Below are positions 1 through 44,273 of a stretch of DNA of 44,273 nucleotides, one piece after another. Source of the DNA: Desulfurococcales archaeon (GTDB lineage: Archaea > Thermoproteota > Thermoprotei_A > Sulfolobales > Desulfurococcaceae); contig JAGGXK010000071.1 of assembly GCA_021163115.1 (NCBI GenBank), positions 1-44,273 on the forward strand, given 5' to 3'. How positions within the stretch are numbered: the stretch's first letter is position 1; every line of letters begins with the position of its first letter. Under the pieces are notes generated by a model. The model was not told the origin of the DNA, did no database searches, and saw only the letters and a list, made by a program, of their open reading frames with translations. The position numbers were made by a program, and so were the translations under genes.

Positions 1-195
1 AGGATGCTCCTCAATAGCCTCAGATACTGTATCATATACTGGTACTCCATGAACTTCTTGACCACCTTTACCCGGTGTTACCCCTGCTACAACTCTTGTG
101 CCATAGTCTAGCATAAGCTTTGTATGAAAACTCCCTTCTTTCCCTGTAATACCTTGTACAAGAACCCTTGTATTCCTATTAACTAGTATAGCCAT
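1..195 (-). CDS. sucD: Succinyl-CoA synthetase alpha subunit, N-terminal part (truncated by window edge)
   Basis: Reverse-strand translation from 195 reads [57 protein letters not shown]..., typical SucD N-terminus; adjacent to sucC. Confidence 0.93.
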
Positions 196-200
196 GTATA

Positions 201-1331
201 TCACCTCTTAGCTAGTTCGATAGCCTTCTTAACAGCATCATCTAGTTCTGTATACATTGGAATACCAATGTTAGACAATATCCTCTTACCCTCCTCTTCA
301 TTGGTTCCGAGCAACCTAACTATAACTGGTTTTCTTGAGCTAGTCTCCTTCAATGCCTCTACAAGTCCCATAGCAACTTCATCACACCGGGTTATACCTC
401 CAAAAATATTTACAAGCAAAACCCTTGTCTTAGGGTGTTCTAGAAGGATCTTGGCAGCCTCTTTAACTCGTTCTCTACGAGCTCCTCCCCCTATATCTAG
501 AAAGTTTGCTGGGTCTCCTCCATAGAGTCTAACAACGTCCATTGTAGCCATTGTAAGGCCTGCTCCATTACACATTATACCAATATCTCCATCAAGTTCT
601 ACATAGGAGAAGCCATGCTTCTTTGCTAAGAGTTCATACCTACTATATTCTCTAAAAGCTCTATCTTTAAACTCTGGGTGCTTGATGATGGAATTGTCAT
701 CAATAATCATTTTAGCATCAAGAGCTACTAACTCCCCCTCACAAGTAGTGGCAAGGGGATTAAATTCTACGAGCTCCATATCATGTTCAACCATTATCCT
801 CCACGAAGCATCTATGATCTTCCACAAACTCTTCCACAGCTTCTTCTCGATTCCAAGTTTTACAGCAATAACTCGGCTCATATAAGGGGTAATACCATAG
901 AAGGGGTCTATAGGGATCTTTATAAGTGCGCTAGGATATTTCTTTACAAGTTCCTCTATCTCAACACCACCCATTGACGAAGCAAGCAGTATAGGTCTTC
1001 TCAGCCCTCTATCCACAGTTAATGCTAAGTAGAGCTCCCTCTTTATACAGACCTTTTTCTCAACAAGAACACTTTTAACAACATCTCCCCTAATCTTTGT
1101 ACCTAAGAGCTTCTTGGCAACACTTTTTGCTTGTTCTGGAGAGTCAGCAAACAGTATTCCTCCAGATAAGCCTCTTCTACCAACAAGAACTTGGGCCTTA
1201 ATAACACATGGACCCCCTATTTCTTCTGCAGCTCTATATACGTCTTCTGGGGAGGAAGCAACTATACTAGGGGGTACGGGTATTCCATATTTTCTAGCAA
1301 TTTCTTTAGCTTCGTATTCGTATAGTTTCAA
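201..1331 (-). CDS. sucC: Succinyl-CoA synthetase beta subunit (ADP-forming type)
   Basis: [54 protein letters not shown] motifs. Confidence 0.95.
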
Positions 1332-1376
1332 ACAGTATCCCCGCCATAACCATATAGTTGTTTAGAGTAAATAATG

Positions 1377-1781
1377 CTATGTTTTATCTACAGTAGATTT
1401 CTTCCTTAGTAAGTATTTCTTGTAGAGCATGGTTACCTGGTGTGAATTAACATATTTTCCATGGGGTCTTAGCCCCCCAGTAAAACGTTTTGGGATGTGG
1501 AGAAGCTCATGAATAAGTACCTTAATCTTTGTATCATAGTCTAATCGGTCAAAGTTTTCTGAAACAACTTCAATAATGTAGATGGGTTCTAAGCCCAGTG
1601 TTTCCCTCCAGATCCTTGGCAATGCATGAATTCTAGCTAAGGCTGTTGTTCTAGCATTAAAGCTTCTTAAAACAATAATTCTAGATAAATCAATATGGCT
1701 AAAGTAATCTCTCAGCTTATCTATGATATCTTCAATAAGTAATCTAACATCTTTTGCTTCAACATACTTAATCCGCTTCAA
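1377..1781 (-). CDS. Putative archaeal metallopeptidase-like protein (HELLH-type zinc motif)
   Basis: ORF; IKVLIHELLHIPKRFTGGLRPHG resembles an HExxH zincin motif. Confidence 0.65.
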   Translation of the reverse strand: MKRIKYVEAKDVRLLIEDIIDKLRDYFSHIDLSRIIVLRSFNARTTALARIHALPRIWRETLGLEPIYIIEVVSENFDRLDYDTKIKVLIHELLHIPKRFTGGLRPHGKYVNSHQVTMLYKKYLLRKKSTVDKT

Positions 1782-1788
1782 TCTCTGT

Positions 1789-2097
1789 TCATCCTACCAG
1801 CTTATTCATAATATCTCGTGCCTCTTTATCTCCACCAACTTCTATAAGCTGGAACTCTGCATATCCAGGTTTCTTCTCTTTAGAACAAAGATTTCTCCTT
1901 TCTAATACAACTCCCTTCCTTAAAGGATGAGCTATTATATTGATATATGCCCTAACTATAGCAGCTACAGTAGCTTCTTGGAGAACTATTACTTGGTCTT
2001 TAAGGAAAAGTGCTAGTCTTAAATGCTTGTGCCCACGTGGTATAGTAGCTACAATTTTTTCTACATCAGTGTTTCTATAGACCTTGGTTTCTGCCAT
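1789..2097 (-). CDS. Conserved-looking hypothetical protein (102 aa)
   Basis: ORF packed in a minus-strand cluster with the metallopeptidase-like gene and argS; no family recognised. Confidence 0.7.
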   Translation of the reverse strand: MAETKVYRNTDVEKIVATIPRGHKHLRLALFLKDQVIVLQEATVAAIVRAYINIIAHPLRKGVVLERRNLCSKEKKPGYAEFQLIEVGGDKEARDIMNKLVG

Positions 2098-2124
2098 TAC
2101 ATGGCACCTTTGTTAAATATATTG

Positions 2125-4104
2125 TTATATATATGGTAGTACGTTAATCCCAAACAGTCTTAGTCCATGTCCTATGACATGTCTTACTCCATAAGTTATT
2201 GCTAGTTTTAGATTCCTTATCCCAGGATCTTTCTCATCTATTATCCTCTCTTCACCATACCATCTATTAAAATGATCAGCAAGCTCTATCAGGAACCCTC
2301 CTAGTAGTTCAGGAGATAGGTCATCTGCTGCCTTACTTGCAACCCAGGGATATTTACCGATAAGCCATAGGAGCTTCTTCCTAGTTGGGTGTTCTGCTTC
2401 AGAATAGTCTATGTTATCCCACTCTATACTATTTATTTTCGATAAAACACTATTAGCTCTAGCATATGTGTACATTAGGTATGGAGCACTATTTTCTTTT
2501 AGACTCAGAGCTTTTTCAAAGCTAAAGCTTAGAGGCTTTAATGGATCAATACTAGCCATCTGAAACTTTACTGCAGCTTTTGATAGCTCCCTGGATATTC
2601 TCTCCCGATCCTCCTTGGGGAGGTCTTTTCTTCTTGAATCAACCTCTTTTTTAGCTCTATCATATAGTTCACTAAGCATCCAGTCAAGTGTAACTATTCT
2701 ATATCTCCTACTACTCATTTTCATACCAGGTATATGGACCATTTCATAGATATAAGTTATAAGGTTTTCAGCCTCCCTCCTATAACCTATAGCATATAAT
2801 GCAAGTTTAACCTGTGCCTGAGGAAGCCTTTGCTCTGCACCAATAATGTTGATAACTTTATCAGCATTAAAGTCTCTAAACTTGTAGATCGTATATGCTA
2901 TATCCCTTGTTGTATACAGGGTTGTGCCATCGCTCCTCCTTAGTATGAGAGGAGGTATCTCACCCCTAATCCTAATACCTAGTTTCTCTATAACCTCCTT
3001 ATTCTTAGCAAGTTTTCCTGTATCAAGAGCTTCAGCGCCTTTGTAGATTATAAAATAGGGAGAATTCTTTGCCTTGCCAATTATTTTCTCAACCAAACTA
3101 CTCCATACAAGATCGCTTTCATAATCCCATTTATTAAAATCTATATCCAGGTTTTTAAGAGTGATCTTTATACCCTCTAACGCAATATCTACAACCTTCC
3201 TGACAAGTTTCTTAGCCCATTCCTCGCCTTTTTCATAAGACATCATTATCTTGCCTAATTCTTTCTCAAAATCACCATCATACTCCATGATTGCTTTGCT
3301 TAGTTTGTCAAATAATTCCTTGTCAAGACTCCATAGCCTATCTAGATCAGCTACTATTTCATCCTGTTTTTTAACAAATCTCCTATACTCCTCTAGATCC
3401 TCCTCGCTACCGCCAGTGGTTTTTAGTTTAAGCTCTATTGCTTTTAATTTATTCCTAATATCCTTAAGCTCCATCAATAGGTTTGTTAATGCATATATTC
3501 TTCCAAGCCATTCATCAGGCTTTATGTTCTCTGGAGGTTCTGGTTCGCCAAGGAGTTTATAGCCTAGTGCTAGTATAGCGACTTGCCTACCTGTATCATC
3601 TATATAGAACCTAGTTTGTACAACATGGCCTCTGTTTCGTAGGAGGTTAGCTAGTGTATCGCCTAGGAAAGCATTTCTTGCATGTCCTATATGTAGTGGG
3701 TGTATAGGGTTTGCGCTAGTATGCTCTACTATGATTCTAAGAGGTTTATCTACGGGTTCTGAGCCATAGTTGGGATTTTCTTTAAGTGAATTTATTATAA
3801 GTCTTCCAAGATGATCTGGTTTATAGAATACATTTACATAGCCGCCAACAACTTTTGCTGTAGATACTTCACTATTGTTCCTTAGAGTGGATGCAACTTT
3901 TTCTCCAAAATCTATAGGGTTTACTCTAGCTTGTTTAGCGAATCTATGGATAGAAACCCCCAGATCGCCCAGGTTCATTGAGGGAGGTTCTGTAATGAGC
4001 CTAACAACATCTTTATAATTAAGCTCTAGCCCATATTCTTTGCCTATATTTACAACTGCAGAAGCTATACCTTGTACAAGGTACCGATATGGATTTAAAA
4101 CCAT
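2125..4104 (-). CDS. argS: Arginyl-tRNA synthetase
   Basis: ORF; SANPIHPLHIGHARNAFLGDTLA (HIGH), GMKMSSRR (KMSKS-like), C-terminal anticodon-binding domain. Confidence 0.96.
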   Translation of the reverse strand: MVLNPYRYLVQGIASAVVNIGKEYGLELNYKDVVRLITEPPSMNLGDLGVSIHRFAKQARVNPIDFGEKVASTLRNNSEVSTAKVVGGYVNVFYKPDHLGRLIINSLKENPNYGSEPVDKPLRIIVEHTSANPIHPLHIGHARNAFLGDTLANLLRNRGHVVQTRFYIDDTGRQVAILALGYKLLGEPEPPENIKPDEWLGRIYALTNLLMELKDIRNKLKAIELKLKTTGGSEEDLEEYRRFVKKQDEIVADLDRLWSLDKELFDKLSKAIMEYDGDFEKELGKIMMSYEKGEEWAKKLVRKVVDIALEGIKITLKNLDIDFNKWDYESDLVWSSLVEKIIGKAKNSPYFIIYKGAEALDTGKLAKNKEVIEKLGIRIRGEIPPLILRRSDGTTLYTTRDIAYTIYKFRDFNADKVINIIGAEQRLPQAQVKLALYAIGYRREAENLITYIYEMVHIPGMKMSSRRYRIVTLDWMLSELYDRAKKEVDSRRKDLPKEDRERISRELSKAAVKFQMASIDPLKPLSFSFEKALSLKENSAPYLMYTYARANSVLSKINSIEWDNIDYSEAEHPTRKKLLWLIGKYPWVASKAADDLSPELLGGFLIELADHFNRWYGEERIIDEKDPGIRNLKLAITYGVRHVIGHGLRLFGINVLPYI

Positions 4105-4121
4105 GGGTATTCACCAAATAA

Positions 4122-5069
4122 CTAGTCTTCAAGAAGCCATGGCGGAGGATTTCTCATAGCCTCAACCATGGTCTCCATGAGTTGTTTATTAAATAAGTGT
4201 CTATCAAAGCAAAGCCTACTTCCCCTACAAGTTACCTTTAAGGCGCCTGCGGCTAAGGCATATTGTAGGGCTCTCCCTATTTCATGGCTATCTAGGTATG
4301 TTGCATTAAAGAATGCTGCAAAGGCATCTCCTGCACCAGTGGTATCTACAGGAGGCCGTATAGGCCTTGATATACCATGATAGACTATATTACCTGGCTG
4401 GATAACATATGCTCCTCCAGGGCCCTTCTTTATAACTATAATTTCTGGGCCTCTATCTAATAGTTTAGTGGGATTAGGGCCAGCTAATTGTAAAGCTTCA
4501 CGCCTATTTAGGAACAATATGTTTGTATACTCAAGAACTCTAAGCACTGTCTCAGGATCTTCGTATACCCCGCTTCCAGGATCATAGCTAACCATAACAC
4601 CGAGGCTACTTGCTCTCCTCGCAATCTCAAGTGCTACACTAGGTTCAATGCTGGCTATATGTGCAATACTAGCGATCTTTAAGATCTCTCTAGGTACATC
4701 GTTTGGTGATAAGAGAGAGTTTACTCCACGATGCTTTACCATAACCCTCTCTCCTTTTTTATTAACGATGATTGATACGATCCCTGGAGCACCTTCAACT
4801 CTTTTAATATACTTTATATTAACTCCGAGACGTAGAAGCTCCTCCAATACAGAGTCTATAAAGCCGTAGCTGGATGTAGTAGCTACTAGGTATGAACGGT
4901 GTCCATAATAAGCTATTGCTACTGCATAGTTGGATGCTGCCCCGCCAACACCAATGTTTGCATCAGATGATACAATAGCTTCATCGGGGCCTGGCAACTT
5001 ATCTACATAGAATGTAATGTCTATGTTCAGGTTACCTATTGCTACATGTACATGGTCTCTCTTAACCAT
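4122..5069 (-). CDS. PfkB-family carbohydrate/nucleoside kinase
   Basis: ORF; GGAASNYAVA and DTTGAGDAFAAFF PfkB signatures; next to a nucleoside phosphorylase. Confidence 0.88.
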   Translation of the reverse strand: MVKRDHVHVAIGNLNIDITFYVDKLPGPDEAIVSSDANIGVGGAASNYAVAIAYYGHRSYLVATTSSYGFIDSVLEELLRLGVNIKYIKRVEGAPGIVSIIVNKKGERVMVKHRGVNSLLSPNDVPREILKIASIAHIASIEPSVALEIARRASSLGVMVSYDPGSGVYEDPETVLRVLEYTNILFLNRREALQLAGPNPTKLLDRGPEIIVIKKGPGGAYVIQPGNIVYHGISRPIRPPVDTTGAGDAFAAFFNATYLDSHEIGRALQYALAAGALKVTCRGSRLCFDRHLFNKQLMETMVEAMRNPPPWLLED

Positions 5070-5075
5070 TTCTAA

Positions 5076-5939
5076 TCAATACCCTCTTCTCTCAAACCAT
5101 TTCTTTATAAGAGAGGGGGATATGTACTTCTTCCCCTCAATACTCCTTAACTCATCCCACTCGCTGAGAATTTTGACAGCCTCATTAGCGGCACGGATAG
5201 CGTCATCTACGCCAGCATCAACAACAAATTCTTCTGTCTCCCTATTAGCGATTGCAGCACATATACTGCCGGCTCGTAATCCATAGATATTTGCTAGTGT
5301 AAAGATTGTTGCAGCCTCCATCTCGAAATTAAGTACCCCAACACTCTTTAAGAAATCGACTAAACCCTTGTTAAACGGTGGGAGATAACCCTTATACCCT
5401 GGTCTCTCCTGGCCTACATAGAAAGAGTCTGTAGAAGCTGTTAACCCTAAATGATATCTAACACCAAGTTCTTCACATGCTTCTATCAATGCGAGAGTAA
5501 CGTCAAGACTTGATACCGCAGGGTATTCTGGGGTAACATATTGTTTACTTGTGCCTTCAAGTCTTACAGCACCAGTTGAAATAATTAGATCTCCTATATC
5601 TATTTCCTTCCTTAGAGCACCAGTTGTTCCTACCCTAATGAATGTATCGCTTCCGATCCGGGCTAGCTCTTCAATAGCTATGGCTGTGGATGGAGAGCCT
5701 ATGCCTGTGCTTGTAGCAGAGATAAGGACTCCTTTATAGTATCCAGTATATGTCAAATATTCCCTGTGATGGGCTACCTCCCAAGCTTTATCCCAGAAAC
5801 TAGCTATTCTCTTGACTCTCTCAGGATCACCGGGTACAAGAACATATCTAGATACATCACCCGGCTTAACCCTTAGGTGGTACTGCATCTTCTCCTCAGT
5901 CTCTGGAACACTTGCACTCTTTAACTTTCTGCCAGCCAT
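5076..5939 (-). CDS. udp: Uridine phosphorylase / nucleoside phosphorylase
   Basis: ORF; YVLVPGDPERVKRIA, GIGSPSTAIAIEELARIG, NFEMEAATIFTLA motifs of PNP/UDP family. Confidence 0.92.
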   Translation of the reverse strand: MAGRKLKSASVPETEEKMQYHLRVKPGDVSRYVLVPGDPERVKRIASFWDKAWEVAHHREYLTYTGYYKGVLISATSTGIGSPSTAIAIEELARIGSDTFIRVGTTGALRKEIDIGDLIISTGAVRLEGTSKQYVTPEYPAVSSLDVTLALIEACEELGVRYHLGLTASTDSFYVGQERPGYKGYLPPFNKGLVDFLKSVGVLNFEMEAATIFTLANIYGLRAGSICAAIANRETEEFVVDAGVDDAIRAANEAVKILSEWDELRSIEGKKYISPSLIKKWFERRGY

Positions 5940-5972
5940 GTAATCACCTAGTCAAAATAATTAGATCCATAA

Positions 5973-6503
5973 TTATTCTAAATCAATAAACTCTACCTTA
6001 AGCTTTTCTAAGTCAATTATAGCAATACTTGGATTACCTGTTAGATACCCATATGTTTCTCCAGGGTTTACTATGATAGTGTTATTTATTATGTGATAGT
6101 CCCGTTCATGGGTATGACCATAGAGTATTAAGTCTATTTTCGTAGACGAGGCTATGGAATAAACTATCTTTTTTGTATATTCTACACCATTGTATCCATG
6201 AAGAGCCAGGATTCTTCTTCCATTGAACTCAAATAGTCTAGGACCCTCTGCTATGCTCCAGTTACTCTTACTAAATAGTTTATTTAAGAGTACTTTATCC
6301 CCATCATTATTACCGAATACAGCATAAACCATTAGATCATTCCAGGCAAGTCTCGCTATCTTTTTAACAATAAATGGTGAAATAATATCTCCTAGATGAA
6401 TAACTGCATCAACACCATGATCCTGAAAAATTTTAAACGCAACCTCAACATTAAACATGTTATCATGACTATCACTCATAACGCCTACAAGCATTTTCTT
6501 CAC
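5973..6503 (-). CDS. YfcE/MJ0936-type metallophosphodiesterase
   Basis: ORF; GVMSDSHDN, HLGDI, GNND, LYGHTHERD metallophosphoesterase motifs. Confidence 0.9.
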   Translation of the reverse strand: MKKMLVGVMSDSHDNMFNVEVAFKIFQDHGVDAVIHLGDIISPFIVKKIARLAWNDLMVYAVFGNNDGDKVLLNKLFSKSNWSIAEGPRLFEFNGRRILALHGYNGVEYTKKIVYSIASSTKIDLILYGHTHERDYHIINNTIIVNPGETYGYLTGNPSIAIIDLEKLKVEFIDLE

Positions 6504-6617
6504 CTAATAATATCTAGAACTAAGTCTTGAATAAATCTAATGAAAAACTATGTAATGATATATTGAAAAAATAACGAGATTCTATGTGTTATAATATAGA
6601 AAACCACTTGCTAAACA

Positions 6618-7160
6618 TTATTCAACTTTTATTTCAAAACCTTTTTCTTCAGTCTTAACTTTCCTTAGCTTGATCTCTAGAACACCATTCCTATAGTTAG
6701 CTTTAGCACTCTTGGGATCAACTTTTGCTGGTAACTCTATTTCCTTGTAATACTTTCTGTTTGTATCACTAGCTCTTATAACGAGTTTTCTCATGTTATC
6801 ACCCACCTTTATATTGATCTTGTCCTTATCTACGCCAGGTAGCTCGGCAATAACAACTATTTCATCTCCCTCTTCAAACACATCTACAAGAGGCTCTCGT
6901 TCTTCACTAATAACAGGCTTTCCTGATATACGTCTTACATTACCAAACTCTTCGATCTTGGGCTTTCCATCAGGTCCTATAAATATTCTAAATCCATAAA
7001 CATATGGCCCGTATACTTGGTATTCTTTTCCTTTATGCCCGAATTCTCTGGAAAAGAGTTCAAAATCCCTCATAAACCTATATAGTTCCTCATCAATCTC
7101 TCTAAAGAATTCATCAAATATATCGAATATGCTTTTCCTCCTTCTTGGTCTCCAACTCAT
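6618..7160 (-). CDS. hsp20: Small heat shock protein, Hsp20/alpha-crystallin family
   Basis: ORF; alpha-crystallin domain EIVVIAELPGVDKDKINIKV ... YRNGVLEIKLRK. Confidence 0.93.
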   Translation of the reverse strand: MSWRPRRRKSIFDIFDEFFREIDEELYRFMRDFELFSREFGHKGKEYQVYGPYVYGFRIFIGPDGKPKIEEFGNVRRISGKPVISEEREPLVDVFEEGDEIVVIAELPGVDKDKINIKVGDNMRKLVIRASDTNRKYYKEIELPAKVDPKSAKANYRNGVLEIKLRKVKTEEKGFEIKVE

Positions 7161-7227
7161 ATAAGCATCACCCTTGTCTCCATCAAGATTTTTCCTAGAG
7201 TAAAAATATAATATATACCCTTAATTA

Positions 7228-7911
7228 ATGATTCCCAAAATACTTTTTCCGGGGATATTTTTGAGGCCTAAGATAATACTGTATACTACAATAAGCCTTG
7301 ATGGCCATATAGATACACTAAAGGGAGGTTTTGTACTCAGTAGTAAATGTGATCTTGAGCGACTTCATTTTCTTAGAAGTATTGTTGATGCTGTAATGGT
7401 TGGAGCAAATACTGTCATTAGAGATAACCCATTACTTACTGTAAGAATTAAGGGATATGAGGGAAAACAACCGTATAGGATTATTGTTGACGGGAAGCTC
7501 TTATCTCCAGTTAATTCTAGGGTATTTGATACAAAGGAGGCTCCGACAATAGTTCTTACATCAATGGTTGTTGATAGAAACAAAGTTGAAAAACTGCGTA
7601 GTAAGGGCGTAGATGTAATCTATGTAAGTGATAAACCTAGGTTTTCTCTAAGTAAAGCACTTGAAGAATTGTCTAAGAAATACCCAGATATCTCCACTAT
7701 ACTCGTTGAGGGAGGTGGTATGCTTATTTCCCAAGTTATAAGCGAGGGGTTAGCAGATGAAGTATTTGTATCTGTTTCTCCATGGATCATAGGGGGTAAT
7801 GGTATAGAATATTTTCCCAGACCCCTTGTTAGACCTATAAAGCTTAGACTTATTGAGGCTTTAATATGTAGTTGTGGACAAGAGGTTGTTCTTCATTATA
7901 AATTAAGCTAG
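7228..7911 (+). CDS. 2,5-diamino-6-(ribosylamino)-4(3H)-pyrimidinone 5'-phosphate reductase (RibD C-terminal family)
   Basis: ORF; TTISLDGHI, VDAVMVGANTVIRDNPLLTVR, LVEGGGMLISQ motifs. True start may be downstream of the listed ATG (e.g. TTG near 7261). Confidence 0.88.
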   Translation: MIPKILFPGIFLRPKIILYTTISLDGHIDTLKGGFVLSSKCDLERLHFLRSIVDAVMVGANTVIRDNPLLTVRIKGYEGKQPYRIIVDGKLLSPVNSRVFDTKEAPTIVLTSMVVDRNKVEKLRSKGVDVIYVSDKPRFSLSKALEELSKKYPDISTILVEGGGMLISQVISEGLADEVFVSVSPWIIGGNGIEYFPRPLVRPIKLRLIEALICSCGQEVVLHYKLS

Positions 7912-7986
7912 ACGCCAAGTATACATTAAAAAACCTGTAGCTCAGTATTTTTCGTTAAGGAATACTATATACTAGGGTGTTTAGCT

Positions 7987-8400
7987 ATGAAGACATATTT
8001 TCATGAAATAACATTATCTACTGATAGAAGGTTTCAGTTAATAGATATAACCCATGAAGTAGAAGAAGCTGTACGTAAAAGTGGTATTAGAAATGGTTTA
8101 TGCTTAGTCTTTGCACCCCATGCAACAGCAGCTATTGTAGCTAATGAACATGAGTCTGGACTTGTAGAAGATATTCTAACCAAGATAAGAGAGTTTGTAC
8201 AACCTGAGAGGAGGTGGAGACATAATATAATAGACGATAATGCTCATGCCCATATAGGTTCAGCTCTCTTTGGATCTGAAAGGATCTTCCCTGTTAGAGA
8301 TGGGAGGCTTATCAGAGGTACATGGCAGAACATATTCCTTGTCGAAATGGATGGTCCTAGGCATAGACGATATGTAATAGTTGAGGTTATCGGTGAGTAG
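7987..8400 (+). CDS. yjbQ: YjbQ/UPF0047 family protein (secondary thiamine-phosphate synthase enzyme)
   Basis: ORF; GLCLVFAPHATAAIVANEHESGL, HAHIGSALFGSE, GTWQNIFLVEMDGPRHRR. Confidence 0.92.
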   Translation: MKTYFHEITLSTDRRFQLIDITHEVEEAVRKSGIRNGLCLVFAPHATAAIVANEHESGLVEDILTKIREFVQPERRWRHNIIDDNAHAHIGSALFGSERIFPVRDGRLIRGTWQNIFLVEMDGPRHRRYVIVEVIGE

Positions 8401-8475
8401 AGAAATAATTAATTATCAAATACTAGGTCAAGTAATTAATGAAACAACATATGTGCTTACTTGGGGGAATAAGAT

Positions 8476-9642
8476 ATGGTTTTCTATATTGCTTCTAAAG
8501 AAGACATAAAAAATGGCCTTGTAACGGACATATACTTTGTAAGGACAAAGAATATACTTGACAAAGCAGGGATAAAGAAGAAGGTTCGGATGGAGCTGCA
8601 CAGCTATAGCTTCCCCAGGGGTTATGAATGGGCAGTATTTGCTGGTCTTGAGGAAGCCCTGTATTTGCTGGAGGGTTTACCAGTTAATGTTTATAGCTTG
8701 CCAGAAGGGACTCTATTCAAGGCTAAGGAGCCTCTTATGGTAATTGAAGGATACTATAATGATATTGCTTTATATGAAACAGCATTGCTAGGGATTATAA
8801 GGCATTATACCAGCATAGCTACCAAGGCTGCTAGAATGAAGAGGCTTGCAATGGATAAGACATTGTTATTCTTTGGCCTAAGAGCGCTTCATCCAGCCCT
8901 AGCACCCATGGCTGATAGAGCTGCCTACATTGGAGGAATGGATGCGGTTTCGGGAGTGGCGTCGGAGAAGTATCTTGGATTAAAACCTGTTGGTACAATG
9001 CCTCATGCATTAATCCTTACAGTTGGTGATCAAATTAAGGCATGGATTTTATTTGATAAATATGTTGAAGAAAGCGTTCCAAGAATTATGCTTGTCGACA
9101 CATTGTGGGATGAGAGAATAGAGGCACTTGAAGCAGCTAAGGCATTGGGTAAGAGGCTTTATGGCGTAAGACTTGATACACCAAGCAGCAGGAGAGGAAA
9201 TATGCGGGCCATAGTCGAGGAGGTTAGATGGTCTCTTGATATTCATGGATATCGGGATGTAAAGATCATTGTTAGCGGCGGAGTAGATGAGAGGACTTTA
9301 AGAGAACTAAGAGATATTGTTGATGCATTTGGTGTTGGAACAAGTATAGCGTTTCCACCAAGTATCGATATAAGCATGGATATAGTTGAAATAGAGGAAA
9401 ATGGTGAATGGAGACCATGTGCAAAAAGAGGTAAAATGCCTGGTGCTAAACAACTTTATAGAAAAAGACCGGGATTAAATGATAAAGTTCTTCCATGGAA
9501 TCATGAACCTGAGGATAAGGAATACAAGCCCATGCTTGTAAAATATATTGAAAATGGAAGAATAATCAGGAACCTACCCAGATTAGATGATATAAGGAAG
9601 TATGTATTAGAACAGCTTTCCGAGGTACCTGAACCCTTATAA
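8476..9642 (+). CDS. pncB: Nicotinate phosphoribosyltransferase
   Basis: [49 protein letters not shown]. Confidence 0.9.
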
Positions 9643-9665
9643 AATAATATTTTATAATGCCTAAT

Positions 9666-11393
9666 CTACTTAAGAACACTTGGTCTTTTGGCATAGGCTT
9701 TTTCCCTGGCATCTTCTATAATCTTCCTCATATATTCCGGATCAGTGAACTCTTTCGGTAGCTTAGGGAATACTGGATAGGGTTTCTTAATCTTGTGGCC
9801 AGGGCTTATAGGTAATTCTTTGATAGACCATAGTCTTCCCTGTTTCCATAATGGCTCATTTATATTAAGAAGGCTCCATATCTCTTCAGCCTTACCTGGT
9901 ATTATTGGTGCAAGTAATACTGTTAAAGCATAGACAAGGTTTATTCCAATCCACATGGTTGTAGCAGCATCCTCTGGCTTGCTCTTAATTTTATCCCATG
10001 GAGCTTTAGTGTTCAAATACTGGTTTCCAGCCCATGCGAGGCTAAGGATTTTCTCAAGAGCTATTCTTAGTCTAACCCCCTCAAACTCTCTATCCACATC
10101 ATCTACAGTATTCTTTATCTTTTCAACAAGCTCTTTATCTACATCATCTAGTTCTCCCTTGCTAGGTACAATGCCTCCGTATCTCTTATATATGAAGCTA
10201 AGTATTCTATGAATAAGATTACCTATATCATCGCATAGCTCTCTGTTTATAATCCTATAGAATTCCTTCCAACTAAAGTTTGCATCTCTTTGTTCAGGTC
10301 TTAGTCTTATTAGTGCAAACCTCCAGTAGTCAGGCTCCATGATCTCTAGGGCTTCATCGATCCAAATACCTATTCCTCTACTCTTACTAAATTTCTGGCC
10401 TTCGTAGAGGAGGTATTCTGTTGCTGCAATAGTCCATGGAAGAACATAGTCTTCTCCGCTGGCAATTTCTAGAGCTGGGAAGATGACGCTATGGAAGGGT
10501 ATGTTGTCTTTTCCTATGAAGAATACTACTCTAGTTGATGGGTCTTTCCAGTAATTAAGCCATTTTCCGGCTTCTTCTTTGTTTTCAAAATACTCCTTGG
10601 TAGCAGATATATAGCCTAGGAGTGCATCAAACCATACGTATATAGTTTTATCTTCAGCTCCTGGGAATGGGGCTGGAATACCCCATTTATTGTCTCTAGT
10701 AACACTTCTAGGTTTTAATCCCTCACCTATCCATGACAGAGTAAAGTTTTTCACATTATCTGGAAGTATTTCATTGGATTTAACCCACTCCAAGATCTTG
10801 TCTTGGAGTTTAGGAAGATCAAGGAACCAGTGAATAGTTTCTTTAAAGACAGGTTTTGAGCCACATAATACGCATCTAGGATTAATTAGTTCTGCTGGAT
10901 GTAGGAGTCTTCCACAGTTATCACATTGGTCTCCGCGGGCTTGGGTATATCCACAGTATGGGCATGTTCCTTCAATGAATCTGTCAGGGAGAAATATACC
11001 GTCCTTTGGACAGTATGGTACAATATCTTTCTGTGTAAATATGTATTTGTTTCTATATACTTTAAGCAGGAGATCTCTAACAAATTTTTTATGTATAGGG
11101 CTTTCGGTACGAGTATAGTTATCGAAGCTTATCCTCCATTCCTTGAAGAGCTTAGATACATATTCATGGACTTCATCGGTCATCTTCTTGGGTTCTATAC
11201 CCTTCTTTAAAGCCTCTACCTCTATAGGGGTACCATGCTCGTCGCTACCACTTACAAATACTACTTCGTCGCCACGCAATCTTACATAACGTACAAACAC
11301 GTCAGCTGATAGTATGCTTCCAATAAGGTTCCCAAGATGGGGAACGCTATTTACATAGGGCCATGCCGAGCCAACAATCCATTTAGATACCAT
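9666..11393 (-). CDS. metG: Methionyl-tRNA synthetase
   Basis: [20 protein letters not shown], zinc-knuckle Cys pairs [19 protein letters not shown]. Confidence 0.96.
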
Positions 11394-11471
11394 TCTCTGG
11401 CATCTCCTATCTCTTGTATTGTCTTATATTAAGAAATAAATTACAACTATTTATGTTATTAGTTTAACTCT

Positions 11472-12155
11472 CTACTCGTTAGCAAATCTAATAACGTGTC
11501 TTAAGCCATTATTATCAGGTAGTATATCATAAGTTGTCTTGATTACATAGTCTTTAAGAATCCTTGTGGAAGAGGGGTGTTCTTTACCGACAAATAATAA
11601 GCTGTTGTTCCATACAGGTATAATGCATCCCTCTTCACATGTAATAGCTCCCTTTAGCCTCCTGCATATATGAGCTAGTAATGCAGGATCATCGCTACTT
11701 AGTATATATCCTAATAAGATTAGATCAAAAGGTTTTGCACCAATAGGCCCTGTTTCAGAATCTGTTTCATATAACAGTATTTTCCAGGAAGTGTTTATAG
11801 GGTTCATAGCTAGTACTTCATGTTTTTCCTTATACATAATCGATACAATATATCCTCCAAAAAACCATGTTAGTGCAGTAAATTGTGTAATAGGGCTAAG
11901 ATATTTCATAAAATCTTCCTTAGCTGTCTCAGTTAGATACATACAAAGATCTAGTACTATATCTCTTCCTAAGGATCTTGGTACATTTATTAAGTATACT
12001 TTATTCTCTCCCCTGATCTTTTTTATAACTCTATGCCTTAAGACAGGGAATCCTGCATAGCCTTCAAAGACACCGTCATAGTACTTAGCTATAACTACTA
12101 AACCTGGACAACTATATAATTCACTTAATATATCGTATTGTTTATTTTCACTCAT
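11472..12155 (-). CDS. Hypothetical protein (227 aa)
   Basis: Long ORF with no competing ORF; no family recognised. Confidence 0.7.
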   Translation of the reverse strand: MSENKQYDILSELYSCPGLVVIAKYYDGVFEGYAGFPVLRHRVIKKIRGENKVYLINVPRSLGRDIVLDLCMYLTETAKEDFMKYLSPITQFTALTWFFGGYIVSIMYKEKHEVLAMNPINTSWKILLYETDSETGPIGAKPFDLILLGYILSSDDPALLAHICRRLKGAITCEEGCIIPVWNNSLLFVGKEHPSSTRILKDYVIKTTYDILPDNNGLRHVIRFANE

Positions 12156-12306
12156 TTCTTATCTACATCTCCATGGAACTATGCATGTCTTTTTCTAACT
12201 AGGTTTTATTACCCATACCTATATACATAAGTAGTATTTTGTTGATATTTAAATAAGATAGTAACTCCTTTACTATTTACAAGCATGGATATTACTGCTT
12301 AAAATA

Positions 12307-12690
12307 TTGGGTGATAGGAGAATGGATGACTATTTAGTGTTTGGTGTTGTCGGAGGTATTATCGTGGCTCTTGTTCTATTATTGTTTCTGTTGCGCAGGA
12401 AAAGTGAGGCAAGTCTAGAAATTGAAACAATTTCACCAACTGATGTTTTATCAGACGATATAATAAGAGAAATAATACTGCTTGTAGGTAATGCTGGTGA
12501 TAAGGGGATCCGGCAGAGCAGAATATCAAATATTCTTAAAAGACCTAAATCTACTATATCAAGGAAAATACGTAAGCTGAATAATGAGGGTTATGTCCAT
12601 GTAACTAGAGCGGGTAAGACAAACATTATTAGGTTAACTGATAAGGGGCTTGATTTATATAAAAAAATTATTGAGGCTAGTGGTTCTTGA
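12307..12690 (+). CDS. Membrane-tethered winged-helix transcriptional regulator
   Basis: ORF; N-terminal TM helix YLVFGVVGGIIVALVLLLFLLRRK followed by wHTH GIRQSRISNILKRPKSTISRKIRKLNNEGYV. Confidence 0.85.
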   Translation: MGDRRMDDYLVFGVVGGIIVALVLLLFLLRRKSEASLEIETISPTDVLSDDIIREIILLVGNAGDKGIRQSRISNILKRPKSTISRKIRKLNNEGYVHVTRAGKTNIIRLTDKGLDLYKKIIEASGS

Positions 12691-13214
12691 GAGAGCCTAT
12701 TCCAGTATTTGGACAAGGGTTTTTCTATGTCTGGCATAATGGTAAAATAGATCAGATAATAGTATTTGACTATTTTGATCCCGATCAATACTACTATAAA
12801 GTATTGAATAATAAAGAAATGTACTTGAAGGAAAAGACCATGTTAATGAATAACATGCAATACTACCTTGATCAAGAGAAGGTTCTAATTAATGGTAACA
12901 GATCCTTCCCTAGAGTTAAACATGTTGATATAGGCTTAAGAGGCGATCCAAGATACCCGTTTATAATATTCTTCATAGAGTTTGGAGGAGTTTTTGTAAA
13001 AGGACTTAATGTGTACGAGAATATCTATGAGGAGGAAGTTGTTGATTATAGCTATATAGTATACTGGATATTTAGTGAAGGCTTAAAGGCTGTTGAAGCC
13101 GATGTTGGTGTAAAGTATGAACTGGCTAGCGATGCACATATTCTAAAGTTCTTTGTCCGGAAGGGAACAAGAGTTGGTGGATATGAAAGAATAGTCTTTG
13201 AGTTACTAGATTAA
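12687..13214 (+). CDS. Hypothetical protein, translationally coupled to the upstream membrane wHTH
   Basis: ORF; TTG start overlaps stop of previous gene by 4 nt. Confidence 0.75.
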   Translation: MREPIPVFGQGFFYVWHNGKIDQIIVFDYFDPDQYYYKVLNNKEMYLKEKTMLMNNMQYYLDQEKVLINGNRSFPRVKHVDIGLRGDPRYPFIIFFIEFGGVFVKGLNVYENIYEEEVVDYSYIVYWIFSEGLKAVEADVGVKYELASDAHILKFFVRKGTRVGGYERIVFELLD

Positions 13215-13215
13215 A

Positions 13216-13548
13216 TCACTTACTTACAATAATCGAGAACCTAGGAGGCTCTATCCATTCAGACCCACATCTAGGACATCGACTGGGTTTTTTAGGTTTA
13301 TCAATGCTTTTAAATATATACCCGCATTTTCTACACCTGGGATAACTCATTACAAGAACTTCCTGTCCATTAGACCGCCTCCTTATGGTCTTTGCTATGT
13401 GGGCTAGATGATTATATACATCCCTAGGCTTTAGATCGATGCCAAGTATAGATATGATCTCATCTACGGAAAAGAACTCACCCCTATTCTCTCTAAGAAA
13501 CTTCATTATCTTTTCTCTAGTGCTAAGCTCCTCCAATATACGCACCAA
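13216..13548 (-). CDS. Predicted transcriptional regulator, HTH fused to Zn-ribbon
   Basis: ORF; N-terminal wHTH plus CRKCGYIF...CPRCGSEW zinc ribbon. Confidence 0.85.
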   Translation of the reverse strand: MVRILEELSTREKIMKFLRENRGEFFSVDEIISILGIDLKPRDVYNHLAHIAKTIRRRSNGQEVLVMSYPRCRKCGYIFKSIDKPKKPSRCPRCGSEWIEPPRFSIIVSK

Positions 13549-13596
13549 TAGCTATTCTTCTCTCAACAAATATTTCCGTCACCCATATTAAATACC

Positions 13597-13608
13597 TTAA
13601 AATAAATA
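13597..13608 (+). promoter_or_regulatory. TATA-like element upstream of sRNA candidate
   Basis: AT-rich ccttaaaataaat about 20 nt upstream of GATGATGA. Confidence 0.35.
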
Positions 13609-13620
13609 CACTAGAATGAA

Positions 13621-13690
13621 GATGATGAGTGGGGACCTCCCACTAGGGGAGGTTTCCTGAATACTATGTGATGTAGGGCCAAAGCGCTGA
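13621..13690 (+). ncRNA. Candidate C/D-box sRNA (extended C-D' interval)
   Basis: ATGATGA (C, 13622-13628), CTGA (D', 13657-13660), TGATGT (C'-like, 13669-13674), CTGA (D, 13687-13690); C'-D spacer is exactly 12 nt. Confidence 0.5.
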
Positions 13691-13960
13691 TTCAAATACT
13701 TTAAACTCGATGACGAATACGCCATCGGACGAGCTCTATAAATTAAAAAGCAATGAGTAGAATCCGACCCAACTGAGAGCTATTTTCCCTAGCCATTTCA
13801 TTTGATAATATAGTCTGATAGCAGGATCGTTGGATCACCCCTTAGTATCGAGCTTACAAGAACAGTTTGTTTCTTGGAATTAAGTTAGCAGGTGAAATGT
13901 GTGAGTCTTTTTCTATTTAAATACTTTACTATAATCTATGGGGAGTGGTGTATCTAGGTA

Positions 13961-15064
13961 ATGCTGCGAATAGTATCCATTGATTATAAGCGATATCCGT
14001 TCCTGGCTGATCCTAGCGAGTTTGTTAGGAAGCGGTGGCCGGGTCTGGGTATTGTTGATCTTATTATTACAAAGTCTGGAGTGATCTATGAGAGGGCTAT
14101 GGATATAATAAGAAATGTTATTGAAAACGCTAGTATCGGTAAGCCCAGGTACATTACTGAAGAAGAAGTAGTATCTTTTTATGCAGCGCTAATGATTATT
14201 GCAATGGTTGGTAGCCGCTGGCTTGTAGATAGGTTTGCATTAACCTATTCAAAATACTCGGCATTGCTTCTTAAACGTGAACCTCCTGAAACCGTTGAAG
14301 CTATAGCAAAAAGAGTTGGAATAGACCTTATTTATGATCCTGTTAAAGCACCACGAATACCCCTGGGTTTTAAGAGAGGGACACTAGTTTACAGGATCCT
14401 TCCCTATAGCATGAGCATTAAGGATTACCTAGTGTATGGGAAGAGATTAATAAATGATCCAAAATATGCGCTTGTCAACCAAATAGTTGATGGAGGGAGG
14501 GTATATTTAGAACCGGATATTGCTATAAGAATTGTTGAAGAAGCTATTACACAATATATAAAATCTATGGTAAAACCTATAGAGGAGATACCATCTGAGC
14601 TAGTAGATGTTGTTAAAGAGATCAAGAACCTATTAGCAAGGACTTCAAAGGAGGGTGTGGGAGATCAGGGATTTTCTGAAGAGGCTCATGTAATAGACTT
14701 TAATAAATTCCCACCATGTATGAAGAAGATTATTGAAGATCTGAGAAATGGAGAGAATCTAAGTCATCATGCTAGATTCACTGTTGCAGCATTTCTGGCT
14801 CGAATAGGATTAGATGTAGATAATGTACTTGAGTTGTTTAGGAAAACACCCGATTTTAATGAAAGAATTGCTAGATACCAGGTAGAACACATAGCAGGTC
14901 TTAGGGGTTCTAAGAAGAAATACATGCCATATAGTTGTCAAACTATGAAGAGCCTAGGTTTATGTCCTATTGATGGAGATTGTGGTGGAAAAAACCCCCT
15001 TGTGGTTTACTGGAGAAACATTAGAAGAGGTATAAAGAAAACCTCTTTTAAGAAAAATGCTTAG
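13961..15064 (+). CDS. priL: DNA primase large subunit
   Basis: ORF; C-terminal Fe-S domain pattern FPPCMKKIIEDL ... YMPYSCQTMKSLGLCPIDGDC. Confidence 0.92.
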   Translation: MLRIVSIDYKRYPFLADPSEFVRKRWPGLGIVDLIITKSGVIYERAMDIIRNVIENASIGKPRYITEEEVVSFYAALMIIAMVGSRWLVDRFALTYSKYSALLLKREPPETVEAIAKRVGIDLIYDPVKAPRIPLGFKRGTLVYRILPYSMSIKDYLVYGKRLINDPKYALVNQIVDGGRVYLEPDIAIRIVEEAITQYIKSMVKPIEEIPSELVDVVKEIKNLLARTSKEGVGDQGFSEEAHVIDFNKFPPCMKKIIEDLRNGENLSHHARFTVAAFLARIGLDVDNVLELFRKTPDFNERIARYQVEHIAGLRGSKKKYMPYSCQTMKSLGLCPIDGDCGGKNPLVVYWRNIRRGIKKTSFKKNA

Positions 15065-15110
15065 TACCAGAAATAGTTAATAAGACTATTTTATCACTAT
15101 GTAAAAACAG

Positions 15111-15533
15111 GTGGTTTCTGTGATTGATACAGGTAAAGCTATAATTGTTGAGGCATGCAAGGGTGTAGTAAAAGCTAAAAGAGTTGTTGAGGGTTCTCTC
15201 CACAATATTGTTAAGGAGGAGGCAAAGAAAGCCCTTGATAAATGGGATCCAAGTAGTTCAAACTTTGATATAATTCTCTATGAACATGATGTTGAAAGGT
15301 TATTACCGTTAAAGCCCGAGGAAGCTGATATAGTATTAAAGCTTGAGCCTACACGAATGAAGGATCGAGTAATATTTACACTTCCAATATACATAATTAG
15401 CTATAAAAACTATAGATCAGGTGAGGTAACTATTGATGAAGAGGCTATTGTGGTTGCACCATACATTACTGATGACTATATAAGCTATGTTGAAGAAGTA
15501 GCTATATTAACAACAAAAGAGGAGGAACAATAA
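15111..15533 (+). CDS. Hypothetical protein, probable DUF2286-like crenarchaeal family
   Basis: ORF in plus-strand cluster; family name from memory, not verified. Confidence 0.65.
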   Translation: MVSVIDTGKAIIVEACKGVVKAKRVVEGSLHNIVKEEAKKALDKWDPSSSNFDIILYEHDVERLLPLKPEEADIVLKLEPTRMKDRVIFTLPIYIISYKNYRSGEVTIDEEAIVVAPYITDDYISYVEEVAILTTKEEEQ

Positions 15534-15577
15534 CTACTCCCCCAAGGATTTTCTGTACTTTCATGGATGTGTAGAAG

Positions 15578-16162
15578 ATGTTTTTCAACACACATAGGCT
15601 ATACAACATTGTTTCAGCAATGTTTTCCGCACCCTTTATTGCAGCTCTCGTTACAGCCCTGCTTTATATCTATGCAGTTATAACAATTATCGAGCTACTT
15701 ATCCTGTTTTTGTCCATAGTCATTATACCCTTAGTTGTTAGCATACTATGGGCTTGGAGCAAGGGTATTCAATGGGACTATCCTGAGCGAAGACACAGAA
15801 TCACCCCGTTCTCATTAATTGTCTTTGGCTATTTCTTAGGATTTTCATTTCTCTATATAATGCCTTCAACAATGTATTCTAAGATACTAGTTTTTAGTTA
15901 CCTCCTTAACGGGTTTATCTCGCTAGTTATAACACTCTGGTATAAAATAAGTATCCATGTTGTTGGTATTGCTGGTCCAGCTACATTTCTTTATTTAATA
16001 AATTATATAGGCTCATCAATAATGTTTTATATATTATCAGTTATAGTGAGCTATTCAAGGTATAGGCTAAAGAGACATACACTTCCCCAAATAATTCTAG
16101 GATATACCGTAGCAATTTCAACAACATATATAGCATACATAGTATGTACTAGCTATTTGTAA
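15578..16162 (+). CDS. Polytopic integral membrane protein, unknown function
   Basis: ORF; multiple hydrophobic helices over nearly the full length. Confidence 0.8.
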   Translation: MFFNTHRLYNIVSAMFSAPFIAALVTALLYIYAVITIIELLILFLSIVIIPLVVSILWAWSKGIQWDYPERRHRITPFSLIVFGYFLGFSFLYIMPSTMYSKILVFSYLLNGFISLVITLWYKISIHVVGIAGPATFLYLINYIGSSIMFYILSVIVSYSRYRLKRHTLPQIILGYTVAISTTYIAYIVCTSYL

Positions 16163-16227
16163 AACATAGAACTAGGATATGCTAGTGTACCAGCATCCAG
16201 TAATTTAGTACCATGTAGGGATGTGTA

Positions 16228-16947
16228 TTGGCTAGGTTTTGTATATACTGTGGAACAACTGGTGATAAAGAAAACCCTGTCATCAATGGTGTTTGTCTAA
16301 GATGTAGACTTAAGCGAAAGGAGCTTGTATCCCTTAAAAAGAAGTCAATAAAGGTTAGCTACTGTAAAATATGTGGTGCTATTAAAGTTGGATATAAATG
16401 GGTTGATACAAGTGGTTTTGAGGGTGCTATATCATTTATAATAAACAATATTGTTAAAGAACTTCTTATTCCAGGTAGTGGAGTAAGTAACATTAAAATT
16501 ACTGGTTTTAACTTGAAAACAATGGCGTCTTGGAGAACTGTTGTTGAGATAGACATCATGGGATCATATGGTGAAACTGTTTTCCAGGATAGAGAGGAGG
16601 TAGTAATATATCTTGATCCTGTAAAGTGCCCGCGTTGCATAATGTATGATAGTAGAGAATTTGAAGCAGTGGTTCAGATTAGAGGCATAGATCCTAGTGT
16701 AATTAATAGGGTCATTGTGGAGGAACTAAATCTTGATAATAGGATCCGTAGGGACTTGATAGAAGCTATTGAGGTAGCAAAAGGTATAGATCTATACTTC
16801 TATACATATGGTGCAGCAAGGAAAATCGCTAGGAGAATTGCAGCTAAACTAGGTAATCTCATAGTTTCTGAGACCTATGAGGGAGCTGGTATGAGAAGTG
16901 GGAAACAAAGAGCTAGACTATATATTAGTGTAAAGCCAAGAGTGTAA
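16228..16947 (+). CDS. NMD3-family protein (ribosome biogenesis/export factor family)
   Basis: ORF; RFCIYCGTTGDKENPVINGVCLRC and YCKICGAIKVGYKW Cys pairs at N-terminus. Confidence 0.88.
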   Translation: MARFCIYCGTTGDKENPVINGVCLRCRLKRKELVSLKKKSIKVSYCKICGAIKVGYKWVDTSGFEGAISFIINNIVKELLIPGSGVSNIKITGFNLKTMASWRTVVEIDIMGSYGETVFQDREEVVIYLDPVKCPRCIMYDSREFEAVVQIRGIDPSVINRVIVEELNLDNRIRRDLIEAIEVAKGIDLYFYTYGAARKIARRIAAKLGNLIVSETYEGAGMRSGKQRARLYISVKPRV

Positions 16948-16991
16948 TCCCACATATATAAGAGACTCCATACAATCTTAATATATAAGGT

Positions 16992-17561
16992 GTGGGAAAG
17001 AGTAGGGAGGTCGCTAAAATGACTACTAAGAATAAAAGATATCCAGTAAAAGAGGATCTTATATTGATCCAGGAGCTGGTTAAGGATGGTAGAAAAAGCA
17101 TTTCTGACTTGGCAAGACTTACAGGATTGTCGTATACTACTATACGTGAAAGACTTAATAGACTTATGGAGCGTAAGTTATTGGAAATAAAGCCTCTTGT
17201 TAATTCTAAACTAGTAGGTAATACTGCAGCACTGGTTAGAGTAAAAACAAGGAATCCAAAGAAGCTAATTGATAGACTCTGTTTATGTAATAGGGTTTTA
17301 TCAATAATAGTATCTAATTCAAATAACGAGGTATTGGTTGCTATAGTTGGAAAAGATAAGCTTGAGATAATCATTATCGTGGAGAGATTAATAGCTAGAG
17401 AAGAATGGGTTGAAGAATTCCAGATAGAATACGGTATGCTCCCCTCTGATACAATGATACCTCTCCGCAATCCATATAGTTTATGTGGATCATGTGTGTA
17501 TAGGAGTATGTATAAATGCAGCGGATGCTTACCCCCGCTTAGAATACGCTCACGTAGCTAA
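16992..17561 (+). CDS. Lrp/AsnC-type transcriptional regulator with C-terminal four-Cys motif
   Basis: ORF; HTH KSISDLARLTGLSYTTIRERLNRLMERKLLEI; C-terminal CGSCVYRSMYKCSGC. Confidence 0.85.
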   Translation: MGKSREVAKMTTKNKRYPVKEDLILIQELVKDGRKSISDLARLTGLSYTTIRERLNRLMERKLLEIKPLVNSKLVGNTAALVRVKTRNPKKLIDRLCLCNRVLSIIVSNSNNEVLVAIVGKDKLEIIIIVERLIAREEWVEEFQIEYGMLPSDTMIPLRNPYSLCGSCVYRSMYKCSGCLPPLRIRSRS

Positions 17562-17581
17562 AGACACTGTAGGTGAGGTAA

Positions 17582-18307
17582 ATGGCTTTACTTGATGTCA
17601 GGGAGTTGGCTGTCCGCGTTGATGGTAAAAATATTATTGAGAACGTATCCCTCCGGATCAACAAAGGAGAGATAACTGTATTAATGGGTCCTAATGCTAG
17701 CGGCAAATCTACACTCTTATATTCTATCATGGGTCTTCAAAAGTATAGAGTAGTTAAGGGGAAAATATTATTTAATGGAAAAGACATAACAAATGAGCCT
17801 TCATGGAAGAGGGCAAGAATGGGTATAGGATTAGCGTTTCAGAATCCACCAAAGATTCTTATTAGGCTAAGGTATCTTTCAAGAAAAATAGCTGAATTAC
17901 ATAGTTTTCATGAGTCATTAGAGAATATATCGAAACTACTTAGCATGGATCAGTTGCTTGACAGGAATATACACTATGGTTTTAGTGGAGGAGAGAGTAA
18001 GAGGACAGAGCTATTTCTGCTAATGCTTCAAAAACCAAAACTAGCATTGTTAGATGAACCCGATAGCGGTGTTGATATAGAAAGCATTAGATCTATTGCC
18101 GACTGTATAAATAGGTTAGCAGAAAACGGGGCTGGTGTGCTTCTTGTAACCCACCAGGGATACATACTTAGATATATTGATAATCTTGGGAGAGGTTACG
18201 TAATGTATAATGGAAGGATAATATATGAGGACGATGCATATATTGTACTTAAAAAAATAATGATACAAGGTTATTCAGGCTTAGCTTCTTCACATAAAAA
18301 AGCCTAG
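17582..18307 (+). CDS. sufC: Fe-S cluster assembly ATPase SufC
   Basis: ORF; Walker A GPNASGKSTLLYSIMG, FSGGESKRTEL signature, Walker B LALLDEPDSGVD; followed by sufB. Confidence 0.93.
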   Translation: MALLDVRELAVRVDGKNIIENVSLRINKGEITVLMGPNASGKSTLLYSIMGLQKYRVVKGKILFNGKDITNEPSWKRARMGIGLAFQNPPKILIRLRYLSRKIAELHSFHESLENISKLLSMDQLLDRNIHYGFSGGESKRTELFLLMLQKPKLALLDEPDSGVDIESIRSIADCINRLAENGAGVLLVTHQGYILRYIDNLGRGYVMYNGRIIYEDDAYIVLKKIMIQGYSGLASSHKKA

Positions 18308-18322
18308 AGTAAGGTGTAGTGA

Positions 18323-19414
18323 ATGGTTATTGAAGTAAAAATTGATGAAATAACTAAGAAGGTTTTAAGCAAAGCATTATCCCTTGGCCTTGAAGTAAAC
18401 AAAACAGGCTCACTTATTGTTAATGAGTCAATGGCTTTTCATGTACTCTCTGAAGCTCTTAAAGAATACGGTATAATCTATGTTAGTATAAAGGAGGCTT
18501 TTGATAGGTACCCGGATATTATTGAAAAATATGGATTAAAGATGGTTAGGGTCGATCCAAGAAATATAGATGATGGCGTACTTCTCTATATCCCCCGGAA
18601 CACCAAGGTTCTAGAGCCGATATATACATGCTTCGCACTAGCTAGAAGAGGAGTTGTTCAAAGGATCTATAATCTTTATGTAGTAGAGGATTATAGTGAA
18701 GCAGTTGCTGCTAAAGGCTGTTTAACTATTGTCCCAGAGGGCGCTCACTCTGGTATAACCGAGATCTATGTTGGAAGACATGCAAAGCTATCAAGTATAA
18801 TGATACATAACTGGATGCCCGAAGTAAGAGTGTCTGCTCTTGCACGGGCAAGGCTTCTTGAGGAAGCAGTTTACTATGACTATTATGTAAATCTAACACA
18901 TGTTAAACGCATTGGCTCGTTAACAGAAATATATCTTGAAGGAAATAGTGCTAGAGCGCAAGCAGACATGATACTAATTGGTAGAGGAAGAAGTACTATA
19001 AGTCATAATGTTATGGCATACTTAAATGCCCCCAAGACAAGTGTTGAACTAATATCAAGAATGCTTGGTGATGGAGAATCTAGAGTAGAAAGTACTACAA
19101 GAATAATTGCAAATGCACCTAATACTAGAGGGCATATAGAGTGTCAAGGGCTTCAACTAAGCAATAGTGCTGTTCTTACAACAAAACCTGTGCTTGAAAG
19201 CCATATTGATGAAACATCACTAACTCATGAGGCGAGCATTGGAAAGATCTCTGAAGAAGAACTTGAATATCTAATGGCAAAAGGGTTTAGGGAGGAAGAG
19301 GCTATATCACTAATTGTTAGAGGATTCCTAGAGCTAGGTTTCCAGAGGGTTCCAGATAAACTAAAGCCTGTAATAGAGAGGGTTCTTGATATATTGTCCC
19401 AGGCAAGAATGTAG
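18323..19414 (+). CDS. sufB: Fe-S cluster assembly scaffold SufB/SufD family
   Basis: ORF; SufB/D beta-helix region, LTHEASIGKISEEELEYLMAKGFREEEAISLIVRGFLE. Confidence 0.92.
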   Translation: MVIEVKIDEITKKVLSKALSLGLEVNKTGSLIVNESMAFHVLSEALKEYGIIYVSIKEAFDRYPDIIEKYGLKMVRVDPRNIDDGVLLYIPRNTKVLEPIYTCFALARRGVVQRIYNLYVVEDYSEAVAAKGCLTIVPEGAHSGITEIYVGRHAKLSSIMIHNWMPEVRVSALARARLLEEAVYYDYYVNLTHVKRIGSLTEIYLEGNSARAQADMILIGRGRSTISHNVMAYLNAPKTSVELISRMLGDGESRVESTTRIIANAPNTRGHIECQGLQLSNSAVLTTKPVLESHIDETSLTHEASIGKISEEELEYLMAKGFREEEAISLIVRGFLELGFQRVPDKLKPVIERVLDILSQARM

Positions 19415-19415
19415 C

Positions 19416-19694
19416 TTATCCTCTATAACTATAGGGTCCATGTATTGCAAGATCTAGGAGCTCATATACTTCTTTGCCAAGCACAAGTTCTCCTAGTTTT
19501 AATATATTTTCTAAGTCGGGATTTCTTCTAATCTTATATATAAGCTTCCTATACTCAGGGTGTTCATACATAAGCATTCTAAGTATTTCCTCAAGTATTC
19601 TCCTTCCATCACTATTTAACACATCATTATGGAAGTATATCCTATAGCCAAGCAGGAGCTTTTTTAGCAGATAACCTATATCTTTTCCAAACAT
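19416..19694 (-). CDS. Hypothetical protein (92 aa)
   Basis: ORF overlapping the end of the DUF2797-like gene by 1 nt. Confidence 0.65.
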   Translation of the reverse strand: MFGKDIGYLLKKLLLGYRIYFHNDVLNSDGRRILEEILRMLMYEHPEYRKLIYKIRRNPDLENILKLGELVLGKEVYELLDLAIHGPYSYRG

Positions 19695-20632
19695 TATTTT
19701 ATAGCCTCAATACTATTTCTATGTAGGAGTTCTCTACCTTTTATAACATAGTATTTATTGGTATTTGGTTCAGAGAGAAGCAAATAACCAGCCCAGCAGT
19801 TTATTACCTCAAGCTTTCTATCAGTGATACGTTCTAGTACTGTGTTCTCAGCTCTCGAATATGTTGTTAACTCTATCTCTGGTAGAACTCTAAATAAGTT
19901 GATCTCAGTATTAGATCTAATTTCTTTGATGATCTTTCTTGATGTATCAAGTAGTCTTTTATACGATTTTCGCGGCGGGTAATATATTATCTCTTTTAAG
20001 CCTCGTTTCTTTGGTCTTTCAGTTAGCCCTGGTTTTCTACCAAGTTCTACTTCAAGCTCCCTGATCTTCAATGCACTAGTTTCTTCATGTAGTTTTACAG
20101 CAACTACATGAGGTTGTTCTCCTATTCTCTCATATAGTCTCCATGATCGAGTGCTTCCAACTTTCAATCCTATTCCATAGTCTACGAGATACACAACATA
20201 TGTTAACCTATTCTTGATAGCTATATCCAGTCTCTTGCATGCTCCTAGGCTCTGTAATCCGCCAGCACTAAAGCATCTATCATATATTGCTCTTAATGAG
20301 TCATTATGTTCTCTACAATAACCTAGTCCTGAGTATACTCCCTTGGTGCAATACCTTCTTTTAAGAGGATCATCTCTTTTTAGTAATGTACCACTATGCC
20401 ATCTGCATAACTGTTTGTATCCCCTTCCTAATACTATGTAATCGCCAGGTGCTACAAGGAATAACTCATCTGAGGATGTATCATGGACTATAATTCCATA
20501 GAATAGGAGCTTATATGTTGTTATATAATCTTCTTCTTTAGGAACCTGTAGAAAAGCTTCGAGACCTCCATATCCGATATTCTCTCTTGAACGAAACTTT
20601 GCTTCAACATAGAATAACCTTGGTATAAGCAT
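19694..20632 (-). CDS. DUF2797-like conserved archaeal protein
   Basis: ORF; CRWHSGTLLKRDDPLKRRYCTKG and VYLVDYGIGLKVGSTRSWRLYERIGEQ; family recognised by pattern only. Confidence 0.7.
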   Translation of the reverse strand: MLIPRLFYVEAKFRSRENIGYGGLEAFLQVPKEEDYITTYKLLFYGIIVHDTSSDELFLVAPGDYIVLGRGYKQLCRWHSGTLLKRDDPLKRRYCTKGVYSGLGYCREHNDSLRAIYDRCFSAGGLQSLGACKRLDIAIKNRLTYVVYLVDYGIGLKVGSTRSWRLYERIGEQPHVVAVKLHEETSALKIRELEVELGRKPGLTERPKKRGLKEIIYYPPRKSYKRLLDTSRKIIKEIRSNTEINLFRVLPEIELTTYSRAENTVLERITDRKLEVINCWAGYLLLSEPNTNKYYVIKGRELLHRNSIEAIK

Positions 20633-20711
20633 TAAAATCTTCCTCTAACCACATAGTTATATTGTTGGTAGAAATAAATTTTGATAGTTAGACAATAATA
20701 TTACTATAATG

Positions 20712-21389
20712 TTATTGTATAGAGACACTGGGATTACATGGCTCTATCTTCAATATATTCTTCTCAATAAGTATTTTCTCTAACATAGGGATCCCTACTT
20801 CACTTCCAACAGTATTATCGAATTCTATTAGTATGTCTTTTTCTTTGTAGAAGTCTATTATTGGCTGAAATGTCTGATAGTAGATCTCGTATCTCTTCCT
20901 TATAACCTCTGGTTCATCATCTTTTCTCCTTATTAATGGTGTTCCATCATCATCGCATACTAGATCGTTTTTGGGTGGCATAAACTTGAGGTTATAGATC
21001 CTACCGCATTTCGGGCATATATACCTGTTTGATAATCTATCAACAGCTACCTCCATGGGTACATAGAGATGTATTGCAGCATCGATCTTAGTTATTTTGT
21101 CCAAGGCCTTGGCTTGTGCTATGGTTCTCGGGAAACCGTCTAAAATGAATCCCTTTTCACAATCTGGTTGACTAAGCCTTTGTTTTACAACCTCGATAAC
21201 TATCTCATCTGGTACCAGCAAGCCTTTTTCAATATACTCCTTTATTCTCCTGCCGAGCTCTGTATTCTTTGCTATCTCGGCACGGAATATGTCTCCTGTA
21301 CTTATATGGGGTATACAGTATTTCTTCTTAAAGTAACTAGCATAGGTTCCTTTTCCTGCACCTGGTGGTCCAAGTAAGACTATTCTCAA
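20712..21389 (-). CDS. adk: Adenylate kinase
   Basis: ORF; MRIVLLGPPGAGKGTYA, DGFPRTIAQAKAL, Cys zinc/LID region CPKCGRIYN. Confidence 0.95.
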   Translation of the reverse strand: MRIVLLGPPGAGKGTYASYFKKKYCIPHISTGDIFRAEIAKNTELGRRIKEYIEKGLLVPDEIVIEVVKQRLSQPDCEKGFILDGFPRTIAQAKALDKITKIDAAIHLYVPMEVAVDRLSNRYICPKCGRIYNLKFMPPKNDLVCDDDGTPLIRRKDDEPEVIRKRYEIYYQTFQPIIDFYKEKDILIEFDNTVGSEVGIPMLEKILIEKNILKIEPCNPSVSIQ

Positions 21390-21446
21390 GTTTTATCCCC
21401 CAAGCTATGCTTATGTATAGATTACAGTAGTATATGGGATAAATAT

Positions 21447-22706
21447 CTAGGGGGTAAGTCTTGTTCTGTCTCTAACGAATAATATAGCCTCTCTAACATT
21501 CTTTAATCCAAGCATGCCCATCATTAGCCTTTCAACACCTAGTCCAAAGCCTCCATGGGGAGGCATGCCATACTTGAATGCTTCTAGGTAGAACTGGAAG
21601 TTGTCGGGGTTTAATCCCTTAAGCTTCATTGCTTCAATAAGTTTTTCGTATCTATGTTCTCTCTGGCCGCCACTAGATATCTCCAATCCCTTGTAGTCTA
21701 GATCGAACTTTCTTGTATGTATTCCATCTTCTTCTCTCATATAGTAAAAGCCTGTTGTTTCAAAGGGGAATTTTGTGATAAAGTATATATCATAGCCTTT
21801 CTCAGCCATGATTTTACCTAGAACTTTTTCTGCAGCCTCACTTAGGTCTTCTCCTTCAGATACCTCTATACCCTCTGATCTAAGGATATCTACTGCTTCT
21901 TCATATGTTAGTCTACGAAATGGTGTACTCAAAGGCTTTAATTCTATGCCAAGGATTTCTAGTTCTTCCCTACATCTATTACGAATGCTGTCAACAATGT
22001 ATTTGATAAGATTCTCTAGAGTGTTCATAACATCCTCTTCACTATCAATGAATCCTTGTTCAACATCTATACCCCATGACTCGTTCAAGTGTCTGGTTGT
22101 ATTGAATTTCTCTGCCCTAAAATAGGGTGTTATCTCATATACCCTGGGTATGCTTGATATCAACATTTGCTTATAGAGCTGAGGGCTTTGGCTTAGATAG
22201 GCTTTTCTTTCAAAATACTTTAGTTCAAAAAGTGTTGCTCCCCCCTCTGCTCCAGCTGCAACTATCTTTGGTGTATGGATTTCAAAGAAGTTATTTTTCT
22301 CAAAATACTCTCTAGCAGCCTTTAATATGGTATTTCTTATACTAAAAATTGCTTTTTCTAAGGGATTTCTCACCAGTAGATACCGGTATCTTATTCTTGT
22401 ATCAAGGAGTGTGGGAACCTTACCAATAGTATCAACTGGTAGCGGTTCTATAGGCTTATTGTACACATAGATCTTCTCTGCAACATATTCTACACCACGC
22501 TTACTCCTCTGAATCTCGGCTTTTTCTCCCTCAAAACACATTGCTGTACCAATAGGCAGCTCTTTTACTTTATTAAAGAGCTCTGGTTCACGCTCCTTTT
22601 TAAAGACAATAACTGTTGGCTTAATATGCCTATTAGTACTCAGCTCTATTATAACTACTTTACCAACAATCTTCTTCCTAATAATCCATCCACATATTCT
22701 TTGCAG
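21447..22706 (-). CDS. aspS: Aspartyl-tRNA synthetase; listed ATG (22541) truncates the OB fold, proposed start CTG at 22704-22706
   Basis: Class II motifs (RVYEITPYFRAE, GFGLGVERLMMGMLGLKNVREA). In-frame upstream translation reads LQRICGWIIRKKIVGKVVIIELSTNRHIKPTVIVFKKEREPELFNKVKELPIGTA-MCFEGEK, i.e. the anticodon-binding OB fold. Confidence 0.9.
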   Translation of the reverse strand: MQRICGWIIRKKIVGKVVIIELSTNRHIKPTVIVFKKEREPELFNKVKELPIGTAMCFEGEKAEIQRSKRGVEYVAEKIYVYNKPIEPLPVDTIGKVPTLLDTRIRYRYLLVRNPLEKAIFSIRNTILKAAREYFEKNNFFEIHTPKIVAAGAEGGATLFELKYFERKAYLSQSPQLYKQMLISSIPRVYEITPYFRAEKFNTTRHLNESWGIDVEQGFIDSEEDVMNTLENLIKYIVDSIRNRCREELEILGIELKPLSTPFRRLTYEEAVDILRSEGIEVSEGEDLSEAAEKVLGKIMAEKGYDIYFITKFPFETTGFYYMREEDGIHTRKFDLDYKGLEISSGGQREHRYEKLIEAMKLKGLNPDNFQFYLEAFKYGMPPHGGFGLGVERLMMGMLGLKNVREAILFVRDRTRLTP

Positions 22707-22838
22707 GCTTGTTCACCTAAACGCAGATATAATCCATTAATAAATAAATATTTAACTCCTAAATTAAACAATAATACTAGAAATGAATACTTGATACCTC
22801 AACAGAATAATTAATACAGTATATTGTAAAGTATAATG

Positions 22839-22850
22839 TTTAAAATATAT
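22839..22850 (+). promoter_or_regulatory. TATA-like box for the GC-rich RNA gene
   Basis: tttaaaatatat about 27-38 nt before the first GC-rich base at 22877. Confidence 0.5.
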
Positions 22851-22876
22851 AAGTGATACTAAACACTATAAATAAT

Positions 22877-23058
22877 GGGCCAGCCACCCAGCACCGCTAG
22901 CCGACCCCGGACCCCGGGTAATGGAGTCCAAGGACACACGCTTATGTGTTTTTGGACTAACCTGGGGCAAACCACCGGCTAGCGGCGGCCTCCTAAGTGA
23001 GGCGGGTACCCGGGTGTGGCGCCGGGGGGAGCCTCGGGACCCCTGGGTGGGCTAGGCC
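22877..23058 (+). ncRNA. GC-rich structured RNA gene of unassigned family
   Basis: Very high G+C against an AT-rich background; 5'/3' ends pair (ggcc-agccacccag / ctgggtgggctaggcc); perfect internal pairs CCGCTAGCCG/CGGCTAGCGG, AGTCCAA/TTGGACT, ACACA/TGTGT, GCCTC/GAGGC; TATA-like element upstream; T-run downstream. Confidence 0.75.
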
Positions 23059-23074
23059 TTTTTTGTTTCTTTTT
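23059..23074 (+). terminator. Poly-T terminator of the GC-rich RNA
   Basis: ttttttgtttcttttt immediately after the closing helix. Confidence 0.6.
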
Positions 23075-25751
23075 ATGGTATTTTTGTAGTTACTCTTTTT
23101 CTGATTTCTTCTATTACGATTATTATATGGGTTATGATGAAGATTTCTATGACTTCTATTAGTGGTAATGGAGTTGCTTTTAGTAGCCATGGCATTAGGT
23201 ATATTGGTGCTATAGCTATTATAGCGGCTATTATGTAGCCTAATATATGGTACTTATTTCTTGTAAATCCTATTTCAAGGAGGCTTTTATCTGGGCTCCT
23301 CATATTGAAGCTATGGGCTAGCTCGCTTATTGATAATGCTAGGTATGCAGCTGTTGCAGCAAATAATGGTCTCAGTGATGCAGAGAACCATGTAAGCAGA
23401 GATAATACTACTCCAATGTATCCAAGGAAGTATAGCCCTGTCTTACCCAGTAAAGGCTTAAGAGCTGTAGGAGGCTTCTTCATTACATCAGGCTCGGGGG
23501 GCTCTAGTCCAAGAGTTATAGCTGGTAGGGAATCTGTTACAAGATTGATCCAGAGAATCATTGCAGGGGTTAACAGTAGCTTATCTAACAACAAGATACT
23601 TCCAAGGACAACAAGTACTTCTGCAACATTAGCTGATAACAGGTATAGTGTCGACTTCCTTATATTATTATAGCTTGTTCTCCCCTCTTCTACTGCAGCA
23701 ACTATTGTTGCAAAGTTATCATCTTCCAGAATGAGATCGGCAGCCTCTCTTGCAACATCAGTACCCCTTAAACCCATTGCCACACCAACATCAGCAAGCT
23801 TTAATGCAGGAGCATCATTGACTCCATCACCAGTCATAGCAACTACGTGGCCTTTCTTCTTAAAAGCCTTAACTATACGGAGTTTATGCTCTGGTGAAAC
23901 ACGGGCGAACACAGCCACATTATCGATAATCTTCTCTAATTCCTCATCACCCATTAAATCAAGCTCCCTACCTGTAACCACAGTTTTTCCCTCCAGGGGA
24001 AGCCCTATCATCTCCGCTACAGCCTTAGCTGTTATTGCATGATCCCCTGTAACCATTACAACATTAATACCTGCATCAATAGCCTTCTTTATAGCACCAG
24101 GAACCTCAGGTCTAGGTGGATCAATAAATCCTGTAAACCCTATGAATACAAGATCATTTTCTATATTTTCCTGTTCAGACTCATCTTCTCCTAAGACCCT
24201 GTATCCGTGACCCAAGATCCTTAATCCTTTTGAAGCAAGTTCTTCGGCTATACCTAAGAATTCTTCCTTTTTCTCCTTATTAAGCTCTTTAATAACGCCA
24301 TTAACTATATAGTACCTTGATTTTGATAGAATAGTTTCTGGTGCGCCCTTACTATAAAGTATTCTTTTATTATCTTTTTCTATTACAACGCTCATCATTT
24401 TTCTCTCGCTAGAGAATGGAATCTCATGGATTCTTCTATATTTCCTCCTAATAACTCCTGGATCTATACCAGACTTATATGCTAATACAACAAGAGCAGC
24501 CTCCAATGGATCTCCTATGGGTTTAGGCGGATTCACACTATAATCTACATCACTATTATTACATAATACACTATTCTCTATAAGAAGATCTAGTTCTTCT
24601 AGTTCACCATATCTAAGGACATTACCGTTATAGGTTATTTTGCCCTCCCGTAAATATCCACTACCACTAATCTCTAGAACCCCTTTGGATGGAAGCCAGA
24701 TCCTTGTAACAGTCATCTCATTCCTAGTAAGAGTACCTGTTTTATCTGTGGCAATAACTGTTACACGTCCAAGGCTTTCAACAGCTCCCAGTCTTCTAAC
24801 CAATGCATTCCTCCTAGCCATTCTCATTACTCCTAGTGCTAGTATCATTGTTAGTACAGCTGGTAGTCCCTCCGGTACCGCTGCTACAGCTAACGCTATA
24901 CTTGTAAGCAGTGCTTCAATAGGGGAGGCAGCACCAACAATTATAGCCAGTATGAGTACTGCAACAGCTATACCAATAATTACGCCACCTAACTGCTTGG
25001 CAAGCTTATCCATTTCAACATGGAGCCTTGTCTTCTCTTCAGCGGTCTCAGCAACCATCTGGGCTATCCTACCAAGCTCTGTCTTCATACCAGTAGCAAC
25101 TACAACAGCCTTGCCTGTGCCCCTTACAACATAGGTTCCACTATAAACCATGTTGATTCGATCAGCGAGAGGGGTAAGAGGATCAAGTATGACATCAGCC
25201 TTTTTAGCTATTGGATGGCTTTCACCAGTAAGCATTGACTCATCAACAGATAGGTCCCTTGCTTCAATAAGCCGTGCATCAGCTGCAACTCGATCACCCT
25301 CGCTAAGTATAAGTATATCACCAGGAACTATCTGCCTGGAATCAATCTCCATCAATCTCCCATTTCTCAAAACCCTAGCCTTAGGAATAGCCATGCTCTT
25401 CAACTTCTCAAGAGTCTTCTCAGCCCTATACTCCTGGATAACACCAGCAAAGATCATTATAGCCATTATAGCTATAATGCTATAGGCATCAGATGTCTCA
25501 CCAACAATAATGGCTATAATAGCTGCAGATAAAAGAAGAAGCATAAATAAGTTAAGGATCTGGCCAAGAATGATCTTTAAAAGACTTCTACCACCCTTAG
25601 CTGTTAGCTCATTCAAACCATAGATTCTAAGCCTTTCCTTAACCTCATCATCGGGTAATCCATGCTTAGGATCTGTTTTAAGTTTCTCTAAAACCTCCCT
25701 AGTATTCAGTGCGTGCCACTTATCATTATTCAATGTATTATCTAGCCCCAT
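23073..25751 (-). CDS. Cation-transporting P-type ATPase (calcium-type, PMR1/SERCA-like)
   Basis: [61 protein letters not shown]. Confidence 0.95.
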
Positions 25752-25893
25752 ATATTTCCATTGTTTAAATTCTTAATAAAAGGCTATAAGTTAAATATAT
25801 TATTCACTCCGACACACTTCATAGCTAATTCCAAGAATGAAACCATTTATTTAACAACATATACCCAATATATACTTGGGAGAAGCAGGGGAT

Positions 25894-26706
25894 ATGCCCA
25901 AGAAGAAGAGGCGTTTAAGAAAAATAAAAACACTAGATCAATATTTTTCATTGCAGCCTGAGTCAGTGGAAGATAAAGATAACTCTATAGAAACTACTCT
26001 TATGGAAGAGTTAAACAAGGCTCCTATAACTACTCAGAAGCAAGAACGAGAAACTGTTGTAAAACCTTTACAACACATCCCTGTAGAAGAACCTATTGAA
26101 GAAGAGTCTGAGGAGAATTTTGAAGAGTTTATTGAAGAGATCTTGACGGATCTATTGAAAGCAGATTCTGAGGTAAGAGAAAGCACTTTTAGTAAAAATA
26201 ATGTAGTAAAGGAGCCAACACTACAGGAAATAAGTATGAAGGAGGCTACTTCCAACGGTCTTATAGTAACAGAGAAGCCTGAAGAAGAAAAGGTAGAGAA
26301 ACACGTTTTATCTTCCATAGCCTTGCCAAGCGGAGAGATATTAAGAAAACTTATAGAAAAACCAATTGAACTAGGAAGCATCATTTCATGTAATAACCAA
26401 GGGGAGTGTAGTGATGGAATAAAGATTTCAGAGATCTTTGTAGATAATTTTGGGTTTAGACGTCAAAGAGGCTTCGTACGTACATCCCGTTTACCAATAA
26501 TACTTGACTGGCTTATTGAAGAAGGTGTTGTTAAAAAAGTGCTTCCCAGAGCATACAAGCTTGAGACAAACCGTGGTGCTTTAGCTCTTGTTCCAGAGGA
26601 TTTCATATGCGAGTTAGTGAAAAGATATGGTGTTATTATTAAAAACTATGATTGTAGCAATTACCAAGTAAGTTTAGAGGGTACAAGTAGGAGAAGGAAA
26701 AAATAA
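25894..26706 (+). CDS. Hypothetical protein with acidic low-complexity N-terminal half and compact C-terminal domain
   Basis: ORF; ATG at 25894 preceded by GGGGAT is a better start than the listed TTG at 25876. Confidence 0.75.
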   Translation: MPKKKRRLRKIKTLDQYFSLQPESVEDKDNSIETTLMEELNKAPITTQKQERETVVKPLQHIPVEEPIEEESEENFEEFIEEILTDLLKADSEVRESTFSKNNVVKEPTLQEISMKEATSNGLIVTEKPEEEKVEKHVLSSIALPSGEILRKLIEKPIELGSIISCNNQGECSDGIKISEIFVDNFGFRRQRGFVRTSRLPIILDWLIEEGVVKKVLPRAYKLETNRGALALVPEDFICELVKRYGVIIKNYDCSNYQVSLEGTSRRRKK

Positions 26707-26839
26707 TTACATTTAAACAATATAGTTAGCAACATTAATTGTTACATTGTAAGCGTAAGCAACTATACCCGTTCATTAATGTAATGGTGAGAATTGATTA
26801 ACTTCCAAAAGCTTGTAGGCGGCTTATACATTCAAAATA

Positions 26840-27205
26840 CTAGTGTCTAGAAGGTATGTAATATGGTCTAGGAACAGCTGTATCAGTATATATACGTGGT
26901 ATTCTTCTCCTCCTCCGCCTCTTCCTTATCCCTCTTCTTTCAGGTGGTAGCTCCATTCCTGGAAGTCCGTAGCTTCCATCAGGAAATTCTACAAGTATTC
27001 CCATGTCAACTAATTTATTTAATGCTCTTCTAAGCCTATCTTCACCAGCTATACCACTAAACTCTTCTCTTAGCTCATCCCATGTCATTGGCCTACCTTT
27101 TTCTCTAATAGTATCAATTATTACATCTCCTAGTTCTTCATCTCTAGGTGCAACTAGTACTACTATCTCGGAATCTTCATAAACCACTCTTCTGGACCTA
27201 GCCAT
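26840..27205 (-). CDS. Small wHTH-like hypothetical protein with basic C-terminal tail
   Basis: ORF; DTIREKGRPMTWDELREEFSGIAGEDRLRRALNKLVDMGILVEFPDGSYGL, then RRGIRKRRRRRRIPR. Confidence 0.75.
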   Translation of the reverse strand: MARSRRVVYEDSEIVVLVAPRDEELGDVIIDTIREKGRPMTWDELREEFSGIAGEDRLRRALNKLVDMGILVEFPDGSYGLPGMELPPERRGIRKRRRRRRIPRIYTDTAVPRPYYIPSRH

Positions 27206-27243
27206 AGGTATTTCACCCCTAATACTATCTCTCCTTTCTAAGT

Positions 27244-27264
27244 AACACTATAGATAGTAGTGTT
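27244..27264. promoter_or_regulatory. Inverted repeat AACACTA-N7-TAGTGTT between divergent genes
   Basis: Perfect 7-bp arms separated by tagatag. Confidence 0.5.
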
Positions 27265-27269
27265 TATAA

Positions 27270-27293
27270 ACCCTTCTCATATAAACGAAGGGT
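27270..27293. repeat. Inverted repeat ACCCTTC-N10-GAAGGGT
   Basis: Perfect 7-bp arms separated by tcatataaac. Confidence 0.45.
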
Positions 27294-27342
27294 CCCACAA
27301 TTTTAGGATTTTCCCGTAATGTTTATAATAAATAATACATTT

Positions 27343-27365
27343 TCCCACTATATAGTCCCACTATA
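27343..27365. repeat. Tandem TCCCACTATA, two copies at 13-nt spacing
   Basis: tcccactata tag tcccactata read directly. Confidence 0.55.
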
Positions 27366-27421
27366 AGGGAATCCTCTTAGTCTTCGTTATTAACCAGTTC
27401 CATATAAAATATTATTATAAG

Positions 27422-29356
27422 GTGGTAGCTATTCCGGCCAAATACCTTCTAGCTCCTGCTGGTTCCAAGGTGTTATTGCTTGGAAATGAGGCTATTGCAA
27501 GAGCTGCTATAGAATCTGGGATAGGTTTTGCATCAGCTTATCCAGGAACACCTAGTACTGAGATAATTGAGGCTCTTGCAGAGATGGCTAAGGATGTAGG
27601 GTTTTATGTAGAATGGAGTACTAATGAAAAAGTAGCTTTCGAGGCTGCTTATGCTGCTTCTCTTGCAGGTGTTAAAGCACTTGTTGCCATGAAGCATGTG
27701 GGAGTTAATGTTGCAGCAGATATACTTATGAGTAGCGCCTATGCAGGCACTAATGCAGGTTTCCTAGTAGTATCAGCAGATGATCCTGGGCAACATAGTA
27801 GTCAGAACGAGCAGGATAATAGATGGTATGGCTTCCTAGCCCACATACCTGTTATAGAGCCATGGAGCCCCTCTAGTGCATACAGGCTTGTAAAAGCAGC
27901 ATATGAGCTTAGTGAACGATACAGGCACCCAGTAATATTTAGGTCTACGACAAGGATAAGCCATACAAGAGAATCCATATTGCTTGAACACGATATCCCC
28001 AAGAATATTAAAACAAAGGGAGTATTTGACAGAGATATAAAAAGATATGTACTAATACCTGCTCATGGAAGGCTTCTTAAGAAGAAAATGATGGAGAAAT
28101 GGAATAGAATCATTGAAACTGAAGGAAGAGAACCCTTTATCAAAATCATTAACCCTGGAAACAGGAAAGTAATCATTGCATCCGGTATAGCCTATGCACA
28201 TACAATAGAGGCTCTAGAACATCTAGGAAGAGGGAACGAATACACTATTGTAAGAGTTTCCCTCCCAGTACCGTTGCCTAGGAAACCTATTATAGAAATT
28301 TGTAGAGAAGCTTCTAAGGTTCTTGTTCTTGAGGAACTAGACCCTATTGTAGAGCAACAGGTTAAGAAGATATTATTTGATGAGGGAATAGAAACAAAAG
28401 TTTATGGGAAAGAATATGTACCGTTGAACCAAGATCTCGATCTTGATAAAGTATATAGGGCTATCAAGGCTTTTGAGGGACTGGATCCAAGTGAAACACC
28501 ATGGAGGCCTAGAGAGCCAATAAAGACAGAGCCTCCAATACCTCCTAGACCCCCTGTTATGTGCCCCGGATGCCCCCATAGGAATACATTCTATATAATA
28601 AAGGTTGCTGCAAACAAGGCTGGGCTTAGGAATCCTGTATTTACTGGAGACATAGGATGTTATACACTAGGGTTCCAGAAACCCTTCAAGACCCAGGAGA
28701 CAAGCTTTGAAATGGGTGGGAGCATAGGGGTGGCTCATGGGCTTAGCAAGACTATAGAAGAACCGGTCATAGCTGTTATCGGGGACTCAACATTCTATCA
28801 TGCAGGCATACCTCCATCAATAAATATTGTATATAATAAGGGGAGAGCAATAGTCCTTGTTCTCGACAACTACTATACAGCAATGACAGGGCATCAGCCA
28901 CATCCAGGGACAGGATATACAGCAATTGGTGAGAAAACCTACAGGGTTCCAGCAGAAAAAATACTTGAATCAATAGGGTTCAAGACCTATGTTATTAACC
29001 CAATGAATGTTAGAGAATCTATTGAGAAAGTAGTTGAAGCATATAAAGCTTACAGGGAGGGTGGCCAGGTAGCAATTGTATCACGGATGAAGTGTGCATT
29101 ACAGGCATTGCGTGATGCTAGGAGAGCTGGGATAAAACTACCAGTATACGGTATTATAGAGGACAAGTGTACAGGCTGTATGGTTTGTGTAAACCTACTT
29201 GCGTGTCCAGCAATAATTGTTCCAGAAGATGGTAAGAAACCAAGAATACTTCCTGAACTATGTGCTGGCTGTGGATTGTGTGCACAGGTATGTCCATTTA
29301 ATGCTATTGAGGTTATAAGACCAGGTGATCCAGACTGGATAAAAGCTTGGATGTAG
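27422..29356 (+). CDS. iorA: Indolepyruvate:ferredoxin oxidoreductase alpha subunit
   Basis: ORF; TPP domain GDIGCYTLGFQ, PPVMCPGCPHRNTFY, C-terminal 2x[4Fe-4S] CTGCMVC...CAGCGLCAQVCP. Confidence 0.94.
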   Translation: MVAIPAKYLLAPAGSKVLLLGNEAIARAAIESGIGFASAYPGTPSTEIIEALAEMAKDVGFYVEWSTNEKVAFEAAYAASLAGVKALVAMKHVGVNVAADILMSSAYAGTNAGFLVVSADDPGQHSSQNEQDNRWYGFLAHIPVIEPWSPSSAYRLVKAAYELSERYRHPVIFRSTTRISHTRESILLEHDIPKNIKTKGVFDRDIKRYVLIPAHGRLLKKKMMEKWNRIIETEGREPFIKIINPGNRKVIIASGIAYAHTIEALEHLGRGNEYTIVRVSLPVPLPRKPIIEICREASKVLVLEELDPIVEQQVKKILFDEGIETKVYGKEYVPLNQDLDLDKVYRAIKAFEGLDPSETPWRPREPIKTEPPIPPRPPVMCPGCPHRNTFYIIKVAANKAGLRNPVFTGDIGCYTLGFQKPFKTQETSFEMGGSIGVAHGLSKTIEEPVIAVIGDSTFYHAGIPPSINIVYNKGRAIVLVLDNYYTAMTGHQPHPGTGYTAIGEKTYRVPAEKILESIGFKTYVINPMNVRESIEKVVEAYKAYREGGQVAIVSRMKCALQALRDARRAGIKLPVYGIIEDKCTGCMVCVNLLACPAIIVPEDGKKPRILPELCAGCGLCAQVCPFNAIEVIRPGDPDWIKAWM

Positions 29357-29366
29357 GTGGTCTGGT

Positions 29367-29957
29367 ATGACTAGATATAATGTACTTCTAGTTGGTGTGG
29401 GAGGTCAAGGGCTTCTAACCCTAGGCTCTATTATAGGAAATGCTGCAATCGAAAACAATGTACACGTTACTATTGCGGAGACCCATGGCTTAAGTCAGAG
29501 GGGAGGAAGCCTTATTGTACATGTAAGGCTTGGGGAGGGTTCGTCCCCCCTAATACCTAGGGGAGCAGCTGATTTAATAATAGGATTAGAAGCTTTAGAG
29601 ACAGCAAGGTATATCGAGTATGCTAGGGAAAATGCCTTAGTGGTTATGAACGAGTTTCTATGGCCACCGCCGCTAGCTAAGACACCTAGTCTAAACACTA
29701 TTATTGATGAAGCAGGAAAAAGAGCAAGACTCTATATAATTAATGCTAATAAAGAAGCAGAAAGGGCTACAGGACTTGTAGTTACAGCAAATACTTTGAT
29801 CCTAGGGTATGCTATAGGAGTGGACAAGGACTTTGCTAAACTACTTGGGGGAATAGATGTAGTTGAAAAAGCGTTAGCGAGGGTATTTAGAGGAAAAGCT
29901 CTAGGGCTAAACAAAAAAGCCCTACGCAGAGGATACGAGCTTGCGGTATCTCAGTAA
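29367..29957 (+). CDS. iorB: Indolepyruvate:ferredoxin oxidoreductase beta subunit
   Basis: ORF; NVLLVGVGGQGLLTLGSIIGNAA, ETHGLSQRGGSLIVHVRLGE; follows iorA. Confidence 0.93.
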   Translation: MTRYNVLLVGVGGQGLLTLGSIIGNAAIENNVHVTIAETHGLSQRGGSLIVHVRLGEGSSPLIPRGAADLIIGLEALETARYIEYARENALVVMNEFLWPPPLAKTPSLNTIIDEAGKRARLYIINANKEAERATGLVVTANTLILGYAIGVDKDFAKLLGGIDVVEKALARVFRGKALGLNKKALRRGYELAVSQ

Positions 29958-30030
29958 ACAATGTTTTTTCTTAGACATATTACTCTTATACTTCTAGTTA
30001 AATAAGAGTTCTTGATTAGGTGTCCTGGTT

Positions 30031-30429
30031 TTGGAGAGACTAGATGCTATAATAGAGGAGCTTATTGAAAAAGCCAAGAACATTCTTAGGCATAGCTATG
30101 CTCCATATAGCGGGATCCATGTATCCTCTGCAATATACACTGATAAAGGGAATATATACCTTGGTGTAAATGTTGAGAATTCAAGCTACGGCCTAACAAT
30201 ATGTGCCGAAAGATCAGCCATAGCTTCAATGGTTTCAAATGGGGAAAGAAAGCCCCTAATTGTGGCAATTATTACTGACTACCCCCAGCCTATACCTCCC
30301 TGTGGAGCCTGCCGGCAGGTTATAGCAGAGTTTAATGAGGATACAGTAATAGTTATGTATAGTATAAAATCTAAGGTTAAACAAATAGTAAGGTTATCAG
30401 AGATATTTAAATCACCGTTTAAGCTATAG
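30031..30429 (+). CDS. cdd: Cytidine deaminase
   Basis: ORF (TTG start); YAPYSGIHVSSAI, CAERSAIASMVSNGE, PPCGACRQVIAEF. Confidence 0.93.
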   Translation: MERLDAIIEELIEKAKNILRHSYAPYSGIHVSSAIYTDKGNIYLGVNVENSSYGLTICAERSAIASMVSNGERKPLIVAIITDYPQPIPPCGACRQVIAEFNEDTVIVMYSIKSKVKQIVRLSEIFKSPFKL

Positions 30430-30495
30430 AAGAGGTTTTAAGGAACTAGATAAATACTGGCTAAATAGGGATGAAGAAGAACCCGGGAGAAGGAT

Positions 30496-30516
30496 ACCCC
30501 GATCTCTATGAGGGGT
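30496..30516. repeat. Hairpin ACCCC-N11-GGGGT in intergenic region
   Basis: accccgatctctatgaggggt. Confidence 0.35.
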
Positions 30517-30551
30517 TAAATGACTTAAATAATTGATAGCGGGCGCAGACC

Positions 30552-31748
30552 TTATAAGATCCTCTTTGTAGTTATTCTTTTCTCTGATAACGTAATATAT
30601 ATGGCTAGGACCCCTATCATAGTTAAGATTATTGAAGGGATAAGTATTTTAAGATATAAATTTATTAGGTGCTCAGACATTTTTAGATCTTCAAGGATAT
30701 AGTTTACATGGGTTATACCCGATATGGTTGTATGGCTTGTCCTATTATGTATTAATATAGTTTTTAGCGGCGCCTCTTGAAGCTTCACATTAAATCCATA
30801 GAATACTTTTTCTTCCTTGATCCTTCCTATGACTGAGCCTCTTATAGGGTAGTATGTTACACTAGTGTTGTAAATATAGTATACTCCAACATAGTTATTG
30901 TTAATCATTATGGAATATGCTAGTGAAATTATGGAAATCGCCATTATTGTTATTGCTATGGCTATTATAATGGTTTTATCGATATATGTTTGCCGATATG
31001 GTTTAACTAGATAATTGAACTTTGTTTGCAATACCCGCCTTAATTCTTTGATCTTCTTTCTATTAAGCATTATTTTAGCTAGAACATATCCTGTGATAAA
31101 GCCTGCTAATCCATTAATTAGGTTAGGGCTTTTGAAGAACAGCGGTGATATGTATGGTTCAATAATGATTAATAGTAGCCAAAGGATTATGTAAACATGT
31201 TTATTAAGAATTAAACATTTTAATTTTACAAAGGTCTTCCAGCATTTACAATACCCTACACCGCTATATAGGGATAAATAAGCACCAACAAGCCCTGATG
31301 CTCCTCCTATGGAACCTGTTATAACGACACCCAGCAACAGGGGTTCAGTAAATAACATGTTATAGAGGGATTGAGCATACAGACCAACAATACCTGATAA
31401 TATATAAATAGCTAATAAGCGTAAACTCCCTAAGCCTACCTCTACGTATCTTCCAAACAAATAGATCAAAATTACTCCTATTAAAAGTCTTGGGAAAGTA
31501 GGATAGATAAATACGGAGAGGAAGAGCTTTATGAAGTAGTATGGATCAAGAGGATCAATGTTTATAACATCAATTGTATAGGGTAGAGTATAGTGTGGTG
31601 CATTAAATGCTCCTATGATATTTAATCCAATGAAGAGTACTATGGTGATTATACCTATAAAATAAGTGGTCTCCACGCTATATTCGACAAGGTCTTCTAT
31701 GTGACATGCTATACTAAATGCCTGCTTTGTTTCAGTTACTTCACCCAA
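30552..31748 (-). CDS. Rhomboid-family membrane protein, predicted catalytically degenerate
   Basis: ORF; multiple TMs, GSIGGASGLVGAYLSLY matches rhomboid GxSG; expected TM6 His and loop His/Asn not seen. Confidence 0.7.
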   Translation of the reverse strand: MGEVTETKQAFSIACHIEDLVEYSVETTYFIGIITIVLFIGLNIIGAFNAPHYTLPYTIDVINIDPLDPYYFIKLFLSVFIYPTFPRLLIGVILIYLFGRYVEVGLGSLRLLAIYILSGIVGLYAQSLYNMLFTEPLLLGVVITGSIGGASGLVGAYLSLYSGVGYCKCWKTFVKLKCLILNKHVYIILWLLLIIIEPYISPLFFKSPNLINGLAGFITGYVLAKIMLNRKKIKELRRVLQTKFNYLVKPYRQTYIDKTIIIAIAITIMAISIISLAYSIMINNNYVGVYYIYNTSVTYYPIRGSVIGRIKEEKVFYGFNVKLQEAPLKTILIHNRTSHTTISGITHVNYILEDLKMSEHLINLYLKILIPSIILTMIGVLAIYITLSEKRITTKRIL

Positions 31749-31865
31749 CTACTTCTACACCAAAAATACTATGATTCCATAGACCAGGTAATATCTATAT
31801 CTAAGACTTACTATCTCTATTAAGTATTAAGTAGGAATAAGAGTATATGTTTGAAAACTATGAAC

Positions 31866-32150
31866 CTACATAGTTGCTTCTATATCCTTGTGGCGCATTA
31901 TATATAATGTATCTACAGCCTCTAAGTACTCCTTATCGTTATATGGTATTCCAAGTTCTTCTGCAATAACTCTCTTTGATGTCTGTATACCCAGAAGCTC
32001 TATTGCTTCTTGCTGTGTTATAGTATTTTTTGAAAGGATCTCAGCTTCTCTTGTTTTTAAGTCTTCAAGAAGCTCTATATATTTTATTAGAATATACCTA
32101 GATAGTTCATTAAATCTATTATGAATGATCTCTTTTTTCTTCCTAGAAAT
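31866..32150 (-). CDS. Unlisted ~94-aa hypothetical protein, proposed ATT start
   Basis: Continuous minus-strand frame ISRKKKEIIHNRFNELSRYILIKYIELLEDLKTREAEILSKNTITQQEAIELLGIQTSKRVIAEELGIPYNDKEYLEAVDTLYIMRHKDIEATM*; GGTGA 6 nt upstream of ATT at 32148-32150. Confidence 0.6.
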   Translation of the reverse strand: MSRKKKEIIHNRFNELSRYILIKYIELLEDLKTREAEILSKNTITQQEAIELLGIQTSKRVIAEELGIPYNDKEYLEAVDTLYIMRHKDIEATM

Positions 32151-32342
32151 AATTGATCACCTCTTCACTTATTATACTTGAAAAGTTTTATGTTTAAAAG
32201 GAGGGGTTTAGTATTATTAAGGTATTTTCAGTTATCAGACTAGGATATTAATGAATTGTTACTAATGATGTTTATTTTTAATCCTTAATTTATGGATAAA
32301 GTTTTTGTAGAGGCTACTTAGGGCTAGTAAGGTGTAGAGGAG

Positions 32343-32648
32343 TTGGGAAAGCCTGTTGTATGGATAACTGTTTCCTATGGAGATATTGAGGATGCGTACA
32401 TTCTCAATGCAGTATATATAGCTATGAAGGAGTTGAGGAAAATGGGGATTGAGCCTGTTCTAACACAACTATATCACCCAGGCATAAGACCCAAGATCAC
32501 TGTTAATGGACTGGATTTAAGGATAGACCATGATCTCCCAGAAAATATTGTATCAACAGCTTTAGAGATCTTAACAACTATCATGGTTAATGATAACAGA
32601 TCTATAATAGAGGGTAGAATAGCTGGTGCTATTGATAGGAGAGGATAA
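32343..32648 (+). CDS. Hypothetical protein (101 aa)
   Basis: ORF with TTG start. Confidence 0.6.
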   Translation: MGKPVVWITVSYGDIEDAYILNAVYIAMKELRKMGIEPVLTQLYHPGIRPKITVNGLDLRIDHDLPENIVSTALEILTTIMVNDNRSIIEGRIAGAIDRRG

Positions 32649-32690
32649 TAAATTATTTCTCCATATTTCTATCTAGATAGCGGTGTATTA

Positions 32691-33500
32691 GTGTTGATGT
32701 ACAGGGGTTTTGCGGGTTTATTGGTTTTTATCATATTATTATTTTCTATGCTATATCTGCCAGGGTCAACAGCTTTATCAGATACTAAATACTGTTCATT
32801 CAGCAGGTTTTCAAAGGATATAGAAATAGGTAATGTAAAGTATATTTATTTATCATCAGAGATTGTCATCCGTAATATGCAAAACTTCACATACATAACA
32901 GTTCTTCTTTCTAGCAGGGGAGTATATCATTACGGTTTTGCAATATTGGCTGATCCTGATTATTCTTATCCAATTCTTTATATGGTATTAGGAACCCAGA
33001 ATCAGTGGATTCGTGTTGGAGACGTAAGAGTGAATAGTACGATAAAAATAGACATGCTCATTGATACAGTTAATAAAACTATATACTATAGGGCCATCAA
33101 CAATGTATTAAGAATAAGGAATTTAAGCTATGTAGCCGATATAGTAAAGATAAGGCTTATATCAAGTAGTCTTGACATAAATATTCCAGTGCCTAAAGTT
33201 GAAGTCAGATCACTTTCCATTATAGGATCCAATAATAGTGATGTTGTATCGCTTTTCAGGAATGGTTCTTTAAACAAGATTATAGAACATGGTAAACAGG
33301 TCTTTGACTACTTAGACTATTGTATCAATACAGCATCTACCACACCAACCACTAAGCCTACTACTTCCTACTTCTCTTCAACAAAAATTATGCCGTTACC
33401 TATATCCTCATTTGCAGATCTAGTTACGATATTTATAGGTTTAGGACTTATTGTCTTGGTGCTTATTGCATATAAAAAGAAACGGTCCCACGGTCCGTGA
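32691..33500 (+). CDS. Secreted/membrane-anchored protein (signal peptide, Thr/Ser-rich linker, C-terminal TM)
   Basis: ORF; hydrophobic N-terminus GFAGLLVFIILLFSMLYLPGSTA, TTPTTKPTTS linker, C-terminal LVTIFIGLGLIVLVLIAYKKKR. Confidence 0.75.
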   Translation: MLMYRGFAGLLVFIILLFSMLYLPGSTALSDTKYCSFSRFSKDIEIGNVKYIYLSSEIVIRNMQNFTYITVLLSSRGVYHYGFAILADPDYSYPILYMVLGTQNQWIRVGDVRVNSTIKIDMLIDTVNKTIYYRAINNVLRIRNLSYVADIVKIRLISSSLDINIPVPKVEVRSLSIIGSNNSDVVSLFRNGSLNKIIEHGKQVFDYLDYCINTASTTPTTKPTTSYFSSTKIMPLPISSFADLVTIFIGLGLIVLVLIAYKKKRSHGP

Positions 33501-33549
33501 ATAATTCATTCCATCTAGTGGTCTTTTAGAGAGGCCCCGGTCATCCCAC

Positions 33550-33810
33550 TTAATTTACTAGTATAAGTCTTAGATAACTATTTTCTTTAAACTCTTTATC
33601 AGTTACAAGGTTTCTTAATAACTCTTGATCCACTACCTCAATTTCTTTCTCTCTAAGGATTCTCTCCTTTAGCTTAGGTGAAAACCTGTTAAGATAACCC
33701 AACTCTATTGTTTTAAGATACCTACATACTGATATACTTGAAGTATAATGTCTTGATACAACTTGTTTTTCAACAGTGACTGTACATAGATATATGTTTA
33801 TCTTAGGCAA
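33550..33810 (-). CDS. Small hypothetical protein, last gene of the hydrogenase-type operon
   Basis: ORF; start overlaps the preceding NuoB-like gene by 8 nt. Confidence 0.65.
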   Translation of the reverse strand: MPKINIYLCTVTVEKQVVSRHYTSSISVCRYLKTIELGYLNRFSPKLKERILREKEIEVVDQELLRNLVTDKEFKENSYLRLILVN

Positions 33811-34276
33811 TAGCCTTCCTCACCCTCATTTTTACTTTCTTCTGCAGTATTCCTTTAAGGATACCTACTGCATAAATTAATGCCTCAGGCCTTATTGGAC
33901 ATCCCGGAACATAGTATACGCCATCAACTTCTATGCCACGGTTTTTAAGTATTTTTAGTAGCTCGGGAACCCCGCCTATAGTGGAGTAGGTATCATGCCA
34001 TATACCTCCACCAACAGCACAAGAGCCTAAGGCTAAGATAAACCGTGGTCTAGGTACAGCCTCTATAGCTCTAATTACTTTTGGTAGAGACTCGTAGGTT
34101 ATTGGGCCAGTTAATAATAATGCATCAGCGTGTCTTGGGCTGACAACAAGTTTTACACCAAGTCTTTCAGCATCGAAGTAGGGGGTTAGAGCATCCAAGA
34201 TCTCTATATCACAAGCATTACAGCTTCCTGTGTTTAAGTGGAAGACCCATATACTTTTCTTTATATACTCACTCAT
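33803..34276 (-). CDS. Membrane-bound hydrogenase small subunit (NuoB/EchC/MbhJ-like)
   Basis: ORF; GSCNACDIEIL, LALGSCAVGGG, YVPGCPIRPE Cys ligands. Confidence 0.92.
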   Translation of the reverse strand: MSEYIKKSIWVFHLNTGSCNACDIEILDALTPYFDAERLGVKLVVSPRHADALLLTGPITYESLPKVIRAIEAVPRPRFILALGSCAVGGGIWHDTYSTIGGVPELLKILKNRGIEVDGVYYVPGCPIRPEALIYAVGILKGILQKKVKMRVRKAIA

Positions 34277-34811
34277 ACTTCATTACACCTCCTCTCCTCT
34301 TTAATAAAGCGTTTAGGGTCTTTTCTCTACGACACTTAGGATCTTTGTCAATATAGTTTTCTGTTAAAGGAGCTTTTTTGATAACATATATTTTCTGCCT
34401 TATAGTCATAAATGCGGAACCACAGCTACTACACTTAACCATGTCGTGTACAACTATATCTACTAGATCATCTATATTGTCTGTTGCAAGCTCAAAATCT
34501 CTAGTACCTCTTATAGCATTTACAGGGCATACATCAATACATCTCCAGCAATAAATACATCTACCGATAAAGTACTTGATCATGCGTTGCCCGTTTTCTT
34601 CAATAAGTTCTAATGCGTTAGGTGGGCATGCAAGAACACATGCTCCACAGCCAATACACTTCTCTTCATCAATTTCGATCCTACCTCTGAATTCATCAGT
34701 AATCAATGGTTCTGCGAAGGGGTATTTTCTCGTAACTCTGCCAGTCTTTAGAGCTATTTCTAAAGCTTTCAGTATTGTTGAGCGGCTTGTAGCTGGTTTG
34801 TCTTCACTCAT
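34269..34811 (-). CDS. NuoI/MbhN/EchF-like 2x[4Fe-4S] ferredoxin subunit
   Basis: ORF; CIGCGACVLACPPNA and CIYCWRCIDVCPVNA; extra CSSC in C-terminal part. Confidence 0.92.
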   Translation of the reverse strand: MSEDKPATSRSTILKALEIALKTGRVTRKYPFAEPLITDEFRGRIEIDEEKCIGCGACVLACPPNALELIEENGQRMIKYFIGRCIYCWRCIDVCPVNAIRGTRDFELATDNIDDLVDIVVHDMVKCSSCGSAFMTIRQKIYVIKKAPLTENYIDKDPKCRREKTLNALLKRRGGVMKYE

Positions 34812-34817
34812 ATATGA

Positions 34818-36488
34818 TCACCCTGGACATAAACCTATTCCTATTCTCACGATTTTTCTAGCACTGGTCTCGTTAATTACATAGATTCTATCAGTACAGG
34901 AGAAACATGGATCAATACTAGCTATAGTAAGTGGTGCATCAGCTAGTGGTGCTCCCTTTAACATAACTTTTAATGCAGGAATATTTTGATAGGTTGGTGC
35001 TCTTACCTTCCATCTATACGGTCTACCATCACCTGTTATTATATAATGTATATCCTCTCCTCTAGGAGCCTCTGCAAGTGAAACAGCTGCTCTATTCTCT
35101 GGTATCTCAAAATCCTCAGCCATAATAGGTCCTTTAGGTAGCTGGTCTAGTAATTGTCTAATAATCTTAATGCTTTCAATAACCTCATCTGCTCTAACTA
35201 GTAGCCTAGCAAGGTTGTCTCCAGAATCATATACTGGGACATTAAAGTCCACGTAATTGTAAGCAGCATATGGTACGTCACGCCTAACATCCCTGTCTAG
35301 GCCAGAACCTCTTGCAGTAGGTCCTACAACACTTAGTTTTCTAGCATCTTCTTTGGGTAGTATACCTGTTTCTGTAGCTCTCTTCTTTACCTCTGGTACT
35401 GCTAGTAGGGCTTTCAGATACTCCATGTAATCTTTTTCAACTTTATCCAATACTTCAATAGCCTGCTTCTTCTTATCTTCATTAATATCTCTTCTCACAC
35501 CCCCTACAAGGTTTATTCCATAAGTTTTCCTACTGCCAGTAAGGAATTCGGCAAGAACCATTATATGTTCTCTAATCCTCCATGCATGCATAAATCCTGT
35601 ATCATAGCCAAGTAGGTGAGCTGCAACCCCTATCCATAATAAGTGGCTATGGATTCTTTCGATTTCAAGTACTATGCTTCTAATAAACTTTGCTCTCTCT
35701 GGTACATCAATTTTTGCAGCCTTTTCCACAGCCTGAGCATAGCATGTGCTATGGACGAAGCCGCAGATACCACATATTCTCTCAGCCAGAAAGTTTACCT
35801 GTTGATAATTCATCCTACTTTCCCCAAGCTTCTCTATACCTCGGTGTACATGGAATCCTCTATATTTTACATCAACAACAGTTTCTCCCTCAACATATAG
35901 CTCGAAATACTCTGGCTCATGCAATGCTGGATGATATGGTCCAACAGGGATTGTTGCTGTAGCAGTCTTTGGTGGGGTAATTCGTTCGCCAACAGCACTT
36001 GGCCTAGGCCTAATATTGTATGGTACATCCTTACGTAATGGATGCAGGTTATCAGGCCATCCAACCGGGAGTACGAGCCTATATTGTTTCCTCCCCTCAA
36101 ACTCTATTCCAAGAAGATCCCTAGCTTCCATTTCACACCAATCAGCAGCAGGAACTATATCCATTATAGTAGGGGCTACAGGCTTCTTCGGATCAAGATA
36201 TGTCTTAACTACAATGTTTAAGCCATTTCTATCATCACCAAAGATATGGTAAAGTGCAAAATGGCCGAGTAGAGGTCTTTCATCAGAACCAAGGCATGTT
36301 CTCAAGTAACAATCCATCTTATTATGGATAAACTCTGTAACATCTCTAAGCTTCTCCTTAGGTACAACAATAAATAATGTATCGTTGGAGAACAAGTAAT
36401 CAGCCTTTGGATAAATACTCTTAATACCGTCAATGTACTCCTTTAATACGTGATCTAAACTTTTTTTAGTCAACTCATAACACCTCAC
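34818..36488 (-). CDS. Group-4 [NiFe]-hydrogenase large subunit with fused NuoC-like N-terminal domain
   Basis: ORF; NuoC-like N-terminus, L1 motif ERICGICGFVHSTC, L2 motif DPCFSCTDR. Confidence 0.93.
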   Translation of the reverse strand: MRCYELTKKSLDHVLKEYIDGIKSIYPKADYLFSNDTLFIVVPKEKLRDVTEFIHNKMDCYLRTCLGSDERPLLGHFALYHIFGDDRNGLNIVVKTYLDPKKPVAPTIMDIVPAADWCEMEARDLLGIEFEGRKQYRLVLPVGWPDNLHPLRKDVPYNIRPRPSAVGERITPPKTATATIPVGPYHPALHEPEYFELYVEGETVVDVKYRGFHVHRGIEKLGESRMNYQQVNFLAERICGICGFVHSTCYAQAVEKAAKIDVPERAKFIRSIVLEIERIHSHLLWIGVAAHLLGYDTGFMHAWRIREHIMVLAEFLTGSRKTYGINLVGGVRRDINEDKKKQAIEVLDKVEKDYMEYLKALLAVPEVKKRATETGILPKEDARKLSVVGPTARGSGLDRDVRRDVPYAAYNYVDFNVPVYDSGDNLARLLVRADEVIESIKIIRQLLDQLPKGPIMAEDFEIPENRAAVSLAEAPRGEDIHYIITGDGRPYRWKVRAPTYQNIPALKVMLKGAPLADAPLTIASIDPCFSCTDRIYVINETSARKIVRIGIGLCPG

Positions 36489-37381
36489 TTAAAGACTAGA
36501 TATAATATGATGGTTATAGAAAAAAGTATAGAATAAAGTTTCAACAATGAAACAGGAGCTATATCAACTCTGCTTCTTCCAAACAAAGCAGCTAAACCAG
36601 CATATATAACCCATAGTATTGGAAGAATTATTAAACTTGTAATCAAGGCATACATATTTGATCCTGTAAATGGAGCGATAAGAACATATACTGGAATTAG
36701 TTTGAATAATGCTCTTCTTACAAGGTTTGCATACACAAATACTCCAAGAAGAGGGCCTGTTAGCTCAACTAGTATACCTGAAGCTATCTCTGGCTCAGCT
36801 TCTGCTATATCGAAGGGTTGTCTACCGCATGATACATAGCCTACTATAAACAGTATAGCTGCAAGAATGAGATATGCAGGAGTAGGATGAATATAGGGTA
36901 AGCTACTTAGATAGGTTTCTCCTGAGAAGAATATAAGAAGGGCCATGGCTATAAAGAATACTATCTCATTTACAAGGACTAGTAATACCTCTCTAGTTGC
37001 TCCTATAATGGCAAATGGGTTAGATGTTACAAATGGTAGGACAATAAATGTTGTCTGTAGAATAGTTATTAAGATAATTAGTACCATTATACTGTTCCAC
37101 ATAGGAACCAGTACGGCTGTAATAAAGTATGTTATAGACATTATAGAGAGCATCATGTATAAGAATAAGAAGAATACTACATGGAATGGATTAGGTATCA
37201 CACTCAATTTCTTAGCAAAAAGTTTTCTAATATCATACCATGTCTGTAGAATAGGAGGCCCTATTCTACTATGAATTGCTGCCTTCACTTTTCTCTCAAT
37301 ACTATCAAGTATAGGGACAATAAATAATAAAGTAGTGATACTCGACAATACCAAGCCCGCATTAATAAAATCCAGCGACAT
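36485..37381 (-). CDS. NuoH/EchB/MbhM-like membrane subunit
   Basis: ORF; SIERKVKAAIHSRIGPPILQTWYDIRKLFAK, RQPFDIAEAEPEIASGILVELTGP. Confidence 0.93.
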   Translation of the reverse strand: MSLDFINAGLVLSSITTLLFIVPILDSIERKVKAAIHSRIGPPILQTWYDIRKLFAKKLSVIPNPFHVVFFLFLYMMLSIMSITYFITAVLVPMWNSIMVLIILITILQTTFIVLPFVTSNPFAIIGATREVLLVLVNEIVFFIAMALLIFFSGETYLSSLPYIHPTPAYLILAAILFIVGYVSCGRQPFDIAEAEPEIASGILVELTGPLLGVFVYANLVRRALFKLIPVYVLIAPFTGSNMYALITSLIILPILWVIYAGLAALFGRSRVDIAPVSLLKLYSILFSITIILYLVFK

Positions 37382-37387
37382 AAGTGA

Positions 37388-37693
37388 TCACCGGAGATAA
37401 ACTATATAATATAGTGCTAGAACTAAGAAGGCAAGTGTAAACAGTACACCAATAAATAGTGATGACAGAGTTGTTGATTCGTATAGTGATTTTTGTAGTA
37501 AACCAAGTTTTCTAGTTACTCGTTCAGTAGTCCTTATAATCCATGCCTCATTTTTGTTTCCAAAGCGTACGGTTTTTACAAGGAAGTACTTTAGTTTATT
37601 AGAGAGTTTGGCCCCGATCCTTGTTATGTCCCTCTTTACTTTCTCAGCAATTTTCTCAAGATATCTTAGCGTAGATGCTGTTGTAGCACTCAT
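37388..37693 (-). CDS. Small subunit with long basic amphipathic region and one C-terminal TM helix
   Basis: ORF; overlaps upstream antiporter-like gene by 4 nt; C-terminal TTLSSLFIGVLFTLAFLVLALYYIVYLR. Confidence 0.75.
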   Translation of the reverse strand: MSATTASTLRYLEKIAEKVKRDITRIGAKLSNKLKYFLVKTVRFGNKNEAWIIRTTERVTRKLGLLQKSLYESTTLSSLFIGVLFTLAFLVLALYYIVYLR

Positions 37694-39210
37694 AACTCAA
37701 TACCTCCTAGCCACGGCTCTGGTGCTTTATAGATCTTTGGTGATATACTATAACTAATTGCTAATAATACTAGTGCTAATATATGGATTATCAATAGTAT
37801 ATTTATTGCGCTACTAAATGAGATTAGCGGAAGCATTGTAAAAGGCAAAGCTATTACTGCTATAGCTGGTATTATTTCACCGATTTTTTGTAGACTAGTG
37901 ATCTCTAAAGCAGGTCTTGGAACTCTTCTAGTAGGATAACCTATATAGCATCCAAGGTATTTAACAGAGTATACTATACTGAATATTGATGCTATTCCAA
38001 CACTAACTATAAGTATTATTGATTCTAGAATACTGTATTTTAGTAGATCAAGTACTGTTATAATAACTAGGGCTTTAGCCATAAAACCTATTGTAGGCGG
38101 TAGCCCCATTAGTGCTGTTACTCCAATAACTATGTAATTATAGATCTCTGGTGTGACTCCTGAGAGATAGCCAAGGTTTCTTGTATCAAAAGTGTTTGCA
38201 AGAACCGCTATGGTCCCTGTATTAAGGAATAACTGGGTCTTAACAAACCCATGGTATAGTGCATAGAATATCACTAGATCCTTTACATAGTTTATTACTG
38301 GCATAAGGGATAATAATATAACCATTATACCATAGTGTGCCATAGAGCTATATGCAAGCATTCTCTTAACATTGGTCTGGGCAGCAGACATTACTGAACC
38401 ATATATTATTGTAACCGCGCCCATTATAAGCAGGATCGTCATAAACAGCATTTTATCCACTATTACAGTATTATATATTCTTAATAAACCATATACTCCC
38501 ATTTTAGACATTAGCCCGCTCATAATAGCGGTTACAACAGGTGGTGCTTCAGCATATGTATCTACAAGCCATATATGTAGCGGTATCTGTGCTAGTTTTG
38601 CTAGGAAACCTATTACAAGCAGTACTGTTATAACATGGGGTGCTGTTACTCCATAGGCTTGTAGTGTTGAAAAGTCGGCTAGTAATGCATTAGTTATTCC
38701 TATTTTCTGTGCTTCCACACCAATCCATGTAAATAACGATGTATCGCCAGCAGTAGCACAGATTATGAGATACTTCATACCTATATTCCATAACACTGTA
38801 CCCCGTTCAATCATTATTAACAGGAATCCTGTAATCTCTATAGCAATCCATAGAATAGTTAGCTCTAGCAAATTATATGCTGTATAAAACATTATTAACA
38901 GGGCCAATGAAGAATCTATTATTGTCTGAAGGCTAGATGCTTTACCGAAGAGCGTTCTAAAGTATCCCTCACTATACAAGCTTATTGACAGGCTGGCAAG
39001 ACTTGCAAGCACTACAAACATGATCTGGATCCGGTCAAAAGCAACTACTCCATAGATGACACTATAGACTATCATATAGATCCATATTATTGTATAAGCA
39101 AGAATTCTCAATACCCTGCTTAATCTTCTATGCTTATCTACACTCATACCACCTATTATTGCAAATATGAAGATCAAGGCCCATGTAGTATAGCGTAGAT
39201 GGTCAATCAT
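37690..39210 (-). CDS. Antiporter-like proton-conducting subunit (NuoN/MrpD/MbhH-like)
   Basis: ORF; FLAKLAQIPLHIWLVDTYAEAPPVVTAIMSGLMSKMGVYGLLR. Confidence 0.92.
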   Translation of the reverse strand: MIDHLRYTTWALIFIFAIIGGMSVDKHRRLSRVLRILAYTIIWIYMIVYSVIYGVVAFDRIQIMFVVLASLASLSISLYSEGYFRTLFGKASSLQTIIDSSLALLIMFYTAYNLLELTILWIAIEITGFLLIMIERGTVLWNIGMKYLIICATAGDTSLFTWIGVEAQKIGITNALLADFSTLQAYGVTAPHVITVLLVIGFLAKLAQIPLHIWLVDTYAEAPPVVTAIMSGLMSKMGVYGLLRIYNTVIVDKMLFMTILLIMGAVTIIYGSVMSAAQTNVKRMLAYSSMAHYGIMVILLSLMPVINYVKDLVIFYALYHGFVKTQLFLNTGTIAVLANTFDTRNLGYLSGVTPEIYNYIVIGVTALMGLPPTIGFMAKALVIITVLDLLKYSILESIILIVSVGIASIFSIVYSVKYLGCYIGYPTRRVPRPALEITSLQKIGEIIPAIAVIALPFTMLPLISFSSAINILLIIHILALVLLAISYSISPKIYKAPEPWLGGIEL

Positions 39211-40724
39211 GTAACACCACCTACTCCGCGTCCAGCAATTAAGTAGAGTGTATAGATCATGATAATTAGTAAAGGCAAGGAAAGAAGCAGAGCTATAAGT
39301 ACCGGGATATTTACTCCTCCACTACATATTAGAGGGAATACCATGTAGATATTCGCACCTGCAGCTATAAGCTCCATAAATTCTATCTCATTATACTCCC
39401 TAGCTTCAATATTTGTTCTTATAGATGGTTTATCAAAGAACATATGCATATATCTAAGCCCTATTGCTACAGACAACGCTATTGTTAGCACGAGACCTAT
39501 TAGGGGGAATATTTGTTCTATAGTATTTAATCCAAGCTCTAATGATGCTATGAAACCAAGCAGTTTTGCAGTAAAACCTGCTGTGGGTGGTATACCTATT
39601 AATGAGAATATAGATATATAGGCTGCAAGTGAGGAGATGGGAAACAATTTACTAAATCCTCTTATTAGCTCGATCTTCCTTGTATGGTAAACTAGCTCCA
39701 TAGTTCCAGCATTCAGGAATAATGATGCTTTATATCCTGCATGAGATAGTATTGCTAGAATAAACACTGTATAAGCTATAGGCTCCCCTGATACAACATA
39801 CACGGCAAGCATTACAGCGGATAATCCTGTACCCATTATAGTACTATATGCAAGCATTCTCTTTATATCATGCTGGATAAGACTTTGTAAGCCACCATAA
39901 ACTATAGATATTATCCCTAAAACAGCTAAGACGTAGAAGAATATTATGGGATCAAGGCGGATGATCTGGTAAACTCTATATAATCCATATAATCCAAGCC
40001 CGGTCATAACACCGCTTAAAAGCGCTGATCCAGGTGATGGTGCAACTGTGTGAGCGTCCGGGAGCCAGAAATGGAGTGGAACAAGTGCGGATTTTGTAAT
40101 AAATCCTATAAGAACAAGTGGTAACAGGTAACTAGGTATGGCTGGTCTTAGCTGTTCTAATATCCAGTATGGTGTAAAAAGTGCCTCGAATAAGCCTTTT
40201 TCAATAATTATTGTTGTTGCTAAAGATAATATACTTAGATAAATTAATGTGAATACTGTTATCTCAAACGTCATAGTTGATATAAATAAGAACCTCTTTG
40301 AAGCCCTGTGCCCAGCGGTTTCTCCATAAAATATTATAGTGAATCCAAGGATTTCTGCCAAAGTCCATGAAATCGCTAAAAGTATTAGAGAGGGAGATAT
40401 AAATGCTGATATAAGTAAGATAGAGAACAAACAGATCATGAGGTCAAGGTTTATAGTAATACCCTTTTTGTCTTTATAATCAATTGAATATAGTGTTATA
40501 GGTAGGGATAGTAGTGTAAAGGAGAGGCCCATTATAAAAGATAGGGAGTCAATATACCTAGTTATATAAAACAATATGGTTGAGAATGCAAGCAATATAT
40601 AGGATACTATGTATAAACCAGTCTTTACGTTTCTATCTCTAGCTCTAAAAACTAGGTAGAGCATGGGAAAAATAAGTATGTATAGAGCTAGTGCTATAAT
40701 AGATTCTATAGTTGACGGTATCAA
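39207..40724 (-). CDS. Antiporter-like proton-conducting subunit (NuoM/NuoL/MrpD-like)
   Basis: ORF; ITKSALVPLHFWLPDAHTVAPSPGSALLSGVMTGLGLYGLYR. Confidence 0.93.
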   Translation of the reverse strand: MIPSTIESIIALALYILIFPMLYLVFRARDRNVKTGLYIVSYILLAFSTILFYITRYIDSLSFIMGLSFTLLSLPITLYSIDYKDKKGITINLDLMICLFSILLISAFISPSLILLAISWTLAEILGFTIIFYGETAGHRASKRFLFISTMTFEITVFTLIYLSILSLATTIIIEKGLFEALFTPYWILEQLRPAIPSYLLPLVLIGFITKSALVPLHFWLPDAHTVAPSPGSALLSGVMTGLGLYGLYRVYQIIRLDPIIFFYVLAVLGIISIVYGGLQSLIQHDIKRMLAYSTIMGTGLSAVMLAVYVVSGEPIAYTVFILAILSHAGYKASLFLNAGTMELVYHTRKIELIRGFSKLFPISSLAAYISIFSLIGIPPTAGFTAKLLGFIASLELGLNTIEQIFPLIGLVLTIALSVAIGLRYMHMFFDKPSIRTNIEAREYNEIEFMELIAAGANIYMVFPLICSGGVNIPVLIALLLSLPLLIIMIYTLYLIAGRGVGGVT

Positions 40725-40739
40725 CTCATTAACCCAGCC

Positions 40740-41252
40740 CTACTGTTTTATTGACTCCATCCTAGCTTTAGCAAATAACTCGGCAACCCTATACTTTGTT
40801 TTATCAAATACTTTCTCCTCCTTACCAACAATTATAGCGCCTGCGGGACACATTGCTGCACAAGCTGGTATTAATCCGTTTGATCTAAGCCCTTTACATA
40901 GATCACACTTAATCGCTACTCTGGCAGCAGGATGTAGTTCTGGAATACCAAATGGACATGCATAGAGGCATGCAAGACATCCTATACATCTAGATTCCTC
41001 AACATATACTGCTCCATCTTTATCTCTAGTCATAGCACCGGTAGGACATACATCAATACAGGGAGCATTTTTACAGTGCATACATGATACAGGTATCTCA
41101 AGGCCTATACTGGTCCTGTATACTTTAATAAATGGTTTTCCGTAAAGAAACTCACATACAGCTTCACATGTTCCACAGCCTATACAAGTAGCTAGATCTA
41201 TTACTCTTAGGTATTTTGGACCAGGACTATCTTTCCCTTTTCCAACAGACAT
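40740..41252 (-). CDS. HycB/CooF-like polyferredoxin with four [4Fe-4S] motifs
   Basis: ORF; CIGCGTCEAVC, CMHCKNAPCIDVCP, CIGCLACLYACP, CDLCKGLRSNGLIPACAAMCP. Confidence 0.93.
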   Translation of the reverse strand: MSVGKGKDSPGPKYLRVIDLATCIGCGTCEAVCEFLYGKPFIKVYRTSIGLEIPVSCMHCKNAPCIDVCPTGAMTRDKDGAVYVEESRCIGCLACLYACPFGIPELHPAARVAIKCDLCKGLRSNGLIPACAAMCPAGAIIVGKEEKVFDKTKYRVAELFAKARMESIKQ

Positions 41253-41272
41253 TTAGAACACCTCTTCATGTC

Positions 41273-42373
41273 TTATACACTTTGAATAAACTTATTCGAT
41301 CTAGCACGTAGAAACATGTCAAGATTACATGCAGCCCTTAAGCCTGAGGCAACAGCTGACCCTATCTTCGAAGGCCCTGTAACAACATCTCCTGCAACAA
41401 AGATCTTTGGATTACTTGACTGGTATCGCTCATCTACTACAACACAGCCCCATTTATCAAGCTCTATACCTAGTTTCTGGAGAGCCTCTTTGTCTTCTAA
41501 TGAAACAGGTGGGGTAGATAACTCGCCTGTAGCAAAGATTACTAGATCAGCATCCATTATAAACTCTGAACCAGGAATAGGTTCTGGCCTTGGCCTTCCG
41601 CTTCTATCTGGTTTACCAAGCTTCATTCGCTGGCACTTTATACCTTTAACTTTATTATCTTCAGTAATTATTTCAAGGGGGGATATAAGTTCCTTGATCT
41701 CTACACCCATAGCCCTTATCCGTTCCATCTCATAAACGCCTGCAGGAGCATATTTTATAGTCCTCCTATAGACGAGATGAACCTCGTCTGCCCGATCCCT
41801 AATGGCTTGTTCAGCAGCGTCTACGGCACTATATCCCCCACCAATAACTACTACCTTACCCTCGGTTACAGGCTTTTTATCTGAGAAGCCTAGCTCGTAT
41901 ATTCTATGCTTATATACATACTCTAATGCTGTCAATACACCATCTGCATCAGCACCTGGTAGTCTGGGAACCCTTGATCTCCATGCACCAGTTGTTATAA
42001 TTACCGCATCATAGTTATTAACGATCTCTTCTAGCGGTATATTCTTTTCAACAAAGTCATCCCCCTCATCATGCCGGGGCTTTCCAGCAAAAACTTTTGT
42101 CCTTAATAAAAACTTAACACCAAAGTTCTCCTTAAGCACCTTAATTCCTTCTAGAACTCTCTCCCTGGGGATCCTCCATGGAGGAATGGCAAAAATCATT
42201 AATCCCCCAGGAAGAGGTTGTTTATCATATATATCTACATCATATCCCTGGCATACAAGATACCCTGTTGCAGCTAATCCAGCAGGTCCAGCACCTATAA
42301 CTGCCACTTTCCCACGGCTTGAAGAAGGTTTTTCCTTACACAGAAAAGCAAACCTCATTATATCTTCAAGCAT
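41273..42373 (-). CDS. GltD/SudA/NfnB-like FAD-NAD(P)H oxidoreductase lacking the N-terminal Fe-S domain
   Basis: ORF; VAVIGAGPAGLAATGYLVCQGYDVDIYD, VVVIGGGYSAVDAAEQAI, IFVAGDVVTGPSKIGSAVASGLRAA. Confidence 0.9.
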   Translation of the reverse strand: MLEDIMRFAFLCKEKPSSSRGKVAVIGAGPAGLAATGYLVCQGYDVDIYDKQPLPGGLMIFAIPPWRIPRERVLEGIKVLKENFGVKFLLRTKVFAGKPRHDEGDDFVEKNIPLEEIVNNYDAVIITTGAWRSRVPRLPGADADGVLTALEYVYKHRIYELGFSDKKPVTEGKVVVIGGGYSAVDAAEQAIRDRADEVHLVYRRTIKYAPAGVYEMERIRAMGVEIKELISPLEIITEDNKVKGIKCQRMKLGKPDRSGRPRPEPIPGSEFIMDADLVIFATGELSTPPVSLEDKEALQKLGIELDKWGCVVVDERYQSSNPKIFVAGDVVTGPSKIGSAVASGLRAACNLDMFLRARSNKFIQSV

Positions 42374-42622
42374 TAAATATCACCAAGTTTCATGGCATTG
42401 CTAATGCTTATAATATGTTTGCTATTTATCTAAAGTTTTACATTATCCTAATATTTTAGATAAGCTAAATAAAACCTTCGGTTAGAATATATACAATACA
42501 TATATGAATGGACATCTATATACACAAGGCGAAGTAATAGTTACTTAAATAATCAAATATGTACTATATTGAAGTATAAGCTAGATAATTTATCATTCAA
42601 CTAAATGTTTTTGAATATACTG

Positions 42623-42856
42623 CTAGCCTTTCATAACAAATCTCTCCATTTTTGACTCCTTCTTAAAAAGCTTCTTCCATAGCTTATAGTGTTTCTCACA
42701 CAAGTATATAACACCGGGTCTTCGCGGTGGGTGTGCACCATATACGTGGAGTTTATACCCTTTTTCTTCTAGAACTTTAGCATTTACATAGCTGACTTCA
42801 TGTATTCCTTCCTCATTACATTCTTCTATACTACATTTCTTTTTAGCCATAAGCAT
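42623..42856 (-). CDS. Small putative zinc-binding protein (77 aa)
   Basis: ORF; CSIEECNEEGIHEV ... IYLCEKHYKLWKKLF. Confidence 0.7.
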   Translation of the reverse strand: MLMAKKKCSIEECNEEGIHEVSYVNAKVLEEKGYKLHVYGAHPPRRPGVIYLCEKHYKLWKKLFKKESKMERFVMKG

Positions 42857-42941
42857 CCTCCTCTACAATATCCTATCATTTTATTCGGGGATATAAAGTA
42901 AAAGATTTTTTGATATCTTAGTTTGTTTTATTCTAAAAGCA

Positions 42942-43850
42942 TTAATCTTTATATCTCAATCTATAAACCATGCTAGCATCAAGGGGTATTTGATCACCAT
43001 TTCTTTGCACTATAAGACTTCCATCATCTTTTACATCAATTGCAATTCCTTCAATTATTCCACTAGAGGTTTCAACAATTACGCGCCTACCTATGGTATC
43101 AAGATAGTGCATGTAGTTTTCAATAAGTTTATCTTTTTCCCCAACAATCTTGTTTATTCTAGCAAGCCAGCCAACAATGTATGCTAATAGATTGTTCCGG
43201 GGCTTCATACCGATTAGTTTCTTAATTGATGTAGCACCTTCAACTGATACATCATTGTTTGCGTTGATTCCTATACCTATATATACAATAAAGTATTGTG
43301 GAAATGCTTCAGCTTCAATAAGTATTCCAGCTATCTTGTTCCCATTAATAACAACATCATTTGGCCACTTTATCCTAGCCTTTATACTATATAGACTTTC
43401 AAGAGCCTTAGATATAATTACAGGAACAGCTACTGGAACATAACGGGCTGTTTCAGAATTGACGGTAAGTGTTATTGTAGCCCATATTCCTCCAAGCCCT
43501 GTTTTCCAAGTTCTACCATGTCTACCACGTGCTTCTGCAAGATATTCTGCAACAACTATGCTCCAGGGCCCTAATCCTCTGGCTGCATCCTGGGTGCTGC
43601 CTAGAAGTGGTCTATGAATAAGCCTCCAACCCCACGGCTTTAGATTACTAGGATTATCAATAGGGTTCCAGTGCACTTTGGTATCATTATATTCTAATAG
43701 GTAGTTTTTACCAAGCTCCTTTAATAACTTATTAAGTCTTGTAAGTGAAAGACCGGTTTCCCATGCAAGTTCGCGTAGAACCCATTCTTTTCTCTCCATA
43801 AGCTTTGATACAATCAATAGCTTCATCAGTAGTTTCTCGCCAATAACCAA
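42942..43850 (-). CDS. birA: Biotin-protein ligase with N-terminal wHTH (BirA-type)
   Basis: ORF (TTG start); wHTH LRELAWETGLSLTRLNKLLKELG; EARGRHGRTWKTGLGGIWATI, KWPNDVVINGNKIAGILIEAE. Confidence 0.9.
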   Translation of the reverse strand: MVIGEKLLMKLLIVSKLMERKEWVLRELAWETGLSLTRLNKLLKELGKNYLLEYNDTKVHWNPIDNPSNLKPWGWRLIHRPLLGSTQDAARGLGPWSIVVAEYLAEARGRHGRTWKTGLGGIWATITLTVNSETARYVPVAVPVIISKALESLYSIKARIKWPNDVVINGNKIAGILIEAEAFPQYFIVYIGIGINANNDVSVEGATSIKKLIGMKPRNNLLAYIVGWLARINKIVGEKDKLIENYMHYLDTIGRRVIVETSSGIIEGIAIDVKDDGSLIVQRNGDQIPLDASMVYRLRYKD

Positions 43851-43906
43851 ACTTTACTAATCCCCCCGTACAGTATTTTCCCACTATTATTCTACAAGTA
43901 TGTGGT

Positions 43907-43925
43907 AGTATATAGACTATATACT
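43907..43925. promoter_or_regulatory. 19-bp perfect palindrome AGTATATAGACTATATACT upstream of birA
   Basis: 9-bp arms around central A, about 57 nt upstream of the birA start. Confidence 0.55.
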
Positions 43926-43932
43926 GTACAAG

Positions 43933-43947
43933 CCTATGGTACATAGG
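43933..43947. promoter_or_regulatory. 15-bp palindrome CCTATG-GTA-CATAGG upstream of birA
   Basis: Perfect 6-bp arms. Confidence 0.5.
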
Positions 43948-44040
43948 TGTTGATTAGTTTTTGACACAGCATATGTTTCTATGTCACCAGCTCTTTAATA
44001 GAAGAACCTTATTCAATAAATGCTCTATATAATAGTGAGT

Positions 44041-44250
44041 TTATGGAACAAGTTTTCTAAGAACATATAATGTCTTATAAATACCTAGTCTATATGGTAG
44101 GTTGGGATAATGTTTTCTTAGTAACTCATAAACATTGAGAACTCTATTATAGTTATTATTAATATTGTTTTTATTTGGGACAAGATCTACTATGTCCTGT
44201 TGCCATAAACTACTTAGTAGGCTAAGTATAATGCTTCTCTTTCTTTCCAT
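44041..44250 (-). CDS. Hypothetical protein (69 aa)
   Basis: ORF; no in-frame extension beyond 44250 before an upstream stop. Confidence 0.5.
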   Translation of the reverse strand: MERKRSIILSLLSSLWQQDIVDLVPNKNNINNNYNRVLNVYELLRKHYPNLPYRLGIYKTLYVLRKLVP

Positions 44251-44273
44251 TTCTAATGCACTTAGATACTCAT

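Follow-up and report, generated by a model that had tools for sequence, protein, structure and literature searches.

A very likely stand-alone non-coding RNA gene with a double pseudoknot beside aspS in Desulfurococcaceae, of a family absent from Rfam

The window analysed here, a 44,273-nucleotide stretch of DNA from a Desulfurococcales archaeon, carries on its plus strand what is very likely a non-coding RNA gene of about 182 nt (22877..23058), recognised by a match to CM R3 and by covariation among homologues. It lies between aspS, a divergent neighbour on the minus strand (21447..22541; Pfam tRNA-synt_2, E 1.9e-87) whose true start is likely to be near 22.7 kb, and a convergent P-type cation ATPase gene, also on the minus strand (23073..25751; Pfam). 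The first-pass annotation, made from sequence alone, had described a GC-rich island in AT-rich DNA and had read it as an independent plus-strand structured RNA between these two genes. The island held, since among 182-nt windows the GC maximum falls exactly at 22877 (68.7%), with a mean of 37.7% (sd 4.7) and 50% in the next best non-overlapping stretch; the position held as well, both neighbours being assigned by Pfam. RNA folding of 22875-23064 gave -109.8 kcal/mol (z = -5.4), a value that none of 200 shuffles reached, and CM R3 has a single match in the window, at 22878-23058 with 111 bits. The island is very likely an RNA gene; the claim of an independent structured RNA is supported, with transcription inferred rather than measured. 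Further along, at 25876-26706, the window encodes an uncharacterised protein without a Pfam match, relatives of which sit downstream of the RNA in several genomes.

The TATA-like element noted upstream at first reading, TTTAAAATATATAAG, held: it occupies 22839..22853 on the plus strand, 23 nt before the first G of the window RNA, and in most homologues the same element precedes a conserved GGCYAA start by about 22-24 nt. The 3' end, GCTAGGCC (23051..23058, plus strand), contains a GCUA conserved in most homologues. The T-run said to follow the island directly held only in part, for the T6 at 23059..23064 on the plus strand is present, and may be a terminator in this genome, but is missing at that place in most homologues. 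Terminal GGC/GCU pairing (22878-22883, 23050-23055) seems to extend the closing helix P1 outward by 3 bp, leaving a conserved unpaired YAA bulge at the RNA ends (GGCYAA at the 5' end, GGCUA at the 3' end); both features stand outside the counted structure. Among the 871 base-pair cells of the homologue alignment there are 48 G-U cells and no A-C cells, a pattern that the other strand would reverse, and therefore the plus strand is taken as the RNA.

Homologues were sought in 40 genomes of the same archaeal family. A plain DNA search returned one real relative (G037; 73% identity, E 2.9e-16), flanked, as in the window, by the ATPase gene and aspS, and a CM seeded on the window and G037 copies found five more (G018, G020, G021, G014 and G019). 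The seed model, R1, contained two sequences that had been trimmed and in part edited manually in their loops and arms, and served solely for finding and first aligning homologues; R2 and R3 were built from unedited sequence, the second model (R2) from nine such sequences. A scan of AspS neighbourhoods added Staphylothermus sp. AUK105 and two other Desulfurococcales assemblies. With the second model the RNA was detected in 16 of the 40 family genomes, covering 10 of 16 genera, and remained undetected in the other 24; it is carried by the cultured type strains Staphylothermus marinus F1 and S. hellenicus P8, which we take to be G021 and G020; in S. marinus the locus is 312003-312182 on the minus strand of the chromosome. 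In every homologous locus whose fetched stretch includes aspS, the RNA adjoins that gene and is read away from it (at the G014 locus the ATPase side alone is visible), while the downstream neighbour varies by lineage, being the ATPase, L35Ae in Staphylothermus, or an uncharacterised gene.

The RNA was not confidently found in any other family. The second model gave no copy elsewhere among 231 genomes of the class, under strict filters and with part of the candidates scored, and the third model, run on 40 genomes of the order with laxer filters, gave outside the family only one 18-bit match, which was not accepted. As far as seen, the RNA family is thus confined to one archaeal family of the Desulfurococcaceae type and is not universal in the order. 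Several candidates were discarded: a 26-nt DNA match in G017 is due to chance and lies inside a protein-coding gene resembling glycyl-tRNA synthetase; CM matches in G187 (25 bits) and G073 (18 bits) were rejected as unsupported, the former disappearing with R2 and R3; and a mobile origin was set aside, with no match in phage or plasmid collections.

The third model also identified a shorter RNA in a Thermogladius genome, in the same place and on the same strand (E 0.0068). GC-rich, three-armed RNAs of about 125 nt lie beside aspS at L052:3808-3932 and at about 3800-3930 of L057, both on the minus strand in Thermogladius; the two species fold alike at this slot, without a clear K1 or K2 (the pseudoknot helices described below), and their RNAs are likely to be reduced relatives of the island RNA. 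A tRNA gene takes this slot in Thermosphaera and in a second genome of the Desulfurococcaceae (L054:3799-3872, L056:3793-3866), and its flanks form an extra GC-rich helix (GGUGGGGC...GCCCCACC in L054).

Sequence comparison shows that the RNA folds as a four-way junction in which P1 meets the long arm A, the short hairpin B and arm C, all on the plus strand. P1 pairs 22884..22891 with 23043..23050 (8 bp, both-side changes in 4), covarying in homologues. In arm A the 9-bp lower stem leads through an internal loop into stem D1, and a further internal loop separates D1 from hairpin D2. The lower stem joins 22894..22902 to 22977..22985, with both-side changes in 8 of the 9 pairs; D1 (22913..22918 with 22961..22966), placed by the homologue alignment, is conserved, four of its six pairs being invariant and two varying on one side; and the apical hairpin D2 (22925..22958) shows both-side changes in all seven aligned pairs. 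Hairpin B (22988..23003), with both-side changes in three of five pairs, is missing solely in G019. Arm C (23004..23042) is a hairpin with a 10-bp stem, both-side changes in nine pairs, and in homologues a stem of about 10 bp (8 in G019) and a loop of 14-20 nt.

The first-pass annotation had proposed comparative folding as a check, and the alignment of 16 homologous sequences showed covariation. Over 55 pairs, standard pairing holds in 99.1% of cells and both-side changes occur in 40 pairs; the covariation score on the helices was 0.685, compared with 0.199 when shuffled (0 of 500 as high) and at most 0.13 when slid, and an unedited, model-fitted CM alignment without pseudoknots gave nearly the same result (0.684 versus 0.196). 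The helices proposed at first reading all held, being present in the window and supported by covariation in homologues: the pairing of the two ends, the helix CCGCTAGCCG/CGGCTAGCGG, the arm AGTCCAA...TTGGACT and the GCCTC/GAGGC hairpin, which is hairpin B. Missed was the main feature, a loop at 23016-23027 that pairs with 22905-22910 and 22972-22975.

This double pseudoknot joins the loop of arm C to both strands of the arm A internal loop. In K1 the 3' part of the arm C loop pairs with the 5' internal-loop strand (CCCCGG, 22905..22910, with 23022-23027; 6 bp, 100% of cells paired, both-side changes in five of six), and in K2 the 5' part pairs with the 3' strand (CCAC, 22972..22975, with 23016-23019; both-side changes in four of four), so that the window loop reads, in order, the K2 3' strand (23016-23019), a 2-nt spacer and the K1 3' strand (23022-23027). 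K1 takes the forms CCCCGG/CCGGGG in the window, ACCCGG/CCGGGU in G018, CCAGAU/AUCUGG in L051, CCCCGC/GCGGGG in G019 and CCAGGU/ACCUGG in G009; K2 is CCAC/GUGG in the window, and ACUC/GAGU, GGCC/GGCC or ACCC/GGGU among homologues. K1 and K2 alone are paired in 100% of cells, with both-side changes in nine of ten pairs and a covariation score of 0.775, compared with 0.186 when shuffled (0 of 500). The registers of K1 and K2 in A10 were picked by eye, a choice biased towards pairing, and for this reason controls by cross-clade comparison and by sliding were included. In 97 of 98 comparisons the pocket fits its own loop better than a loop from another clade, and a shuffled loop does equally well in 0.05 to 4% of cases, with the weakest result for the window copy. 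By engaging both strands of the arm A internal loop, the arm C loop locks the RNA into a compact double pseudoknot.

The internal loop between D1 and D2 (22919..22925, plus strand) is the place of a K-turn signature in homologues. The K-turn signature, U/N-GA opposite GA, occurs here in 8 of 11 distinct sequences, a number reached in none of 5000 shuffles (mean 1.5). In the window copy it is degenerate, with GA opposite UA and the second GA missing, and the signature is also absent in G019 and G015. Archaeal L7Ae binds K-turn motifs in many RNAs (PMC5539422), and the K-turn in arm A of most homologues is predicted to bind this ribosomal/RNP protein. Such binding is inferred from the signature, which is degenerate in the window copy, and could go either way for the family; because of this inferred contact, a stable RNP is regarded as the likely product.

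No known RNA family accounts for the island. The cmscan that had been proposed as a check was run on the window and homologues; 4227 Rfam families gave no match to the window at gathering thresholds, and at permissive thresholds nothing meaningful was seen around the island up to E = 10, nor in the homologues, so that novelty stands. A whalefall-1 match on L134 was rejected, its 25 bits lying below the cut-off of 37. RF00373 and the other Rfam RNase P models match neither the window nor the homologues, and the archaeal SRP model RF01857 matches neither the island nor its relatives, which is consistent with the earlier statement that RNase P, SRP helix-8 and 5S motifs were lacking; the island RNA is not RNase P, SRP, 5S, tRNA or any of the 4227 families. 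Of the 11 RNA-bearing genomes tested for it, 9 have a separate RF00373 gene, both closed Staphylothermus genomes among them; separate SRP RNAs occur in 8 of 11. Like RNase P RNA, which in archaea has L7Ae K-turns, the island RNA is a stable, GC-rich, pseudoknotted RNA, but it differs in topology; like SRP RNA, for which an L7Ae K-turn is reported in Sulfolobus (PMC5539422), it comes from a GC-rich stand-alone gene, but it is shorter and lacks the helix 8 motif. In Sulfolobus acidocaldarius, L7Ae binds unassigned sRNAs (PMC5539422) that share with the island RNA an archaeal origin, an unknown function and L7Ae contact, the last only inferred for the island RNA, whereas the models used found no island-RNA homologue beyond its own archaeal family. 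No report of this RNA was found in the open-access literature searched, papers beyond that set excepted.

The nearest likeness is to archaeal H/ACA guides, for which the criteria are a lower stem of 7-9 bp, 8-11 layers to the GA pairs (10 when productive) and, 14-16 nt away from the pair that closes the pocket, an ACA box (PMC4652768). Arm A shares the order of stem, internal loop and stem, the last with a K-turn signature in 8 of 11 sequences but not in the window copy. Its covarying lower stem of 9 bp satisfies the first criterion, the layers to the GA pairs number roughly 10 in most homologues when counted by eye, and the two strands of its internal loop form helices that flank a short unpaired spacer. 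In contrast to a guide, the 'target' lies in cis and the arm is embedded in a four-way junction. No ACA or ANA follows the arm A lower stem, where hairpin B comes next, extending the earlier remark that a 3' ACA box is lacking; the 3' pocket strand measures 7-10 nt rather than 5-6; and no target U is conserved, only 6 of the 16 sequences having U as the first spacer base. From clade to clade the pocket sequence changes along with the arm C loop. Because the spacer U is unconserved and the ACA box missing, and because pocket and loop change together, the contact between arm A and loop C appears structural rather than a modification site, and filing the island as an H/ACA RNA was rejected. The favoured function, inferred and held with slightly less confidence than doubt, is that of a constitutive RNP scaffold; an H/ACA guide may have been its ancestor, a descent that rests on geometry alone. 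A bolder reading, no more than possible, is that an H/ACA guide has turned into a self-occupied scaffold whose pocket permanently holds its own loop.

Among the alternatives, a divergent standard RNA (RNase P of type T, SRP RNA or a permuted SRP RNA) is favoured by length and GC-richness and by the failure of the Rfam SRP model to find an SRP RNA in the window's own incomplete genome, where a pattern search for helix 8 also gave no convincing site. Nevertheless, it is all but excluded: closed S. marinus and S. hellenicus, together with G018, carry the island RNA plus canonical SRP and RNase P RNAs, and the island has neither Rfam match nor motif of either. The missing SRP RNA of the window's assembly is likely to reflect its 70% completeness; several other drafts are also without a match. 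The archaeal Rfam SRP model finds nothing in G000, G011, G014, G015, G019, G037, G038, G039 and G040, among which G015, G039 and G040 are more than 95% complete, and these absences may reflect gaps in the assemblies or SRP genes that are divergent or rearranged. Of the two possibilities left by the first-pass annotation, the divergent RNase P or SRP RNA thus failed on the canonical copies elsewhere in closed genomes, while a novel RNA is supported by the lack of an Rfam match, strong covariation, and conserved promoter and synteny. A cis-regulatory leader of the neighbouring gene would fit those lineages in which the next downstream gene is on the same strand (L35Ae in Staphylothermus, the uncharacterised gene elsewhere); it is very unlikely, as that gene differs between lineages and is convergent in the window, aspS is read away from the RNA, and the RNA closes on itself end to end.

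Two functional alternatives to a scaffold remain, both considered unlikely. The RNA might be a working pseudouridine guide of the H/ACA type whose ACA box has been lost, one that either modifies loop C of the same molecule or alternates between this cis loop and a target in trans. That would explain the lower stem, the layer count, the K-turn signature and a bipartite pairing resembling that of guide and target; against it stand the absent ACA or ANA, the long 3' pocket strand, the unconserved spacer U, and pockets that vary with loop C between clades, and hence the lack of a fixed trans target. A ribozyme, ligand-binding or trans-regulatory RNA is suggested by the YAA bulge, conserved and unpaired, that separates P1 from the terminal GGC/GCU pairs, and a double pseudoknot is a typical trait of RNAs that catalyse reactions or bind ligands; however, most loop residues vary, and there is no invariant unpaired core such as ribozymes or riboswitches possess.

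The preferred reading, a stand-alone non-coding RNA gene of about 180 nt belonging to a family absent from Rfam and folded as described, is very likely (about 0.85). Covariation supports nearly every helix, including the double pseudoknot, and the synteny is vertically inherited. Novelty is claimed for the RNA family and the fold it adopts, without a new function having been demonstrated; transcription and function are inferred, without RNA-seq or transcript evidence. Few large structured crenarchaeal RNAs are known beyond rRNA, tRNA, RNase P, SRP and modification guides, and the island RNA is likely to be an as yet undescribed component of RNA machinery. Its presence in two cultured type strains makes the transcript, the fold and the protein partners testable at once. 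If the bolder reading were true, an RNP with L7Ae and perhaps Cbf5 would have taken on a new job, comparable to the H/ACA domain of vertebrate telomerase RNA.

Follow-up and report, generated by a model that had tools for sequence, protein, structure and literature searches.

Which electron donor serves a formate hydrogenlyase (FHL)-like [NiFe]-hydrogenase whose operon encodes no formate dehydrogenase? The question is raised by ten open reading frames at positions 33550-42373 of the window, a stretch of 44,273 nucleotides from a Desulfurococcales archaeon (contig C60 of a 1.38 Mb genome, 70% complete). All ten lie on the minus strand, as do their individual coordinates given below, contain no internal stop and agree in position with the initial annotation. 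In order of transcription, they encode a GltD-like flavoprotein, a HycB-like ferredoxin, two antiporter-like subunits, a small membrane protein, NuoH, a NuoC-NuoD fusion, NuoI, NuoB and an 86-aa protein. The genes had been described as contiguous with overlaps of 4-8 nt. Number and strand stood, the overlaps in part: among the nine junctions, five are overlaps of 4 or 8 nt and four are gaps (6, 6, 15 and 20 nt). Eight of the reading frames were assigned by Pfam and NCBIfam, the Pfam matches including a Fer4 set. The two others, of 101 and 86 aa, have no counterpart in Pfam; they are regarded as real genes because dozens of syntenic loci carry both in the same position. A Pfam search of the operon agreed with the earlier statement that genes for formate dehydrogenase, CO dehydrogenase (CODH) and Mrp antiporters are missing from it.

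With a probability of roughly 0.7, the operon encodes a membrane-bound HycE-type, FHL-1-like [NiFe]-hydrogenase that acts as a reversible NADPH-H2 complex with ion translocation. We infer the use of NADPH rather than NADH, the direction, the coupling to ions and the assembly into a single complex.

Hydrogenase core and membrane arm

The large subunit (34818..36488, 556 aa) is a fused NuoC-NuoD protein of the HycE type. Complex1_49kDa (5e-66), Complex1_30kDa (2.3e-23) and NiFeSe_Hases (8.8e-17) all match this one protein. Its top PDB match is chain E of 7z0s, the FHL subunit 5 (HycE) of E. coli (4.6e-140), and the identity to E. coli HycE amounts to 43% over 535 aa. Both nickel-ligand cysteine pairs already seen in the sequence, RICGIC and DPCFSC, are present (4/4 Cys). 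An identity as Complex I or Fpo, with a NuoD lacking the NiFe site, was rejected on these four ligands. A C-terminal tail of 22 aa extends past DPCFSCTDR, as expected of a nickel-processed precursor, and such a tail occurs in all large subunits of relatives with a complete C-terminus. Tails of this kind are cut off by a HycI-type protease once nickel has been inserted. The assignment to group 4 is thus upheld by the HycE-type large subunit with HycE as best match, the cysteine ligands and the tail. An Mbh or MBX identity was rejected, as NuoC and NuoD are fused and the operon has no Mrp genes. In the HydDB scheme, subgroup 4b is formate- or CO-linked with Mrp subunits, and 4g is listed as unknown (PMC5037454).

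Two iron-sulfur subunits follow. The NuoI/HycF-like two-cluster ferredoxin subunit (34269..34811) has 34% identity to HycF and matches PRK12387 with 3.8e-37, below the cut-off of that model. The NuoB/HycG-like small subunit (33803..34276) matches Oxidored_q6 (1.1e-22) and is 41% identical to HycG. From hycB to hycG, the genes are arranged as in the E. coli hyc operon; the additions are the genes of a second antiporter-like subunit and of the small transmembrane protein.

The membrane arm comprises two antiporter-like subunits of the NuoL/M/N type, the first HycC-like (39207..40724; Proton_antipo_M 1.1e-40) and the second at 37690..39210 (Proton_antipo_M 1.4e-43), and a NuoH/HycD-like subunit (36485..37381; NADHdh 8.4e-32; 31% identity to HycD). 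Subunit 1 has conserved W..E..G, GF..K, H..YK and GF..K motifs, and its lysine of TM8 is not conserved; subunit 2 has conserved lysines of TM7, TM8 and TM12. Judged from these conserved antiporter residues only, NuoH and both antiporter-like subunits would move ions across the membrane. The 101-aa protein (37388..37693) has one C-terminal TM-like segment and belongs to a conserved family, with homologues in the same position in about 50 loci. Its origin as a split-off lateral helix or anchor of HycC/NuoL was not supported by profile comparison (probability 1%).

Hyp maturation genes, initially named as a check on the hydrogenase, were found in the genome. Contig C80 carries hypF, hypE, hypD and hypA, in a hyp cluster that also includes a MinD-like gene, and encodes a HycI-like protease; hypC is also present in the genome.

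Electron input and alternative donors

The GltD-like FAD/NAD(P)H flavoprotein (41273..42373, 366 aa) is of the PRK12770 type (NF009409 7.6e-144, above cut-off; Pyr_redox_2 5.5e-36). The alignment to the P. furiosus NfnI alpha subunit (5jca) runs from residue 21 of the flavoprotein and begins only at residue 155 of NfnI; the protein thus lacks the Fe-S domain that Nfn has at its N-terminus. A YRR motif, taken here to be the contact of GltD and Nfn proteins to the 2'-phosphate of NADPH, is present in 31 of 33 orthologues. The HycB-like ferredoxin (40740..41252, 170 aa) matches Fer4_11, has 34% identity to E. coli HycB and contains 16 Cys in four [4Fe-4S] motifs. All 39 orthologues have the four motifs and at least 16 Cys. 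The models of AegA and YgfT match the flavoprotein as well as the HycB-like protein. In two relatives, both are fused into a single chain of 535 aa (L135:5228-6835 and L136:8030-9637). The AorABC structure contains a polyferredoxin that bridges the FAD/NAD subunit and the catalytic subunit (PMC10413684); the fusion and this bridge support a direct electron transfer between flavoprotein and ferredoxin. The initial proposal of an NAD(P)H module formed by flavoprotein and polyferredoxin thus appears likely from the YRR motif, the Nfn/GltD alignment and the fusion in relatives. Electron bifurcation of the Nfn or SudAB type was rejected, since the operon has neither the N-terminal Fe-S domain nor an NfnS-like gene. 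Close to the fused genes, an aldehyde:ferredoxin oxidoreductase gene is predicted, judged from the sequence.

In the proposed mechanism, a NADPH-reactive flavoprotein of the GltD family would stand in for the formate dehydrogenase of FHL. Electrons would pass from NADPH to the FAD of this protein, through the four [4Fe-4S] clusters of HycB and the two of NuoI, and via the proximal [4Fe-4S] cluster of NuoB to the NiFe site, where H2 would be formed. Reverse electron flow is also probable. The oxidation of NADPH to H2 is uphill at standard conditions and thermodynamically marginal. Hence, H2 could be formed from NADPH with outward ion pumping only at very low H2, and the H2 pressure may decide in which direction the complex works; it may operate in reverse or accept electrons from ferredoxin. 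Little or no H2 was found in the cited cultures of D. amylolyticus, which has a counterpart operon (Desfe_1134-1141), and this counts against the proposed function (PMC7143981).

The main rival, itself unlikely, makes ferredoxin the true donor. Electrons would enter at NuoI or HycB, as in Mbh, and leave as H2 and, via GltD, to NADP+; the flavoprotein would then be an NADPH-making outlet. A gene pair inside the window (27422-29957) resembles indolepyruvate:ferredoxin oxidoreductase and is a possible ferredoxin source. The source genome showed neither Nfn nor any further full-length GltD homologue, which also fits this rival, as do relatives that have HycB without GltD (L068, L072). These relatives indicate that the flavoprotein is not obligatory. 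GltD-like proteins have many different partners. However, contig C80 already holds an Mbh-like group-4 hydrogenase with Mrp genes in the ferredoxin-linked Mbh layout, and most relatives keep both the GltD-linked and the Mbh-like type. Contig C74 carries a CODH-linked group-4 hydrogenase with Mrp genes. The second group-4 hydrogenase of the same genome (L007:4867-18243) is linked to CooS-CooF-CooC and Mrp genes, and its H2 production is likely driven by CO.

A polysulfide reductase-type role was proposed for the complex (PMC2678158), and Staphylothermus marinus, one of its carriers, reduces sulfur. It is very improbable here: the large subunits keep the full NiFe ligand set and the processing tail, GltD adjoins HycB and is fused to a HycB-like part in relatives, and T. 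aggregans carries the operon, yet is inhibited by sulfur (PMC3035292).

Formate hydrogenlyase activity with a formate dehydrogenase encoded elsewhere has a negligible probability. HycB and HycE do resemble FHL, and the source genome is just 70% complete. However, no molybdopterin oxidoreductase (PF00384) was found in this genome, in T. aggregans or in 9 of the 12 relatives searched, several of which are complete, so that a formate dehydrogenase in trans was rejected for most of the complete relatives and this explanation is largely refuted. The earlier reading of a system free of formate dehydrogenase thus holds for the operon and for the 70% of the genome at hand. Relative G003 has two PF00384 proteins. 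The gene of one immediately precedes a HycB-like gene within a distinct cluster of the FHL type, and the large subunit of that cluster is placed far from the GltD-linked one in the tree. D. amylolyticus, which carries the counterpart operon, lacks an fdh gene and formed no H2 from formate (PMC7143981). Among unassigned reading frames of about 670-970 aa near the operons of relatives, only that of the bacterial locus L115 looked formate dehydrogenase-like on visual inspection of the initial 120 residues. Most of these archaea are without formate dehydrogenase, and many retain this FHL-like hydrogenase with a flavoprotein instead.

Distribution, module exchange and the orphan protein

The flavoprotein gene accompanies this hydrogenase in 34 further loci, 26 from the genome collection and eight from the genomes of relatives. 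A survey of gene neighbourhoods, as initially advised, found the order GltD-HycB-antiporters-NuoH-NuoCD-NuoI-NuoB kept in most of them; GltD-HycB stands at the 3' end of the operon in L071, L074 and L076. Mrp genes are missing in the window, in T. aggregans and in others, lie downstream of the operon in L120 and in the Pyrodictiaceae locus L103, and upstream in Ignisphaera and Thermogladius. Their absence is one arrangement among several and no defining trait.

In the tree of large subunits, all GltD-linked members fall into one thermoproteal clade (support 98/99). CODH-linked members are nested in this clade at three places (L065; L061/L062; L080), which indicates an exchange of the donor module. 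In L065, CooC-CooF-CooS is located directly ahead of the hydrogenase genes, at the expected position of GltD-HycB. By the tree topology, the flavoprotein module has been replaced by CO dehydrogenase several times within the clade.

Among the CODH-linked loci, L061 (9382-12068) and L062 (3538-6183) carry, by CODH genes, a partial set of small TM protein, NuoCD and NuoI; NuoB, NuoH and antiporter genes are absent nearby. Each of these genomes has one close NuoB homologue elsewhere, so that the partial set and the GltD-linked complex may have subunits in common. L080 (3476-12135) from Zestosphaera tikiterensis comprises antiporter, NuoH, NuoCD and NuoI genes and no adjacent NuoB; a close NuoB homologue is encoded elsewhere in the genome. 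A small sister clade (L078, L084, L087, L099) is of the HycE type and has no adjacent GltD, HycB or CODH. In this clade, the NuoB gene precedes a conserved one of about 320 aa that resembles sugar isomerases on visual inspection.

The last gene of the operon (33550..33810) encodes an orphan protein of 86 aa with invariant C9, R20, H21, C29 and Y79 among 41 aligned members. Of 229 genomes of the class, 59 encode a member of the family, almost always as a single copy. Its gene lies directly 3' of the NuoB gene of this hydrogenase in the genomes compared, the same place being occupied in about 40 loci. The CODH-linked loci L061, L062, L065 and L080 yielded no member of the family. The protein has no Pfam family and no PDB sequence match. 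Its AlphaFold2 model is of good confidence (pLDDT 84), and the predicted fold matches nothing in the PDB at E < 0.001. An identity as HycH, suggested by the hycH position, was rejected for lack of a Pfam, PDB-sequence or fold match. The protein may be a subunit or an assembly protein. A wider proposal is tentative and more doubtful than not: the orphan, with its Cys/Arg-His/Cys site, would serve a NADPH-reactive, ion-pumping hydrogenase as a dedicated and so far unrecognised component, be it a subunit, a coupling factor or an assembly protein, and this thermoproteal lineage would be a platform that exchanges GltD-HycB or CooS-CooF on one hydrogenase core.

If NADPH-linked, the complex would connect the NADPH pool directly, at the membrane, with H2 and an ion gradient; the nested CODH swaps would provide a natural test of donor change in FHL-like complexes.

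Comparison with known systems

The subunit combination had been considered possibly undescribed. This did not hold: the operon type has been known since 2009-2010 and is not new. It was published from Staphylothermus marinus (Smar_1055-1071), where it groups with hydrogenases 3 and 4 of E. coli (PMC2678158, 2009), and from T. aggregans (Tagg_0050-0059) and Desulfurococcus kamchatkensis, in which FdhA is replaced by a SudA homologue and an oxidation of NADPH was proposed (PMC3035292, 2010). The T. aggregans operon was named 'Dehydrogenase-linked MBX complex' (PMC3035292). For both T. aggregans and S. marinus, the lack of a formate dehydrogenase and a possible link to NAD(P)H were noted (PMC3035292, PMC2678158). 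No activity, purification or expression data for this operon type were found in the literature. New here are the single thermoproteal clade, the nested CODH swaps and the orphan family (Cys, Arg-His, Cys) that accompanies the hydrogenase.

AegA and YgfT of E. coli and NfnL/SudA share the GltD-type flavoprotein domain. However, AegA is a single chain, and NfnL contains an N-terminal Fe-S domain and works with NfnS as its partner, neither of which occurs in the operon. AorABC of Aromatoleum aromaticum likewise places a four-cluster polyferredoxin between a FAD/NAD subunit and a catalytic subunit, but it is a tungsten aldehyde oxidoreductase without hydrogenase or membrane arm (PMC10413684). The CODH-linked group-4 hydrogenases of Thermococcus and Desulfurococcales (e.g. 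L096, L007) have a tailed, fused large subunit and form a neighbouring clade; they use a CooS/CooF donor and Mrp genes and have neither GltD nor the 86-aa protein. E. coli FHL-1 (hycBCDEFG) agrees in the order from hycB to hycG, the fused large subunit and the four-cluster HycB. The operon of the window differs from it in the flavoprotein in place of formate dehydrogenase, two antiporter-like subunits and the small TM protein, and no hycH homologue was recognised in it. S. marinus Smar_1055-1071, for which L120 is taken, shares flavoprotein, HycB, antiporter-like subunits, NuoH, NuoCD, NuoI, NuoB and the small orphan, but its operon is followed by Mrp-type antiporter genes. The T. aggregans locus (L119) has an identical gene order, and the operons of D. 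kamchatkensis and D. amylolyticus (Desfe_1134-1141; PMC7143981) likewise agree in genes and order and have no formate dehydrogenase or Mrp genes. The operon of the window is of this type, with a SudA/GltD-like gene replacing fdhA, a group-4 core and no formate dehydrogenase. Tagg_0050-0059 has the same genes, likewise without Mrp genes, and differs in sequence divergence only, the large subunit being 66% and the flavoprotein 62% identical.
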